Source: an uncultured Paracoccaceae bacterium
GTDB taxonomy: Bacteria; Pseudomonadota; Alphaproteobacteria; Rhodobacterales; Rhodobacteraceae
Assembly (NCBI GenBank): GCA_913061275.1
Contig: CAJXSR010000002.1
Coordinates: 1 to 64,000, forward strand
Direction: 5' to 3'
Length of the DNA: 64,000 bases
Positions 1-64,000 of the stretch are shown in pieces; within the stretch, counting starts at the first letter, position 1, and every line of letters starts with the position of its first letter. A program made the translations under genes and the position numbers. The notes beneath the pieces are model-generated. The model did no database searches, had not been told where the DNA came from, and saw only the letters and a program-made list of their open reading frames with translations.

Positions 1-107
1 ACGCTGGCGAAATGATCGACAAGCTGACCATCGTGTACAACCGTTCACGCCAAGCTGCGATTACAAACGAATTGATCGAGATTATCTCGGGCGCAGAAGC
101 GCTTTAA
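1..107 (+). CDS. atpG: ATP synthase F1 subunit gamma, C-terminal end (partial)
   Basis: The window opens inside a gene whose last 34 codons (frame from base 3) end in a helix with the residues [20 protein letters not shown] and then [11 protein letters not shown]-like sequence before TAA at 105-107. This is the conserved C-terminal helix of the gamma subunit, the rotor shaft that turns inside the alpha3beta3 head. It lies 18 bases before atpD, the usual atpHAGDC order of alphaproteobacteria. Only the tail is visible, so nothing can be said about the rest. Confidence 0.93.
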
Positions 108-1565
<1,458 letters not shown>

Positions 1566-1584
1566 TCGATAAAGAGGGGCCAAC

Positions 1585-1974
1585 ATGGCTACTATTCAAT
1601 TCGACCTTGTGTCACCAGAGCGTAAACTGGCGTCTATCGAAGCATCCGAGATACACATCCCGGGTGCCGAAGGCGACTTTACCGCGATGGCTGAACACGC
1701 CTCATTGCTGACAACCTTGCGCCCCGGCGTTTTGAAAGTGGTCGCTGGCAGTGATATGACAGAATATGTTGTTACTGGCGGTTTTGTGGAAGTTTCAGGA
1801 ACGGCCGCATCTGTTTTGGCTGAGCAAGCTATGCCTAAATCAGAAGTGACAACAGATGTTGTTAACGGTTTGATTGAAGCGGCTGAAACAGCGGCTAAAG
1901 GCACGACAGGTGCTGAAAAAGATGTAGCAGATAAACGCGTGGCTGACATAAAAGCACTGCTGGATTTAGTTTAA
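1585..1974 (+). CDS. atpC: ATP synthase F1 subunit epsilon
   Basis: Epsilon subunit (129 residues), part of the central stalk with gamma; in bacteria it can also restrain ATP hydrolysis. The N-terminal beta sandwich is recognisable (QFDLVSPERKL, then IPGAEGDFTAMAEHA, then VTGGFVEV), followed by a helical C-terminal part (about 90-129). A strong ribosome site (AGAGGGG) precedes the ATG, 19 bases after atpD. A hairpin terminator follows at 2004-2031, so this is probably the end of the ATP synthase operon. Confidence 0.97.
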   Translation: MATIQFDLVSPERKLASIEASEIHIPGAEGDFTAMAEHASLLTTLRPGVLKVVAGSDMTEYVVTGGFVEVSGTAASVLAEQAMPKSEVTTDVVNGLIEAAETAAKGTTGAEKDVADKRVADIKALLDLV

Positions 1975-2003
1975 ACACCATAAATTCGCCTTATTCTTTA
2001 ATT

Positions 2004-2031
2004 AAGCCCTGCCAATGAGTGGGGCTTTTTT
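2004..2031 (+). terminator. Rho-independent terminator after atpC
   Basis: Arms AAGCCC (2004-2009) and GGGCTT (2022-2027) form a six-pair stem with a 12-base loop, followed by a run of T to 2031. It sits 30 bases after the atpC stop and ends the ATP synthase transcript. Confidence 0.75.
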
Positions 2032-2072
2032 AATATGTAAGGGGCTTATTGGTTTCCTTATGGGTACAGGCA

Positions 2073-2426
2073 ATGAAACGCATATATGCGAGCACAATAG
2101 GGGTTGAACAGGGTTGCGAGATGCTATTCTCGGACTTTGATACCGATGGTGAGATGTGGACTGGAGACGGTAAACGCACACGCCGTATTGCTGTAGCGTT
2201 TTCAGAACCTTTCAAAGCAGTACCAAGTGTTATGGTGACATTGGAAATGCTGGATATAGACAATCGTAGCAATCATCGTGCAGAAACTGTGGCTGAAGAC
2301 ATAACACCTGAAGGGTTTACCATTGTGTTCCGAACATGGGGCGACACAAAAATCGCGCGTGCGCGTGCATCATGGATGGCCATTGGCGGGGTAGAGGCCG
2401 AAGATAATTGGGATGATATGTATTAG
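2073..2426 (+). CDS. H-type lectin domain protein
   Basis: 117 residues. The core from about residue 40 (FSEPFKAVPSVMVTLEMLDI, then ITPEGFTIVFRTWGDTKIARARASWMAIG) fits the H-type lectin fold, a six-stranded beta sandwich that binds N-acetylgalactosamine in snail agglutinins. The bacterial copies are of unknown function. No signal peptide is visible, so it is probably cytoplasmic or exported by an unusual route. The ATG at 2073 is preferred over an in-frame TTG at 2049 because the family pattern (MKR... then GVEQG..LFSDF) starts there. It follows the ATP synthase operon and has its own terminator at 2452-2485; I recall this position in other roseobacters, but it cannot be verified here. Confidence 0.85.
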   Translation: MKRIYASTIGVEQGCEMLFSDFDTDGEMWTGDGKRTRRIAVAFSEPFKAVPSVMVTLEMLDIDNRSNHRAETVAEDITPEGFTIVFRTWGDTKIARARASWMAIGGVEAEDNWDDMY

Positions 2427-2451
2427 GTGCTAGGGGTTACCACGCCTTATC

Positions 2452-2485
2452 GCCCCGTCGCCATTCATTTGGCAGCGGGGTTTTC
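2452..2485 (+). terminator. Terminator after the lectin gene
   Basis: A GC-rich hairpin: CCCCG and GCC on the left, GGC and CGGGG on the right with one mismatch or bulge between, followed by TTTT. It lies 25 bases after the lectin stop codon. Confidence 0.65.
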
Positions 2486-2843
2486 GTATATCTGGGTATG
2501 TAGCTAATAAGGAAGGCAGGCCTGCCGTTGTAGCTATATGGCCGAACAGAGTTGTTAGCTCTGCACCTGTTCTTAACTGTTAAGTTTCGGTGGTTCTCGC
2601 ATTTGGCGGTGTCATGCGCCCTTTGAAAACCTGTAACTACTTTTGCTAGCAGGGATGTTATACAGGGGTAAGGGTTTAGGGAGTGTTAGGGGTGCGCTCG
2701 CACACTTGCGCCTCACCCATAATCGCCAAGTTTGATAGGGTCGAAAACGTTGCACCCATCGAGCGCATTCAAAGAATACGCAGCCCATCCCCCTTTGGGG
2801 GGATCGGGGGTGGGCTTTTGCAACGGTTGGTCTGGGTGGATAT
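2486..2843. other. Structured intergenic stretch without a supported gene
   Basis: No convincing coding frame. It holds several small dyads: the palindrome GGCAGGCCTGCC (2515-2526), CTTAAC-t-GTTAAG near 2574, GTGCG-ct-CGCAC near 2692, and a GC-rich hairpin with arms AGCCCA..CCCC and GGGG.TGGGCT at 2782-2817 followed by TTTT. The last may act as a terminator on the plus strand. A small RNA is possible but no promoter was identified. Confidence 0.4.
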
Positions 2844-3128
2844 TTAGTTTGGTGGATATAATGTCTCCATGACATATTTATCCTGAATACCATATTCTGG
2901 TAATATATTCCCAGATTCACTGAAAACTGTGCAATTTTCGTAATAGGGATTTAATATATCAAAACGCGCACCTAATGCCTGAGACACTTCTTCAATAGTA
3001 ATTTGAAACGCCCATTTTACCTTTACTGACGCGGTGAAAATTACGGCTGAACTGCGTATGCGATTTCCAGTTTGGTGAATATACCATCCACCGTGCCCAT
3101 GCGTATCACCCCTTATAATATCCATCAT
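2844..3128 (-). CDS. Hypothetical protein overlapping the end of prs
   Basis: 94 residues, not recognised. The start ATG (3128, or 3125) lies inside the last codons of prs, giving a 23-base overlap in another frame, with GGGG about seven bases upstream. The sequence looks like a folded small protein: [20 protein letters not shown], then a strand-like [16 protein letters not shown], a helix [11 protein letters not shown] and a Tyr-rich end. A rival ATG at 3100 with a better ribosome site (AAGGGG) opens a different frame of only 19 codons. Codon choice looks normal. Whether it is translated is uncertain. Confidence 0.45.
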
Positions 3129-4119
3129 AAATCGGCCCCAGTGTGTCTTCGTCAAACAATGATGAAACGGATGTGCCGTTCGCAATATTCAGTGTGGCTT
3201 GTGCCAGCATTGGTGCGGTTGGGACGATGCGAATTTTGTCGCAAGCGGCAACTTCCGGTGTGGCTTCAATCGAGTCTGTAATGACCAGTTGTTTCATGCT
3301 GGATTTGGTGATGCGTTCAACTGCCGGCCCCGACAATACACCGTGGGTGATATAGCTGTGCACTTCGGTGGCACCTTTTTCGATCAACGTATCCGCAGCT
3401 TTACACAAAGTGCCAGCGGTGTCGCAAATATCGTCAACGATAATACATTTACGTCCTGTGACATCACCGATCACGGTCATTTCGGCCACTTCACCGGGTG
3501 CGCCACGACGTTTGTCAACGATCGCCATATCGGCACCGATACGTTTGGCCAGCTCACGCGCACGTGCTGTACCGCCAACGTCTGGAGAGATCACCATCAC
3601 GTCGTCCATTTTTTCGAAGTTGTGCATCACGTCCAGCGCAAAAATCGGCGCGGCATATAGGTTATCAACGGGAATGTCGAAAAAGCCCTGAATTTGGGTG
3701 GCGTGCAAATCCATTGTTAAAACCCGCTCAATGCCGGCCTCTACAATCATGTTGGCTACCAGTTTGGCTGAAATTGGGGTGCGCGCCTTGGTGCGACGGT
3801 CTTGACGGGCATAGCCAAAATACGGGATTACGGCGGTAATGCGTTGTGCTGATGAGCGGCGCAACGCGTCGGCCATAATCAGCAGTTCCATCAGGTTATC
3901 ATTGGCAGGGTTCGATGTGGATTGCAGGATGAACATGTCTTCACCGCGTACATTATCAAAAACTTCGATGAAAATTTCCTGATCGTTGAACCGCTCAATT
4001 CGGGCGTCGATAAGATTAACGGGGCTTCCGCGCAACAGGGACATGCGCTTGGCGATGGCTTTGCTTAATGTGCGGTTGGAATTTCCAGAGATGAGCTTAG
4101 GCTCGACCATCGTGATCAT
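3106..4119 (-). CDS. prs: Ribose-phosphate pyrophosphokinase
   Basis: Makes PRPP from ribose 5-phosphate and ATP, the precursor of purines, pyrimidines, histidine, tryptophan and NAD. 337 residues from the chosen start. The flexible ATP loop [10 protein letters not shown] is at 100-109 and the PRPP-binding motif DDICDTAGT at 229-237. ATG at 4119 is chosen over longer in-frame starts because GGGA lies about ten bases upstream and the family begins with (M)..[11 protein letters not shown] 4110 is the alternative. It is divergent from the isomerase gene at 4251 and overlaps a small ORF at its end. Confidence 0.97.
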
Positions 4120-4250
4120 AGGTAATTTTCCCAATTTCAGGGCTGTTGGCAGCAGCGTGTTGGCATTGCTTTCGCATAACACCGTAAATTGATTTTGCCT
4201 AGTCGTTACCTAACTGTTACCAAGAATTAAATTAATATTATGAGGAAAAA

Positions 4251-4847
4251 ATGCAAAAAATCGACTATTATATGTTTCCACTATCCCCGTTTGGTTATCT
4301 GGCAGGGTTAGGATTAGAGAAAGTTGCAAAAAAACACGAAGCGGCAATAAATTATAAACCTTTCGGTCTGATGAAAGTGTTTGAAGAGGTTGGCACCCCG
4401 CCCCCTGCTGAACGCCATGCCAATAAAGCCAAATACCGAGGTCAAGATATTGTGCGTGTGGCGAAGTTCAACGATATGCCCGTTAACTTGAAGCCAGCGC
4501 ATTGGCCAACCAATCCAGCCCCTGCAAGCTATGCCATTATCGCGGCGCAAAATGCAGGTGGTGGCGATGTGGGTGGTTTGGTGCATTCTATTTTCCGTGC
4601 TTGTTGGGCAGAAGAAAAAGATATTGCCCAAGATGATGTGATTAAAGCCTGCCTAACTGCAAATGGGTTTGATGCAGGGCTTGCGGATAGCGGTTTGTTA
4701 TCTGGTGCCGAAACCTTTGGGCGCAACACGGAAGAGGCGCTTAAGGCAGGTGTTTTTGGCACACCAGCCTATGTAGTTGGTGAGCAGGTGTTTTGGGGGC
4801 AAGATCGCTTGCCGCATCTGGATGCTTATTTGGCAGAGATTGCTTAA
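4251..4847 (+). CDS. 2-hydroxychromene-2-carboxylate isomerase family protein (DsbA-like fold)
   Basis: 198 residues. The start IDYYMFPLSPFGYLAG is the thioredoxin-fold strand and active-site turn of the HCCA isomerase/kappa-GST group, with Ser12 in place of the cysteine of DsbA. The helical insertion (about 60-150) and the cis-proline region GVFGTPAYVVGEQVFWGQDR near residues 165-185 also fit. The true family enzyme acts in naphthalene degradation using glutathione, but no other aromatic-degradation gene is nearby, so the substrate here is unknown. GAGG lies six bases before the ATG. It converges with the threonine aldolase gene and overlaps it by four bases. Confidence 0.88.
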   Translation: MQKIDYYMFPLSPFGYLAGLGLEKVAKKHEAAINYKPFGLMKVFEEVGTPPPAERHANKAKYRGQDIVRVAKFNDMPVNLKPAHWPTNPAPASYAIIAAQNAGGGDVGGLVHSIFRACWAEEKDIAQDDVIKACLTANGFDAGLADSGLLSGAETFGRNTEEALKAGVFGTPAYVVGEQVFWGQDRLPHLDAYLAEIA

Positions 4848-5899
4848 CCTGCAATCAAGTCTAAAAAGCGTTCAACATCTTGCGGGGTCGTTGACCAGCT
4901 TGTGACCAATCGGGCCGTCAGTAGTTCATCTGATGGCCCTTTTTCTGGGTGTTCTGCCTCTGGCCATGCGTAATACATCGCACCTGCGGCCTGCGCCATT
5001 TTGTGACCAGAACGCGGCCAGCCGCAAAACAGCATATTGGCCTGTTGCGGGTGGATAAATTTGGCGCCTTTGATGTCTTTCAGGCCAGCGGCTAATAAAT
5101 CTGCCATTGCATTGGCGTGTTTGGCCAGTTTGATCCACAAATTATCGGTTAGATAGGCTTCCATTTGTGCTGATAGATAGCGGTATTTGGAAGAAAGATG
5201 CCCACCACGTTTGCGGCGCAACTCAAATTCCCAAGCTTTATCAGGATCAAACAGCACAACTGCCTCTACACCCATACAGCCGTTTTTTGTGCCGCCAAAA
5301 CTGACAGCGTCAAAACCGGACTTCCATGTCATTTCTGCAGGGCTGCAATCAAGGGCGACCATTGCATTGGTGAAACGTGCGCCATCAAGATGGGTGGATA
5401 TACCGTATTCTTTTGCAATGGTGGTAAGTGCGCGCATCTCATCCAGACTATAAACTGTGCCCACTTCGGTTACATTGGTTACGGATAGCGCCCCGCGCTG
5501 GATGCTATGCACACCCAACTGCCCTGTGATCTTGGCTTTTGCATGAAACCTTTCTGGATCAATTTTGCCGTCAGGCCCGTCGATTAATAACAGTTTTGCA
5601 CCGCCTGCATAAAACTCTGGTGCGCCGCATTCATCTTCTTCGATATGCGCTGATGGGTGACAGAAAATCGCTTGCCACGGATCAACATGACTGGCCAAGG
5701 CCAATGCGTTGGCAGCGGTACCTGTTGCAACCAGATAAACGGCTGCATCGGGGGCTTCGAATATTTCGCGGATCATATCGCGCACATGTGCTGTGGCAGC
5801 ATCTCCACCGTACCCACCTGCATAGCCTTCATTTGCGCGCGCTAGGCCTTCCATGATTTTCGGGTGAACAGGGGCGCTGTTGTCGGATGCAAAATACAT
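4844..5899 (-). CDS. ltaE: Low-specificity L-threonine aldolase
   Basis: PLP enzyme that splits L-threonine or allo-threonine to glycine and acetaldehyde. 351 residues, fold type I. Visible: GTAAN at 60-64 (cofactor phosphate), His85 stacking on the ring, Asp172 in HLDGARF, and the Schiff-base lysine Lys205 in SFGGTKNG. The start codon overlaps the stop of the upstream ycgN-like gene (TAATG), implying translational coupling. The symbol is by family; substrate stereochemistry cannot be read from the sequence. Confidence 0.92.
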   Translation of the reverse strand: MYFASDNSAPVHPKIMEGLARANEGYAGGYGGDAATAHVRDMIREIFEAPDAAVYLVATGTAANALALASHVDPWQAIFCHPSAHIEEDECGAPEFYAGGAKLLLIDGPDGKIDPERFHAKAKITGQLGVHSIQRGALSVTNVTEVGTVYSLDEMRALTTIAKEYGISTHLDGARFTNAMVALDCSPAEMTWKSGFDAVSFGGTKNGCMGVEAVVLFDPDKAWEFELRRKRGGHLSSKYRYLSAQMEAYLTDNLWIKLAKHANAMADLLAAGLKDIKGAKFIHPQQANMLFCGWPRSGHKMAQAAGAMYYAWPEAEHPEKGPSDELLTARLVTSWSTTPQDVERFLDLIAG

Positions 5900-6351
5900 T
5901 ACAGTAAACCTTCTATAATATGAACTTCTAGATCTTCTTCGTTAACTTCATATTCTGCAAGGGTTTTCCCGTGCATACTGTTACCTGATTTTTGAACCGA
6001 GTTCGGGTTACCTGTTATCAAAGGGTGCCAGTTGGGCAGGGTATTGCCTTCTTCTAGCAAACGATAAGCGCAAGTGGATGGCATCCAATGCGCGTTCCGC
6101 TCAATATTTTCGGGTGTTAAAACAACACAGGTTGCAACCAGTTGCTGGCGCAATGCATAATTTCCGCATTTACATGTTTCGTCATCAAACAACCGACACG
6201 CGATGTTGGTGTAATGCACGCGGTGTGTGGCATCATCTTCTAGTTTTAACATGCAACATTTTCCGCAACCATCGCACAAGGCTTCCCATTCATCACGAGA
6301 CATGTCTGTCATGTCGGTGGTTTCCCAGAATTTTTTGCGCAGATTGCTCAT
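5899..6351 (-). CDS. YcgN/UPF0260 family cysteine-cluster protein
   Basis: 150 residues. A CxxCxxCC cluster (Cys26, 29, 32, 33) and further cysteines at 52, 60, 62, 75 and 94 suggest a bound iron-sulfur cluster or zinc, as in the Fe-S/zinc cysteine-cluster family; the biochemical role is not known. The C-terminal part carries NTLPNWHPLITG, typical of the family. It is the first gene of a two-gene unit with the threonine aldolase (one-base overlap). Confidence 0.9.
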   Translation of the reverse strand: MSNLRKKFWETTDMTDMSRDEWEALCDGCGKCCMLKLEDDATHRVHYTNIACRLFDDETCKCGNYALRQQLVATCVVLTPENIERNAHWMPSTCAYRLLEEGNTLPNWHPLITGNPNSVQKSGNSMHGKTLAEYEVNEEDLEVHIIEGLL

Positions 6352-6434
6352 GCAAGCATTTCTGTCTTAAAAATAGATGAAAGGAAAGCAAGAAAGCTTG
6401 TGGGCTTTGTGCCGATGCCATAGCCTTGGCCTTG

Positions 6435-7115
6435 ATGAAAGAAACAGAGTTATATGCACCGATTAAAACCTATCTTCAGGGGCAGGGGTACGAGGTAAAG
6501 GCAGAGGTCAAAGACTGTGATCTTGTAGCTGTGCGCGGCATAGAAGACCCTGTGATTATAGAGTTGAAACTGTCTTTGTCGATTGCCCTGCTTATGCAAG
6601 GCATTGACCGCCAAACCATGACGGATGCGGTTTATGTGGCGGTTCCTGCGGGTAAAGGGAAACGGTGGGCGTCACAGGTTAAGGACGCGGTGAAATTGTG
6701 CCGCCGATTGGGGTTGGGGCTGATGTCTGTGCGTTTTGATGCAACAACGCCCAGCGTTTTGGTGCATTGTGATGCGGGGCCTTATCGGCCACGTAAGGTG
6801 AAAGTGCGCAAGGCGGCTTTGCTGAAGGAATTTGAACGCCGTGTGGGCGACCCCAACACGGGTGGGCAAAACAAGCGTAAAATAATCACCGCATATCGCC
6901 AAGATGCATTGCGGATTGCGGTCGCATTGGTTGAGGGCCCGAATAAACCACGAATTTTGGCGGGTGAGCTGGGCGTGGAAAAAGCCGCAGGCATACTTCA
7001 GGCAGATCACTACGGTTGGTTTGAACGGGTTGAACGTGGGATATACGCATTGCGCCCCGCTGGGCACTTGGCACTGGAAACCTATGCGGATGTGGTCAAA
7101 GCTTTGCAAGAATAG
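6435..7115 (+). CDS. DUF2161 domain protein, putative PD-(D/E)XK-like
   Basis: 226 residues. Matches the DUF2161 family, common in Rhodobacterales: N-terminal KETELYAPIKTYLQGQGYEV, then D..VAVRG.....IELK, which looks like the D...ExK signature of the restriction-endonuclease fold (about residues 28-48). The C-terminal third resembles a winged helix (AVALVEGPNKPRILAGELGV). Some members are annotated as phosphodiesterases, but activity is unproven. ATG 6435 is preferred; an in-frame TTG lies at 6426. It converges with ribF and overlaps it by 20 bases. Confidence 0.85.
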   Translation: MKETELYAPIKTYLQGQGYEVKAEVKDCDLVAVRGIEDPVIIELKLSLSIALLMQGIDRQTMTDAVYVAVPAGKGKRWASQVKDAVKLCRRLGLGLMSVRFDATTPSVLVHCDAGPYRPRKVKVRKAALLKEFERRVGDPNTGGQNKRKIITAYRQDALRIAVALVEGPNKPRILAGELGVEKAAGILQADHYGWFERVERGIYALRPAGHLALETYADVVKALQE

Positions 7116-8034
7116 CAAGGCTTTCCACGCAATCGGCCTCAATCTGTTGGGTCAATTCATCTAGGCTATCGAATTTTAGTTCAGGGCGTTGGAAATGCAC
7201 CAGTGCCACAGAGATTTCTGTGTCGTAAATATCGCCAGAAAAATCAAAGATGAACACTTCCAAATTCGGTACATTCATCCCGAAAGTGGGACGATCACCG
7301 ATGGACGCGGCACCTTTGTATCGGCCTTTATACGGCCCTTCCAAGACGTCAACCAGAACTGCATAAACCCCGAATTTCGGTAAGTGCAGCCCGCTTAAAG
7401 ACAGGTTTGCAGTGGGATATCCCAAGTCACGCCCCCGTGCATCACCATGTTCAACACGCGCATCAATTCGGTGCCAGTGGCCTAACATCCGGGCTGCATC
7501 CTCTGGCTGTCCTTCGCTTAGGGCTGTGCGAATAGCCGTGGATGAAAATGTGCCTTTTTGATCTGCGATCAACGGTAGAATAGTTACGCCAAACCCCAAT
7601 TCAGCCCCCATTTCGCGTAATGTGTCGGCGTCACCAAGGCGCCCTTTGCCAAAGCAAAAATCAGCGCCGACAACAACGTGTTTTATACCCAAACCGTCTC
7701 GGATAACATCGCGGCAAAATTCTTTAGCGGACAGGCCTGACAGTGCTGCGTTGAAATTTAACTGATAAAGATATGTCACCCCCAGCTTTTCCAACCGATG
7801 CGCCTTGGCCTCGGCGCTCATCAGGCGAAAATCGGGTGTGTCGGGTGCGAAATATTCGCGTGGATGTGGCTCAAACGTCATAACACCCATGGGGCAATTC
7901 AGGTGATCTGCGTGTTTGCGTACTGTGTCTAAAACGGCTTGGTGGCCTAAATGTACACCGTCAAAGTTACCGATTGCCACAACGGTACCTGTGTCAGGTA
8001 TAGTGGCATATTGATAGTCGCGTATGATATACAT
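7096..8034 (-). CDS. ribF: Bifunctional riboflavin kinase/FAD synthetase
   Basis: Converts riboflavin to FMN and then FAD. 312 residues, normal length. The N-terminal adenylyltransferase domain shows GNFDGVHLGHQAVL (about 22-35) and the STAIRTALSEG loop (about 170); the C-terminal kinase domain shows GYPTANLSL (about 207) and GAASIGDRPTF (about 240). It lies 21 bases after the HAD phosphatase gene on the same strand, so the two may be co-transcribed. The HAD enzyme could act on a phosphorylated metabolite, but no link to flavin is shown. Confidence 0.97.
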   Translation of the reverse strand: MYIIRDYQYATIPDTGTVVAIGNFDGVHLGHQAVLDTVRKHADHLNCPMGVMTFEPHPREYFAPDTPDFRLMSAEAKAHRLEKLGVTYLYQLNFNAALSGLSAKEFCRDVIRDGLGIKHVVVGADFCFGKGRLGDADTLREMGAELGFGVTILPLIADQKGTFSSTAIRTALSEGQPEDAARMLGHWHRIDARVEHGDARGRDLGYPTANLSLSGLHLPKFGVYAVLVDVLEGPYKGRYKGAASIGDRPTFGMNVPNLEVFIFDFSGDIYDTEISVALVHFQRPELKFDSLDELTQQIEADCVESLAILAKL

Positions 8035-8055
8035 AAGGGATCTCTTAAATTTCCG

Positions 8056-8913
8056 TTACCGCAGATGACCCATAGAATAGGTTGGCGTCAACTGGGCTTT
8101 GGTCAGAAATGTATTCAAACGCTCAGGGTTCGGCTGACCATCGGTTGCGGTTTCGCCTGCCGCAAGGCCGCCTGTAATGAACAGGCTGTCTATGTCTTCG
8201 CCGATAGCGCCACGAATGTCGGTGTTGATGCCGTCACCAATAGCGATGATTTTCTTGGGCATCACTTCACGCCCAGTGATTTCGATCAGCTTTTGATAGG
8301 CAAGATCATATATCGGCGGGTGTGGTTTGCCAAAGTAATGCGCCTCACCACCCATTTGGGTATAGGCTTGCGCCAAAGCACCTGCGCAATAAATTCGCGT
8401 GTCGCCACGATCAACCATAATGTCAGGATTAGCGCAGAGCATTTTTAGCCCGTTGTTTTTGGCTTGTAGAAAAAACGCACGATAATCTTCAGGGGTTTCC
8501 GTATTGTCGTCAAACAGTCCCGTACAAACGATGCCTGTCGCCTGTTCTAGTGGAACATGGTCCACGTCAATACCAGCGTAAAATGGTGCGTCACGTTCTG
8601 GCCCCAATGCAAAAACCTTTTTACCATAAGCGCCAGAGGCAAGGGCTGCACGTGCGGCATCACCACTGGAAACACAACCTGCGTAAAGGTCGCGTGCAAC
8701 GCCAATACTGTCGAGTTGCGTAAAAACAGAACTAGACGGGCGCGGGCTGTTGGTTAGCAATAGAACCGTGCCGCCATTGTCGCGGAATTTTTCAAGGGCT
8801 AAAACAGCGGCTGTAAAAGGTTTAACCCCATTATGTAGGCATCCCCAAAGGTCAACCAAAGCGGCATCGTATTTGGTGGATATATCTGCAAAGTTTTCGA
8901 TAATTTGTGTCAT
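8056..8913 (-). CDS. HAD superfamily hydrolase, class IIA (TIGR01459-like)
   Basis: 285 residues. HAD motifs in order: motif I DLWGCLHNG (about 21-29), motif II LLTNS (about 51-55), the motif III lysine in GKPHP, and motif IV GDGINTDIRGA near the C-terminus. The large cap between motifs II and III places it with the NagD/4-nitrophenylphosphatase branch. Substrate unknown. It is upstream of ribF on the same strand with a 21-base gap. Confidence 0.9.
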   Translation of the reverse strand: MTQIIENFADISTKYDAALVDLWGCLHNGVKPFTAAVLALEKFRDNGGTVLLLTNSPRPSSSVFTQLDSIGVARDLYAGCVSSGDAARAALASGAYGKKVFALGPERDAPFYAGIDVDHVPLEQATGIVCTGLFDDNTETPEDYRAFFLQAKNNGLKMLCANPDIMVDRGDTRIYCAGALAQAYTQMGGEAHYFGKPHPPIYDLAYQKLIEITGREVMPKKIIAIGDGINTDIRGAIGEDIDSLFITGGLAAGETATDGQPNPERLNTFLTKAQLTPTYSMGHLR

Positions 8914-9012
8914 AATCGCTGACTATCAGGGCTAAAGGGCAGTTACCAGTCATATTGATTTCATTCAGTCGGCTTATCGGTTATATTCAATGTTTATCTT
9001 TGGGGGATTAAA

Positions 9013-9819
9013 ATGGCTTACATGGAAGTGAACGGTGTGCGTTTGTTTTACACTGATACAGGTGGTGACGGACCTGTGGTGGTGTTTTCGCATGGGTTAT
9101 TGTTCAGCACGGAAATGTTTGAAAATCAGATAGAACATTTGAAAGGGTCATACCGCTGTATAGCTTACGATCATCGCGGGCAGGGACAAAGCGGGGCCAC
9201 TGATGATGGCTATGATATGGATACGCTGACAAAAGATGCCGCGGCATTACTGACAGCGTTAAATATCGGGAAATGCCACTTTGTGGGCTTGTCGATGGGT
9301 GGGTTTGTGGCATTGCGGATGGCCTTGGATTATCCTAAGCATCTGTTGTCTATTTCGGTTCTTGATAGCAGTGCCGACCCCGAGCCACAGGAAAATCGTG
9401 GTAAGTATAAGCTGTTGAATTTCATTTTTCGCTGGTTTGGCCCAAAGCCAGTTGTTGGCTCGATTATGCCGATCATGTTTGGCCAAAGTTTTTTGAATGA
9501 CCCCGCACGAAAAGAACTACGTAATAAATGGCGGCGGTTTTTGGGTCAGGTTGCCGATAAAAATGCCATGGCCAAAGCCGTGAATGGGGTCATAACCCGG
9601 GACGGTGTTTATGACCGTCTGGGCGAGATCACCTTGCCGACCCTGATAGTGGTGGGCGAAGAAGATACCGCTACGGTTCCAACAGAATCTGAACGTATAC
9701 ACAAAGCGATTGCGGGGTCGCAATTTTCACTAATCCCGAAGGGTGGCCATGTATCACCGATTGATGCGCCAGATGCAGTGAATGCGGCTTTATCTGCTTT
9801 TTTGGGCAAACTGGCGTAG
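9013..9819 (+). CDS. Alpha/beta hydrolase
   Basis: 268 residues with the complete catalytic set of the fold: oxyanion motif HGLLFS at 27-32, nucleophile Ser94 in GLSMGG, Asp218 in VGEEDTAT, and His246 in GGHVSP. The cap (about 125-205) is helical. Closest in style to the 3-oxoadipate enol-lactonase/haloperoxidase-like group, but there are no pathway neighbours, so the substrate is open. ATG follows TTGGGGGATTAAA. It ends two bases before the convergent ABM gene. Confidence 0.9.
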   Translation: MAYMEVNGVRLFYTDTGGDGPVVVFSHGLLFSTEMFENQIEHLKGSYRCIAYDHRGQGQSGATDDGYDMDTLTKDAAALLTALNIGKCHFVGLSMGGFVALRMALDYPKHLLSISVLDSSADPEPQENRGKYKLLNFIFRWFGPKPVVGSIMPIMFGQSFLNDPARKELRNKWRRFLGQVADKNAMAKAVNGVITRDGVYDRLGEITLPTLIVVGEEDTATVPTESERIHKAIAGSQFSLIPKGGHVSPIDAPDAVNAALSAFLGKLA

Positions 9820-9821
9820 GG

Positions 9822-10166
9822 CTATGAATGCACAGTCTTACTGTCATCAGGGGCCTGATCGCGGTCGAACATGCCGTAATCGCGGATAACACCTGCAATG
9901 CGCAAATGATAATCTGCAAAAATACCACCTCGGCCTTTGGTCTGCGCACCGCGATGTTGGCTGAGCGTTCGCCAACGTTCAACGGCGGCTTCATCATCAA
10001 AGAATGATAATGACAATAGTTTTGCGGGGTTGGTCAGGCTTTGAAACCGCTCAACCGAAATAAAACCTTCAATCTGTTCCAGCATCGGGCGCATTTGCGC
10101 GGCTATATCAAGGTAATCATCCTTGCGCCCTTTGGCGATCTCGACTTCAAAAATAACGGCAATCAT
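9822..10166 (-). CDS. Antibiotic biosynthesis monooxygenase (ABM) family protein
   Basis: 114 residues. IAVIFEVEIAKGRKDDYLDI, then MRPMLEQIEGFISVERFQS, is the typical first half of a dimeric alpha+beta barrel ABM domain. Such proteins include quinol monooxygenases, haem-degrading enzymes and many of unknown role. The start at 10166 is chosen over the longer in-frame form because AGGAAA lies six bases upstream. The gene lies eight bases after the NIPSNAP gene; the two similar-fold proteins are probably one operon under the divergent ArsR regulator. Confidence 0.85.
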   Translation of the reverse strand: MIAVIFEVEIAKGRKDDYLDIAAQMRPMLEQIEGFISVERFQSLTNPAKLLSLSFFDDEAAVERWRTLSQHRGAQTKGRGGIFADYHLRIAGVIRDYGMFDRDQAPDDSKTVHS

Positions 10167-10174
10167 GTGGTTTC

Positions 10175-10492
10175 CTATTTTCCATGCGGTGTTGAGGCGC
10201 ATTTTAAAAATGTGCGGTCTTCGCGCAGCAAGAACTTTTCCTTTTCTGCGAATGCGTAGTTTTCACGCCCCAGCGGGTCGGCAGCAAGGCGGGTGCGGTA
10301 TGCTTCATACTCTGCAAGGTTTTCGATATTGTAAATCCCGTAAGCTAAAGTGCTAGAGCCTTCGTAGGGTGCATAATAACCGATCAGATCAGCCCCGCAG
10401 CGCGGAATGGCTTGTCCCCAGTTGCGGGCGTATTGGTTGAACTGCTCTTTTTTAGTGGGGTCGATATGATAGCGAATGATGCAGGTAAGCAT
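10175..10492 (-). CDS. NIPSNAP family protein
   Basis: 105 residues. TCIIRYHIDPTKKEQFNQYA and the end of the domain (EYEAYRTRLAADP) fit the NIPSNAP family, another dimeric ferredoxin-like barrel related to ABM proteins. Function not known. First gene of a two-gene unit with the ABM protein and divergent from the ArsR regulator at 10565; the dyad at 10539-10570 is within 80 bases of its start. Confidence 0.87.
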   Translation of the reverse strand: MLTCIIRYHIDPTKKEQFNQYARNWGQAIPRCGADLIGYYAPYEGSSTLAYGIYNIENLAEYEAYRTRLAADPLGRENYAFAEKEKFLLREDRTFLKCASTPHGK

Positions 10493-10538
10493 ATGGTATT
10501 CCTTTCAAAGTTTGGTAAAAGATACGCCATTGCGCAGC

Positions 10539-10570
10539 CTTCATGCTTCGACTATGATCGAACTATGAAG
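10539..10570. promoter_or_regulatory. 32-base dyad, probable ArsR operator
   Basis: Nested arms are perfectly symmetric: CTTCAT (10539-10544) with ATGAAG (10565-10570), and TTCGA (10547-10551) with TCGAA (10558-10562). The outer right arm contains the ATG of the regulator gene. It lies between the divergent ArsR and NIPSNAP-ABM genes, so it is well placed to control both. Confidence 0.75.
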
Positions 10571-11248
10571 GAAGGCCCTGACATTGCTTATATTGCCGCC
10601 CTGATCGGTGATCCTGCGCGTGCAAACATCCTGACCGCTTTGATGAGTGGCAAAGCCCTGACTGCGACAGAGTTAGCGGCAGAGGCGGGTGTAACCCTGC
10701 AAACGACCAGTTCGCATTTGTCAAAACTTGTAGCGGGGGATCTGCTGCGGGTTTTAAAGCAGGGGCGGCATAAGTATTTCTCATTGGCCAGTGATGAAGT
10801 GGCCCATGTGTTGGAAGCTATCATGGGGTTAGCGGCAGGGGCTGGGCATTTGCGTATTCGTACTGGGCCTAAAGATAAAGCGCTGCGCAAGGCGCGGGTT
10901 TGTTACAGCCATTTGGCTGGTGATATGGGCATTCAGCTTTTTGATAGTCTAACTGCAAATGGCTATATTCATTTGGACGGAGAAGAATTAAAATTGTCAA
11001 AGACAGGTGATGGGTTTGCCAGGGAGTTTGGTATTGATGTTGATGGTTTGCTTGCAAAATCTGTACCCCTGTGTCGCGAATGCTTGGATTGGAGTGCACG
11101 GAGGTCGCATCTTGCGGGCAGTCTTGGGCGGGCATTTTTAAGCCAGTTTGAAACACTGGGTTGGGCAAGGCGAGATCAAAAGACCCGCATCGTGATGTTT
11201 TCCACCAGTGGAGAAGCTGAATTTGAACGTATATTTGCAGCGCAATAA
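10565..11248 (+). CDS. ArsR family transcriptional regulator
   Basis: 227 residues from ATG 10565. The winged helix-turn-helix occupies about residues 8-85 (GDPARANILTALMSG, then TATELAAEAGVTLQTTSSHL, then LLRVLKQGRHKYFSL). The long C-terminal part (about 100-227) is typical of the larger ArsR proteins that sense something other than a metal; Cys residues are present in VPLCRECLD. No ribosome site precedes the ATG, so the mRNA may be leaderless. Probably autoregulated and controlling the divergent NIPSNAP-ABM genes through the dyad that covers its start codon. Confidence 0.9.
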   Translation: MKEGPDIAYIAALIGDPARANILTALMSGKALTATELAAEAGVTLQTTSSHLSKLVAGDLLRVLKQGRHKYFSLASDEVAHVLEAIMGLAAGAGHLRIRTGPKDKALRKARVCYSHLAGDMGIQLFDSLTANGYIHLDGEELKLSKTGDGFAREFGIDVDGLLAKSVPLCRECLDWSARRSHLAGSLGRAFLSQFETLGWARRDQKTRIVMFSTSGEAEFERIFAAQ

Positions 11249-11336
11249 CCAAAGCGGGCTTTACAAGGGTTATACTGCCCCCTAGACCACACGCACTTGA
11301 AGTCTATGGAGCGGCGCAAAGCCTTGTCATTTTACG

Positions 11337-11678
11337 ATGCCACATTTCATTCTAGAACATGCCAATGCCCTAACCACTGACGCTGACATTCGTGATGCGC
11401 TGGAAATTACGCTGGAAAGCGGTGGGCGCATGGACTTCATTAACAAAGCTGACATTAAAGTACGCCTTATACCTTATACAGATGTTCTGGCGGGGGACGG
11501 CAGGACAAGTTTTTTACATGTTACGGCCTATCTTCTTGATGGTCGTAGTGATGATTTGAAAAAAACGCTTTCAACGGCTTTGCTTGCTGATTTGGGCAAA
11601 CGGTTTTTGCAAGTTCACTGCATTACTGTTGATGTACGAGACATGAACCGTGCGAGTTACGCGAAGCGCTTAGTCTAA
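11337..11678 (+). CDS. 5-carboxymethyl-2-hydroxymuconate isomerase family protein
   Basis: 113 residues. Begins MPHFILEHANAL, giving the N-terminal proline that serves as catalytic base in the tautomerase superfamily, and continues with strand-helix repeats as in CHMI (HpaF). The classical enzyme acts in homoprotocatechuate breakdown; no such pathway genes are nearby, so the substrate may differ. It lies 88 bases after the ArsR regulator and just before the groESL promoter. Confidence 0.85.
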   Translation: MPHFILEHANALTTDADIRDALEITLESGGRMDFINKADIKVRLIPYTDVLAGDGRTSFLHVTAYLLDGRSDDLKKTLSTALLADLGKRFLQVHCITVDVRDMNRASYAKRLV

Positions 11679-11716
11679 GTCGTTGCTTATGACGATAAAC
11701 TTTGTTTCATAGCCGC

Positions 11717-11779
11717 TTGACTCTGACCTTACTGATCCTTAAATAACCTCTGTTAGCACTCAATAGGGGTGAGTGCTAA
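11717..11779 (+). promoter_or_regulatory. groESL promoter with CIRCE operator
   Basis: A sigma-70 type promoter, TTGACT (11717-11722) and TAAATA (11740-11745) with a 17-base spacer, is followed by a perfect CIRCE element: TTAGCACTC (11753-11761), nine bases, GAGTGCTAA (11771-11779). CIRCE is the binding site of the heat-shock repressor HrcA, whose gene is not in this window. The operator overlies the start of transcription. Confidence 0.95.
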
Positions 11780-11833
11780 GAGTATTTAAGACCCCTTGAA
11801 CTGATAATTTTAAACAACAACGGAGCAATCCTA

Positions 11834-12118
11834 ATGGCATTTACACCTCTGCACGACCGTGTACTGGTTCGTCGTCTTGAAGGCGAAGAAAAAACCGCAG
11901 GCGGTCTGATCATTCCAGACTCAGCTAAAGAAAAACCCGCCGAAGGCGCAGTTGTTTCTTGTGGCGAAGGCGCACGCAAAGACAGCGGCGAGCTGATCCC
12001 GATGGCTGTTAAAGCCGGTGACAAAGTATTGTTCGGCAAATGGTCCGGTACTGAAGTCACTATTGACGGCGAAGAGCTGTTGATCATGAAAGAAGCTGAC
12101 ATTCTTGGTCTGCTTTAA
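11834..12118 (+). CDS. groES: Co-chaperonin GroES
   Basis: 94 residues, the heptameric lid of the GroEL chamber. [20 protein letters not shown], the mobile loop [13 protein letters not shown] (about 24-36) and the closing [16 protein letters not shown] are all typical. GGAG lies nine bases before the ATG. First gene of the CIRCE-controlled groESL operon. Confidence 0.99.
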
Positions 12119-12125
12119 GCGCTAA

Positions 12126-13802
<1,677 letters not shown>

Positions 13803-13814
13803 GAGTTGGCTTTG

Positions 13815-13933
13815 GCCCAATAGGGCCAGAACGACTTTACGCGACAGGGTTTTCGCCTAGCGAAAGCCCGATAGCGGCAAACCACACTAACGCTTGAAAA
13901 TATTTGGGGCTGCCTACGGGCGGCCCCTTTTTT
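13815..13933 (+). terminator. Hairpin series and terminator after groEL
   Basis: Three hairpins in a row: GGCCC-aata-GGGCC (13815-13828), a ten-pair stem with loop cta (13848-13870, inner arms TTCGC and GCGAA), and a strong terminator with GGGGC.GCC (13906-13914), loop TACG, GGC.GCCCC (13919-13927) and six T residues. The last is a textbook Rho-independent terminator; the first two may protect the transcript end. Confidence 0.85.
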
Positions 13934-14070
13934 ATATGGGTTTAAATTCTCTGTTCAGCCACGACTTGTTGGGTTGCGTGGGGTGAATTTTACAATTGTG
14001 ATGATAATTGAGAATAGCTAACATGAACGTCATTGAGCAAAGCTATGTTTTCACAATGTATTTTTATATC

Positions 14071-15126
14071 ATGACCGACAGTTACAATGAATATTTAAAG
14101 TTACTTCAAGAATTTAAGGCGTTACCAAATGAATTTATAAGTGAAAGTATATTTGATATAGCAGGCTATCCTCACTACGAAAATGTGTGCAGTAATATAT
14201 TGGCATTTTATCTCAATCCTACGAATGAGCATGGTTTAGGCAATTTACTTCTGTTTTCGCTCTTAAGTTTGGCTAATGGGCGTGAAATCAATCAAGAGAA
14301 TATTCAAATTAACCGAGAGGTTTCAACCATAAAAGGCGGAAGGCTTGATATTGTTATTGAAACCGATAATCAGATTATCGGCATTGAAAATAAAATACGC
14401 CATCATTTAAATAATGACCTTGTTGATTATAGCGCATCTCTTGATGCATGGGCGAAACCAGAAGATTTAGTCGTAAAAATTATTTTAAGCTTAAGAAAAG
14501 AAGATGAAAGTTCAGGCTTTATTTGTATAACTTATGAAGAGCTTTGGGCAAGGATAAGGGAGCGCATTGGTGGTTACCAATCGACCTCATCACAGAAATG
14601 GCTTTTATACCTCGTGGATTTTATGACCAGCATTGAAAACCTTTATGGAGAGAATATGGAAATTTCTAAAAACGATGCGTTTTTCATTGAGAATGATGAA
14701 AGAGTAAATGAAATGTTAAGCGATAGAAATAAATTTATCGCAAAGCTTAATAGTCTGGTTAAAGAAGTATTCGATAAAACTAAAGAACCTGACAAATGCG
14801 AAAAGCAGTGGATATATGCTAAATCTTGCTTGGTTCATGATTTTAAACTATCTGGCCATGTAATCGCATTTGATCTGTATGTCTCTCCAAAAGGTTGGAA
14901 ATTGGAATTATTTGGTCGAGATCCGCAATCGAAGCTATATCTGTCTGAGCTAGTTAAGATTACCCCTCCTTGCAATTATAAATTACCATCTAGCTCGCTT
15001 TATAAAGACCAGCGTTATGTTGCTGGAAATCATGATTTGAAAACCTCCAGTGATGAAATAAGTAAAAGCCTTATTGAATGGATGAACTGGTTAATTGAGG
15101 CAGAAAGCAAGCGAAAGAAGCAATAG
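14071..15126 (+). CDS. PD-(D/E)XK nuclease family protein
   Basis: 351 residues from ATG 14071; ATG 14023 and TTG 14008 are longer in-frame starts and no ribosome site decides. The signature GGRLDIVIETDNQIIGIENK gives Asp93 and Glu106-x-Lys108, the catalytic triad of the restriction-endonuclease fold, in the style of the PDDEXK_4 family seen in defence and mobile regions. The second half (about 200-351) has no recognised domain. Codon use is visibly more AT-rich (many AAA, AAT, ATA, TTA) than neighbouring genes, which suggests recent acquisition. No methylase, toxin or helicase partner is adjacent. Role in defence is inference only. Confidence 0.8.
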   Translation: MTDSYNEYLKLLQEFKALPNEFISESIFDIAGYPHYENVCSNILAFYLNPTNEHGLGNLLLFSLLSLANGREINQENIQINREVSTIKGGRLDIVIETDNQIIGIENKIRHHLNNDLVDYSASLDAWAKPEDLVVKIILSLRKEDESSGFICITYEELWARIRERIGGYQSTSSQKWLLYLVDFMTSIENLYGENMEISKNDAFFIENDERVNEMLSDRNKFIAKLNSLVKEVFDKTKEPDKCEKQWIYAKSCLVHDFKLSGHVIAFDLYVSPKGWKLELFGRDPQSKLYLSELVKITPPCNYKLPSSSLYKDQRYVAGNHDLKTSSDEISKSLIEWMNWLIEAESKRKKQ

Positions 15127-15187
15127 AGAATGGAAACACGGTAGGCGGGCCTTATAGACTGAATTTAATGTATCACGCTTGCCCTTG

Positions 15188-15238
15188 CGGTAAAATATCT
15201 GACTGTTTACCGTCAGCCTAATCGATGAAGGCACTGAC
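15188..15238 (+). promoter_or_regulatory. Leader with competing hairpins at the start of the CoA-binding/metY unit
   Basis: Hairpin 1: CGGTAAA (15188-15194) with TTTACCG (15206-15212). Hairpin 2: GTCAG (15212-15216) with CTGAC (15234-15238), directly touching the ATG at 15239 and holding the ribosome site GAAGG (15227-15231) in its loop. A further CTGAC (15199-15203) can pair with the same GTCAG. The structures exclude one another, as in a translation switch. It does not match the SAM-II or SAM/SAH consensus as I know them. Confidence 0.45.
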
Positions 15239-15721
15239 ATGACCACAACACCCACAGATACTCTGCTACAAAAAATTCTGGATGAAACGAAAGTTATCGC
15301 CGCCGTGGGGGTTTCCACAAACCCCGTGCGCCCGTCGTATTTTGTGATGCGCTACTTGAAGATGCGCAATTACCGTGTGATCCCGATTAATCCCGTTGCG
15401 GCGGGCCAAACCCTGTTTGGGGAAACCATTCTGGCCAGCATTGCTGACATCCCTAAAGACATACATATTGATATGCTGGACATATTTCGCCGCCCTGAAT
15501 TTGTGCCCCGTTTGGTGGATGAAGCGATTGAACATCTGGAGGACAGGTTGAAAACTATTTGGATGCAAGTGGGTGTGGAACATGCGCAGGCAGCACAACA
15601 AGCTACCGATGCAGGGCTACAGGTGATCCAGAACCGCTGCCCGAAAATTGAATACCAACGCCTGAACGGCGAATTGCGCCGCGCTGGGTTTAACACCGGC
15701 ATTATTTCATCGAAACTTTAA
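15239..15721 (+). CDS. CoA-binding (YccU-like) domain protein
   Basis: 160 residues. Rossmann-type CoA-binding domain: KVIAAVGVSTNPVRPSYFVM (about 18-37), then YRVIPINPVAAGQTLFGE and a central IDMLDIFRRPEFVPRLVDEA, ending with NRCPKIEYQRL near 131-141. Family function is unknown. It precedes metY by 12 bases, an arrangement I recall from Rhodobacterales. The start codon abuts a hairpin that could regulate translation. Confidence 0.9.
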   Translation: MTTTPTDTLLQKILDETKVIAAVGVSTNPVRPSYFVMRYLKMRNYRVIPINPVAAGQTLFGETILASIADIPKDIHIDMLDIFRRPEFVPRLVDEAIEHLEDRLKTIWMQVGVEHAQAAQQATDAGLQVIQNRCPKIEYQRLNGELRRAGFNTGIISSKL

Positions 15722-15733
15722 AAGGATATTATT

Positions 15734-17026
15734 ATGACCGACACACCAACATACGGCTTTGACACATTGCAAGTTCATGCGGGCGCACGCCCTGATCCTG
15801 CAACGGGTGCGCGCCAAGTGCCGATCTATCAGACAACCGCTTATGTGTTTCGCGATGCCGATCACGCCGCCGCTTTGTTTAATCTGCTAGAGGTCGGCTA
15901 CATCTATTCGCGTCTGACCAACCCCACGGTTTCGGCCCTACAAGAACGCATTGCCACATTGGAAGGTGGTGTGGGTGCTGTGTGTTGCTCATCTGGGCAC
16001 GCCGCTCAAATTATGGCCCTGTTTCCGCTGATGCAACCCGGTTGCAATGTGGTGGCGTCGACCCGTTTGTATGGTGGCAGCGTCACGCAGCTTGGCGAAA
16101 CTATAAAACGTTTCGGGTGGTCAGTGAAGTTCGTTGATTTTGATGATACGGATGCTCTGGCGGCAGCCATTGATGATGATACCCGTGCTGTGTTTTGCGA
16201 AAGTATTTCCAATCCCGGCGGCTATGTAACGGATATTCCCGTAGTGGCGAAAATCGCTGATGCAGCAGGCCTACCGTTAATTGTTGATAACACGTCCGCT
16301 ACGCCATACCTTTGCCAGCCGATTGAAATGGGGGCTACTTTGGTGGTGCATTCCACCACTAAATACCTGACTGGCAATGGCACGGTTATGGGCGGTTGTG
16401 TGGTCGACAGCGGCAACTTTAATTGGTCACAAAGTGATAAATTTCCGTCATTGTCGCAACCTGAACCTGCCTATCACGGGCTGAAGTTCCATGAAACCTT
16501 TGGCAATCTAGCCTTCACCCTGCACGGTATCGCTGTGGGTCTGCGCGATTTGGGCATGACCCTGAACCCGCAAGCGGCACATTATACTTTGATGGGGATT
16601 GAAACGCTAAGCCTGCGCATGGAACGCCATGTCCACAACGCAAAAATCGTGGCGAATTGGCTGGAAAATGACCCACGGATTGCGTCCGTGACCTATGCGG
16701 GGCTGGAAAGTTCACCCTATTATGCGCGGCATCAAGAAGTGTACCCCAAGGGCGCGGGTGCGTTGTTTACCTTTGCGGTCAAAGGCGGGTATGAGGCTTG
16801 TGTGAAGCTGGTCGGTGCCGTCAATCTGTTCAGCCATGTGGCTAACTTGGGTGACACACGGTCGCTGATTATCCATTCGGCCTCAACCACCCACAGGCAG
16901 TTAACCGAAGCACAACAAGTGGCAGCGGGGGCTGCCCCTGATATGTTGCGGGTGTCCATTGGGATTGAAACGGCGGATGATCTGATCGCTGATCTGGATC
17001 AGGCTTTGGACGCGGCAATGAAATAA
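15734..17026 (+). CDS. metY: O-acetylhomoserine aminocarboxypropyltransferase (sulfhydrylase)
   Basis: PLP enzyme joining O-acetylhomoserine and sulfide to form homocysteine in methionine synthesis. 430 residues, the usual length. Visible: YSRLTNPT (58-65), cofactor contacts SSGHA (86-90) and Asp185 in VDNTSATP, and Lys210 in HSTTKYLTGNG. The approximately 50-residue extra segment after the lysine (FNWSQSDKFPSL) separates it from MetB/MetC. AAGGA precedes the ATG. Downstream of the CoA-binding gene and upstream of an EamA transporter with a four-base gap. Confidence 0.94.
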   Translation: MTDTPTYGFDTLQVHAGARPDPATGARQVPIYQTTAYVFRDADHAAALFNLLEVGYIYSRLTNPTVSALQERIATLEGGVGAVCCSSGHAAQIMALFPLMQPGCNVVASTRLYGGSVTQLGETIKRFGWSVKFVDFDDTDALAAAIDDDTRAVFCESISNPGGYVTDIPVVAKIADAAGLPLIVDNTSATPYLCQPIEMGATLVVHSTTKYLTGNGTVMGGCVVDSGNFNWSQSDKFPSLSQPEPAYHGLKFHETFGNLAFTLHGIAVGLRDLGMTLNPQAAHYTLMGIETLSLRMERHVHNAKIVANWLENDPRIASVTYAGLESSPYYARHQEVYPKGAGALFTFAVKGGYEACVKLVGAVNLFSHVANLGDTRSLIIHSASTTHRQLTEAQQVAAGAAPDMLRVSIGIETADDLIADLDQALDAAMK

Positions 17027-17030
17027 TCTG

Positions 17031-17870
17031 ATGCGCATAACCCTGCTCACGACCCTGACCATGATCGCTTTTGCGGCAAACTCGGTGATTAATCGTGCGG
17101 TCCTTGCGGATGGTGCTATTGGCCCAGCTTCTTTTGCCGTGTTGCGGTTGGCATCGGGGGCGGTTGTTTTGCTTTTTATCTTGTGGCTGCAAGGTGTCTT
17201 TAAGGGCGGTGTTCAGATTAAACCTCGTGTGGATGCGGTTCTGGGCTTGGCACTTTATGCTATCGGGTTTTCCTTTGCCTATTCGGTGCTGCAAGCGGGG
17301 CTAGGTGCGTTGCTGTTGTTTGGCATGGTGCAGATCACCATGTTTGCAGGCGCTGTGGTGCAGGGCAATCAACCCAAACCGCTGCAATGGGTGGGTGCAG
17401 TGATTGGCCTGTCGGGGCTGGCCTATGTGTTGAACCCCAACACATCCGGTATTGATCTGTGGGGGGCCGCATTAATGATTGCCGCAGGCTTTGGCTGGGG
17501 CATTTATTCGCTGGCAGGGCAAAAAGTGGAGCAAGCTTTGATTGCTACGGCAGCCAGTTTTATCTGTGCCACACCGATTGCAGTGATTATTTGGTTTGTC
17601 ACCAGCACAGAAACTTTCACGAACATAGGCATCGCCTTGGCTTGCCTTTCGGGCGGTGTCACGTCGGCCCTTGGATATATCTTATGGTTCTACGTCCTGC
17701 CGCGTCTGCAAGCCAGCACAGCGGCAGTTGCACAGCTGACCGTACCCTTGATTGCAATGGCAGGCGGCATGGTGTTTTTGGATGAAGTTTGGACGTTGGA
17801 TTTTACTATTGCGGCGGCACTGGTTCTAGGTGGTATCGGCCTGTCGGTTTGGGCGGGGCAAAGGGGCTAG
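17031..17870 (+). CDS. DMT superfamily (EamA) transporter
   Basis: 279 residues with ten predicted membrane helices in two EamA repeats (about 5-130 and 140-275), e.g. LTTLTMIAFAANSVINRAVL at the start and LTVPLIAMAGGMVFLDEVWT in the second repeat. Such proteins export amino acids and other metabolites. Starts four bases after metY, so it may export a sulfur amino acid or related product; this is inferred from position only. Confidence 0.9.
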   Translation: MRITLLTTLTMIAFAANSVINRAVLADGAIGPASFAVLRLASGAVVLLFILWLQGVFKGGVQIKPRVDAVLGLALYAIGFSFAYSVLQAGLGALLLFGMVQITMFAGAVVQGNQPKPLQWVGAVIGLSGLAYVLNPNTSGIDLWGAALMIAAGFGWGIYSLAGQKVEQALIATAASFICATPIAVIIWFVTSTETFTNIGIALACLSGGVTSALGYILWFYVLPRLQASTAAVAQLTVPLIAMAGGMVFLDEVWTLDFTIAAALVLGGIGLSVWAGQRG

Positions 17871-17902
17871 AAAACCAAGCGGTTAAGCCCTAGATAGCAT
17901 CT

Positions 17903-18601
17903 ATGAAATATTTTTTGACAATGCTGATTTTCTTGACCGCATCCCCTGCCACAGCGGATTGTGTTATTTTGTTGCATGGGCTTGCGCGCAGTTCTACTTC
18001 ATTTCTTATTATGGAAACCGGGCTGAAAGGTATCGGGTATGACGTGGTGAATGTAGATTACCCATCTACCGAGGCTGATATAGAAACCCTAGCAGGCACC
18101 AGCATTCCGGCGGCCATAGAACGCTGTGGAAAAGCGGATCAAATACATTTTGTGACCCATTCGATGGGCGGTATTCTGGTGCGTTACTACCTGAAACATG
18201 CAAATGAAAAGCCTAAAAACCTAGGTTATGTGGTGATGCTTGGCCCACCCAATAAAGGCTCACCCGTTGTTGATAAACTGGGGGATTTGCCGGGTTATGA
18301 GCTGTGGAACGGTATTGCTGGAACCCAGTTGGGAACCGAGGCCACAAGTATTCCAAATCGCCTTGGCCCTGTTGATTTCCCACTAGGGGTGATTGCGGGT
18401 AACAACAGTATCTCGCCCGTGTTCTCAACCCTGATTGAGGGCGATGATGACGGTAAGGTTTCGGTGGAAAGCACCAAAGTAGCGGGCATGAAAGATCATA
18501 TTGTGATCGATGTGACCCACACGTTTATGATGAACAGCCCTGCGGTATTCATGCAGGTGGCGCATTTTTTGCGTGAAGGGGTGTTTAAGCATCAAGAATA
18601 A
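17903..18601 (+). CDS. Secreted alpha/beta hydrolase (lipase-like)
   Basis: 232 residues. A signal peptide of about 18 residues ends in ATA before Asp19. Mature protein begins CVILLHGLARSS, the oxyanion motif, and carries Ser87 in THSMGG. HGL and HSMGG are typical of triacylglycerol lipases; Asp in EGDDDGKV and His in DVTHTFMM are likely the other two catalytic residues. Probably periplasmic or released. It follows the EamA gene by 32 bases with no clear terminator between them. Confidence 0.85.
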   Translation: MKYFLTMLIFLTASPATADCVILLHGLARSSTSFLIMETGLKGIGYDVVNVDYPSTEADIETLAGTSIPAAIERCGKADQIHFVTHSMGGILVRYYLKHANEKPKNLGYVVMLGPPNKGSPVVDKLGDLPGYELWNGIAGTQLGTEATSIPNRLGPVDFPLGVIAGNNSISPVFSTLIEGDDDGKVSVESTKVAGMKDHIVIDVTHTFMMNSPAVFMQVAHFLREGVFKHQE

Positions 18602-18643
18602 TGGGTAAGATGAAATTGAACGTTAATTAAAAGGCTATTTGCA

Positions 18644-19927
18644 ATGACGAACTTTGCTATTTCTTCGCCACTTGAGCTTCCTTGTGGGATCAGCCTGAAA
18701 AACCGACTGGCCAAAAGTGCCATGACTGAGGCATTGGCCGATCATAATGATACCCCGACCAAAGCCCATCAGACATTGTACAAACGATGGTCTGAAGGGG
18801 GGCTTGCAGTTCAGTTAACTGGCAATGTGATGGTAGACAGGCGATATCTTGAGCGGCCCGGAAATGTTGTGGTTGAGGATGAAAGCGCACTGGGTGCCCT
18901 GAAACAATGGGCGGGTTCTGCTAAATCTGGTGGCAGTCAGATCTGGATGCAAATCAGCCACCCCGGTCGCCAGTGCCCTATCGTTGTGAACATACACCCG
19001 CTATCGCCGTCGACCCAAAAGCTTCACATGCTGGGGCTGTTCGGCAAACCAAAAGAAATGACATCAGACGATATTGAAGATGCGATCCGCCGTTACGCCA
19101 AAACCGCTGAAATTGCGCGTAAGGCGGGCTTTGATGGGGTGCAAATACACGGCGCACATGGCTATCTGATAAGCCAGTTTTTGTCGCCAATCACCAACCG
19201 CCGTACTGACGAATGGGGTGGCACATTGGAAAATCGTGCACGGTTTTTGCGGCGGGTTTATGCTGCAACACGTGCGGCTGTTGGCCCAGATTTTCCTGTA
19301 GCTGTCAAACTAAACTCGGCTGACTTTCAAAAGGGTGGTTTCACACTTGAGGAAAGTGCGCAGGTTGCAAGCTGGCTGGAACAAGACGGGATAGATCTGA
19401 TTGAACTATCGGGTGGTACCTATGAACAAATGAGCTTTGTTAACGGCACCGAAGAGGAACAGCGTGAAAGCACGCAAAGGCGCGAAGCTTATTTTCTGGA
19501 ATACGCCCGCGAAGTGCGCAAAGCGGTGAAAGTACCGATCATGGTCACAGGCGGGTTTCGCAGCCGTTCGGCAATGGAACACGCGATTACAAAGGATGGT
19601 ATTGATATGATCGGTTTGGCACGGCCCATATGCGTACAACCTGATGCCGCCGCATCACTTTTGGATGGTTCAACAGACAAGATTGGCATCGAAGAGGATG
19701 GGTTGGTTATGGGTAGCGGGCGATTTGGGATGAATGCACAGAACTGGCTTATCAACCTTATTAACACAGTTTCACGGGTTGAGTATTACGCATGGCAAAT
19801 GACACGGATGTCACGCGGCCAATCCTCCCAAACTGATGCCCGCGCTAACGCGCTGGGTTATTTTATCTGGTACCTTAGCAGAACCACAATGCTTGGCCTG
19901 CGGCGTAAGATAGGTCGTCGGGGGTGA
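18644..19927 (+). CDS. NADH:flavin oxidoreductase, Old Yellow Enzyme family
   Basis: 427 residues. FMN TIM barrel of the OYE family: NRLAKSAMTEALAD at the first strand, MQISHPGRQ (about 104-112), substrate-binding HGAHGYLISQFLSP (about 168-181), NRRTDEWGG, and FMN phosphate loop MVTGGFRSR. The extra C-terminal 60 residues (about 365-427) lack the iron-sulfur cysteine cluster of the larger dienoyl-CoA reductase type. Likely reduces activated alkenes with NADH or NADPH; natural substrate unknown. AAGG precedes the ATG. Confidence 0.92.
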   Translation: MTNFAISSPLELPCGISLKNRLAKSAMTEALADHNDTPTKAHQTLYKRWSEGGLAVQLTGNVMVDRRYLERPGNVVVEDESALGALKQWAGSAKSGGSQIWMQISHPGRQCPIVVNIHPLSPSTQKLHMLGLFGKPKEMTSDDIEDAIRRYAKTAEIARKAGFDGVQIHGAHGYLISQFLSPITNRRTDEWGGTLENRARFLRRVYAATRAAVGPDFPVAVKLNSADFQKGGFTLEESAQVASWLEQDGIDLIELSGGTYEQMSFVNGTEEEQRESTQRREAYFLEYAREVRKAVKVPIMVTGGFRSRSAMEHAITKDGIDMIGLARPICVQPDAAASLLDGSTDKIGIEEDGLVMGSGRFGMNAQNWLINLINTVSRVEYYAWQMTRMSRGQSSQTDARANALGYFIWYLSRTTMLGLRRKIGRRG

Positions 19928-19989
19928 TGAATAAAGAGGGTAGGCCTAAGCCTTGGGCGAAATGGCCCGACAGATTATATCAGGTGGTT

Positions 19990-20032
19990 GGTTTGAGGCC
20001 TTATACGGCTCAAACCTTCGTCGTAATACGAC
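19990..20032. terminator. Two hairpins between convergent genes
   Basis: GGTTTGAG (19990-19997) pairs with CTCAAACC (20009-20016), and GTCGTA with TACGAC around 20020-20032. They lie between the OYE gene (plus) and the LysR gene (minus) and are well placed to end both transcripts, although no long T run follows. Confidence 0.5.
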
Positions 20033-20132
20033 CAATAATACTCGGGTTTGATGATCCCTACTTATAAAATAGGAATATCCTAAGCCCAACCCGATGCTCG
20101 CAAGTAATGCTCGAAGAATGGAGAAGGCCTGC

Positions 20133-21026
20133 TCATCCCCCATAAGTTCGATATGGATATTTTAGATGCTCGCTCAGAAAGTTCATGACTAATCTTATTC
20201 GTTTATTATAGCGAACGTCAGCATGACACGCGATCCATAAATCGAGATTAGGTAGTTGTAAATCTGGCAAAACTCTTTCTACATCATCCCATTCCTGTGC
20301 CAATCCGTGGTGCGTAACACCTATTCCAAGCCCAGAACGTATAGCTTCAATATGGCTCAGGATGTTGTCACACCGAAAACTGAAATCTGACGGCGCAAAT
20401 TCTTCGCCCAAATGTCGGGCAACATCGATCAACGATGTTTCACGATCAAACCCTATGAATCTATGATCATGTAGATCCGAGATATGCTTCGGTGCGGGTT
20501 TATCTTTCAGATAATTCTTATGTGCGTATAGCCCCAATGGAAGATCAGCAATTTTTCTTGCAACGAGATCATTCTGTATTGGCCTAAACATCCTGATTGC
20601 GACATCGGCGTCTCGCTGCAAAAGGTTAGATGCTGTGTTGGATACAATAAGCTCGATCTCTATGTTTGGGTTGGTTTTTGCAAATTCGGACAAAATATTT
20701 GGTAAAATTAAGACCCCAAAAATATCGTTTGCAGAAACCCTTACGATGCCCTCTACCTTTTCATCCATACCAGAAGCGCGTCTCTCAAATTGGCCCACCG
20801 AAACAGCTATTTCATCTGCTGTTGTCACAAGATCGCTTCCTTCATTTGTGATCTTCATACCTTCGCGACTGCGAACAAATAACGGGATTTTCAGCGCCTC
20901 TTCCAACAGATCGATATGCCGACCCACAGTTGGCTGAGTTAAACTTAGTTCTCGCGATGCAGCGGAAAGGCTGCCAGTTCTGGCAACTGATCTAAATGTG
21001 CGAATTAAATCCCAAGATATGCTCAT
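20133..21026 (-). CDS. LysR family transcriptional regulator
   Basis: 297 residues. N-terminal winged helix-turn-helix (about 1-65: FRSVARTGSLSAASRELSLTQPTVGRHIDLLEEAL) followed by the two-lobed effector domain (from about 90). Divergent from the SRPBCC gene at 21157 with a 130-base AT-rich spacer holding three near-identical repeats, so it probably controls that gene and itself. Effector unknown. Confidence 0.93.
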   Translation of the reverse strand: MSISWDLIRTFRSVARTGSLSAASRELSLTQPTVGRHIDLLEEALKIPLFVRSREGMKITNEGSDLVTTADEIAVSVGQFERRASGMDEKVEGIVRVSANDIFGVLILPNILSEFAKTNPNIEIELIVSNTASNLLQRDADVAIRMFRPIQNDLVARKIADLPLGLYAHKNYLKDKPAPKHISDLHDHRFIGFDRETSLIDVARHLGEEFAPSDFSFRCDNILSHIEAIRSGLGIGVTHHGLAQEWDDVERVLPDLQLPNLDLWIACHADVRYNKRIRLVMNFLSEHLKYPYRTYGG

Positions 21027-21037
21027 ATCTGACTATA

Positions 21038-21090
21038 CAAATATTTATATCTAATATCAATATTTAGGTAATTTATAATCAAATATTTAT
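21038..21090. promoter_or_regulatory. Three AT-rich repeats in the LysR/SRPBCC spacer
   Basis: CAAATATTTAT at 21038-21048 and 21080-21090, and CAATATTTA at 21058-21066. Start-to-start distances are 20 and 22 bases, about two helical turns, as expected for a tetrameric LysR protein binding one face of DNA. Confidence 0.45.
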
Positions 21091-21156
21091 GAGGCATCTT
21101 TTGTTTATCGCAAACGAACCCAAAAAAAGCGAACTAAAAACCAAAGGAAACAAAAC

Positions 21157-21669
21157 ATGTCACTCTTTACAAAATCAGCAATTGTAGCCGCAACAGTCTT
21201 CGGGCTTTCTTATTCGATTGGCCAATATAAATCTCAATCGATCTACACAGAGGTCACAATAGATGCGTCGACTGAAGCAGTATGGGCGGAGCTTACAAAT
21301 ACCAACGAATACGCAACTTGGAATCCCTTTATCAAGACTTTCAAAGGAGAGATTGTAGTGGGAAACCAATTGGACGTTACTATCCAGCCGCCAGATGGCT
21401 CAGCCATGCGGTTTTATCCGATCGTCCTAGAGGCAAGCCAAAATGAAGAACTGCGCTGGCTTGGGCATCTTGGTTTCAAAGGCGTCTTGGATGGAGAACA
21501 TTATTTCAAACTTGAACAACAAGATGATGGCACAACTCTATTTCGCCAAGGCGAAACATTTACAGGAATGCTTTCCGATCTATTTTTTGTCTATGCAGGA
21601 GAGAATACCACCAAAGGGTTTGAGGCTATGAATGCAGCACTCAAGCAGCGCGTAGAAGCAAATACCTGA
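21157..21669 (+). CDS. Membrane-anchored SRPBCC (polyketide cyclase-like) protein
   Basis: 170 residues. An N-terminal hydrophobic segment (about 5-22) is followed by an SRPBCC/START-like domain: SIYTEVTIDASTEAVWAELT, then YATWNPFIKTFKG, then LRWLGHLGFKGVLDGEHYF. The pocket of this fold binds hydrophobic ligands. The N-terminal segment could be an anchor or an uncleaved signal. AAAGGA precedes the ATG. Divergent from a LysR regulator that probably controls it. Confidence 0.85.
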   Translation: MSLFTKSAIVAATVFGLSYSIGQYKSQSIYTEVTIDASTEAVWAELTNTNEYATWNPFIKTFKGEIVVGNQLDVTIQPPDGSAMRFYPIVLEASQNEELRWLGHLGFKGVLDGEHYFKLEQQDDGTTLFRQGETFTGMLSDLFFVYAGENTTKGFEAMNAALKQRVEANT

Positions 21670-21805
21670 ATTCAAAATGATTTCAACTAACCCCTGTCAA
21701 CCCATTCGGTCGGGGGGTAGTTGAACGGCAGCTTTGTCCAGCAGACATTCACCGGCTGAAACATATTTTTCTTTTGCTTTGAGTCTGCTGCAATGTGCCC
21801 CCCAA

Positions 21806-22600
21806 TTATTTCGCGGCTAAACGTTTGTCATCAAAGCAAAAGGCCGTCACCCAATCGGTGTTTAAGACGCCCAATTTGGCGCAGGCCGCTTGTGAGGCTA
21901 GGTTTTCGGCTTTGATTCCCGTATTGAAGGCCCTCATGCCCGCATTTTCCCACATATATTCAATCGCCATGGCCCCTAGCAAGCCCGCCAACCCCTGACC
22001 GCGATAGTCTTCGTGGGTTGCTAACACACCCCAAAAAGCTTCGGTCGCGCGGGGCGTATTGGGTGCGTGCATGGCATAGGATGCTGCGGTGGCCACAGGT
22101 ACGCCGCTGGTGTCCACCGCGATCAGGTTGATCCCCGGAATAACGCTGCCCCGCATAACGTCCCCTGGCATCGTGGTTAATCCGCAGCTTTGGCATAACT
22201 CTACGGTGGCTTGGATCAGGGCTTTAGGTGTTGTCGCATTCAGTCGAACAATGGACAGGCCTTTAGGCACAGAGCGGCTGCTTAATAAGGCTTTGCTTGC
22301 CTCATAAGCGGCGCGGCCACCCCGATGATACTGGCTTTGCGCTGTACGCAGACCTTTGGTCGCTAATTCATCCAACAGCGACGCCACATCAGACTTAGGG
22401 CAATAAAAGCTCATCCCCAAACCTTGCAACCGCGCGAGGCTGGCCATGATCTTTGCAGTGTCCTCTTTAGGGTCGCTTAATGATACGACAGTTCCGTAGT
22501 AGGCATAACGGGGATGACCTTTGGTAAGATGCCATAGATCTTCACCGCGCCGAAGAAGTGCGTTTTGTGTGGGGTTTCCAAAAAGCTCTGTGTAAGACAT
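21806..22600 (-). CDS. GNAT family N-acetyltransferase
   Basis: 264 residues. The C-terminal half carries the acetyl-CoA motif: GVLATHEDYRGQGLAGLLGA with the RGQGLAG pyrophosphate loop, then NTGIKAENLASQAACAKLG. The N-terminal half (about 1-115) resembles a degenerate second GNAT repeat, as in double-GNAT proteins. ATG 22600 is chosen (GGAG eight bases upstream) over TTG 22606. Substrate unknown. Confidence 0.87.
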   Translation of the reverse strand: MSYTELFGNPTQNALLRRGEDLWHLTKGHPRYAYYGTVVSLSDPKEDTAKIMASLARLQGLGMSFYCPKSDVASLLDELATKGLRTAQSQYHRGGRAAYEASKALLSSRSVPKGLSIVRLNATTPKALIQATVELCQSCGLTTMPGDVMRGSVIPGINLIAVDTSGVPVATAASYAMHAPNTPRATEAFWGVLATHEDYRGQGLAGLLGAMAIEYMWENAGMRAFNTGIKAENLASQAACAKLGVLNTDWVTAFCFDDKRLAAK

Positions 22601-22644
22601 CGCCAAGGCTCCGATTATCTAGTCGCTACGCGTACATAGGAACC

Positions 22645-22677
22645 ATGATTGGTGTTAATTACCAATCATAATCGGTT
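22645..22677. repeat. Dyad and first copy of a 21-base repeat
   Basis: ATGATTGGT (22645-22653) and ACCAATCAT (22661-22669) form a nine-pair dyad. The stretch 22657-22677 (AATTACC, then ATAATCGGTT at its end) recurs with two changes at 24076-24096. It lies between the divergent GNAT and MOSC genes. Confidence 0.5.
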
Positions 22678-22830
22678 TTAACGCCGTATTTTTTGCCCAA
22701 ACACGACATTCGGGTTTACCTTCATAGGGGCAGTTCTCGGGCATTCGGGTAATTCTTGCATCCATCATCAAGACCTGTAAATTGGGAAAAATTGCACTCA
22801 CCACAATATTTATCCGAAAGAATTCTTAAT

Positions 22831-23424
22831 ATGCCAGCTTTGCTTCCCACCGATTTTACCTGTGAGATTGTTTACCTCGGCTTGGTACACAACCGAAAGG
22901 AAACGTTGGCCTCAGAACCTGTTTTGCAGGCTATTGCGAGCTTTACGGGGTTTGAGGGTGAAGATCATGGTGGTTTAACGCGCGCGGCGTGTAGTCGGGT
23001 TTCATCGCAACACCCGCTTGGGACACAAATACGAAATGTGCGACAGTTTTCGATCATTAGTGTTGAGGAAATAGAGGCTGTTTCAGCCGAGATGGGTATC
23101 GAAAGCCTAAAACCAGAATGGATGGGGGCAAGCATCGTGGTGCGCGGGTTGCCAGATTTTACGCATATCCCACCGTCAAGCCGATTGCAAAATAGCGCAG
23201 GGACGACGCTGGTCGTAGATATGGAAAACCGCCCTTGCATGTATCCTGGCAAAGAAGTGGTAGAGCCGCACCATCCAGGTAAAGGTAAGCTATTGAAATC
23301 TGCAGCTAAAGGTAGGCGCGGTGTGACCGCTTGGGTGGAGCGTGAAGGATTGTTGAAAGTGGGCGATACATTTACGCTGCATGTGCCAGATCAACGAGGG
23401 TGGGCACCACAAAAAATGATTTAG
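22831..23424 (+). CDS. MOSC domain-containing protein
   Basis: 197 residues. Recognised as a MOSC-type (molybdenum cofactor sulfurase C-terminal) protein by the pattern DHGGLTRAACSRV, QFSIISVEEIEAVSAEMGI, IVVRGLPDFTHIPPSSRL and MENRPCMYPGKEV, where Cys in RPC may receive or carry sulfur. Such proteins often move sulfur to metal centres or detoxify N-hydroxylated compounds. ATG 22831 is chosen because the domain starts there; the longer frame has no ribosome site. Medium certainty on subfamily. Confidence 0.82.
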   Translation: MPALLPTDFTCEIVYLGLVHNRKETLASEPVLQAIASFTGFEGEDHGGLTRAACSRVSSQHPLGTQIRNVRQFSIISVEEIEAVSAEMGIESLKPEWMGASIVVRGLPDFTHIPPSSRLQNSAGTTLVVDMENRPCMYPGKEVVEPHHPGKGKLLKSAAKGRRGVTAWVEREGLLKVGDTFTLHVPDQRGWAPQKMI

Positions 23425-23532
23425 TTTCAGGGTCTGTATGAACCAAATATTCAACAAGCCACATACTGACAGATAGTTACCCGTTATGACCAAGTTGTTG
23501 TGAAACGCGATAACATGTGATTTTATCTGATT

Positions 23533-23949
23533 ATGAACAATCCATTCTTAAAAATTTCACACAGATACCTGATTATCGTAACATTCATAATGTTGCCAAA
23601 CTTAGCACATGCCACTGGTGGCGTTTATTGTATGTCAAAGGATGAGCAGGCCCAAATCTCTATCGGCATGGGGCACGTACCAATTTATACGCCTATAAAT
23701 TCCTATGCAAAATATGGTGACAAGGAATGGTCCAGCACCCCGCGTGATGGCGAAATGCAAATGGGTGACAGCCAAGGTATGGTTGAAGGTGAAAAACTGT
23801 CTGTTGATTTTGCGGACGAACAAATCATGGAAATTATCATATCTTTGCGTGTCGATGCATCTGGTCAGGAAGATAATGAGGACGGATATGAGGGCATATT
23901 GACGTTTGAAGACAACGTTCCTCATAAAGTTTATTGTTTGTTCGAATAG
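23533..23949 (+). CDS. Hypothetical secreted protein
   Basis: 138 residues, not recognised. A signal peptide is likely (hydrophobic 12-23, cleavage after AHA near 27). The mature part contains two cysteines (in VYCMSKDE and near the end in VYCLFE), which could form a disulfide joining the two ends, and is acidic around QEDNEDGYEG. No ribosome site is obvious. No link with neighbours. Confidence 0.7.
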   Translation: MNNPFLKISHRYLIIVTFIMLPNLAHATGGVYCMSKDEQAQISIGMGHVPIYTPINSYAKYGDKEWSSTPRDGEMQMGDSQGMVEGEKLSVDFADEQIMEIIISLRVDASGQEDNEDGYEGILTFEDNVPHKVYCLFE

Positions 23950-24075
23950 GCAGGTAATGGGGGGATTTACGACAGCGAAATGACCATCCACAGCCACATG
24001 ATGGTAGGTAAAATTTTACTGATATAGAAAAGTTACCCAAATATCCCCTTAGCCCGCATAGCTGCCCGTGGCGTC

Positions 24076-24096
24076 AATTACCTATTATAATCGGTT
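24076..24096. repeat. Second copy of a 21-base repeat
   Basis: AATTACCTATTATAATCGGT-type sequence matching 22657-22677 at 19 of 21 positions. It lies in the 224-base gap between a secreted protein gene and the end of the VOC gene. The rest of that gap shows nothing recognisable. Confidence 0.45.
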
Positions 24097-24173
24097 CCAC
24101 ACTATTTTTACCACTGGCCGCTTTGAACTCTAAGCGGGCGTTTGACGGATCCCAAAATTGGTTAGCCTTACGC

Positions 24174-24551
24174 CTACCCATCGGGTACATAAGCATTGAA
24201 CTTGTTTCCATCCAAGTCGCGAAAATATCCACCATAAAAGTCGTGGTTGCCTTGGGGGCCGGGCTTGCCCTCATTCGTCCCGCCCAAAGCAATGCATTTT
24301 GCGTGGATGGCGTCAACGTCGCTGCGACTCTTCATTCTCAGCGCGACCATGTTGCCGTTTCCTAGGGTTGCAGGCTGCCCATTAAATGGGCGCACGACGC
24401 ACAGTGCGATGTCTTCCCGTGATGTGCCCCAGGCTGCCATTCCACCATGCTGCCAAAGCTTCTGGACGCCAATTATCTCAAACAGGTCGTCGAAAAGCTT
24501 CACCGCGCCATCTAGGTTATTCGTTCCAATAGTTACATAGCCAATCATCAT
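24174..24551 (-). CDS. VOC family (glyoxalase/bleomycin resistance-like) protein
   Basis: 125 residues, a single vicinal-oxygen-chelate module pair. MIGYVTIGTNNLDGAVKLFD at the start and HDFYGGYFRDLDGNKFNAYV near the end (DPDGN-like turn followed by a strand) are characteristic. Possible metal ligands are sparse, so it may be catalytic or a binding protein. It follows the DUF6326 gene by 42 bases on the same strand. Confidence 0.88.
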   Translation of the reverse strand: MMIGYVTIGTNNLDGAVKLFDDLFEIIGVQKLWQHGGMAAWGTSREDIALCVVRPFNGQPATLGNGNMVALRMKSRSDVDAIHAKCIALGGTNEGKPGPQGNHDFYGGYFRDLDGNKFNAYVPDG

Positions 24552-24593
24552 GTTCTCGTCCCATTTCCATATTTGCGATTGTTTGTAACGTAT

Positions 24594-24995
24594 TTAGGCC
24601 CCGTACTCTTCCCGCCAGATGCAGGAAATTCGGATAACCACGAGTAGAGCCACTATCTGAATGACCGCGAAAAAAACGTTGTCGAGATCCGGTTTCAGAT
24701 TGGTCATCACGGTCATGGCTATGGCGATCGGTGCGGCGATAAGGTTCAGCCCGCGACTGATCCTGCGACAAAGCACAAGTGAGAACAGCGCCATTAGTAT
24801 CGGAAATTCGGCCATGAGTCCGCCAAACAGCATCAGTCCCTCGGTGATTACAACACCGTCAATAACGCCCGACATGATTTGTTCAATCATTCCCGGTCGA
24901 GCTAATTCATGCATGTCGCGCGCGAATAAGTTAAGCATGTAGAATATCCATAGCGTTGAAAGTAGAGTGTTGTTATTGAGTTTGTGATTCCACAT
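24594..24995 (-). CDS. DUF6326-like small membrane protein
   Basis: 133 residues with four probable membrane helices (about 11-25, 45-65, 66-95 and 105-125). STLWIFYMLNLFARDMHELA, then IMSGVIDGVVITEGLMLFGG resembles the DUF6326 family as I recall it. Function unknown. Upstream of the VOC gene and divergent from a LysR regulator at 25118, which may control both. Confidence 0.75.
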   Translation of the reverse strand: MWNHKLNNNTLLSTLWIFYMLNLFARDMHELARPGMIEQIMSGVIDGVVITEGLMLFGGLMAEFPILMALFSLVLCRRISRGLNLIAAPIAIAMTVMTNLKPDLDNVFFAVIQIVALLVVIRISCIWREEYGA

Positions 24996-25117
24996 TTAGG
25001 GTGTTCTCCATTCAGAAATTTCAATAAGCGTCGTGCTTGACCGCTAAGTACATATAACAAAAACATATGTATATTGCCAAATTCCGTATCTACTATATAC
25101 GTAAATCGATGATTCAA

Positions 25118-25993
25118 ATGTCCAAATCTTTCGACTGGAACCAAGCAAGGGCATTCCTTGCAACTGCTGAGGAAGGCTCCCTTTCTGCAGCAGCTCGTTT
25201 GCTTGGCCAAAGGCAACCGACCTTAAGTCGGCAGGTCGCCAATTTGGAACAGGATCTTGGTGTCATGCTGTTTGAGCGCATCGGCCGCAGGTTAATGTTA
25301 ACCCAGCCTGGCCTTGAATTACTTGAACACTTCAAGGCGATGGGGGCGGCAGCAAATCTTGTATCGCTGGCTGCATCAGGCCAATCACAGGCCATCGAAG
25401 GTCAGGTTTCCATTACAGCTACAAATGTCATGGCGACCTATCACTTGCCTCGGGTTTTACAACGGATAAGAGACGTGGCACCAGGTTTAAATATCAGTAT
25501 TTCCGTCTCAGATGAGGTGCGTGATTTAATGCGACGAGAGGCGGATATTTCGATCCGGCATGCAAGGCCTGACCAAACGGACCTTATTGGCAAAAGGATT
25601 TGTGACGTGTCTGCCCATCTGTATGCATCCAGTGGATATCTCCAATCATATGGACACCCTGAAACTGCCGCCGATGTTTCAGAGGCAGATTTCATTGGTT
25701 TTGACAATCCTGAGCAATTACTTTCAGCACTGACAGCTCGAGGGCTATCTCTGACAAACCGTAACTTCAGGTTCGCCTCTGGAAGTGGCACGGCCTATCT
25801 GGCTATGGTGCGCGAAGGGCTTGGTATCGGCCTTATGTCGAAAGAAATAGCAGGAACGATGCCAGAACTGATACCGGTTCTTCCTGAACTCGACCCTATT
25901 GCAATCCCTGTTTGGCTTGTGACCCACCGTGAACTGCACACAAGTCGCCGAATACGCCTTGTTTTCGATCTGCTGGCCGAAAGTTTGCTTTGA
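25118..25993 (+). CDS. LysR family transcriptional regulator
   Basis: 291 residues from ATG 25118 (ATG 25109 is nearly as good). HTH at about 4-62 (WNQARAFLATAEEGSLSAAARLLGQRQPTLSRQVANLEQ) and effector domain from about 85, with the short form typical of regulators of neighbouring oxidoreductase-like genes. Divergent from the DUF6326-VOC pair with a 122-base spacer, so these are the likely targets. Confidence 0.92.
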   Translation: MSKSFDWNQARAFLATAEEGSLSAAARLLGQRQPTLSRQVANLEQDLGVMLFERIGRRLMLTQPGLELLEHFKAMGAAANLVSLAASGQSQAIEGQVSITATNVMATYHLPRVLQRIRDVAPGLNISISVSDEVRDLMRREADISIRHARPDQTDLIGKRICDVSAHLYASSGYLQSYGHPETAADVSEADFIGFDNPEQLLSALTARGLSLTNRNFRFASGSGTAYLAMVREGLGIGLMSKEIAGTMPELIPVLPELDPIAIPVWLVTHRELHTSRRIRLVFDLLAESLL

Positions 25994-26340
25994 TCGAAGG
26001 CTGTAGCAGAGTAAGTGTTTGAACGGAGAATTCGCTGGGATGCGACCATGAAAAAAGTATTGCACAGCAAGTTTATCCAAGGCATGAAGAACTGGACAAG
26101 GTGCCATTTCGCTGCGAATGCATCAATGCCAGCTAACTGACACGAATGACCGCTTACATCGTTTCACCGCCGTACATGCATTCGCAGCATGGAACTCAGT
26201 TATAGGCCCAAATCTATGCAATAAATTCTAATAGTGCCGTTGCGGTTTGTGGTGTGCTCCGCACCAGTTTCTTGCGCGTTCATCTCTAGGCAGGGGATGT
26301 TAACACGAAAACAGCTTTTATGATGCGCCATTACAAGCAA
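25994..26340. other. Intergenic stretch with a 13-base inverted repeat
   Basis: No supported gene. GCTGCGAATGCAT (26111-26123) and its exact complement ATGCATTCGCAGC (26176-26188) enclose 52 bases. A 30-codon frame from 26048 has no clear support. The remainder shows no terminator or promoter that I can defend. Confidence 0.55.
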
Positions 26341-26520
26341 TCAGCGCATTTTTTGAATTTTCAGCTTGTCTAGTTTTGCTCTATTCTTAGTCGATTCCTC
26401 AGAACGTGTAAGAGATTTGGCAATCGCCTTTAAGCTCATGCCTTTTGTCACCAGCATATGCAACTTTTGAATTTCATCATTTGTCCAAGCTTGGCGGTGG
26501 CGTTCATAGCGTTCGGTCAT
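26341..26520 (-). CDS. Small Myb/SANT-like DNA-binding protein
   Basis: 59 residues. The pattern WTNDEIQKLHMLVTKGMSLK followed by AIAKSLTRSEESTKNRAKL is a three-helix Myb/SANT or GcrA-like DNA-binding unit: an aromatic in helix 1, G.S at the turn, IA..L.RS..S..NR at helix 3. The end is basic (KLDKLKIQKMR). AAGG lies 11 bases before the ATG. It is an independent gene between a LysR regulator and purK. Function unknown; probably a DNA-binding regulator. Confidence 0.72.
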   Translation of the reverse strand: MTERYERHRQAWTNDEIQKLHMLVTKGMSLKAIAKSLTRSEESTKNRAKLDKLKIQKMR

Positions 26521-26603
26521 TGGTTTCGTCTACCTTATTATAATGTTTGGGCTATCATAAAATATGACCATGCCGATGGTGTTAGTGCAATGGTAATATC
26601 CGC

Positions 26604-27677
26604 TTAATTTATTTGCGTGATCTTATTCACGTGCCCCATTTTGCGGCCTGCTTTGGCATCTGCCTTACCGTATAGGTGCAAGCCAACATTGGCGTCTTTT
26701 GACAAGGTTGCCACGTCCAGAACTTCATCACCGATCAGGTTGGTCATCATCACATTGGAATGACGTTCCCCGTCGCCCAAGGGCCAGCCAGCTACGGCGC
26801 GGATGTGTTGTTCAAACTGGTCAATGACGCAACCGTTTTGGGTCCAGTGACCTGAATTATGCACACGCGGTGCTATTTCATTTACGATCAGGCCTGATGG
26901 GGTCACGAACAGTTCCACACCCATGACACCTACATAATCCAGTGCATTCAGGATTTGCCCTGCCAGTATCACCGCATCCATGCGTTGTGATGTGTTCAGG
27001 TTTGCGGGCAGGGTGGTGGTGTGCAAAATACCGTCACGATGTACGTTTTCACCAGGGTCATAACAAACCACTTCGCCTGATTGTGATCTTGCGCCTATGA
27101 CGGATATTTCAAGGGAAAAGTCGATGAAGCCTTCCAGCACACTTGGGGTATTGCCCAAAGCATCCCATGCTGCTTGCGCATCATCGGTTGTTTTCAAGCG
27201 TGATTGGCCCTTGCCATCATATCCAAAACGGCGGGTTTTTAGAATGGACGGCGCACCTACAGATGCAACTGCCGCCGCTAAATCCGCCGCCGTTTCTACA
27301 TTGGCATAAGGGGCTACATTCAGGCCCAAACCAGACAGAAATGCTTTTTCAGTAATGCGGTCTTGGCTGGTTGCCAGCGCATTACGTGCGGGCAGAACGG
27401 GACGTAGGTATTCAACCGCGTCCAGTGCCTCGGCAGGGATGTTTTCAAACTCGAAAGTAATCACGTCAACGCTTTTGGCAAAAGCTGCCAGCGCATCCAG
27501 ATCTGAATAGGGGGCAGTAGTGACACGATCTGCGACTTGTCCTGCAGGCGGGTTGGCACCCGGTTCAAAGATATGGCATTTAAAGCCTAGGCGTGACGCT
27601 GCAACTGACAGCATGCGCCCCAACTGGCCACCGCCCAGAATACCGATGGTGGCGCCTTGAGCCAGTGGTTTAGTCAT
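26604..27677 (-). CDS. purK: 5-(carboxyamino)imidazole ribonucleotide synthase
   Basis: Uses ATP and bicarbonate to convert AIR to N5-CAIR in purine synthesis. 357 residues. The preATP-grasp motif [12 protein letters not shown] (about 11-22) and ATP-grasp sequence [14 protein letters not shown] (about 145-158) are clear, as is [14 protein letters not shown] (about 267-280). ATG 27677 is chosen: it overlaps the purE stop by eight bases, the usual coupled arrangement. Confidence 0.97.
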
Positions 27678-28158
27678 CTGTTGGTTCTTCTTTAATTGAG
27701 GCTGAAAGGGCTTCGCGCCATGCTTCCAACCGCCCTGCCAAATCGGCATCATTATTGGCTAAAATACCTGCTGCCATCAGCCCTGCATTAGCAGCGCCAG
27801 CGGCCCCGATGGCCATTGTGCCCACAGGGAAACCCTTTGGCATTTGTACGATGGAATAAAGGCTGTCGATACCTGACAAAGCGCGTGTTTGAATAGGTAC
27901 GCCCAAAACAGGCACACGGGTTTTTGACGCCATCATGCCAGGTAAATGTGCCGCACCACCCGCGCCTGCAATGATAACCTGCAAGCCGCGCGTTACAGCG
28001 GTTTTACCATATTCCCACAACCGATCAGGGGTGCGGTGGGCCGATACGATTTTAGTTTCATAAGCCACGCCTAGTTCGTCTAAAATAGTGGCGGCTTCTT
28101 TCATGGTTGGCCAATCAGATTGGCTGCCCATGATAATTCCAACTTTTACATCTGCCAT
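27670..28158 (-). CDS. purE: 5-(carboxyamino)imidazole ribonucleotide mutase
   Basis: Moves the carboxyl group of N5-CAIR to give CAIR, the step after PurK. 162 residues. Class I PurE pattern: [15 protein letters not shown] (about 8-22), VSAHRTPDR (about 39-47), [14 protein letters not shown] (about 65-78). First gene of the purEK unit; a direct repeat GAAAGCGGGG occurs twice in the spacer upstream (near 28174 and 28202) with no known meaning. Confidence 0.97.
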
Positions 28159-28213
28159 GATCGTTTGTGCCTTTGTGCATCAGAAAGCGGGGGTATAAAC
28201 CGAAAGCGGGGCT

Positions 28214-28435
28214 TTAGGCAATAATATCTGGTAAAATGTCGTCTTCTAGGCGTCGAATTTTGTCTTTTAGTAACAGTTTTTTACGTTTCATCCGTTGCAG
28301 GCGCATAATATCTGGGCTGACGCGTTCATGCAGGGCATCAATCGCATCGTCTAAATCCCTGTGATCTTGCTGCATTTGTACAAGTTCTGCGCGTAAAATC
28401 TCAATATGATCCATTCTGCCCAATTTGTCGGTCAT
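28214..28435 (-). CDS. YdcH/DUF465 family protein
   Basis: 73 residues, almost entirely helical, with a heptad-like pattern: IEILRAELVQMQQDHRDLDD, then basic KRKKLLLKDKIRRLEDDI. Family function is unknown. MTDKLG (28435) or MDHIEI eight codons later may be the start. Located just upstream of purE and divergent from the hsp20 unit. Confidence 0.88.
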   Translation of the reverse strand: MTDKLGRMDHIEILRAELVQMQQDHRDLDDAIDALHERVSPDIMRLQRMKRKKLLLKDKIRRLEDDILPDIIA

Positions 28436-28513
28436 AGCGGTAAGGTGCCTATCGTGTTGAATGAACCTTATTATTACCCCAAAAATAGGTCAGAACAAAG
28501 GCTCAATCTATTA

Positions 28514-28546
28514 CCCCTTGAGAATTCCGCGTAAAGCCCCCATATT
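28514..28546 (+). promoter_or_regulatory. Heat-shock (RpoH/sigma-32 type) promoter of hsp20
   Basis: CCCCTTGAGA (28514-28523) followed after about 13 bases by CCCCCATATT (28537-28546). This closely fits the known sigma-32 pattern CCCTTGAA then CCCCAT.T. It lies 58 bases before the hsp20 ATG. Confidence 0.85.
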
Positions 28547-28603
28547 AAGCATAAGGTCGCCAAGTCTGGGGCCATACACAGTCGCTTTTAAAGGGCTATA
28601 CTT

Positions 28604-29017
28604 ATGACAAAAATATCTTTTGCCTCACACCCGTTTCTTTTGGGTTTTGAACAGTTGGATCGCCTTGTGGAACGCACAGCGAAATCTGGCAACGAAGGCT
28701 ACCCCCCTTACAACATCGAACAAAGTGCCGATAACACCTATCGCATTACACTGGCTGTTGCGGGTTTTCGTGAAGAAGACCTATCAATTACGCTGGAAAA
28801 TGCCCAACTGGTGATCCGTGGGCGTCAAGTAGATGACGCTGATGGGCGCATATTTCTGCATCGCGGAATAGCGGCGCGGCAATTCCAACGCAGTTTCGTG
28901 TTGGCAGACGGTGTAGAGGTTGGTGGCGCGTCGATGGAAAATGGGTTGTTGCATGTGGATTTGCAAGGCTCTGTGCCTGATGCGGTTGTTCAAACCATAT
29001 CTATTAAAAAGAAATAG
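28604..29017 (+). CDS. Hsp20 family small heat-shock protein
   Basis: 137 residues, IbpA-like. The alpha-crystallin domain spans about 35-125: YPPYNIEQSADNTYRITLAV, GFREEDLSITLENAQLVI, IFLHRGIAARQFQRSFVLAD, and ENGLLHVDLQG. Binds unfolded proteins and hands them to DnaK/ClpB. Transcribed from a sigma-32 type promoter and followed nine bases later by the DUF1150 gene. Confidence 0.95.
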   Translation: MTKISFASHPFLLGFEQLDRLVERTAKSGNEGYPPYNIEQSADNTYRITLAVAGFREEDLSITLENAQLVIRGRQVDDADGRIFLHRGIAARQFQRSFVLADGVEVGGASMENGLLHVDLQGSVPDAVVQTISIKKK

Positions 29018-29025
29018 AGGGTAAA

Positions 29026-29253
29026 ATGGATACGAAATTCGATTTTGCGAAGCATGGTATTGAACGCAAAGCATATGTGCGCACAGTTGCATATGCAGAC
29101 TTGCCCGAAGATATGCAGGCGGAAACCAAAGGGTATGAGGTGGTCTACGCCATCCATTCTGAAGACGGCGAACGTCTGGCTTTGGTCAAAGACCGCGAAC
29201 TGGCTTTTGCGGTGGCGCGTACCAATGATTTCACACCTGTAAGCGTGCATTAG
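29026..29253 (+). CDS. DUF1150 family protein
   Basis: 75 residues. VVYAIHSEDGERLALVKDRELAFAVAR near the C-terminus is the DUF1150 hallmark, which pairs with small heat-shock genes in alphaproteobacteria. Function unknown. GAGGG precedes the ATG; the gene lies nine bases after hsp20 in the same unit and is likely heat induced. Confidence 0.92.
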   Translation: MDTKFDFAKHGIERKAYVRTVAYADLPEDMQAETKGYEVVYAIHSEDGERLALVKDRELAFAVARTNDFTPVSVH

Positions 29254-29255
29254 TC

Positions 29256-29361
29256 GCATTTTATAGCACCCGTAGGTAAGTTTTAATCCGCATGACAACC
29301 TGTGGTAATGCAACCTATGTGTTCCATTACATATTGACTGTTAATTTTGTCTATAAAATGC
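29256..29361. repeat. Nested inverted repeats after the hsp20-DUF1150 unit
   Basis: GCATTTTATAG (29256-29266) and its exact complement CTATAAAATGC (29351-29361) enclose an inner pair GTAATG and CATTAC around 29312-29337. It begins three bases after the DUF1150 stop. It may be a large hairpin that ends or protects the transcript, or a small mobile remnant. Confidence 0.45.
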
Positions 29362-29455
29362 TATCACTCAAACGCATATAGGTTTTATCACCACTTTCGT
29401 AACCTTCAACCAATGGAGGAGCGATTTGCGGTAACCACTTAGGGCGTGTGCGGGC

Positions 29456-30511
29456 TTGCCAAATATAAAGGGAACAAGCGGTAGTGACACTATCGATGTC
29501 ACCAGTGATGTGGGTACTCTTAATGGTACACCGCAGGGTACCCCTATTAACAACGTTCGTGCAAAGGGTGGCGCGGATACAATCTCTATTACCGATAGTA
29601 CTATCACAGGTGTTGTTAACAGCGGTGGTGGTCAAGATGTAGTAACCATTCAAGGTTCCAGTATCGGAACAATCAGGCTTGGAGGTGGTGCAGATACATT
29701 AGATTTTATCAATTCTTCCGCCAGCAGTATTTCGGGCGAGAATGGGACTGATGCCTTAAATTTACCTGTCGGAACAGTGGTTACCGATGCAACCCATGGT
29801 ACATTTACCACGACACTTGGTGGTAGTTATAGCCTTTCTAGTGGCTCATTCACCTTACCAACAGGCCAAACTGTTACTTATACTGAGGTTGAAAGCGGCG
29901 TTGGAATACCGTGCTTTACACCCGGTACTATGATTACAACACCAAAGGGGCCTAAACCGATAGAACAGCTATCAGTTGGTGATCTGGTGATAACCCAAGA
30001 TCATGGGTTGCAGGCTATTCGCTGGATCGGTGAAAAGAAAATTACCGGCGCGCGTTTGTTTGCCTACCCACAGTTACAGCCCATTCGTATAAAAAAAGAC
30101 GCTTTTGGTGTTGGAAAGCCTAATGGTGATTTATTGGTTTCACCACAGCACCGAATGGTTATTTCGGATGCATTGGGCGAATTGTTATATGGCAGTCAAA
30201 ATTGCCTGCTTTGTGCCAAGTCACTTTTGGATCATCCCAGTATTGAAGTCGCGAAAATTCCCACTACGACCTATATCCATATCATGTTTGACCAGCATCA
30301 AATCATCTATGCCAATGGGTGTGCTACAGAAAGCTTTCATCCAGGTTCTTATATTTTGGATACGATGGAAGTCGCCATTCAAGAAGAAATATATGAAATC
30401 TTTCCAGAACTTAAAGACAGTGTTGCTGCAAAAACTTACGGCCCGTCGGCATTACCCGCCCTTAGTATCAATGACGGTATCGCGTTTATGGAACAAATCA
30501 CACTGCATTAG
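29456..30511 (+). CDS. Hint domain-containing secreted protein
   Basis: 351 residues. Starts at TTG 29456; no ATG is in frame, and relatives begin at this point with M.x.I.GTSGSDTI. The N-terminal 150 residues have glycine-aspartate repeats (GGADTISITD, GGGADTLDFI) like calcium-binding RTX repeats. From about 152 (PCFTPGTMITTPKGPKPIEQ) comes a Hint (hedgehog/intein) domain with catalytic Cys153 and VSPQHRM later. This class is common in Rhodobacteraceae and probably released by type I export. A second, frameshifted copy lies at 47431-48367. Converges with sat-cysC. Confidence 0.88.
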   Translation: MPNIKGTSGSDTIDVTSDVGTLNGTPQGTPINNVRAKGGADTISITDSTITGVVNSGGGQDVVTIQGSSIGTIRLGGGADTLDFINSSASSISGENGTDALNLPVGTVVTDATHGTFTTTLGGSYSLSSGSFTLPTGQTVTYTEVESGVGIPCFTPGTMITTPKGPKPIEQLSVGDLVITQDHGLQAIRWIGEKKITGARLFAYPQLQPIRIKKDAFGVGKPNGDLLVSPQHRMVISDALGELLYGSQNCLLCAKSLLDHPSIEVAKIPTTTYIHIMFDQHQIIYANGCATESFHPGSYILDTMEVAIQEEIYEIFPELKDSVAAKTYGPSALPALSINDGIAFMEQITLH

Positions 30512-30552
30512 GGATTGTGTGTTTTGGGTTTTTTATAAGGTTTTGGCGTAAA

Positions 30553-30580
30553 AAAAGCCCACTTAATAAAACGGGCTTTT
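30553..30580. terminator. Bidirectional terminator
   Basis: AAAAGCCC (30553-30560) pairs with GGGCTTTT (30573-30580), with A run on the left and T on the right, between the Hint gene (plus) and sat-cysC (minus). It can serve both strands. Confidence 0.85.
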
Positions 30581-30600
30581 AGGTTTTCAGAATGTATAGG

Positions 30601-32313
30601 TTAACCTTTAATCAACCCCATGCTTTCCAGTGTCAAAATGACCTGATGCGCACAGTTATCAACCTCTACATTTTCGGTTTCTAAGCTAATCTCTGGATTT
30701 TGGGGCACATCATAAGGGTCTGAAATACCTGTGAATTCTTTTATTTTACCTTCGCGTGCCAGTTTATAAAGCCCCTTGCGATCACGGCGTTCACATTCTT
30801 CAAGAGATGTGGCAACATGCACTTCGATAAAGGCGCCGAACGCCTCAATATCTTCACGTACTGCGCGGCGCGTTGTGGCATAGGGTGCGATAGGTGCACA
30901 AATTGCGATGCCGCCGTTCTTGGTTATTTCAGAGGCCACATAACCGATGCGACGAATGTTCAGATCGCGGTGTTCTTTGGAAAAGCCCAACTCGGATGAT
31001 AGGTTTTTGCGCACGATGTCACCATCTAACAAAGTTACAGGACGGCCACCCATTTCCATTAGTTTGACCATTAGCGCGTTGGCAACGGTGGATTTACCAG
31101 AGCCAGAGAAGCCTGTGAAAAACACGGTGAAACCCTGTTTGGAACGTGCGGGTTTAGATTTGCGTAATTCGCTAACAACAGCAGGAAATGAGAACCATTC
31201 GGGAATTTCTAGACCTTCCGACAAACGTCGGCGCAGTTCTGTGCCAGAGATATTCAGGATGGTAACATTTTCCTTATCTTCAATCTCATCTATAGCTTCA
31301 TACTGGGCGCGTTCCTGAACAAAGACCATATGTTTGAAATCGACCATTTCAATGCCCATTTCTGTCTGATGCTCACGGAATAAATCTTGTGCATCATAAG
31401 GCCCGTAAAAATCTTCGCCTTGGCTGTTTTTGCCGGGGCCTGCGTGATCGCGGCCAACAATAAAGTGGGTGCAACCGTGGTTACGGCGGATCAGCCCGTG
31501 CCAAACCGCTTCGCGTGGGCCAGCCATGCGCATTGCAAGGTTCAACAAGCTCATGGATGTGGTTGATGACGGGTACTGATCCAGCACCGCTTCATAGCAA
31601 CGCACACGGGTAAAGTGGTCGATGTCACCGGGCTTTGTAAGGCCGACAATAGGATGGATCAGCAAATTGGCTTGGGCTTCTTTGGCAGCACGGAAGGTCA
31701 GTTCTTGGTGCGCGCGGTGCAATGGGTTGCGGGTTTGAAATGCCACGATGCGACGCCAACCGACTTTGCGGAAAAACGAGCGTAACTCGTTCGGGCTGTC
31801 GCGGCGTGCGCGAAAATCGTAATGGGTTATGGTGTTGATACCGGTAATTTTACCGCCCAGATATACAGCACCTGCTGTGTTATGCAGATAATTCACGGCA
31901 GGATGTGCAATGTCATCGGCACCAAAGACCATTTCGGCCTCTTTGCTTTTATCGGGCGTATAGATGTCGGACACATCCAAGATTGCCAAAATCACACCTT
32001 CCAAATCGCGCAATGCAATTTTTTGACCTGCTTCCAGCTTATCTGCAAAACCTTGCCCTACATCCAGTGTGATCGGCATTGGCCATAAAGTGCCATCTGC
32101 AAGGCGCATGTTTTCAACGACTGAACTATAATCAGCCTCATTTAAAAAGCCTGTAAGCGGATAAAAACCGCCGTTCATCAACAGTTCCAAATCACAGATT
32201 TGACGTGGTGTCAGATCCCATGAAGGTAATTGGGCGGCTTGTTGTTTTAATTTATCCGCTTCATCAAAAGGGGCAAATAATTCAGGTACGGGTAGAAGGT
32301 TTTCAGCAGTCAT
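30601..32313 (-). CDS. Bifunctional sulfate adenylyltransferase/adenylylsulfate kinase
   Basis: 570 residues. ATP sulfurylase (about 1-385) turns sulfate and ATP into APS, with QTRNPLHRAH at 193-202 and GRDHAGPG at 287-294. APS kinase (about 395-570) makes PAPS, with Walker A GFSGSGKST at 401-409 and DGDIVRKNL after it. This fusion (sat-cysC) is common in roseobacters and feeds assimilation of sulfate to cysteine. No reductase genes are adjacent. Confidence 0.96.
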   Translation of the reverse strand: MTAENLLPVPELFAPFDEADKLKQQAAQLPSWDLTPRQICDLELLMNGGFYPLTGFLNEADYSSVVENMRLADGTLWPMPITLDVGQGFADKLEAGQKIALRDLEGVILAILDVSDIYTPDKSKEAEMVFGADDIAHPAVNYLHNTAGAVYLGGKITGINTITHYDFRARRDSPNELRSFFRKVGWRRIVAFQTRNPLHRAHQELTFRAAKEAQANLLIHPIVGLTKPGDIDHFTRVRCYEAVLDQYPSSTTSMSLLNLAMRMAGPREAVWHGLIRRNHGCTHFIVGRDHAGPGKNSQGEDFYGPYDAQDLFREHQTEMGIEMVDFKHMVFVQERAQYEAIDEIEDKENVTILNISGTELRRRLSEGLEIPEWFSFPAVVSELRKSKPARSKQGFTVFFTGFSGSGKSTVANALMVKLMEMGGRPVTLLDGDIVRKNLSSELGFSKEHRDLNIRRIGYVASEITKNGGIAICAPIAPYATTRRAVREDIEAFGAFIEVHVATSLEECERRDRKGLYKLAREGKIKEFTGISDPYDVPQNPEISLETENVEVDNCAHQVILTLESMGLIKG

Positions 32314-32410
32314 TGTCGGTTCCAGATATAAATATTAAGTGTCAAATACACCTACGCGCGGATATTACAAGTTTTCGTGTTTAAAATAGGACGAAATCGT
32401 GGTGAAAATG

Positions 32411-32428
32411 CCCCTGTTGGAACAGGGG
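32411..32428 (-). terminator. Terminator after trxB
   Basis: CCCCTGTT (32411-32418) pairs perfectly with AACAGGGG (32421-32428). On the minus strand it is followed by GCATTTTC. It lies 29 bases after the trxB stop. Confidence 0.6.
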
Positions 32429-32457
32429 TTAGTGTTAGATTGCGGTTATGGAACGGT

Positions 32458-33411
<954 letters not shown>

Positions 33412-33560
33412 TTAAATTTCGGGTTTTGCAATCTATATAGTGCTGGTGGGTGGAAAGGGAAAGCCATCCTGATACTGCAATATAAATTAGAATACTTTAT
33501 CTTTTACCCCAGCTATGTAATAAAATTACAAAACCACGAAACAAATGAAAAGAGCCAACT

Positions 33561-34049
33561 ATGGTATCGTCTAAGCTAGATGCAATCGATCTAAAACTTC
33601 TGCATTTGTTGCAGGAAGACGGACGTATGACCAATGTTGATCTGGCTAAATCTGTGGGTATTTCGGCCCCGCCGTGCTTGCGCCGAATACGCGCTTTGCA
33701 AGATCAGGGATATATTCAGGGTTTTCATGCGGATGTGAATGAAAAGGCTTTGGGGTTTGAGGTAAAAGCGTTCGCAATGGTCGGGCTGCATTCGCAGGCT
33801 GAAGTGGATTTAAGCGCGTTTGAAGAACGCTGCCGAAATTGGCCATTGGTGCGTGAATGTCATATGCTAAACGGTGAGATAGACTTTATTTTGAAGTGCC
33901 TATCACCTGATCTGTCCAGCTTTCAAAGCTTTATCACCGAAGAATTAACCTCGGCTGATAATGTGGCGAGTGTGAAAACGTCGCTTGTCATACGCGGTGC
34001 GAAAGACAAGCCGGGTGTGCCGTTTTCAGTTATCGCAAATAACGATTAA
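33561..34049 (+). CDS. Lrp/AsnC family transcriptional regulator
   Basis: 162 residues. HTH at about 6-60 (LDAIDLKLLHLLQEDGRMTN, then LAKSVGISAPPCLRRIRAL) and an RAM ligand-binding domain from about 70 (VKAFAMVGLHSQAE, then VRECHMLNGEIDFILKCL). Divergent from trxB. It converges with a 43-residue gene, overlapping its stop by four bases. Confidence 0.95.
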   Translation: MVSSKLDAIDLKLLHLLQEDGRMTNVDLAKSVGISAPPCLRRIRALQDQGYIQGFHADVNEKALGFEVKAFAMVGLHSQAEVDLSAFEERCRNWPLVRECHMLNGEIDFILKCLSPDLSSFQSFITEELTSADNVASVKTSLVIRGAKDKPGVPFSVIANND

Positions 34050-34177
34050 GCGGCTTCGTATTGTTTATCCTTGTCCGAAAAAGCAACTGGGCGTGTATTT
34101 TTATCCCAAGGCATATCAAGTTTCTTGTCTTCGGCTTCTTTAATTGCCTGTCTTAACCAACGTTTATCCGTTTTCAT
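34046..34177 (-). CDS. Small conserved hypothetical protein
   Basis: 43 residues: MKTDKRWLRQAIKEAEDKKL, then DMPWDKNTRPVAFSDKDKQY and EAA. The pattern W.....A...A....MPW...TRP.AF matches a small protein that I recall in roseobacters; its role is not known. A good ribosome site (AAGGAG) lies six bases before the ATG. It overlaps the convergent Lrp gene by four bases. Confidence 0.75.
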   Translation of the reverse strand: MKTDKRWLRQAIKEAEDKKLDMPWDKNTRPVAFSDKDKQYEAA

Positions 34178-34483
34178 TTTCGGCTCCTTTAACTTTTTCA
34201 TTTCCCCGCTACTGTCTTTTTTAAGCGGATAGGCCTTTTGGCGACCCTTAACTTTAATTTACCAAACATTCTGACCTTAAAAGGGCGGATTAAAGATTAA
34301 TTAAAAACTATTTCTGATGGATTCTTGTGGATTGTGTCCGCTTTGGAAACAATAAGGTAACTGATTATTAATAAACAATAAAACTAATAAGTATGCGAAA
34401 ACTAGCCATTGAAACGGGCCTGTTTAAGGCGTGAATTAGGCGTATCTTGGTCAAATGTTAGGCTGTTTGTGCTGAATTCTGGA
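34178..34483. other. AT-rich intergenic stretch
   Basis: 306 bases between the 43-residue gene and the end of pgeF. It must hold the promoter of the small gene. No coding frame or terminator can be supported; a 13-codon ATG frame near 34393 is too short to call. Confidence 0.5.
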
Positions 34484-35239
34484 TTACATTCGAATAACCG
34501 AGATCAATCGACCATAATCCGCTTCGCTATTGTGACAGGTGCGGCGGTAGGAATAGAATCTGTCCGCATCAGAATATGTGCAATGCCCAGTCCATTCGCA
34601 ATGCCCTACACCTGCCTTACGCAGTTGGTGCAGACAGAATGCAGGCAAATCAAACTGCATTCGGTCTTTTATGCCTTGGGCAAAAAAACGGCTGTATGTG
34701 TTATCACTGGCAATGAAATCTTCAAAGAACTCTGGCCCAACCTCATAGGCGCGTTGGCTGATAGTTGGGCCAACAACTGCCGTGATATTTTTGCGTTTCG
34801 CCCCTAGATCTTCCATTGCGTTGACCGTTGCCTGTGAAATGCCGCCAATGGCACCTTTCCAACCAGAGTGGGCGGCCCCTATGACACCTGCATGAGGGTC
34901 TGAAAATAAAATCGGGGCGCAATCAGCGGTAAGTATACCAAGGGCTATACTGGATTTGTTTGTGACCATCGCATCGGCTTTGGCTTGTTTGGGGTCGCTG
35001 TCATCCGTTAAAGTTGCAACTTGGGTGGAATGTACCTGATGCACAGAATTTAGATTGTTCAAACTTACCTGCATTGCTTCGGCCGCAAGTGTGCGGTTTG
35101 TTTGAACATAGTCGCGCTCATCATTTGAACCTTGTCCGCAATTTAGCCCCGCATATATGCCTTTTGACTCCCCGCCTTTTCGGGTGAAAAACCCATGTTT
35201 GGTGGTTAGCACATCGGATGTGAGGATTTCTAAACTCAT
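34484..35239 (-). CDS. pgeF: Peptidoglycan editing factor PgeF (YfiH/DUF152, laccase-like)
   Basis: 251 residues. NSVHQVHS (about 64-71), ILTADCAPILF (about 101-111), AAHSGWKGAIGG (about 121-132) carry the His/Cys zinc-site residues of the family. PgeF removes wrongly built peptidoglycan precursors containing serine; older annotations call it polyphenol oxidase. Its start overlaps the end of the midA-like gene by four bases, third gene of lgt-midA-pgeF. Confidence 0.95.
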   Translation of the reverse strand: MSLEILTSDVLTTKHGFFTRKGGESKGIYAGLNCGQGSNDERDYVQTNRTLAAEAMQVSLNNLNSVHQVHSTQVATLTDDSDPKQAKADAMVTNKSSIALGILTADCAPILFSDPHAGVIGAAHSGWKGAIGGISQATVNAMEDLGAKRKNITAVVGPTISQRAYEVGPEFFEDFIASDNTYSRFFAQGIKDRMQFDLPAFCLHQLRKAGVGHCEWTGHCTYSDADRFYSYRRTCHNSEADYGRLISVIRM

Positions 35240-36291
35240 ATGTCAAACCCCATTGGCTGTGGTGCCCCTTTGGGGCTGATTGCAAGCACTTTGAAAAGGT
35301 GCCCCATTTCATCAGGGTGGGTCAAGCGGCGGTGGGCGGTTATGTGGTTTTCTAACGCATCGCCATCAAGCCCTGCGGCTAAAGATTGCGCGCGCGGGGT
35401 TATGCCAAGCCGTTCCAGAAAAACGCCCTGTGCGGTTACTTTGCTGACCTGTGCAAATTTACTGGCAGCGTCACTTAGTGATTTGAAATTCACATGCGCG
35501 GTTAAGTCTGATGCACCGCAATTTAGCAATGGGTCTGCTTTGGTGTGGTGTTTTACCGCCTGAAAACTGTCGCCGACAGGGTTTTCATCGCCATAATCTA
35601 TCACCAATGCAGCCCCGCCAAAGGCCCCAATGATCCGTGCAATGTCTGATATGATGGCAACTGCACTGGGGCAAAGTTCTAAGATAGTTCCAAGCGGGGC
35701 GTCTGCAAACACGGATGTTGGTGTTTGGGCTGCCAGAATAAACCCTAACGCGCCGTTTTTGGCCCCTATCATATGTTCCTGCCAGCCATGTTCAGTACGA
35801 CTATATTGGCGGATTGGCAGGCAATCAAAAAATTCATTGGCGACAAGAAATAAGGGCTGTTCTGGTAGGGCGGTAACTGTGTTGACCCAAGTCACATCGT
35901 AATCATCCAGCGTTTTAGCTTGAACCGCTTGTAGTTCTGGGCTGGCTTCAACCAATATTATTTCTGCGGCTTGGTGAAACCCTGAAATTGCTTTTGTAGT
36001 CCGTAATATGTCGGCCATTAAAACCCCGCGCCCCGGCCCAAGTTCAGCAAGCGTAAAGCGGGAAGGTTGGCCTTGGTCTATCCAGTTTTGTGCCAAACAC
36101 AATCCTAACATTTCACCATACATCTGGCTGATTTCAGGGGAGGTAATAAAATCCCCGCCTGCGCCGATAGGGCGTTGGGTTGTGTAATAGCCATATTTCG
36201 GGTGCAACAGGCATTGGGTCATATACTCTGCAATGGTGATCGGCCCTGACCGTTCTATTTGGCCCAACAGTATTTCGGTAAGTTTGGTCAT
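35236..36291 (-). CDS. Class I SAM-dependent methyltransferase (MidA/NDUFAF7-like, DUF185)
   Basis: 351 residues. ITSPEISQMYGEMLGLCLAQ followed by LAELGPGRGVLMADILR, the SAM-binding motif (about 70-85), is typical of the NDUFAF7 group, whose mitochondrial member methylates an arginine of complex I. The bacterial target is not known. Overlaps lgt and pgeF by four bases each (ATGA), so the three genes are translationally coupled. Confidence 0.93.
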   Translation of the reverse strand: MTKLTEILLGQIERSGPITIAEYMTQCLLHPKYGYYTTQRPIGAGGDFITSPEISQMYGEMLGLCLAQNWIDQGQPSRFTLAELGPGRGVLMADILRTTKAISGFHQAAEIILVEASPELQAVQAKTLDDYDVTWVNTVTALPEQPLFLVANEFFDCLPIRQYSRTEHGWQEHMIGAKNGALGFILAAQTPTSVFADAPLGTILELCPSAVAIISDIARIIGAFGGAALVIDYGDENPVGDSFQAVKHHTKADPLLNCGASDLTAHVNFKSLSDAASKFAQVSKVTAQGVFLERLGITPRAQSLAAGLDGDALENHITAHRRLTHPDEMGHLFKVLAISPKGAPQPMGFDI

Positions 36292-37196
36292 GTCCGTTTG
36301 CGTACATATAGGATTAGTGCAATCCCTATTATAATCATCGGCATAGACAGGATTTGGCCCATAGACAGGCCTTGGCTGTCAAAAGTTTGGCCGAAACGGA
36401 TAACATGGCCCCATGGATTGGTGGGGCCGATAAATTGTGCATCCCCTTGACGAACCCCCTCAATTAGGGTGCGTGCAGTACCGTATCCGATAAAGAAGAT
36501 GCCGATGATTTGGCCCGGTATTTTGAACCATCCACGTTTAAATACCAAAAACGCGATTATAATAAATAGGATGATACCTTCTAGGAAAGCTTCATATAAT
36601 TGTGAGGGGTGGCGGGCGCAGACATCACTTAGCCACCAGATAGGGCAGTCTTGTGCTGCATAACCCGGAAAAACCATGCCCCAAGGAAGGTCGGTTGGGC
36701 GGCCCCAAAGCTCTGCATTAATAAAGTTAGCAATGCGCACCAGAAACAACCCGAAAGTGGCGGAAAACGCCATTGCATCGCCCACAGACCACGGGTTTAG
36801 TTTGTTTTTCCAGCAAAATAGTAGCCCAGATGCGATTACACCTAGGAAACCACCATGAAACGATAGGCCGCCTTCCCATATGCGGATGATTTGTGCGGGA
36901 TTTTCCAGAAAAAAACTGAAGTTGTAGAACAACACATAGCCAACACGGCCACCTAAAATTGTACCCAAAATCATCCAAGTTAGCAGATCTTCGATTTGCG
37001 GCTTTGAAATTGGCGCTTTGTTGCCGTTCCATAGGGATGTGGTTTTTACTAGGCGGTTCATCCACCATGTTGCCAGTAAAAAAGCAGCGATATAAGATAA
37101 AGCGTACCATCGAATAGCCAGCGTAAACCCAAAAACCTGAAATGAGATCAGAATGGGGTCAATATCTGGGAACGGTATAAGAGACGAAAATAACAT
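36288..37196 (-). CDS. lgt: Prolipoprotein diacylglyceryl transferase
   Basis: Attaches diacylglycerol to the lipobox cysteine of prolipoproteins in the inner membrane. 302 residues with about seven helices. WEGGLSFHGGFLGV (about 107-120) and the signature VRIANFINAELWGRPTD (about 153-169) are conserved. First gene of the coupled lgt-midA-pgeF unit and divergent from ubiK. Confidence 0.97.
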   Translation of the reverse strand: MLFSSLIPFPDIDPILISFQVFGFTLAIRWYALSYIAAFLLATWWMNRLVKTTSLWNGNKAPISKPQIEDLLTWMILGTILGGRVGYVLFYNFSFFLENPAQIIRIWEGGLSFHGGFLGVIASGLLFCWKNKLNPWSVGDAMAFSATFGLFLVRIANFINAELWGRPTDLPWGMVFPGYAAQDCPIWWLSDVCARHPSQLYEAFLEGIILFIIIAFLVFKRGWFKIPGQIIGIFFIGYGTARTLIEGVRQGDAQFIGPTNPWGHVIRFGQTFDSQGLSMGQILSMPMIIIGIALILYVRKRT

Positions 37197-37298
37197 TCCC
37201 TTTCGTCGACGCGAATGGGTGTTTTGTCAAGCGGGTCTTGGCTTTTTCTATGTAAGACACCATATAGTGAGTAACAGTATTTAACGGAGTTAAAGAAA

Positions 37299-37589
37299 AT
37301 GCAAACGCGCAATAAGTTTTTCGAAGATGCAAGCCAGTTGATGAGTAATGCAATGGGTGTTGCCCAGGGGGCTAAAACCGAAGCTGAAAATGCAGCTAAA
37401 TCAATGATGGACCGCTGGTTGGCCGACCGTGATTTTGTGACCCGTGAAGAATTTGATGCGGTGCGTTTGATGGCCCAGAAAGCCCGCGAAGAAAATGCGG
37501 CCCTTCTGGTGCGTATTGATGCGTTGGAAGCTTCAAAAAAACCCGCTGTTAAAAAAGCGGCTGCTAAAAAGCCAGCCGCTAAGAAATAA
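37299..37589 (+). CDS. ubiK: Ubiquinone biosynthesis accessory factor UbiK (BMFP)
   Basis: 96 residues. A helical BMFP domain (KFFEDASQLMSNAMGVAQGA, then DFVTREEFDAVRLMAQKARE) ending in an Ala/Lys tail (KKPAVKKAAAKKPAAKK). UbiK assists the ubiquinone biosynthesis complex. Divergent from lgt with a 102-base spacer, the usual alphaproteobacterial order. Confidence 0.92.
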   Translation: MQTRNKFFEDASQLMSNAMGVAQGAKTEAENAAKSMMDRWLADRDFVTREEFDAVRLMAQKAREENAALLVRIDALEASKKPAVKKAAAKKPAAKK

Positions 37590-37597
37590 TACGGGTG

Positions 37598-38047
37598 TTA
37601 GCCACAACAAGCTTTGCCAAGAGCTTTTAGGCGCCAGTAATTATAAGGTAGGGGTGCCAAGAAACCTGCGGTCAGCATCAAGGGTAAAACTGCCAGATTA
37701 ATCTTTGCCCCGCCTGTGACCATGACATCGACGATATTCATCGCCGCTTCCATGGCAATCATAGAGATAAGCGACATGCCTATCGCGGTCTTAAAAGCCA
37801 AGCTTAGAATCATTTGGCGCGAAAGAATTATGGTTTCCAAAGCGATTGATGTCAAAAGGCCATTCACAATGGCTAAGATCATAATTGCAAGTGTAGGCCA
37901 CGGTATGCCGCTGATTTGGAAGAATAATATTGTTCCTATATCCCCAATGGAACAACCGATCAGGCACCATGTTGTGTTAATGCAAGCTTGCCGCCATTTG
38001 GCGCGGTCCCGCCAGTCAATGCCAAGGGTTTTTGTAAGAGCAGTCAT
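37598..38047 (-). CDS. DUF4396 membrane protein under CueR-type promoter
   Basis: 149 residues with four likely helices (about 25-45, 50-70, 85-108, 115-135) and a short C-terminal tail KACCG. Fits the DUF4396 family, which is often near copper regulators. The C-terminal CC pair and cysteines in TTWCLIGCSIG could bind copper(I). Its promoter (38078-38108) has the 19-base spacer and dyad expected for CueR control, so a role in copper handling is inferred. Divergent from cueR. Confidence 0.82.
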   Translation of the reverse strand: MTALTKTLGIDWRDRAKWRQACINTTWCLIGCSIGDIGTILFFQISGIPWPTLAIMILAIVNGLLTSIALETIILSRQMILSLAFKTAIGMSLISMIAMEAAMNIVDVMVTGGAKINLAVLPLMLTAGFLAPLPYNYWRLKALGKACCG

Positions 38048-38077
38048 TTTATTACCTTTTAACGGTGTGTTTATTCG

Positions 38078-38108
38078 TATATACCACCTCCAGTAACTGG
38101 AAGGCCAA
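38078..38108 (-). promoter_or_regulatory. MerR/CueR-type promoter and operator
   Basis: On the minus strand, -35 TTGGCC (38103-38108) and -10 TATATA (38078-38083) are separated by exactly 19 bases, the overlong spacing that MerR-type activators correct by twisting DNA. The spacer holds the dyad CTTCCAGTTACTGGAGG. It directs transcription to the DUF4396 gene; the cueR gene lies on the other side. Confidence 0.82.
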
Positions 38109-38120
38109 GCGGGAAATTAA

Positions 38121-38510
38121 ATGAATATCGGCGAGATTTCTAAAAAGGCTGATTTGCCTACAAAAACTGTACGTTATTATGCGGATGTAGGTTTGGTTAA
38201 GCCAACGGGGCGTACGGATGCAGGGTATCGTACCTACGATGAAAAAGCTTTGCGCAAACTGATTTTTGTGCGCCGATCACGTGCGATGGGGTTTTCTGTA
38301 CAGGAATGCCGAAAGCTGCTTGGTTTGTATGAAGATCAGGGTCGCGCCAGTTCAGAAGTGCGCGAAATTGCAAAGCAGCATTTGGTGGAAATTAATGAGA
38401 AGTTAAGCGAATTAAAGAAACTCCAAAAAGAGCTGTCGATGCTGGTTCACAGCTGCAAAGGCGATAATCGCCCAGATTGCCCGATCATTGATGCACTGGG
38501 CCGTGGGTAA
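38121..38510 (+). CDS. cueR: Copper-responsive MerR family regulator CueR
   Basis: 129 residues. MerR HTH NIGEISKKADLPTKTVRYYA (2-21) with the wing after it, a long dimer helix (about 75-108), and Cys112 and Cys120 in SCKGDNRPDCPII, the same spacing and positions that bind Cu(I) in CueR. The serine two residues before Cys112... region matches the monovalent-metal type rather than MerR itself. It probably activates the divergent DUF4396 gene. Confidence 0.94.
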   Translation: MNIGEISKKADLPTKTVRYYADVGLVKPTGRTDAGYRTYDEKALRKLIFVRRSRAMGFSVQECRKLLGLYEDQGRASSEVREIAKQHLVEINEKLSELKKLQKELSMLVHSCKGDNRPDCPIIDALGRG

Positions 38511-38702
38511 GTAAAATAACCTGTGGATAGGTGTATCTTTTCTGTGGGTATAATCAGTTAACCTAAAGTTTTACCTTTACAGAACGTTATTTGTGTCACA
38601 CCATATGTAGTAAGCAGCGTGGTAAAAACCGCGATACTTAGCGAAGTTCACTAATATGGTGGGCGTCGTCCTCATAAAACAAAAGACTAGAGGGGCAGGC
38701 AT

Positions 38703-39206
38703 ATGGCAAACACAGAATACTATCTGGGCGCAGGTGATGTTCACCCAATCGATGTGGTCGAAACACTAGCAGAACACTATGACTGGGATTTTGACAGGGT
38801 TGCAGAAGATCAGATCGCAATGGCGGTTGAAGGGTCTTGGCGTACTTATTCGATAACATTGGCATGGTCTGCATTTGACGATACTTTACGTATGGTTTGT
38901 ACATTTGAAATGGATCCCCCAAGTGCAACGCTTCCAGCACTTTATCATGCTTTGAATGAGGCAAATGATATATGCTGGGCCGGCTCATTTTCACATTGGG
39001 CCGATCAACGCCTGATGGTGTATCGTTATGGTTTGCTGTTGGCTGGGGATGTAAGTGCTGGCCCTGAACAGATTGACCAGATGCTAACCGCAGCGGTTGC
39101 TGCGTGTGAGCGGTTTTACCCTGCGTTTCAACTGGTTTGTTGGGGTAACAGCACGGTCAAAGATGCAATGAACATAGCAATGACAGAAGCTTACGGTCGC
39201 GCTTGA
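38703..39206 (+). CDS. YbjN domain-containing protein
   Basis: 167 residues. YbjN fold (related to type III secretion chaperones): HPIDVVETLAEHYDWDFDRV, ALYHALNEANDICWAGSFSH, and MVYRYGLLLAGD..AGPEQID. Function unknown in alphaproteobacteria. GAGGGG lies ten bases before the ATG. Upstream of proC and probably co-transcribed. Confidence 0.92.
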   Translation: MANTEYYLGAGDVHPIDVVETLAEHYDWDFDRVAEDQIAMAVEGSWRTYSITLAWSAFDDTLRMVCTFEMDPPSATLPALYHALNEANDICWAGSFSHWADQRLMVYRYGLLLAGDVSAGPEQIDQMLTAAVAACERFYPAFQLVCWGNSTVKDAMNIAMTEAYGRA

Positions 39207-39256
39207 TTTTTATCAAAGTTTGTTTGATTGTCGCCTAGAATAATAGGGTGATACAT

Positions 39257-40069
39257 ATGACACTTTCTTACATTAATGAAAATGGTTTGGTTCTTTTGGG
39301 CTGCGGTAAAATGGGCTCTGCTATGTTGCAGGGTTGGTTGGCAGAGGGTGTGAAACCTACCGCTGTTACCATCATTGATCCATATCCGTCTGACTGGGTA
39401 AAAGCGCAAGGTGTTGCGGTAAATACAGATTTACCAAACACACCTGCGGTTTGCATTCTGGCAGTTAAACCACAAATGATGGGCAAGGCCTTGCCACAGC
39501 TTCAGGCATTGGGAAATGGGGATACGCTGTTTATCTCTATTGCTGCTGGCACATCTATTGCCAGCTTTGAAGCAGTGTTGGGCGCACAAACCCCGATTAT
39601 TCGTGCCATGCCAAACACACCTGCCGCCGTTGGGCGTGGCATTACCGCCTTGATCGGTAATAGCCACAGCAGTAAGGCGCAAATGGATATGGCTGACGTT
39701 TTACTATCCGCCGTCGGGCAAACGGTGCGGCTGGATAACGAAGGGCAAATGGATGCGGTCACTGCGTTGTCAGGCTCTGGCCCTGCCTATGTGTTTCATC
39801 TGATAGAAACAATGGCGGTTGCCGGTGTGGCGCAAGGTTTGCCTGCTCAGATGGCGATGAAATTAGCTAAGGCAACGGTTGCGGGGGCAGGTGATTTGGC
39901 CGAACAATCGGATGAAGATCCAGCACAATTACGGGTGAATGTGACCTCGCCTGCGGGTACTACAGCGGCAGCACTAGAGGTGTTAATGGATGCTGAAACA
40001 GGGTTTCCAAAAGTTGTCAGTGCAGGGATAAAAGCCGCCGCTGATCGCAGTAAGGAACTGGGAAAATAA
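39257..40069 (+). CDS. proC: Pyrroline-5-carboxylate reductase
   Basis: Last step of proline synthesis, using NAD(P)H. 270 residues from ATG 39257 (a GTG nine bases upstream is in frame). GLVLLGCGKMGSAML (about 10-24) is the nucleotide-binding motif, IIRAMPNTPAAVGRG (about 115-129) and TALSGSGPAYVFHLIE (about 170-185) the substrate site. The next gene starts one base after its stop. Confidence 0.97.
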   Translation: MTLSYINENGLVLLGCGKMGSAMLQGWLAEGVKPTAVTIIDPYPSDWVKAQGVAVNTDLPNTPAVCILAVKPQMMGKALPQLQALGNGDTLFISIAAGTSIASFEAVLGAQTPIIRAMPNTPAAVGRGITALIGNSHSSKAQMDMADVLLSAVGQTVRLDNEGQMDAVTALSGSGPAYVFHLIETMAVAGVAQGLPAQMAMKLAKATVAGAGDLAEQSDEDPAQLRVNVTSPAGTTAAALEVLMDAETGFPKVVSAGIKAAADRSKELGK

Positions 40070-40070
40070 G

Positions 40071-40409
40071 ATGACCGAAATTACATTCGACGATTTTCTG
40101 GCCGTTGATATTCGTGTGGGCATTATTACCCGCGCGGAACCTTTTCCTGAAGCTCGCAAACCTGCCTATAAGCTTTGGGTTGATATGGGGGGTGATTTGG
40201 GTGTTAAAAAATCATCGGCCCAGATTACAGTACATTATGATGTGGAAACACTTCTTGGCCGCAAAGTGATGGCTGTTGTGAACTTCCCACCGCGCCAAAT
40301 AGGCCCTGTGATGTCTGAAATTCTGGTACTGGGTGTACCTGATACGGATGGTGAAGTGGTGTTACTGGCACCTGATCTGGATGTACCCGTAGGGGGCCGA
40401 TTGTTCTAA
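40071..40409 (+). CDS. csaA: tRNA-binding domain protein, CsaA-like
   Basis: 112 residues. OB-fold tRNA-binding domain: FLAVDIRVGIITRAEPFPEA, then ARKPAYKLWVDMG, then VVNFPPRQIGPVMSEILVLG. CsaA-type proteins bind tRNA or act as chaperones. Starts one base after proC, so it is in the same unit; AAG spacing suggests coupling. Confidence 0.93.
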   Translation: MTEITFDDFLAVDIRVGIITRAEPFPEARKPAYKLWVDMGGDLGVKKSSAQITVHYDVETLLGRKVMAVVNFPPRQIGPVMSEILVLGVPDTDGEVVLLAPDLDVPVGGRLF

Positions 40410-40422
40410 GGTTGAGATAAAT

Positions 40423-41388
40423 ATGACTGTAAAAGCAACGCGGCTGTTGAATGCGCCGATTATCCAACCCCATATGGATGCGCGTATGGGCGATAATATC
40501 AACAATCCATCCATCATACGCGTACCCGATTGGGTGGAAAACCCACTGGGCCGTTATTATTTGTATTTTTCCGATCACAAGGGCCAATATATCCGTATGG
40601 CTTATGCCGATGATGTGCTTGGCCCTTGGAAGATGTATGTGCCTGGTGTGATGGATGTGGCCGCGTCTATGTTTGAACCCGTTGACCCACCTGAACCCCC
40701 AATAAGTGAACGCCCCGCTTGGGCGGTGTCATTGGAAGGGGGCTATATTTATGCCCATATTGCATCGCCTGATGTGCATGCGGATGATGAAAACCGTCAA
40801 TTTCGCATGTATTATCACGGGCTTTTGGCAAATGGCGATCAACAAACGCGCATTTCTTATTCACCTGACGGGTTGGTTTTTACGCCCCGTGCACCGCTAT
40901 TGGGGCCGCCTTATTTTCGTGCATTTTCATATGGTAATTGGATATATGTTATCAGTTGGTCTGGGGTGTTTTTACGGTCGCGTTCTTGGGATGGGCCGTT
41001 TGAGACAGGGCCGACTTTGCCCGATGTTAATAGGGCTGGGAATTCGGATCGGCTAATCCGCCATGCCGAGGTTCATGTCAGGGGTGGTATTTTACATATC
41101 TTTTTTACCTGCATTGGCGATTGCCCAGAACGTATTTTTCATTCTTCGATAGTCTTATCGCCCGATTGGAAAATTTGGCATGCACGCACGCCAACGCTTG
41201 TTTTGGAACCTGAACTAAAGTGGGAAGGTGTTGATCTTGCAGTGATGCAATCAAAGATCGGGGCGTCGCATAATCGACTGCATGCATTGCTTGATCCGTG
41301 TGTTTTTGCAGATGGTGGTAAAACCTATCTGTTGTATTGCGGTGCTGCTGAAAGTGGCGGGATCGGTGTGGCCGAACTGACGTTTTAA
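40423..41388 (+). CDS. Beta-propeller glycosyl hydrolase-like protein (GH43-like)
   Basis: 321 residues, no signal peptide. Repeats of NNPSIIRVPDW...GRYYLYFSDHKG, RMAYADDVLGPW and SWDGPFETGPTLPD are those of five-bladed propellers such as GH43/GH62. A catalytic aspartate near the start (INNPS) is less certain. Starts 13 bases after csaA, so it may be transcribed with proC. It converges with the KAS III gene, overlapping by four bases. Enzyme activity unproven. Confidence 0.75.
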   Translation: MTVKATRLLNAPIIQPHMDARMGDNINNPSIIRVPDWVENPLGRYYLYFSDHKGQYIRMAYADDVLGPWKMYVPGVMDVAASMFEPVDPPEPPISERPAWAVSLEGGYIYAHIASPDVHADDENRQFRMYYHGLLANGDQQTRISYSPDGLVFTPRAPLLGPPYFRAFSYGNWIYVISWSGVFLRSRSWDGPFETGPTLPDVNRAGNSDRLIRHAEVHVRGGILHIFFTCIGDCPERIFHSSIVLSPDWKIWHARTPTLVLEPELKWEGVDLAVMQSKIGASHNRLHALLDPCVFADGGKTYLLYCGAAESGGIGVAELTF

Positions 41389-42509
41389 CTTGCGCGTTTG
41401 ACCAAAACACTGCCTACAGAATATCCAGCCCCGAATGAACAGATTAACCCCAGATCATCTTTGTTAAGGTTATCGGAATGCTGTGAAAAGGCGATGATAG
41501 ACCCCGCAGATGAGGTGTTTGCGTAGTCTTGCAAAATATTCGGCTGCTCGCCTTCTTCGGGGGTGCGCCCTAAAACTTTACGCCCGATAAAATCATTCAT
41601 CGCTTTGTTGGCCTGATGCAGCCAAAGGCGTTTCAGCTTGGACGCGTCAACTTTCTCGGATGCAAGGTGGTCAAGGATGTGATTGGATACCATCGGGACA
41701 ACTTGTTTAAACACTTTACGGCCCTCTTGCATAAATTGCATGTCGCGCTGGTCGGTTAGACCTTCGGGCAGGGATCGGCGCAAAAAACCGTTGTTATTGC
41801 GTATGTTATTGGAAAATTGTGTGGCGCATTTGGTGGATATAACTTCAAAATGCGCAACTTTGGCATCCTCTAGACGCTCTAGGAAAGTGGCCGTGCAGAC
41901 GTCACCAAAAATGAAGTGGCAATCGCGGTCACGCCATTCCAAATGGCCTGAACATATCTCAGGATTGACCACTAATGCAGAACGTATGGAACCTGCTTTT
42001 ATCATGTCGGTTGCGGATTGAATGCCGAATGTGGCCGATGAACAGGCAACGTTCATATCGAACCCGAATCCAGAGGTGCCCAACAGGTCTTGCACCTCAA
42101 CCGCGATGGCAGGATAGGCACGTTCATGGTTAGATGCAGCGACTATTATGCAATCAACATCTGCAGCTGTTTTTCCACTTTGTTTCAAAGCTTTAACACA
42201 TGCGTCTACGGCCATTTCGGCCATTATACTTGGTGCATCATCATCGCGCTTTGGTAAAGATGGGTGCATTATATTAGGGTCTAATATACCAGATTTATCC
42301 ATCACATAGCGTTGGGTTATGCCGCTTGCAGCAAAGATGAAATCGGACGAGGAATGCTCTTTTGCCACTATTTCACCGCGTTCAATTAAGTCATTGTTTT
42401 CAAAATTAAACTTATCCGCATATGCATTAAACGCTTTGACCAACTCATCATTGGTGATGACCTCTTTCGGTGTGAAAACACCCGTACCTGTGATTGCGAC
42501 TTTATACAT
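41385..42509 (-). CDS. Beta-ketoacyl-ACP synthase III (FabH-like, long form)
   Basis: 374 residues. Thiolase-fold enzyme with Cys156 in NVACSSATFG, His in LWLHQANK and Asn in YANTSSAGS, the Cys-His-Asn triad. The extra N-terminal segment (about 25-95) makes it longer than FabH, resembling a second KAS III such as the Pseudomonas enzyme that takes medium-chain acyl-CoA. No other fatty acid genes are adjacent. AAAGGGG precedes the ATG. Confidence 0.9.
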   Translation of the reverse strand: MYKVAITGTGVFTPKEVITNDELVKAFNAYADKFNFENNDLIERGEIVAKEHSSSDFIFAASGITQRYVMDKSGILDPNIMHPSLPKRDDDAPSIMAEMAVDACVKALKQSGKTAADVDCIIVAASNHERAYPAIAVEVQDLLGTSGFGFDMNVACSSATFGIQSATDMIKAGSIRSALVVNPEICSGHLEWRDRDCHFIFGDVCTATFLERLEDAKVAHFEVISTKCATQFSNNIRNNNGFLRRSLPEGLTDQRDMQFMQEGRKVFKQVVPMVSNHILDHLASEKVDASKLKRLWLHQANKAMNDFIGRKVLGRTPEEGEQPNILQDYANTSSAGSIIAFSQHSDNLNKDDLGLICSFGAGYSVGSVLVKRAS

Positions 42510-42777
42510 GGTGGAACCCCTTTGAGGTCAGTATCGGGATTGGGCGAAAATGGTCAAGAGTGACGCGGGGGCATGGATATTAAATGCGTATGAAAAGGTG
42601 CGAGCTTTAAGGCTATGTGTGAAGTAGGAATGGTGATTGGTAGTTAATAGGCAGGGCTAAAGCACATCTATAGGGGTTTGCTACGCATTCACCTGCCAGA
42701 TCACTGGAGGGGGTTGAACACAAATACCTGCGTTATTCCTATCGGTTAATGGATCGCGTATTTTACACGATACCATT
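42510..42777. other. Intergenic stretch
   Basis: 268 bases between the KAS III gene (minus, start at 42509) and the end of carB. It must contain the KAS III promoter. I see no clear coding frame, tRNA or terminator. Confidence 0.4.
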
Positions 42778-45700
42778 CTAATACTCCTGTAATGCCCTGA
42801 CTTCTATTTCGCCTTCAGCCATGTTTTGGATGGCTTTGGCGGCGGCGTTGGATGCAGCGGCGGTGGTGTAATAGGCGATTTTACCGTATAGGGCGGCAGC
42901 GCGAATGTGCCTGCTGTCAGCTAGTGATTGCGTGCCTTCGGTGGTGTTAAAAATCAGATCGACCTGTCCGTCTGTTAACATATCGGCAATATTCGGGCGG
43001 CCTTCATAAACTTTTAACGCTTTGGTATTAGCAATACCATTGTCGGCTAACCACGTCGATGTACCACCCGTTGCAAGGATGGTGAAACCAAGGTCGGTTA
43101 GGATTGTGGCAGCCTCTAAGATAAGTTCTGATTTATCGGCAGGTTTGACCGAGATAAACACGGTACCCTTGCTAGGTAAGGGCGTGCCAGCACCAAGTTG
43201 TGACTTCAGGAATGCACGGGCAAAGGTTTTGTCCAGCCCCATGACCTCACCCGTTGAACGCATTTCGGGGCCTAATAGCGGATCAACACCAGGGAAGCGG
43301 TTGAAGGGTAATACTGCCTCTTTTACCGCAAAATGTTCAGTGTGCGGTGATTTCAGATCGAACGCATCCAGCTTTTCACCTGCCATAATACGCGCAGCAA
43401 TAGCGGCGATGGGGCTGTTCACGGCTTTGGCCACAAAGGGAACTGTGCGCGATGCACGCGGATTGACCTCTAATATAAAGATAACATCGTCTTTGATTGC
43501 GAACTGCACGTTCATCAGACCGACTACATTCAGACCGAGGGCCATAGCTTCGGTTTGACGTTTCATTTCTTCGATCAGTTCGTCTGACAAAGAATAGGGG
43601 GGCAGTGAGCACGCACTGTCGCCAGAGTGCACACCTGCTTCCTCGATGTGTTGCATAATGCCTGCAACATGGACGTTTTCACCGTCGCATAGCGCATCTA
43701 CATCAACCTCGATGGCACCAACAAGGTAGCTGTCCAGCAATACGGGGCTGTCGCCCGAGACTTTGACGGCCTCGTTGATGTAGCGTTTCAGTTGTGCGTC
43801 ATCGCGGATAATTTCCATGGCGCGGCCACCCAAAACGTAGGATGGGCGGATCACCAGTGGGTAACCCACATCTTTTGCGATAACGAAAGCTTCTTCACCG
43901 GAATGGGCGATGCCATTATAGGGCTGCTTCAGGTTCAGGTCTTCCAATAGTTTTTGGAAGCGTTCGCGGTCTTCGGCCAGATCGATAGCATCTGGTGTGG
44001 TCCCAAGGATAGGGATGCCTTCAGCTTCTAGGGCGTTAGCCAGTTTCAGTGGGGTCTGGCCGCCAAATTGTACGATAACGCCGTGCAAAGTACCATTTTC
44101 CAATTCCACACGCAGAATTTCCATGACGTGTTCCATGGTTAATGGTTCAAAATATAAGCGATCCGAAGTGTCGTAATCGGTTGATACGGTTTCGGGGTTA
44201 CAGTTGACCATGATCGTTTCATAGCCTTGTTCTGTCAGCGCGTAACAAGCGTGGCAGCAGCAGTAATCAAATTCGATACCTTGGCCGATGCGGTTAGGGC
44301 CACCGCCCAATATGACAACTTTCTTGCGGTCGGATGGGCGCGCTTCGCATTCAACTTCACCCATCGCATCTGCCTCGTATGTGGAATACATATAGGGTGT
44401 TTGCGCCTCGAATTCGGCTGCACATGTGTCGATGCGTTTAAAGACAGCAACCACGCCAAGCTTGGTGCGCGCAATGCGAATGTCGCGTTCTTTAGTGCCT
44501 GTCAATGTAGCAAGCCGTGCATCTGTGAAGCCGTACATTTTTAGGCGACGCATAGCGTTTTTATTTGTTGGCAATCCATCCAAGCGGATGTTTTGTTCTA
44601 TCGCAATAATTTCACGGATGCGGGCAAGAAACCACGGGTCGAATTTTGTGAGTTCAAATATCTCTTCATCAGAGAAACCGAACCGCATTGAGTGCGCGAT
44701 GTAAAGGATACGGTCAGGGGTTTGTTCTGACATTGCACGGGTCAGGTTTTTATCGATGGCTTCTTGTGCAGCCGGATTTGCACCGACCAACATGAAAGGC
44801 AGAAAACCTGATGGATCATCTACACGGATGATGTCTGCGTCTGTTGGCATACCGTCAATGTCAATTTCATCAAAACCTGTCAGGTCGTTTTCCATCGAGG
44901 CAAGTGCTTTTTGCAAACTCTCATGAATGGTTCGACCGACAGACATAACCTCGCCCACAGATTTCATTGCCGTGGTCAGATTGTTTTCAGCACCTGGAAA
45001 TTTTTCAAAGGCAAAGCGCGGGATTTTGGTAACCACATAATCGATAGTAGGTTCAAACGATGCAGGCGTTACTTTGGTGATGTCATTGTCCAGCTCATCA
45101 AGCGTGTAGCCCACGGCAAGTTTGGCGGCGATTTTGGCGATGGGAAAGCCTGTGGCTTTGGATGCCAAGGCGGATGAGCGTGATACGCGCGGGTTCATTT
45201 CAATAACAACCATACGGCCGTCCGCAGGGTTTACTGCCCATTGTACGTTCGATCCACCTGTTTCAACGCCGATTTCACGTAATACGTTGATCGAATGCGT
45301 GCGCATCATCTGGTATTCTTTATCTGTCAGCGTAAGTGCGGGCGCGACTGTGATACTGTCGCCTGTGTGCACGCCCATAGGGTCGATGTTTTCAATCGCG
45401 CATATGATGATGGCGTTGTCGGCTTTGTCACGCACCACTTCCATCTCAAACTCTTTCCAACCTAACAGGCTTTCGTCGATCAAGATTTGATTAACGGGGG
45501 ACGCATCAAGGCCAGTGCCACATATTTTTTCGTAATCAACACGGTTGTATGCAATGCCGCCACCTGTGCCGCCCATTGTAAAAGCAGGGCGAATAATGGC
45601 AGGCAAGCCAACATCTTCAATCGCGGCCATTGCCTCTTCCATGCTTTCGGCGATGGTGGCGCGGGGGTTTTCAATGCCCAGCCGATCCATGGCTTCGCGG

Positions 45701-46095
45701 AACAGTTTACGGTCTTCGGCCATTTCAATGGCTTTGCGATCAGCACCGATCAGCTCGACGTTGTACTTTTCCAATGTACCGTCATCATCCAGCGCAAGGG
45801 CTGTGTTCAGGCCAGTTTGCCCGCCCATTGTGGGGATAAGTGCATCGGGGCGTTCTTTTGCGATGATTTTGGCGACAATTTCAGGGGTGATAGGCTCGAT
45901 ATAAGTGGCGTCAGCCATGTCGGGGTCGGTCATAATAGTAGCAGGGTTGGAGTTGACCAGAATTACCCTGTAACCTTCTTCACGCAGGGCTTTGCAGGCT
46001 TGTGCGCCTGAATAGTCAAATTCGCAGGCCTGCCCGATGATAATGGGCCCCGCGCCGATGATCATGATGGATGAAATATCGGTACGTTTTGGCAT
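42778..46095 (-). CDS. carB: Carbamoyl-phosphate synthase large subunit
   Basis: Makes carbamoyl phosphate for arginine and pyrimidines. 1105 residues from ATG 46095. Two ATP-grasp halves, each with a preATP-grasp start ([20 protein letters not shown] and [20 protein letters not shown]), then the C-terminal allosteric MGS domain ([19 protein letters not shown]). The longer frame to 46224 adds a poorly conserved head. carA is not in this window. Divergence or terminators are not obvious; Lrp is upstream on the same strand. Confidence 0.97.
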
Positions 46096-46272
46096 GGTAT
46101 GCTGAGCCCCTAATGGTCGCTGGATGTGGAATCGTCCGCGAAGTTCCAAATTGTCGTGGGTGTAATGTTTTGGGGCCTTGGGTGCAAGGGGTGAATTCAT
46201 CCTGAGCCTTGGTTTGACAGGCAAAGACGGCTTCTATGACAGGGATATTTAAGGCGACAAAGAAAGCAAGCT

Positions 46273-46725
46273 TCAGGCGCGTTCATCCTTGGGCGAACTC
46301 ATCACGATATAGGATGTGATGGCGTTAACTTGGGGCAGGGTGCCCAAAACCTCGGTGTGAAAATATTTGTAAGCGGTTAAATCAGCCACTTCGATGCGCA
46401 ATAGATATTCGATGGTGCCAGTTACATTGTGGCACTCACGTACTTCGTGTGCAGTGGCGATAGAGCGTTCAAAGGCGGCTTGAGATGCTTTGGAATGGTC
46501 ATTCAGGCCAACACTTATATAGGCGACAAACCCTGTGCCAATGGCAGTACGGTTCAAGGTGGCACGGTAGCCTGTGATGATGCCAGTGCGTTCAAGGTCT
46601 TGAACGCGGCGCAAACAAGCAGAAGGTGACAGACCAATACGATCAGCAAGCTCCAAATTGCTGATGCGCCCATCTTGGCTAAGCTCGCGCAATATATTTT
46701 CGTTGGTATTGTCAATATCAGTCAT
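46273..46725 (-). CDS. Lrp/AsnC family transcriptional regulator
   Basis: 150 residues. HTH (about 8-55: NILRELSQDGRISNLELADRIGLSPSACLRRVQDL) and RAM domain (about 65-150: FVAYISVGLNDHSK, VRECHNVTGTIEYLLRIEV). Divergent from a LysE exporter at 46798; Lrp proteins commonly control such amino-acid exporters when the amino acid is high. A small dyad lies in the spacer. Confidence 0.95.
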   Translation of the reverse strand: MTDIDNTNENILRELSQDGRISNLELADRIGLSPSACLRRVQDLERTGIITGYRATLNRTAIGTGFVAYISVGLNDHSKASQAAFERSIATAHEVRECHNVTGTIEYLLRIEVADLTAYKYFHTEVLGTLPQVNAITSYIVMSSPKDERA

Positions 46726-46769
46726 TAGTTGTGTATTATCTTTAAAAGTACGCTAAATTGCAATTACAT

Positions 46770-46782
46770 TAGTTAAAAACTA
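46770..46782. promoter_or_regulatory. Dyad between Lrp and LysE genes
   Basis: TAGTT (46770-46774), AAA, AACTA (46778-46782), set inside a wider imperfect TTGCA ... TGCAA. Position suggests an operator for the divergent Lrp regulator. Confidence 0.4.
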
Positions 46783-46797
46783 TGCAAATATTGCTGA

Positions 46798-47388
46798 ATG
46801 ACTTATGAAGTTTTACTTTCCTTAGCTATTTTTGCTTTTGTCTCTTCTGTGACGCCGGGCCCTAACAACCTTATGGTGTTGGCCTCTGGTGCTAATTTTG
46901 GGTTTCGGCGCACAGTACCGCATATGGCGGGTATCACTGCGGGTTTTTTAATTATGCTGATGCTTGTGGGATTGGGCCTAGCACAGGTGTTTGTATCGTA
47001 CCCTGTATTGAAAACGGCACTTAGGGTAATTAGTGTGGTTTATATGCTGTACCTAGCTTGGAAGATTGCAACGGCTGCGGCCCCTGTTGAGGGCCTGCAA
47101 AAGAAGCATCCAATGACATTTATGCAAGCTGTGATTTTCCAATGGGTTAACCCAAAAGCATGGGCAATGGGGCTGACAGCGATGACGGTTTATGCGCCAT
47201 CACAAGAAATTCGGGTTATTGGGATCGTTGCCTTGACTTTTGGGGTGGTGAATTTACCCTCTGTGTGTTCGTGGGCATATCTTGGCCAAAAAATGCAAAT
47301 TATTTTAACCAATCCAACACGATTAAGGATGTTTAACATTTGTATGGCATTGTTACTGGTAGGGTCGCTTTATTCGGTTTTAGTATAA
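46798..47388 (+). CDS. LysE/RhtB family amino-acid exporter
   Basis: 196 residues with six helices. LSLAIFAFVSSVTPGPNNLM is the family signature (SVTPGPNN), followed by RRTVPHMAGITAGF and FQWVNPKAWAMGLTAMTVY. Exports amino acids such as threonine, homoserine or leucine; substrate undefined. No ribosome site is apparent before the ATG. Divergent from Lrp, its likely regulator. Confidence 0.93.
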   Translation: MTYEVLLSLAIFAFVSSVTPGPNNLMVLASGANFGFRRTVPHMAGITAGFLIMLMLVGLGLAQVFVSYPVLKTALRVISVVYMLYLAWKIATAAAPVEGLQKKHPMTFMQAVIFQWVNPKAWAMGLTAMTVYAPSQEIRVIGIVALTFGVVNLPSVCSWAYLGQKMQIILTNPTRLRMFNICMALLLVGSLYSVLV

Positions 47389-47430
47389 GTCGTTCACAAA
47401 GGTATTTTAAGGCATTCTAATAATCATTAA

Positions 47431-48367
47431 TCAGGCGGCGTTTTCTATTAACATATGGGATAAAAGGGCGGCCTCTGGCTGAATTGCATTGGGCCGTACA
47501 AGTGTGCCGTAAGTATTGGGAAAGTTGGTTAATTCAGGGAAAATTTCAAAAACTTCATTTTGCACAGGTTTATCCAAGGCATTTAGCGCACTGATGCCGG
47601 GATAAAAGCTTTCACTTAATGAACCATTGGCGAAAACTAGCTCGTGCTTATCAAACAGGATGTGGATATATTCTACAGTTTTTACAGTGTCATCCACCAG
47701 AATTGTTTGATTGTTTACTAAAGACTTTGCAGTCACCAGAATTTCTGACTCTGCTAGCAACAAACTGGATTTTCCAGTTTGTAAGTGCATACGGTGCTGG
47801 GGCGATACCCACATGTCACAGTCAGGCAGGTTATTTCCCAACGCCCCTTTGCAAATTTTTATGGTTCAAATCTGGTTTTGCAAAAAGTCGTGCGCCTGAC
47901 ACTTGTTTTCGGCCAATCCAGCGAATGGGTTGCAACCCGTTATCCGCAGTGATGACCAAATCACCTGCTTTCAAGGTTTCTATGGCCCTGCTGCCAAGCG
48001 GGGTTGCAATCATTGTGTTGGGGGTAAAGCAGATAATGCCAGAAACATCGGCTTCGTAATTATTTGTAAGGCCTGCGCGGATACTGCTAACGTCTTGCCC
48101 AATGGTGAACACATCCATGCCGCTGGTGGAATAAAGTGTACCAGAGGTGCCACCGCCTGCAAATAAATGGCCAACCCCGCCGATATCATTGCCATCGCCA
48201 CCTGTGGCGGCATTCCATTCAGTATCTGATAAAAAGCCATTCCCGTCTGTGTCTTCGACAGAAATAACAATATCTGCCGTATTCACAGCGTCAACGTACC
48301 ACTTTCCATGAAACTTGGAAACGGTGGCAACGGTCCCCGGATGAAAGGTGAATGTAAAAGTTGCCAC
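47431..48367 (-). pseudogene. Hint domain protein interrupted by a frameshift
   Basis: Two frames together make one Hint protein. The first (GTG 48367 to a stop at 47831) has an EF-hand-like loop DTDGNGFLSDTE near residue 40, then the Hint start SGIICFTPNTMIATPLGSRA and GLQPIRWIGRKQVSGARLFA. It then reads out into a short wrong tail and stops. The second frame (to 47431) continues with CDMWVSPQHRM and ends IFPELTNFPNTYG, matching the intact copy at 29456. The break is near 47860-47866, where AACCATAAAAATT is missing about two bases compared with the expected N-P-I reading. No homopolymer error explains a two-base loss simply. Could be a natural pseudogene or an assembly error. Confidence 0.8.
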
Positions 48368-48600
48368 TTACAGCTTACCAAGTTGGATTTGCGTCGACTC
48401 GTAAAAGCTTGATACTGGTTACCGTGTGAAAATAAGAATATGGTGAAAATAAGGCATAAATATGGCCATGGTAGATGTTCGTTAACTTATATTGGCGCGG
48501 TAAGTGGGTTTGAGGCGATGATAACAGGTCTGGGCTTGACAATTCGCTGTCAAACTTGTGTATCCACATCTGAAAATCAACCCCCGAAGGGATGCTTAAA

Positions 48601-50382
48601 ATGCACGCTTACCGTAGCCATACTTGCGCTGATCTAAACGCTTCAAATGTCGGCGACACTGTCCGTCTATCTGGTTGGGTACATCGTGTGCGCGATCATG
48701 GCGGTATTTTGTTTATCGATTTGCGCGATCATTACGGCATCACGCAAGTTTTGGCAGACCCTGACAGTGCTGCATTTTCCGCGTTGGAAAATGTGCGTTC
48801 TGAATGGTGTATCCGCATTGATGGTGAAGTAAAAGCGCGCGACCCTGAACTGGTAAACAAGAATATTCCAACAGGTGAGATAGAGATTTTTATCCGTGAA
48901 ATGGAAGTGTTGGGTGCTTCTGCTGAATTGCCATTGCAAGTGTTTGGTGAACCAGATTTCCCTGAAGAAACCCGTTTGAAATACCGCTTTTTGGATTTAC
49001 GCCGCGAAACTTTGCACAACAACATGATCTTGCGTTCAAACGTAGTCAAATCTATCCGCCAGCGCATGGATGACCAAGGGTTCAATGAATTTCAAACACC
49101 GATTATTACCGCGTCTTCACCCGAAGGTGCGCGTGACTTTTTAGTGCCGTCTCGCCAGTTCCCAGGTAAATTCTATGCGCTGCCACAAGCACCGCAACAA
49201 TTCAAACAGATGATTATGGTTGCAGGTTTTGATAAATACTTCCAAATCGCCCCCTGTTTTCGCGATGAAGATCCGCGTGCCGACCGTTCACCAACGGATT
49301 TTTACCAGTTGGATTTAGAGATGTCTTTTGTTGACCAGCAAGATGTGTTCGACACCATCGAACCTGTGTTGAAAGGCGTGTTCAAAGATTTCGGTAAGGG
49401 CCGCCCAGTTTCACAAGACTGGCCGCAAATATCTTACAAAGATGCAGCCCTTTGGTATGGCACTGACAAGCCCGATTTGCGCAATCCGATCAAGATGCAA
49501 ATTGTATCTGAGCATTTTGCTGGTTCTGGGTTTAAAATCTTTGCATCCATTCTGGAAAATGAAGGCACTGAAATTCGCGCCATTCCAGCCCCCAAAGGCG
49601 GATCACGTAAATTTTGTGACCGTATGAACGCGTTCGCGCAAAAAGAAGGCCTGCCGGGCATGGGCTATATCTTCTGGCGCGATCAGGGCGAAGGCTTGGA
49701 AGCAGCAGGGCCATTGGCCAAGAACATCGGGCCAGAGCGCACGGAAGCGATCCGTCAGCAGTTGGGTCTTGAAGTGGGCGATGCGGCGTTCTTCCTTGGT
49801 GGTAAGCCTAAAACCTTTGAAGGTGTTGCAGGTCGTGCACGTGTTGAAATTGGTGAACAACTGAACTTGACCAACGCGGACAGTTTTGAATTTGCATGGA
49901 TCGTCGATTTCCCGATGTATGAACGTGATGCGGAAACTGGCAAAGTGGATTTCAGCCACAACCCGTTTTCAATGCCCCAAGGTGGGATGGATGCGCTGGA
50001 CGCGGATGATCCTGAAACGATTTTGGGCTACCAATATGATTTGGCCTGTAATGGTTACGAGCTGATTTCGGGTGCGATCCGTAATCACCGCCCAGAAATC
50101 ATGTACAAAGCCTTCGGTATTGCAGGCTACCCTAAAGAGGAAGTCACCAAACGCTTCGGCGGTATGGTAAATGCGTTTACATATGGCGCACCACCCCACG
50201 GCGGTTGTGCCGCAGGCATCGATCGTATCGTGATGCTACTGGCTGATGAGCAAAGTATCCGTCAGGTTATCATGTTCCCGATGAACCAACGGGCCGAAGA
50301 TTTGATGCTGAACGGACCAAGTGACCCAACCAATGAACAACTGCGAGAGTTGGGCCTGCGGGTTATTCCACAGGAAGATTAA
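48601..50382 (+). CDS. aspS: Aspartate-tRNA ligase
   Basis: Charges tRNA-Asp (and perhaps tRNA-Asn, as many alphaproteobacteria lack AsnRS). 593 residues. OB-fold anticodon domain (about 1-110), class II motif 2 in [20 protein letters not shown], the GAD-type insertion and motif 3 [14 protein letters not shown] near the end. ATG 48601 is chosen; AAGGGA lies eight bases upstream. Confidence 0.97.
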
Positions 50383-50984
50383 GACCTGTGAGCGTTTTTA
50401 TATAGTTTTTGTGCCTCTGCAATAATGCTATTTGCTTTACCCTCGATCAAGTCGAGCGGGATAACTTGTAACCCGTCTACCATGAACGGTTTGCAGCTTA
50501 CATTGGTCAGTGACTTTTCTAGTTTGATTTTAGATAGGAAGCCGAAATTCAGATTTGGTTTTGTGGAAATACACAAAGCTTGCGGTTTACCCAACCATTT
50601 TTTGTTCATCTTGCTGGCAAAGTGAAACGCGGTATATTCCTTGTCTGACGAAAGGGCGTGAACGTCTTGCCACTTTATTCTTTTAACGAAATTAGTAGTT
50701 TCAACGACCAAACCAGTTTCGTCGAGTTCCAACGTATAGCTGTTAATATCCCCTGAAGTTATTTCATTTAAATTATGCAGACCCTTTTTGGCATATGAAC
50801 TGACAAAGAAAAATATACATATGATCGGGAATAATATCATACAGATGCGGAAAAACATCGGGGTAGAAGGCAAGGCAATAGCGGCGTAAAGCAATAGGCT
50901 TTGGGAAGCGGTGATGATGACCATTAGAATGGTTAAACAAAACAAGATATATTTTGGTTCTGATTGTGATAATTTATAGGTCAT
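50379..50984 (-). CDS. Hypothetical membrane protein (YcxB/PH-like)
   Basis: 201 residues. Two N-terminal membrane helices (about 12-35 and 43-62) are followed by a cytoplasmic domain with [20 protein letters not shown], similar to YcxB-like or bacterial PH domains. Function unknown. AAGG precedes the ATG. It overlaps the end of aspS by four bases (convergent). Confidence 0.72.
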
Positions 50985-51021
50985 GATGTTTACGCCTTTT
51001 CACTCATTACATTGTTTTGGG

Positions 51022-51849
51022 TCATGGTCGGCTTTTGATGAATTTTGCACCTGTTGCGTTTCGTCCAAATCCTACTTTTAACATGCGAACCTTTGGTCTT
51101 GGGGCTTTGATTTTTGAAGCGAGTGCATAGTGTAAATCTTTTTTTAACCGCGCGACGATTTTTGGAAGTTCCATGCCAAACGAAAGGGTTTTTCCGTTTG
51201 ATTGTCCACCGCTTGAGACAAGTGATAAAATTCTTGTGTGAATGCCTTCTTTGGCAAAAACAGGCGCACCTGATGAGCCGAACGTGACATTGCAATCAAA
51301 GGCCATAAGGCCGTCGTTACGGGCCAAAACGGAACATTTTCGTTGCCAAGACAATGCATCATCGCGGCCTTGACCGTAAGAAACCACACTGACCTGTTTT
51401 CCTTTTGTGGCCCCAGAATGTAACTTAAAGGGTGCTGCGGCAAAGCTGGTGATAGAGGCATTTAACTGTATCAGGGCCACATCGTGGCGGATATTTTTTT
51501 GGCTGGTTCCTGCATTTGGGTCATAGGATTTATGGGCTACAACCCGTAATCCTTTATGGGTTTCGATGGTTTTTCCATCGCGCAGACCCGCTTTGAATGT
51601 AAAATCTTCTGGTGCCATAAGCGCACCTGTACGTTGGTTAAAAACGCAATGCGCGGCCGTTAAAACTAGGTCATTACTGATAAGAACGCCCGTGCAATAA
51701 CCCCCTTGTGCCATATCAATACGGCCCACTGCCTCCCATCCGAAAAGATCTTCACGATCTGTCAAACGGATAAGCGTGCTGGTTTCGGCGTATGCGGGTG
51801 CCGATAAAGTGAGGCCTATAATTATGTGTGCAACAGATTTAAACTGCAT
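51022..51849 (-). CDS. Secreted trypsin-like serine protease
   Basis: 275 residues from ATG 51849. Signal peptide 1-21 (AYA then Glu). S1 fold with His67 in TAAHC, Asp123 in RHDVALIQL and Ser193 in FGSSGAPV. The usual GDSGGP has become GSSGAP, so the residue before the catalytic serine is Ser instead of Asp; activity is plausible but unusual. Cys52 and Cys68 could form the usual disulfide. Likely periplasmic or extracellular. No chymotrypsin partner nearby. Confidence 0.85.
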   Translation of the reverse strand: MQFKSVAHIIIGLTLSAPAYAETSTLIRLTDREDLFGWEAVGRIDMAQGGYCTGVLISNDLVLTAAHCVFNQRTGALMAPEDFTFKAGLRDGKTIETHKGLRVVAHKSYDPNAGTSQKNIRHDVALIQLNASITSFAAAPFKLHSGATKGKQVSVVSYGQGRDDALSWQRKCSVLARNDGLMAFDCNVTFGSSGAPVFAKEGIHTRILSLVSSGGQSNGKTLSFGMELPKIVARLKKDLHYALASKIKAPRPKVRMLKVGFGRNATGAKFIKSRP

Positions 51850-51955
51850 GATGTGTCCATTTTGTCGAACTTTCACTTTGGCAGTTTAAGGTGGTTAAAA
51901 TATGGTGGGTTTCTGACAATTTAATGCTTTTTGGCGCACTTTACCCTAGCAGCTG

Positions 51956-52582
51956 TTAATAACTTTTAGATTCTCCTGCTATTTCAAGGGCTTTTTGGAC
52001 AGCTGCACGGGTGTTCATCGCTGCAAAATGAGCTTTGACATTAGGGACAGTGCTACGCGGCACTCCATCACCCTCTAACCAACTGGTAATAATATATAAA
52101 TGAATGTCTGCCAATGAGTATTCGTCACCTAAAACCCAAGGGCCTTGTTGTAAAGTTTCTTCGATAAGTTTGAAGTTTTCGGCCATGTTTTCGGCAACTT
52201 TCGCCGTCATATCTTCAAATGAACTGGTTTTATTTGCCCAGCGATGGCCGCGCATTTTATGGGCGTGATTGACGTGAACAGTTGATGCTAAATAACATAG
52301 AATTTCATTCATTTTGGCGCATTTAAACGGGTCGTTCGGGATGAGTTTAGCATCGGGATGGGTATGCGCCACATAGGTTAATATAGCTGGGGTTTCGGTT
52401 ATTATACCCTGATCTGTTACAAGTGCTGGAACGCGGCCTTTGGGATTGATGGACAGGTAGTTTTGCTTTGTCTGCTCTTTTTCATAAAAATTTAACCGTA
52501 TGGTTTCAAACTTTGCGTTGGCTTCACAAAATGCGATTAAACTTGCCATTGCAATGGTACCAGGCGCGTAAAAGAGTTTCAT
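51956..52582 (-). CDS. Glutathione S-transferase family protein
   Basis: 208 residues. Thioredoxin-fold N-terminus (KLFYAPGTIAMASLIAFCEA, LSINPKGRVPALVTDQGIIT with the cis-proline VPALV and ET..ILTY) and an all-helical C-terminal domain. Catalytic residue may be Ser or Tyr near position 5-10. Substrate unknown. GGAAA precedes the ATG. Confidence 0.92.
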   Translation of the reverse strand: MKLFYAPGTIAMASLIAFCEANAKFETIRLNFYEKEQTKQNYLSINPKGRVPALVTDQGIITETPAILTYVAHTHPDAKLIPNDPFKCAKMNEILCYLASTVHVNHAHKMRGHRWANKTSSFEDMTAKVAENMAENFKLIEETLQQGPWVLGDEYSLADIHLYIITSWLEGDGVPRSTVPNVKAHFAAMNTRAAVQKALEIAGESKSY

Positions 52583-52845
52583 TGCATTTCCTTATCAGGT
52601 GCTAATTCTTACATTAGGCTGCATGATTAATAGATAATTGGCAAGATTGGTGTGAGGCGATTTTTCCGACGGAAACTTATGACAGTCTTTGTACAAGAAG
52701 CTATGCGGGCGCAAATATCTGACAGTTTCCTACGAATTATAAAGGCGGTTTTTCAATGTTTTAGTGCAATACTAAATTAGTTTACTGGTTTAGTTTTCCG
52801 TCTATTTAACTTGTAGTTTTACCAGGTCAACAGTATGTAATCTTT
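52583..52845. other. Intergenic stretch
   Basis: 263 bases between divergent GST and EI24 genes; contains their promoters. No gene or strong structure is supported. Confidence 0.4.
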
Positions 52846-53523
52846 ATGATATTTGACGCATTCTTTAAGGCATTGGCCCAATTTTCTGACCCTAGGTTCA
52901 GGAACATCCTGCTTATAGGTGTTGCCTTAACCATTGCCTTATTGGCAGGTTGTACATGGGTTTTGTTACTGGCACTTCCAGATACAATAAGTTTACCTTG
53001 GTTTGGGCAAATTGATTGGGTGTCATCGCTTTTATCGGGTTTCGTTCTGGTGTCGATGATCGGTTTGTCGGTGTTCTTGATGGTTCCAGTTGCATCTTTG
53101 TTTACTGGGTTGTTCTTGGATCGTGTGATGGATGCTGTTGAAGCAAAACATTATGCGCACCTGCCGCCCGCAGATAAAGTTAATTTCAAAGATACGTTAA
53201 TCGATAGCCTGAAATTTTTTGGATTACTAATCGTTGTTAATATATTGGCGTTAGGGATCTATCTATTGTCGACGGTTCTAGCCCCCGTTGTTTTTTGGGT
53301 TGTGAACGGTACGCTATTGGGGCGTGAATATTTTCAACTTGTTGCCATGCGTCGTCTTGGGCGCAAGAAAGCGAATGCATTGCGTGCCAAAAATCGTTTG
53401 TTGATCTGGGTTGCAGGGTTTTTGATGGCGGTGCCTTTATCGGTGCCACTGGTGAACTTGTTTATACCCGTGTTGGGGGTTGCTGTGTTTACACATATTT
53501 TTCACAGACTGAATAAAACTTAA
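52846..53523 (+). CDS. EI24 domain-containing membrane protein (CysZ-like)
   Basis: 225 residues, four or five helices. ALAQFSDPRFRNILLIGVAL at the start and FKDTLIDSLKFFGLLIVVNILALG in the middle fit the EI24/CysZ family; CysZ itself carries sulfate, but alphaproteobacterial members are of unknown role. No ribosome site is clear before ATG 52846. Confidence 0.88.
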   Translation: MIFDAFFKALAQFSDPRFRNILLIGVALTIALLAGCTWVLLLALPDTISLPWFGQIDWVSSLLSGFVLVSMIGLSVFLMVPVASLFTGLFLDRVMDAVEAKHYAHLPPADKVNFKDTLIDSLKFFGLLIVVNILALGIYLLSTVLAPVVFWVVNGTLLGREYFQLVAMRRLGRKKANALRAKNRLLIWVAGFLMAVPLSVPLVNLFIPVLGVAVFTHIFHRLNKT

Positions 53524-53607
53524 CAGGTTTTGCAGATAATTTTGCGTGTGCTTGCTATGCCTGTATATTTTCCGTACTCTTATTTTGCATAAAACAAAGG
53601 ATTATAG

Positions 53608-54366
53608 GTGACTGATTTCTTATTCGTCTGGCTGCCATTTTTAGCTGCAATCATCGCTGCTGCCTTTGGCGTTTGCCTGATGTTTCTTGGGACGCGTACC
53701 TATATCAATGCAGTTCTTTTGCGGCGTTGGGGTGTGATAGACAAGGCTATTGTAACCAAACGGTACCGTGAAAAAAAAGAAACGCGCCGTGACAACAGCA
53801 TCATAACCCAGACACATTATACAAATTTCGTAGATTATGTTTTTCAACGGGAAGCAACTTCATATGAGATAAAACGCAGGTTGCCTACTAATGAATTGTG
53901 GGAAAGCCTATCTGTCGGGGATGAGGTGGAAATCATCTATTTACCGCGCAACCCCAATAACAGTCAGTTGGCAGAATATTATGTGAATGCAGGCAAGATA
54001 GGCGGGATAATCCAAATGGGGTTCGGCGCTATCGTTACAACCAGTTGCCTAACATATCTGATCTCGGGTTTACTGACTGCCAGCTATCCTATTTCGAAAA
54101 CCATTGCGGGCGATGACTGGATAAAAGCACAGGCAGTTGTGCTTTGGATCACCAAACCAGATGATCCGTTTTTGCGCATCATGCAGCCAAAATCACGGAT
54201 GGTTCACCTAGAGGTGGGCGATGATGATGGCGGGCGTGATTATGTTGGGCAAACAGATGTTTTTTTAGGTGCTAACGAGTTTCCTGAAGTGCGTGTGGGG
54301 GATGTTATGGATGTTTTACATCATCCTATTGATAAAAATTATGCGACATTACGAACCTTAGAATAA
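53608..54366 (+). CDS. DUF3592 domain-containing membrane protein
   Basis: 252 residues. N-terminal helix (about 4-30), then a beta-rich DUF3592 region (VDYVFQREATSYEIKRRLPT, LSVGDEVEIIYLPRNPNNSQ), a second helix (about 135-158) and a further soluble part. GTG start; AAAGGA lies six bases upstream. Function unknown. Confidence 0.8.
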   Translation: MTDFLFVWLPFLAAIIAAAFGVCLMFLGTRTYINAVLLRRWGVIDKAIVTKRYREKKETRRDNSIITQTHYTNFVDYVFQREATSYEIKRRLPTNELWESLSVGDEVEIIYLPRNPNNSQLAEYYVNAGKIGGIIQMGFGAIVTTSCLTYLISGLLTASYPISKTIAGDDWIKAQAVVLWITKPDDPFLRIMQPKSRMVHLEVGDDDGGRDYVGQTDVFLGANEFPEVRVGDVMDVLHHPIDKNYATLRTLE

Positions 54367-54422
54367 ACCATGCACTACGGCCACTATGTGATTAGGCATG
54401 AGGCGATAAAGGATAAAATGCA

Positions 54423-55430
54423 TTGGGTGAAATTGATCTACTTTTGCGCGGGGCGGCTATTGGCAGCGCGCTATTGATTGGTATCGGTATTTTCATGGGT
54501 GCAGCGCCGATCAAAAAATCCATATCCATTTTAGCTTTTCTGGTTTCGATTGCCTGTTATCTAATTGCCTCTAGCCCAAGTCTTGACCCAGTCATTGGGT
54601 TTACGGCGCCTTACTTTGTACTGGGTGCTATACTTGCCCCAGTTAGTTTTACTTGGGCGATCTTAGAGATTTTATTTGATGATTTTGAAAAAAAACGTAT
54701 CTGGGTAGGTATAGCTGTCCTAACGGTCGTACCTGCCTTAATGGCTGATTTTATGCCAATGCTCATGCATGTTCGTGGCGTTGTTGTCTTGTTGCTTTAT
54801 CTTGGCCTTTTGTATTTGGCTATATCATCAGGTCCAGATGATCTGGTTGAAAAACGCCGTTTATTTAGGCGGGTGTTTGTCGGCAGTATGGCGTTGCTAG
54901 GGGTTATCATTTCGATTGTGGAAATCGGGTTTGATGACGCTGCCCTGCCCGCTGCATTATTTCCCATTCAGGCGGCGTCTTTTTATATTCTTACGATTGT
55001 TTTTGGGCTTTGGGTATTTACCCTTAGCTCTGATATTTGGGCCCCTGTTGATGGGAAGAATCACGATAAGGAACGTAGGCCCATAACAAAGGATAGCCAT
55101 TTGATTGGCCAGCTGAATGCGGCAATGACAGCAGGTGTTTGGCGTGAAGAGGGTTTGACGGTGGGTGCGCTTGCAAAGCAGCTGGGTGTGCCTGAACATA
55201 AACTGCGTCAGGTTATTAACCGTGATCTGAATTTTCGCAACTTTTCTACTTTTATCAATGGGCACCGTATTGAAGCAGCTATGCAGACCTTGAGTGATCC
55301 GAAAACGTCAGGGCGCACGATACTTGAAGTGGCTTATGACACAGGGTTCTCATCACTAGGCCCGTTTAACAAAGCCTTTCGAAATCATACAGGGCAAAGC
55401 CCGCGTGAATATCGGGGTAAGATGGTTTGA
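54423..55430 (+). CDS. AraC family regulator with membrane N-terminus
   Basis: 335 residues. About seven membrane helices fill residues 5-205, and an AraC DNA-binding domain follows (about 230-335: LTVGALAKQLGVPEHKLRQV, then ILEVAYDTGFSSLGPFNKAF, then HTGQSPREYR). Such membrane-bound AraC proteins sense something at the membrane. TTG 54423 start (AAAGGA nine bases upstream); ATG 54419 is in another frame. Upstream of the secreted peptide and sterol desaturase, its probable targets. Confidence 0.85.
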   Translation: MGEIDLLLRGAAIGSALLIGIGIFMGAAPIKKSISILAFLVSIACYLIASSPSLDPVIGFTAPYFVLGAILAPVSFTWAILEILFDDFEKKRIWVGIAVLTVVPALMADFMPMLMHVRGVVVLLLYLGLLYLAISSGPDDLVEKRRLFRRVFVGSMALLGVIISIVEIGFDDAALPAALFPIQAASFYILTIVFGLWVFTLSSDIWAPVDGKNHDKERRPITKDSHLIGQLNAAMTAGVWREEGLTVGALAKQLGVPEHKLRQVINRDLNFRNFSTFINGHRIEAAMQTLSDPKTSGRTILEVAYDTGFSSLGPFNKAFRNHTGQSPREYRGKMV

Positions 55431-55550
55431 ATACCCGTCGTTCATGAAAAATACCCATTGATTTTGACAAATTCGCGCTGATTTTGAAATCAAAGCGAAT
55501 TACCGATTTATCCCATTCATATGTTCATCGTCACTTAAAAGGAGTTAACG

Positions 55551-55730
55551 ATGACACATTCAATTTTAAAATACACGATCAGCGCAACTGTGCTTATTTT
55601 GACCGCTATGCAGCCCCAAACCCTATTGGCAGATGGATTAGATATCTTTCCACCAACACAATGGCCTGCGGAAGATGTTGTGAAAGAAGAAACGCCGTTT
55701 CGTGCAACTATGTCTGAGGCTACCCAATGA
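55551..55730 (+). CDS. Small secreted peptide coupled to the desaturase gene
   Basis: 59 residues. A typical signal peptide (HSILKYTISATVLILTAMQ, cleavage after LLA near 28) leaves about 30 acidic residues (DGLDIFPPTQWPAEDVVKEE). AAAGGAG lies seven bases before the ATG. The stop TGA overlaps the ATG of the sterol-desaturase gene (ATGA), so the two are translationally coupled. Not recognised from any family. Confidence 0.75.
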   Translation: MTHSILKYTISATVLILTAMQPQTLLADGLDIFPPTQWPAEDVVKEETPFRATMSEATQ

Positions 55731-56512
55731 ATGAGTTTTGCATATTAGACGTATTCGCAGGTATGTTTGCAGGTGATTTATTGCGCTACGTAATTGGGGC
55801 AGGCGGTGTTTATCTGGTGATAAACATCGCCTTGGCAGCACGGCTTCATAGCCGAAAGATCAGGGGCAGCACCCCACCTGCATCGCAGATGCGTCGTGAA
55901 ATTTTGGCAAGTCTACGAACTGTATTGATCTTTAGCTTGGTTGGCATGTCAATCGTGTTGGGTGTGCAGCTGGGCTTGATGCAAGTTTACGAAGATATTC
56001 AACTTTATGGTTGGGCCTATCTAGCCGGTTCAACATTACTTACGATCATTATTCATGATGCGTATTTTTACTGGGCCCATCGCATTATGCACCGTCCGAG
56101 CTTGTTTCACATACTACACAGATTGCACCATAAATCGCATAACCCCAGCCCGTTTACATCATATTCTTTTGATGCAGGTGAGGCGGTGGTGAATGCATTA
56201 TTCTTGCCACTGATTTTACTGGTACTACCACTGCACCCAATCGCTTTGTTGATATTCACAAGCCATATGATGTTGCGCAACGCAATCGGGCATTGCGGGA
56301 TAGAGGTATTTCCAGCCAACAAAAAAGGTAATCCATTATTTGGTTGGCTGACTACTGTGACCCATCATGATCTGCATCATGCACATGCAGGGTATAATAT
56401 GGGTTTGTATTTTAGTTGGTGGGATCGCTTGATGGGTACCGAACATCCTGACTATCAGGCAGAGTTCAAACGTGTAAGTGGCAGCGATAATCACGAAAAG
56501 GTGATTGCGTGA
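55727..56512 (+). CDS. Sterol desaturase/fatty acid hydroxylase family protein
   Basis: 261 residues, about four helices. The di-iron histidine boxes are present: HDAYFYWAHRIMH (about 108-120), HRLHHKSH (about 128-135), HCGIE and THHDLHHAH (about 223-231). Such enzymes hydroxylate or desaturate lipids at the inner membrane. Directly coupled to a 59-residue secreted peptide, downstream of a membrane AraC regulator. Confidence 0.92.
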   Translation: MNEFCILDVFAGMFAGDLLRYVIGAGGVYLVINIALAARLHSRKIRGSTPPASQMRREILASLRTVLIFSLVGMSIVLGVQLGLMQVYEDIQLYGWAYLAGSTLLTIIIHDAYFYWAHRIMHRPSLFHILHRLHHKSHNPSPFTSYSFDAGEAVVNALFLPLILLVLPLHPIALLIFTSHMMLRNAIGHCGIEVFPANKKGNPLFGWLTTVTHHDLHHAHAGYNMGLYFSWWDRLMGTEHPDYQAEFKRVSGSDNHEKVIA

Positions 56513-56550
56513 TGCTTGATTGATGCCGTCTTGCAGGTACCCTTGACCTA

Positions 56551-56655
56551 TTGATTGAAAACCTAAACGCCAAAATATGGATTGTCTGTCTGTGTGTCTG
56601 GGTTTGTATCGTCGCCGCTATGATAACCATGAAATGGGAACCCTCGTATGAATAA
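56551..56655 (+). CDS. Candidate single-helix microprotein
   Basis: 34 residues from TTG 56551. NAK is followed by a hydrophobic segment IWIVCLCVWVCIVAAMIT and then MKWEPSYE. Its stop (56653-56655) overlaps the ATG of the next gene (56648), as in coupled genes. No ribosome site is obvious and the start is uncommon. Real or accidental cannot be told by eye. Confidence 0.3.
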   Translation: MIENLNAKIWIVCLCVWVCIVAAMITMKWEPSYE

Positions 56656-57850
56656 GTATATGACACATATTATTGCCACCACGCTTTTAGTTTTACCGAA
56701 CGCAAGTATTGCAGAAGGTATTGTTAGTAAAATTGTGAATGCGCCGCTTTCTGCCACAGGAACGGTTATGGATGCGCGTGTCGGGGTTAATGTTTATCTT
56801 CAAAGCCCTGAAGCCAGTGGTATCGAATTTATGAACCCTGATGTTTTGGGATATGGCATTCCTGCGGGTGGGGAAATTCAAGTAGAAATGTCTGACGGTT
56901 TTGAACGCGACTGGAATGTGGCCTTAACCCAATCCGCATTGATGTTGGTAACAGGGGCACCGCAACAAGGCCTGCCGGGTAAAATGTTGGGTTATACTGT
57001 GCAAGATGGCGAGCATGAAAATGTATTTTTGATAACACCAACAGATGAAGCAGGTGTTCCTGCTGATATGGCGATGTCGCCTGCACCTGGCTCTAAGGAA
57101 GATCCTGTGCGCAATAAAGGCATCAAAGTTATCCATATCGGGTTTCAGCAAAGTGCATTTTTCAACCGTGGCTCGAGCGGTACAGTAACAGTACGAATTA
57201 TAAATGGTGCGGGTGATACTGTTGGTGAGGGCAGCGCAAGTCTGGACTTTATCAAAACGCCTCTTGCGCAAGTACTGCCAACAAACTTCCCGCAAAAAAG
57301 ACGCAATCACAACTGGCAAACTATTAGTGCAGGTGACACGTTAGGACATACCAAAGGAACGTTGCCCCTGACATATATGGTTTATGGTGCGTCCCCCAAA
57401 GCGGATACAGAGGCGTTATATGCCTTTAAGGGCGGGTTAGAGGGCGTTGGCGTTCTGTCAACGCCACAGCTTAAGAAAATGGGTTATGCCAAACCTGATG
57501 CGTTAGCGCGCTATAATGGGGGCCTCGTATTACACGATCAGAATAACGATGGTGTATTAGACCCTGTATCGGATAAAATTATCGGGGGTATTATTGCCTC
57601 CGCGCCCAAAGGGGCAAAGGGCCAAGAATTGAAAAGCCTAGAAAAAGACGGAATGCCTGTCTTATCAGTGTTAACCGAAAAAATGGCCCCAAAACCCGGA
57701 AAACGCTGGGGCGGGCCTATGCTAATGTTGCAATTTACAGGCGGCAGTATGCCCGGGAAATATCGCCCTACGGTCGCATTGCTGAATGATCCCGATAACC
57801 TAAGCAGCGGTGATGGATCCGCTTTTACATACACAATCCGCGTAAAATAA
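56648..57850 (+). CDS. Hypothetical secreted protein
   Basis: 400 residues, not recognised. Signal peptide about 1-22 (LLVLPNASIA). The mature part is Gly/Thr-rich with beta-like stretches and contains DQNNDGVLDP (about 297-306), a calcium-binding turn of the EF-hand/dockerin kind. No lipobox or anchor. It lies after the sterol-desaturase gene and may be co-regulated by the AraC protein, but this is inferred from order only. Confidence 0.7.
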   Translation: MNKYMTHIIATTLLVLPNASIAEGIVSKIVNAPLSATGTVMDARVGVNVYLQSPEASGIEFMNPDVLGYGIPAGGEIQVEMSDGFERDWNVALTQSALMLVTGAPQQGLPGKMLGYTVQDGEHENVFLITPTDEAGVPADMAMSPAPGSKEDPVRNKGIKVIHIGFQQSAFFNRGSSGTVTVRIINGAGDTVGEGSASLDFIKTPLAQVLPTNFPQKRRNHNWQTISAGDTLGHTKGTLPLTYMVYGASPKADTEALYAFKGGLEGVGVLSTPQLKKMGYAKPDALARYNGGLVLHDQNNDGVLDPVSDKIIGGIIASAPKGAKGQELKSLEKDGMPVLSVLTEKMAPKPGKRWGGPMLMLQFTGGSMPGKYRPTVALLNDPDNLSSGDGSAFTYTIRVK

Positions 57851-57958
57851 CGGTTCTATCCAAAGGGTGAACAATATCTGATTAAATCTGGTCAGAGCCA
57901 TGGGGCTGGACAGCTTTCTGGTATGAGCTGGAAAATAGACTGCTGATTTAAGGGTACC

Positions 57959-57972
57959 TTGATCTAGGTCAA
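57959..57972 (+). promoter_or_regulatory. FNR-type box
   Basis: TTGATCTAGGTCAA matches the FNR/FnrL consensus TTGAT-N4-ATCAA with one mismatch. It lies 60 bases before the YdcH gene at 58032, in a position suited to activation or repression under low oxygen. Confidence 0.7.
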
Positions 57973-58031
57973 GGATTGCTTGGGCTTCGGGCAATAGGCT
58001 GGCGTCATATCCAACCAAACAGGAGACTGTC

Positions 58032-58271
58032 ATGTCACACACCCCGCATGAATTAGCCGAAGAATTCCCAGACCACACGGATGCGATCCATAAATTGAAA
58101 ATTGAAAACGCCCATTTCGCACGGCTTTTTGATGAATACCACGATGTAAACGGTGCCATTCACCGCTCTGAAACAAATGTGGAGCCAACGGATGACCTTA
58201 ATGAGCAAGCAATGCGTAAGCAGCGTATGGTCTTGAAAGATGAACTTTGGGGCATGTTGCAAGCTGGGTAA
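58032..58271 (+). CDS. YdcH/DUF465 family protein
   Basis: 79 residues. IHKLKIENAHFARLFDEYHD followed by NEQAMRKQRMVLKDELWGML is the helical YdcH pattern. A second family member is at 28214. GGAG precedes the ATG. An FNR box upstream suggests oxygen control; function unknown. Confidence 0.9.
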   Translation: MSHTPHELAEEFPDHTDAIHKLKIENAHFARLFDEYHDVNGAIHRSETNVEPTDDLNEQAMRKQRMVLKDELWGMLQAG

Positions 58272-58314
58272 TATACGCCACATAGTTAAGGCCTGCTTTT
58301 TTGCAGGTCTAGGG

Positions 58315-58806
58315 CTATTCAGATGGTTCTAAGTTTTTTAGGTATTTAGTTAGCAGTCTGTTCAAAGCCACGTTTTCTTCGGTGGACAGGCTGCTGGTTA
58401 ACTGTGCTTGTGTTTCCACATGCGCGGTAACAGCTTTATCAATTATATGAAAACCCTTGTCAGTCAGTGATATGATTACACTGCGTCCGTCATCAGGGTT
58501 ATGTATCCGTTCCACAAGTCCAGCTTTGCATAGCTGATCAATGCGGTTGGTCATTGTGCCGGATGTCACCATCATCGTCGCCAGCAAATCGCCCGGTGAC
58601 AAGCGGTAGGGTGGGCCAGAACGGCGCAAGGTAGCCAGCACATCAAAACTTGCAAGATTTAGCCCATGCGCGGCAAAGGTCTTGTCCATTTCTCGTGTTA
58701 GGTGCTGATTTATACGTTTCAGGCGGCCAATAAGCCCCATAGGGGTCACTTCAAGGTCGGGACGCACGGTGCGCCACTGCGCCAGAATTTCGTCTACTTT
58801 ATCCAT
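58315..58806 (-). CDS. MarR family transcriptional regulator
   Basis: 163 residues. Winged helix (about 45-120): LNLASFDVLATLRRSG, LSPGDLLATMMVTSGTMTNR, LVERIHNPDDGRSVIISLTD with the wing. Divergent from an EamA transporter; two palindromic operators lie in the 82-base spacer, so autoregulation and control of the transporter-oxidoreductase pair are likely. Confidence 0.95.
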   Translation of the reverse strand: MDKVDEILAQWRTVRPDLEVTPMGLIGRLKRINQHLTREMDKTFAAHGLNLASFDVLATLRRSGPPYRLSPGDLLATMMVTSGTMTNRIDQLCKAGLVERIHNPDDGRSVIISLTDKGFHIIDKAVTAHVETQAQLTSSLSTEENVALNRLLTKYLKNLEPSE

Positions 58807-58827
58807 GCATGTTTATCGCAAGGATTT

Positions 58828-58870
58828 ATCTTGACGTCAAGAGATAAGTAAGTATCTTGACGTCAAGATA
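58828..58870. promoter_or_regulatory. Twin palindromic MarR operators
   Basis: TATCTTGACGTCAAGATA (58853-58870) is a perfect 18-base palindrome. A second copy, ATCTTGACGTCAAGAG (58828-58843), has one mismatch. Centres are 26 bases apart. They fill the spacer between the divergent MarR and EamA genes. Confidence 0.85.
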
Positions 58871-58888
58871 AATGATTCGAGATATGAT

Positions 58889-59767
58889 ATGACCCGCAAT
58901 ACCGACTTGTTTCTGACAGCACTTGCCCCTGCGATCTGGGGCAGCACCTATCTGGTGACAACCGAATTACTGCCCGATGGTTACCCTTTGACCGTAGCGA
59001 TGTTGCGCGCCTTGCCGGCCGGATTACTGTTGTTAATGATGGTGCGCCAACTGCCGTCAGGCGCTTGGTGGATCAAGGTATTTATTTTAGGGGCGCTGAA
59101 CTTTTCGATTTTCTGGTGGCTTTTATTTGTTGCCGCTTATCGTTTGCCAGGTGGCGTCGCCGCCACAGTAGGTGCGATCCAACCGCTGATAGTGATTTTC
59201 CTTGCTGCATTATTGTTACATTCACCGATACGAATGTTAGCGATTGTGGCTGCCATATTGGGTATTGGCGGTGTGGCACTATTGATCCTGACACCGCAGG
59301 CCAGCCTTGACCCTATTGGTCTTGGCGCAGGCTTAGCGGGCGCGATATCAATGGCTTGTGGCACGGTTCTTAGCCGTCGCTGGCAACCACCTGTTTCACC
59401 GCTAACCTTTACGGCTTGGCAGTTGACCGCAGGCGGATTGCTATTATTTCCTATGGCCTTTTGGTTTGAGCCTGCCTTGCCTGATCTTAACACAAACAAC
59501 CTGTTGGGGTTTCTATACCTCGGCCTGATCGGGTCTGCATTCACCTACCTGCTTTGGTTTAGGGGGATAGCCCGGATCTCACCTTCTGTGGCCGCACCAC
59601 TTGGTTTTCTTAGCCCAATGACCGCAGTTGTTTTGGGATGGTGGGTTCTGGATCAATCGCTTAACGCCGTACAATTTGCTGGGGCAGTGATTGTCCTTGG
59701 CAGTGTTTGGCTTGGTCAACACGCTGGGCGAAAAGCACAAAAAATCAACACTAAAAGGAGAAGATAA
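58889..59767 (+). CDS. DMT superfamily (EamA) transporter
   Basis: 292 residues, ten helices in two repeats (AIWGSTYLVTTELLPDGYPL at the start; TAWQLTAGGLLLFPMAFWFE in the second). Probably an exporter of metabolites or drugs; control by a MarR protein fits a detoxification role. The next gene begins directly after its stop. Confidence 0.92.
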   Translation: MTRNTDLFLTALAPAIWGSTYLVTTELLPDGYPLTVAMLRALPAGLLLLMMVRQLPSGAWWIKVFILGALNFSIFWWLLFVAAYRLPGGVAATVGAIQPLIVIFLAALLLHSPIRMLAIVAAILGIGGVALLILTPQASLDPIGLGAGLAGAISMACGTVLSRRWQPPVSPLTFTAWQLTAGGLLLFPMAFWFEPALPDLNTNNLLGFLYLGLIGSAFTYLLWFRGIARISPSVAAPLGFLSPMTAVVLGWWVLDQSLNAVQFAGAVIVLGSVWLGQHAGRKAQKINTKRRR

Positions 59768-60409
59768 ATGAAAATTACAATATTTGGTGCAGCTGGTGAT
59801 GTCGGTAGTCGCGCGGTGGCAGAAGCATTATCACGTGGACATGAGGTATCCGCTGTGGTGCGTAATGCGGCACAATTTGATCGGTTGCCTAATGCGGCCA
59901 TAGCTTGCGTGGGCAATGTGGGTGACACCAATGACGTCGCGCGGCTGGCCAAAGGGCAAGATCTTGTTATCAGTGCTATAAGACCACCGACTGGGCATGA
60001 AGATCAGCTTCCTATTCTGACACAAACGATACTTGACGGGGCAACATATTCAGGCGCCCGCGTGTTAATTGTTGGTGGTGCGGCCAGTCTGAAGATGCCT
60101 GGGCAAGATAATATAACCGTGATGACTGCGCCAGGTTTTTTACCCGATGCAGTTTTACCAATCGCGCGGGCTTGTGTGGCGCAATATTCGTTAATCTGCA
60201 ACAATACTCAGGCAAACTGGAGCTACCTTTGCCCGCCTGCAATGCTGACACCGGGCACCCGCACTGGGGCCTATAGGATTGGGGCGGATGAGCTTTTGGT
60301 CGATAAAGAAGGCAACTCTGCTATTTCGATGGAGGATTTCGCGGTTGTGCTGCTCGATGAGGCCGAGCGACCGAAACATCACCAGATCAGGTTTACTGCC
60401 GCTTATTAA
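59768..60409 (+). CDS. NAD(P)-dependent oxidoreductase (NAD(P)H-binding, atypical SDR)
   Basis: 213 residues. Rossmann fold GAAGDVGSRAVAEALSRGHE (about 7-26) with no Tyr-x3-Lys active site, as in NmrA/BVR-B-like proteins. ALLIVGGAASLKMPG is typical of this group. Starts immediately after the transporter stop, so it belongs to the MarR-controlled unit. Possibly a flavin or quinone reductase; unproven. Confidence 0.88.
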   Translation: MKITIFGAAGDVGSRAVAEALSRGHEVSAVVRNAAQFDRLPNAAIACVGNVGDTNDVARLAKGQDLVISAIRPPTGHEDQLPILTQTILDGATYSGARVLIVGGAASLKMPGQDNITVMTAPGFLPDAVLPIARACVAQYSLICNNTQANWSYLCPPAMLTPGTRTGAYRIGADELLVDKEGNSAISMEDFAVVLLDEAERPKHHQIRFTAAY

Positions 60410-60448
60410 ATCCATAAGGTCATGCCGAACAGCGCATCTTGATAGGAT

Positions 60449-61291
60449 ATGCAAGTGAAGACAAACCCACCCCTACGGCTTCTTGCCTGCCAGATTGAAA
60501 TTCCGGCGATGACCACCACGGATGAACGGGATGCACATCTTGCGGTATCTGCCACTAAGGTAAGGGCTGCATTGCGTGATAAACCTGCCGATCTGGTGGT
60601 TCTGCCCGAACTTTCTAGCATCGACTATTCCCGTGCAGCTTTTGAAAATCTGCACGATCTGGCCGAACCGCTTGATGGCGCATCATTTGAATGTTGGCGG
60701 CAGATCGCGCAAGAGTTCAACTGCCATGTCGCCTATAGCTTTGCGCGCGTTGTTGATACAGGCACCTACATCTGTCTGGCGGTTGTAAACCTCGCAGGCG
60801 ATCTTGTCGGGCATTATGATAAATTGCATCTGGCGCAATACGGGGCGTCGATGGAGAAAGAGTATTTCAGCCGTGGCGACCATCTGTTTACCTTTGAAAT
60901 CAAAGGCCTGACCTTTGCCCCGATCATTTGCTATGATCTGCGTATACCCGAACTAACCCGTAGTCTTGTGCTAGATCACGGGGCAGATGTGATCTTGCAT
61001 TGCGGTGCCTATTTTCGCGATACATCCTTTGCCACATGGCACGATTTTGCCACCACAAGGGCGCTGGAAAATCAGGTGTTTTTCCTTAGCCTCAATCGTG
61101 CAGGGGCGGACTATGGTAACTCTAAATTCTGTTATCCGTGGATGGATGAAAACCAGCTACCAGTTTCATTCCCCCAACATGATGAACAGTTTTTAAACCT
61201 AGAAATCGATCCCGCCAAGATTACAAACGCCCGCGAAACATACTCGTTTTTGAAAGATAGATTGCCAGATTACACTAAACTTAAGAGCTAG
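60449..61291 (+). CDS. Carbon-nitrogen hydrolase (nitrilase superfamily)
   Basis: 280 residues. Catalytic triad Glu54 in LPELSS, Lys125 in HYDKLHL and Cys161 in PIICYDLRIPE. Cleaves C-N bonds of amides or nitriles; the substrate is not evident. Starts 39 bases after the oxidoreductase. It overlaps the convergent phosphoesterase by 11 bases. Confidence 0.93.
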   Translation: MQVKTNPPLRLLACQIEIPAMTTTDERDAHLAVSATKVRAALRDKPADLVVLPELSSIDYSRAAFENLHDLAEPLDGASFECWRQIAQEFNCHVAYSFARVVDTGTYICLAVVNLAGDLVGHYDKLHLAQYGASMEKEYFSRGDHLFTFEIKGLTFAPIICYDLRIPELTRSLVLDHGADVILHCGAYFRDTSFATWHDFATTRALENQVFFLSLNRAGADYGNSKFCYPWMDENQLPVSFPQHDEQFLNLEIDPAKITNARETYSFLKDRLPDYTKLKS

Positions 61292-62048
61292 CCACATCCT
61301 CGGCTTTGATAATCGCTACCCGCGCGCCGTCCGCATCCAGTTCAACCACACCCGTATCATCCACAAACACCACCGATATAGCCCCGCCATAAGCGGCACC
61401 GGTATCGATGTTAATGCGGTTGCCGTAGTCAGTCACTTGATCCACAATCGTATGCCCGTGGATAACCAGCTTGCCAAAGCTTTCCGTGTGCTCAAAGAAC
61501 GGGCCGCGTATCCAAACCAGATCATCTTCGGTCTGGTCAGCCATAGCCACATTGGGGCGAATACCTGCATGCACAAAGATGTACTTTTCGGTTTCCACAT
61601 AAGTTGGCAAGTTGCGGATAAATTCCAGATGTGTGGGCGGAATGGCAGGCAATGCCAGTTTATGTATGTCGTGTTTGTCCATATCATCTGGATAGGTAAC
61701 CCCATATGACTCTAACGTTTCACGCCCGCCAATACGGTGATAAAGCCAGCTATAGCCAGGTTTAAGGTGGCTGTCTGGGCGATCAGGATCTTCCATAAAC
61801 CAGTGCATCATTCGGTCATGATTACCCTTTAGCACAACCCACGGCTTGCCAGCGGTAACCCCCGCCATCAGATGCTCAATCACACCTTTGCTGTCTTCAC
61901 GCCGATCCACCAGATCACCGATATGGATGACGGTGTAATCACTGACGCCATGCTTGGCAGCATCCGCAGTGATGCGATCTTGCACTTCAATCAATTTTAT
62001 AAGGTCGCCGTGGATGTCGCTGATAGCATAGATAGGTGTTTGGATCAT
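61281..62048 (-). CDS. Metallophosphoesterase (Ser/Thr phosphatase-like)
   Basis: 255 residues. Two-metal motifs: DIHGD (about 11-15), GDLVDR (about 44-49), GNHDR (about 75-79), and late histidines in FVHAG and IHGHT. Similar to bacterial PP2A-like and Ap4A-type phosphatases. Substrate unknown. The end overlaps the nitrilase gene by 11 bases. Confidence 0.92.
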   Translation of the reverse strand: MIQTPIYAISDIHGDLIKLIEVQDRITADAAKHGVSDYTVIHIGDLVDRREDSKGVIEHLMAGVTAGKPWVVLKGNHDRMMHWFMEDPDRPDSHLKPGYSWLYHRIGGRETLESYGVTYPDDMDKHDIHKLALPAIPPTHLEFIRNLPTYVETEKYIFVHAGIRPNVAMADQTEDDLVWIRGPFFEHTESFGKLVIHGHTIVDQVTDYGNRINIDTGAAYGGAISVVFVDDTGVVELDADGARVAIIKAEDVASS

Positions 62049-62177
62049 TTTTGGGCCGTAGTTTGCTTCGTATCTGATGGTTTTAGGCCATACTTTGCCA
62101 AACGAAAAGCCCCCGTGTTATATTTTGCTACAGTAAATTGAAACGATAGGATTATTGCATTAAAAAATATTGTGTAT

Positions 62178-62208
62178 GGGGCTAACACTCTCCCGAAATG
62201 TTAGCCCC
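62178..62208 (-). terminator. Terminator-like hairpin of the small RNA
   Basis: GGGGCTAACA (62178-62187) pairs with TGTTAGCCCC (62199-62208) in a ten-pair stem. On the minus strand, T-rich sequence follows nine bases later. The loop reads TTTCGGGAGAG on that strand, containing GGGAG complementary to the CCUCCC motifs upstream. Confidence 0.65.
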
Positions 62209-62290
62209 AAATGTCAACGGGATCTGGGAGGATTGACCGCTAACGTGCGATGTTGGACTGTCTCTGGGAGGATCGAGCAACAACATCAGC
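62178..62290 (-). ncRNA. Probable CcsR/cuckoo-type anti-Shine-Dalgarno small RNA
   Basis: On the minus strand after the DUF1127 gene: hairpin A, arms GATGTTG and CAACATC (62249-62287), loop with AUCCUCCCAGA (CCUCCC at 62266-62271); hairpin B, arms GTCAA and TTGAC (62213-62237), loop with AUCCUCCCAGA (CCUCCC at 62226-62231); and a ten-pair terminator-like hairpin (62178-62208). CCUCCC can bind ribosome sites. In Rhodobacter the CcsR RNAs with such loops follow a DUF1127 gene, so this is likely a homologue; its exact ends are not known. Confidence 0.72.
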
Positions 62291-62357
62291 AATAGTTTCG
62301 ACAGGCAAGCTGGCGTTTTATTTTATGGACATAAAATTTGATTTATGTTTTCGGGCA

Positions 62358-62624
62358 TTACAACCCATCATATTCATATTTAATAAGTGATTCAGCGTGG
62401 CGTTTGATGTCTTTTCTGGAAAGGCCAACCTTATTTAATTGATAGTCAGACATTGAATTCAAAGCCGAAGATAATCGGTTAATTTTGAATTGCATAAATG
62501 ATTTTGATGAGCTTGATTTTACTACGTTTCCAAGTTTTGTTATCAAAGTAAGGGCGCTATTTAATATTTGTTGTGCGTGTGATGATAAATCTAACGGGGT
62601 GTAATCAAAGCTGCTTATTTCCAT
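62358..62624 (-). CDS. DUF1127 domain small protein
   Basis: 88 residues. The C-terminal pattern LNSMSDYQLNKVGLSRKDIK is the DUF1127 signature (LSD.QL..IGL.R.DI), an RNA-binding-like motif in other members. Helical N-terminal part. AGGA lies nine bases before the ATG. It precedes hairpins with anti-Shine-Dalgarno loops on the same strand, the arrangement of CcaF1 and CcsR in Rhodobacter. Confidence 0.82.
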   Translation of the reverse strand: MEISSFDYTPLDLSSHAQQILNSALTLITKLGNVVKSSSSKSFMQFKINRLSSALNSMSDYQLNKVGLSRKDIKRHAESLIKYEYDGL

Positions 62625-62837
62625 TTAATCAATCCTTTGATTATCTCTCTGATACGAGCTTTTACTAAAAAGACACATAGGACAATGGTGTTTACCTATT
62701 ACAATGGATATCATTCAAAACAAATGATAAAATGCCACTTATTTATACTATTTGCTATAAATATGAGCAAAAAATCTATACCAACGTTACCGCAGATCGT
62801 CATATAAAATTGTCAAATTTTACTTGAATGCCTGCAA

Positions 62838-63566
62838 TTAAACACTTTCATTAGCGTTCATAATGACAGGCATCTGAAACTTCCACTTGTTCCAAAGCTT
62901 TGGCTTCTCAATTAGCTCTATCATGAAATGGGCAACATTAGATCGCGTTGTCGGGCGACCAGTAAAAATACCCGTAGAGGGGGACGCACTGATTTCATAG
63001 GGCGATACTTCGGCATTGATTAGCGTGTCTGGACGGACAGCGCACCATTCAATGTGCTTGTTCTTTATTCCCACAACCTGATGTAGATGTTCAGCGGCAG
63101 TTTCGTTGTCTCGGTGCGGTGGTATCGTGTAACGCAAGATTGTAAGCAGCAACCTTTCAAACCAGCGTCTTTGCGCGTCAATATTGGGGTTTGGTACTCC
63201 AACCGTGTTCATAAGGATGAATTTTGTAGGTTTGGAAGCGTTATTTTTCCTAATTGCCATGCACAAGCGTCGCACCGCATCAGTGCATAAATTTCTAGGA
63301 TTTCCAAACATGCCGTTGAAATCCAAGTTATGACCCAAGCAAGATACAACTGCATCACAACCTTCCACATGTGTTGCCATTTCCGCGTCACTTAAATCTA
63401 GAATAGCCGCTTCAATGATCTTTGCATTTGGATTTTCCAATATTTCTGCAGAGAGTTTATGAGGGGATCGGACAATAATGCGAACCTTGTGATTTTTACG
63501 CAGCAACTGTTCTACCAACGGTTGCCCCGTATTGCCCGTGGCCCCAAGTACTAATGTGGTTGTCAA
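62838..63566 (-). CDS. NmrA-like NAD(P)-binding oxidoreductase
   Basis: 242 residues. Rossmann start VLGATGNTGQPLVEQLLRKN (about 6-25), then GCDAVVSCLGHN and a long helical region; no Tyr-x3-Lys active site is apparent, as in NmrA/DUF2867-type proteins. AAGGA precedes the ATG. Function unknown; upstream of DUF1127 on the same strand with a 213-base gap. Confidence 0.88.
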   Translation of the reverse strand: MTTTLVLGATGNTGQPLVEQLLRKNHKVRIIVRSPHKLSAEILENPNAKIIEAAILDLSDAEMATHVEGCDAVVSCLGHNLDFNGMFGNPRNLCTDAVRRLCMAIRKNNASKPTKFILMNTVGVPNPNIDAQRRWFERLLLTILRYTIPPHRDNETAAEHLHQVVGIKNKHIEWCAVRPDTLINAEVSPYEISASPSTGIFTGRPTTRSNVAHFMIELIEKPKLWNKWKFQMPVIMNANESV

Positions 63567-63908
63567 TGCGTGCTTCCTTATATCGTTGATTGCTGGCGCA
63601 TAAGTTTAGCGCTTGAAAATTTGTTGAGATAATAATGTGTTCTGATGCTGCTGCGATACTTTCGGCAGCTGCTTTTCTCAAGCATCAAGTTTGCATATGT
63701 GTCATGTGAAATATGCATGCTTCTAGTCACAAGCAGGCACAGAATACCAAAGTACGAACAGAATAGTCCAAAACAAAACTGGCCACCACATGTATGATAG
63801 CCAGTTAGAATTTTTTAAACTTCAAAACACCCTAGTATTTTTTTGTGTAATCAAGCTATTACAATAAGTTAACTAGGTGTCCCAACTGGGACATTGGGTT
63901 TATCCCCC
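63567..63908. other. Intergenic stretch
   Basis: 342 bases without a supported gene. AACTGGC and GCCAGTT form a hairpin around 63777-63806 followed by TTTTTT, and TGTCCC with GGGACA forms another at 63878-63893. Either could be a terminator, but no gene ends upstream of the first on the plus strand. Confidence 0.45.
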
Positions 63909-64000
63909 CTAATCTTTACGATAAAACGGCTTTTCTTTGCGGTCATCAAACGTCCGTGGTTTACGATCACGGTCACCACCACGGTCGCCGCCGCCTTTAA
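63909..64000 (-). CDS. C-terminal end of an RGG-rich RNA-binding protein (partial)
   Basis: The last 29 codons on the minus strand, ending TAG at 63909-63911, read K-GGGDRGGDRDRKPRTFDDRK-EKPFYRKD. Such Arg/Gly/Asp tails occur in DEAD-box helicases and in pseudouridine synthases of the RluB type in Rhodobacteraceae. The domain itself lies outside the window, so the family cannot be fixed. Confidence 0.6.
   Translation of the reverse strand, partial: KGGGDRGGDRDRKPRTFDDRKEKPFYRKD

Follow-up and report, generated by a model that had tools for sequence, protein, structure and literature searches.

Layout of the locus

The window is the whole 64,000-nt stretch of DNA analyzed here (G000:C2:1-64000, genome G000). 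Comparisons were made mainly with G017 and G032, two genomes of the same genus, Amylibacter (Paracoccaceae). The original prediction placed a DUF1127 gene on the minus strand, followed by two hairpins with CCUCCC in their loops. This arrangement was borne out, although the gene is a divergent one with a sub-threshold Pfam match. The features of the locus, in 5' to 3' order of the minus strand, are as follows:

62678..62699, minus strand: conserved leader block, ATAGGTAAA-N5-TTGNCCTA-like, common to the window, G017, G032 and a paralogue on contig C27
62358..62624, minus strand: divergent DUF1127 gene of 88 aa, stop codon included (Pfam E 0.02, below the cut-off; orthologues present)
62329..62348, minus strand: small A/U-rich stem-loop directly 3' of the stop codon (from the fold and an alignment gap)
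62249..62287, minus strand: hairpin 1, loop region CGAUCCUCCCAGA, CCUCCC at 62271-62266
62213..62244, minus strand: hairpin 2, loop region CAAUCCUCCCAGAUC, CCUCCC at 62231-62226
62178..62208, minus strand: hairpin 3, 10-pair stem, loop UUUCGGGAGAG, GGGAG at 62194-62190
62162..62167, minus strand: U6 run (T6 in DNA), beginning 10 nt past the hairpin 3 stem

The upstream neighbour of the 88-aa ORF on the minus strand is an NAD(P)H-binding protein gene. Downstream, 70 nt separate the ORF from hairpin 1 on the same strand, and UCCUCCCAGA is found in the loop regions of both hairpins 1 and 2. The stretch with the A/U-rich stem-loop is absent from both relatives. The leader block, in which G032 has one base different in ATAGGTCA, is possibly a promoter or a regulator site. 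A sigma-70 consensus promoter scan returned promoter-like sites at chance level.

The adjoining DUF1127 protein

The Pfam DUF1127 model matched residues 54-73 of the 88-aa protein with an E-value of 0.02 and 15.0 bits (cut-off 23.3). All six proteins of alignment A1 matched DUF1127 at E≤1, the best at 1.9e-5. In G031, G015 and G004 a canonical DUF1127 protein (42.0, 43.7 and 41.8 bits, respectively) is followed by a sub-cut-off one (17.5, 19.2 and 19.6 bits) and then by a hairpin array; the window protein resembles this divergent DUF1127 kind, which adjoins the RNA in other species. A near-copy of the first 55 residues of the window protein was also observed at G000:C27:3-167 (L019), 75% identical and preceded by a leader that is likewise similar. 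It lies at a contig edge, where the assembly ends ahead of any RNA region.

Folding of the RNA block and exposure of the CCUCCC loops

The 11-mer ATCCTCCCAGA occurs exactly twice in the 64-kb window, at 62273-62263 and 62233-62223 on the minus strand, 40 nt apart. With up to one mismatch allowed there were four matches in 64 kb vs. 0.50 expected, a number reached by none of 100 shuffles. Across the G000 genome, CCTCCCAGA was found at 13 sites, compared with one for the control pattern read backwards. For the 117-nt block 62293-62177 the folding energy is -46.8 kcal/mol, with a z-score of -5.47, and none of 200 shuffles folded equally well; the equivalent blocks of G017 and G032 gave z-scores of -5.69 and -5.19.

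The claim that CCUCCC lies in the loops was upheld, with both copies of ATCCTCCCAGA placed within hairpin loop regions and the core exposed. In the computed fold of hairpin 1, all six CCUCCC bases are unpaired with a probability of at least 0.95 and the trailing GA is paired. In hairpin 2 the last five bases, CUCCC, are unpaired at no less than 0.99, and a small inner helix is formed by the trailing GA(U) with the first C (unpaired 0.09) and the preceding U (0.08). Since the loop-flanking bases of both hairpins are paired, the exposed part is the core and not the entire 11-mer. Both window loops hold UCCUCCC; in hairpin 1 the two relatives, G017 and G032, have GCUCCUCCC, and hairpin 3 holds GGGAG. 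The motif of the rhizobial RNAs, also the one expected in every hairpin of the cuckoo family, is CCUCCUCCC.

Conservation and covariation of the stems

The RNA block was found at the same place in both relatives, with a DNA identity of 85% in G017 (positions 178-293 of the 306-nt query) and 82% in G032 (positions 184-293). The identity of the DUF1127 proteins is lower, at 63 and 51%, respectively. Similarity 3' of hairpin 3 is slight in the alignment of the window, G017 and G032. A dispersed repeat or small coding gene was considered as an alternative to a regulatory RNA and is most improbable. Stems of this strength are typical of dispersed repeats, and a 47-aa, GTG-started frame opens inside GGGAGAGTG. 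However, the DNA matches at E<0.05 in G000, G017 and G032 comprised only the window place and the orthologous places, both relatives have GTA in place of this GTG, and alignment gaps break the frames.

Between the window and its relatives, two pairs of stem 3 differ at both bases (UA to CG in each case), and hairpin 2 has two one-sided changes with pairing maintained. In hairpin 1 a U-A pair of the window corresponds to a C.C mismatch in both relatives. Taken by themselves, the three orthologues give weak covariation, the paired percentage being reached by 17 and the covariation score by 43 of 500 shuffles. A larger set was available in nine type-2 hairpins from six genomes of the genus, chosen from 16 distinct CCTCCCAGATNCCG segments (from 24 places). 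L058, L062, L063, L074, L076 and L078, which have no adjoining DUF1127 gene among the matches listed, were left out, as was L065, which has an adjoining DUF1127 gene and a one-base register shift. The register of hairpin 1 in covariance model R1, with 28.6% of the cells of that helix paired, was rejected and model R2 was used instead.

In the nine hairpins 91.7% of cells were paired vs. 75.0% (sd 3.2) after shuffling, a value somewhat favoured because the hairpins were picked with pairing already visible. There were 11 doubly changed cells vs. 3.8 (sd 1.5), and the covariation score was 0.465 vs. 0.191; none of 500 shuffles reached any of these three values, in a test that related sequences can pass without any structure. 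The other two of the five measures were unexceptional (double-change pairs, 46/500; further pair types, 198/500). Structures slid along the same nine sequences were paired at 50.0% or less. The comparison of stems across related genomes, suggested earlier as a check, thus gave compensating changes around a fixed loop. The opposite pattern of unconserved stems with freely varying loops was not seen in the type-2 hairpins or in the two congeners.

This comparison also bears on whether the hairpins serve only to stabilize the DUF1127 mRNA at its 3' end, with CCUCCC loops that have no action on other mRNAs. Such a role would need stems, which are indeed kept, and hairpin 3 is strong. It would not require a fixed loop, yet the anti-Shine-Dalgarno (aSD) loop is fixed while the stems vary and is common to many loci with different stems. 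We therefore regard stabilization alone as unlikely.

The third hairpin and its GGGAG loop

Hairpin 3 had been described as a strong terminator hairpin. Its strength was confirmed, since it folds alone at -21.3 kcal/mol with its 10-pair stem (14 pairs in the best fold). The terminator part was not borne out: an intrinsic terminator has a U-tract adjoining the stable hairpin, here the T6 run starts 10 nt further on, and a terminator scan of 62000-62860 detected no minus-strand site.

The CGGGAGAG of loop 3 is identical in 3/3 orthologues, which represent one event in a block that is 92% identical by column. The GGGAG within it is complementary over five bases to the CUCCC loops of the same RNA (-11.5 and -10.0 kcal/mol, calculated for free strands). 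In the best fold GGGA is unpaired at a probability of 1.0 and the final G is paired within the extended stem, which would therefore have to open for five-base pairing. The last hairpin of the other cuckoo loci examined carries CCUCC(U)CCC or another sequence.

In a survey of 29 loci, collected by hand and not a random sample, GGGAG was present in 10 (three of the window type and 7/8 of the G045 type) and absent in 19; the two G045 loci have a second GGGAG further downstream. The reversed control GAGGG occurred 12 times, in 5/29 loci and mostly in repeated array stems. GGGAG also occurred 12 times, so that enrichment is not shown by the count alone. The fixed position of GGGAG within each group suggests a role. 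In 7/8 cuckoo loci of another genus group (L016, L020, L162, L163, L167, L168 and L178) a middle hairpin with ACAGGGAGCGCC, which is sense Shine-Dalgarno-like, stands between two aSD hairpins. Under the decoy explanation given below, this second GGGAG case would suggest that self-complementary aSD arrays arose twice. A small-ORF reading of hairpin 3 was discarded, its GTG start not being kept in the relatives, and one of the middle GGGAG hairpin of the other genera was not supported, with ATG in some and ACG in others.

A tentative and rather doubtful explanation is that hairpin 3 acts as a built-in decoy, its RBS-mimicking GGGAG pairing with the CUCCC loops of the same RNA or with those of the sister RNAs on contigs C25 and C40. 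The RNA would then be kept locked, dimerized or quenched until displaced by a stronger target. If the GGGAG loop is functional, a very general anti-RBS RNA could be held in check by itself.

Sister loci and distribution

Judged by their sequences, three loci of the cuckoo type are present in the G000 genome: the window locus, one on C25 and one on C40. The C25 locus contains two DUF1127 genes followed by CTCGCTCCTCCCAGAG. In the C40 locus (L025, G000:C40:12490-13001) a DUF1127 gene is flanked on either side by CCTCCC hairpins, five in total; two of the five have long, terminator-like stems with T-runs after them. L025-like loci are present in G017, G032 and G024; the window-type RNA was not found in G024. 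DUF1127 genes adjoin other hairpin arrays of the genus as well. Long arrays with a period of about 92-94 nt were observed 3' of two DUF1127 genes in G031:C1 (L153), G004:C31 (L152) and G015:C6 (L151), where two hairpin types, with CCTCCCAGAT and CCTCCTCCC loops, alternate.

Model R2 gave weaker matches in other genera, with 10 of 394 family genomes matched at E≤0.05, including the window's own. Among the other R2-matched loci that were examined, 9/10 have aSD hairpins and one (L169) does not. The pattern CCTCCC..GGGAGAG, run over 148 genomes, produced many chance matches, and the reversed controls were similarly large in numerous genomes. Its matches in G000, G017 and G032 have the hairpin sequence of the window, and those in G004, G015, G022 and G024 are unlike it. 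The hairpin 1 pattern (10/394 genomes) and the loop-pair pattern (3/296) are too narrow for counting the cuckoo loci of the family.

Candidate targets

We examined where the complement of the loop, TCTGGGAGGA, occurs in G000, G017, G032 and G024. There are 16 sites vs. two for the reversed control, and six of the 16 are cuckoo loops read on the other strand. Seven of the ten non-cuckoo sites lie 2-31 nt before start codons, six of them those of solute-binding-protein genes, counts to be read with the caveat that GGGAGGA is a natural ribosome-binding sequence. These genes encode DctP-type TRAP solute-binding proteins in G017, G032, G024 (twice) and G000, and a Peripla_BP_6 protein in G000; the seventh site precedes a CoxG protein gene in G024. 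Of the three remaining sites, L202 has no ORF of at least 40 aa in its vicinity, and L200 and L206 lie within genes. G024, where the window-type RNA was not found, has the same TCTGGGAGGA leaders, which are therefore not tied to the window RNA alone. For the 9-mer TCTGGGAGG in the window genome, 3/10 non-cuckoo sites are in initiation regions, among them one 8 nt before the TTG start of a Sulf_transp gene, and 7/10 are in or against open frames.

Duplexes of the two loops with window-genome leaders were calculated at -15.4 to -26.4 kcal/mol (pairing alone, with the cost of opening excluded). The leader of the Peripla_BP_6 gene (L205, G000:C28 near 8657) was seen to have two GGGAGGA sites, one at the RBS position and the other some 31 nt ahead of the start codon, so that one mRNA could take both loops of the RNA. 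The TRAP and ABC solute-binding proteins make up a short list of candidate targets that can be tested.

The loops may instead act mainly in cis. Here UCAAUCCU of hairpin 2 (62236-62229) would pair with the ribosome-binding site of its own DUF1127 gene, AGGAUUGA (62636-62629), and limit its translation. The two minus-strand segments are complementary over eight bases, with -13.0 kcal/mol for the best duplex, and G017 retains seven of these bases as judged by eye (CAATCCT with AGGATTG). Four of the eight bases are however the usual Shine-Dalgarno match, G032 has AGGAGCGA at this place and has lost the match to hairpin 2, and the duplex is weaker than those with the transporter leaders. A mainly cis-acting function is thus very unlikely.

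Proposed mechanism

What was seen directly is the gene order, the presence of three hairpins, stems that co-vary beneath constant CCUCCC loops, and the conservation in two congeners. We propose, with a probability of roughly 0.8, that a small RNA of the cuckoo/CcsR type is encoded here, derived from the 3' UTR of the DUF1127 mRNA, and that its loops would block mainly transporter mRNAs. By analogy with R. sphaeroides and S. meliloti, the transcript would be cut between the gene and hairpin 1, probably by RNase E. The freed RNA would pair via its UCCUCCCAGA loops with ribosome-binding sites of the UCUGGGAGGA type and so block translation, mainly that of transporter solute-binding proteins. Maturation of the RNA may be aided by the DUF1127 protein, in the way that CcaF1 acts in R. 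sphaeroides.

Comparison with known systems

The cuckoo RNA family and its CIN1 locus were reportedly described by Reinkensmeier and Giegerich in 2015. A search of the entire window against Rfam gave no match at the gathering score, so the library of family models offered no confirmation. With E-values up to 10, the region 62050-62840 gave three matches, all to snoRNA families; each scored far short of its cut-off, and none overlapped the hairpins. The original assignment to the cuckoo/CcsR RNAs is nevertheless supported by the DUF1127-like gene upstream, the paired aSD loops, the co-varying stems around a fixed loop and the orthologues in two congeners. On the sequence evidence, this RNA locus of the cuckoo type is real and conserved, and it adds a new member to a known RNA family.

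The statements on known systems below follow the accessible portions of the papers cited. The ar14 family, represented by NfeR1 of Sinorhizobium meliloti, resembles the window RNA in having aSD-loop hairpins with variable stems. The main predicted targets of NfeR1 are transport mRNAs (PMC7143759), and the candidate targets here are likewise mostly solute-binding-protein genes; NfeR1 silences ntrB via its aSD loops (PMC10746234). Unlike the window RNA, ar14/NfeR1 has three CCUCCUCCC loops and its own sigma-70 promoter, and a link to DUF1127 is not mentioned in those portions of the text. Against the ar14 pattern of three hairpins with CCUCCUCCC in each, the window RNA has two CCUCCC loops and one with GGGAG.

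In Rhodobacter sphaeroides, the CcsR RNAs derive from the 3' UTR of ccaF1 (PMC8625941) and target the FlhR mRNA (PMC8307010). The window locus is like CcsR1-4 in having an RNA unit with two aSD stem loops 3' of a DUF1127 gene. Further features of CcsR are co-transcription with the DUF1127 gene, RNase E maturation and an RpoHI/RpoHII promoter; in the window, gene and RNA lie close together on one strand and the leader holds a conserved block. It differs in comprising one unit where CcsR has four, in a divergent DUF1127 protein that falls below the Pfam cut-off, and in a U-tract that stands apart from the last stem. A single pair of loops had been put forward as a new feature, but RSs0680a already consists of two stem loops with an aSD motif in each (PMC3927594), and this point of novelty was withdrawn.

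A likeness in layout is also shared with the cuckoo motif itself, which consists of two to four hairpins whose helices are free to vary around a constant loop (PMC4504443), and with the CIN1 locus, where a short DUF1127 gene adjoins the RNA (PMC10253847). The window RNA has two aSD hairpins plus a third, and in the nine type-2 hairpins one loop is common to stems that co-vary. A short DUF1127 gene lies beside it on the same strand, identified from the sub-threshold Pfam match together with the relatives. It departs from these loci, as far as they are described in those papers, in its loop core CCUCCC and in hairpin 3, which carries a sense GGGAG and no aSD loop. We found no paper on Amylibacter small RNAs in the open-access literature, and the window locus may be in the 2015 cuckoo list. 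The arrangement of a DUF1127 gene with a cuckoo-type RNA is extended here to the marine genus Amylibacter, with orthologues and, in one genome, three loci.
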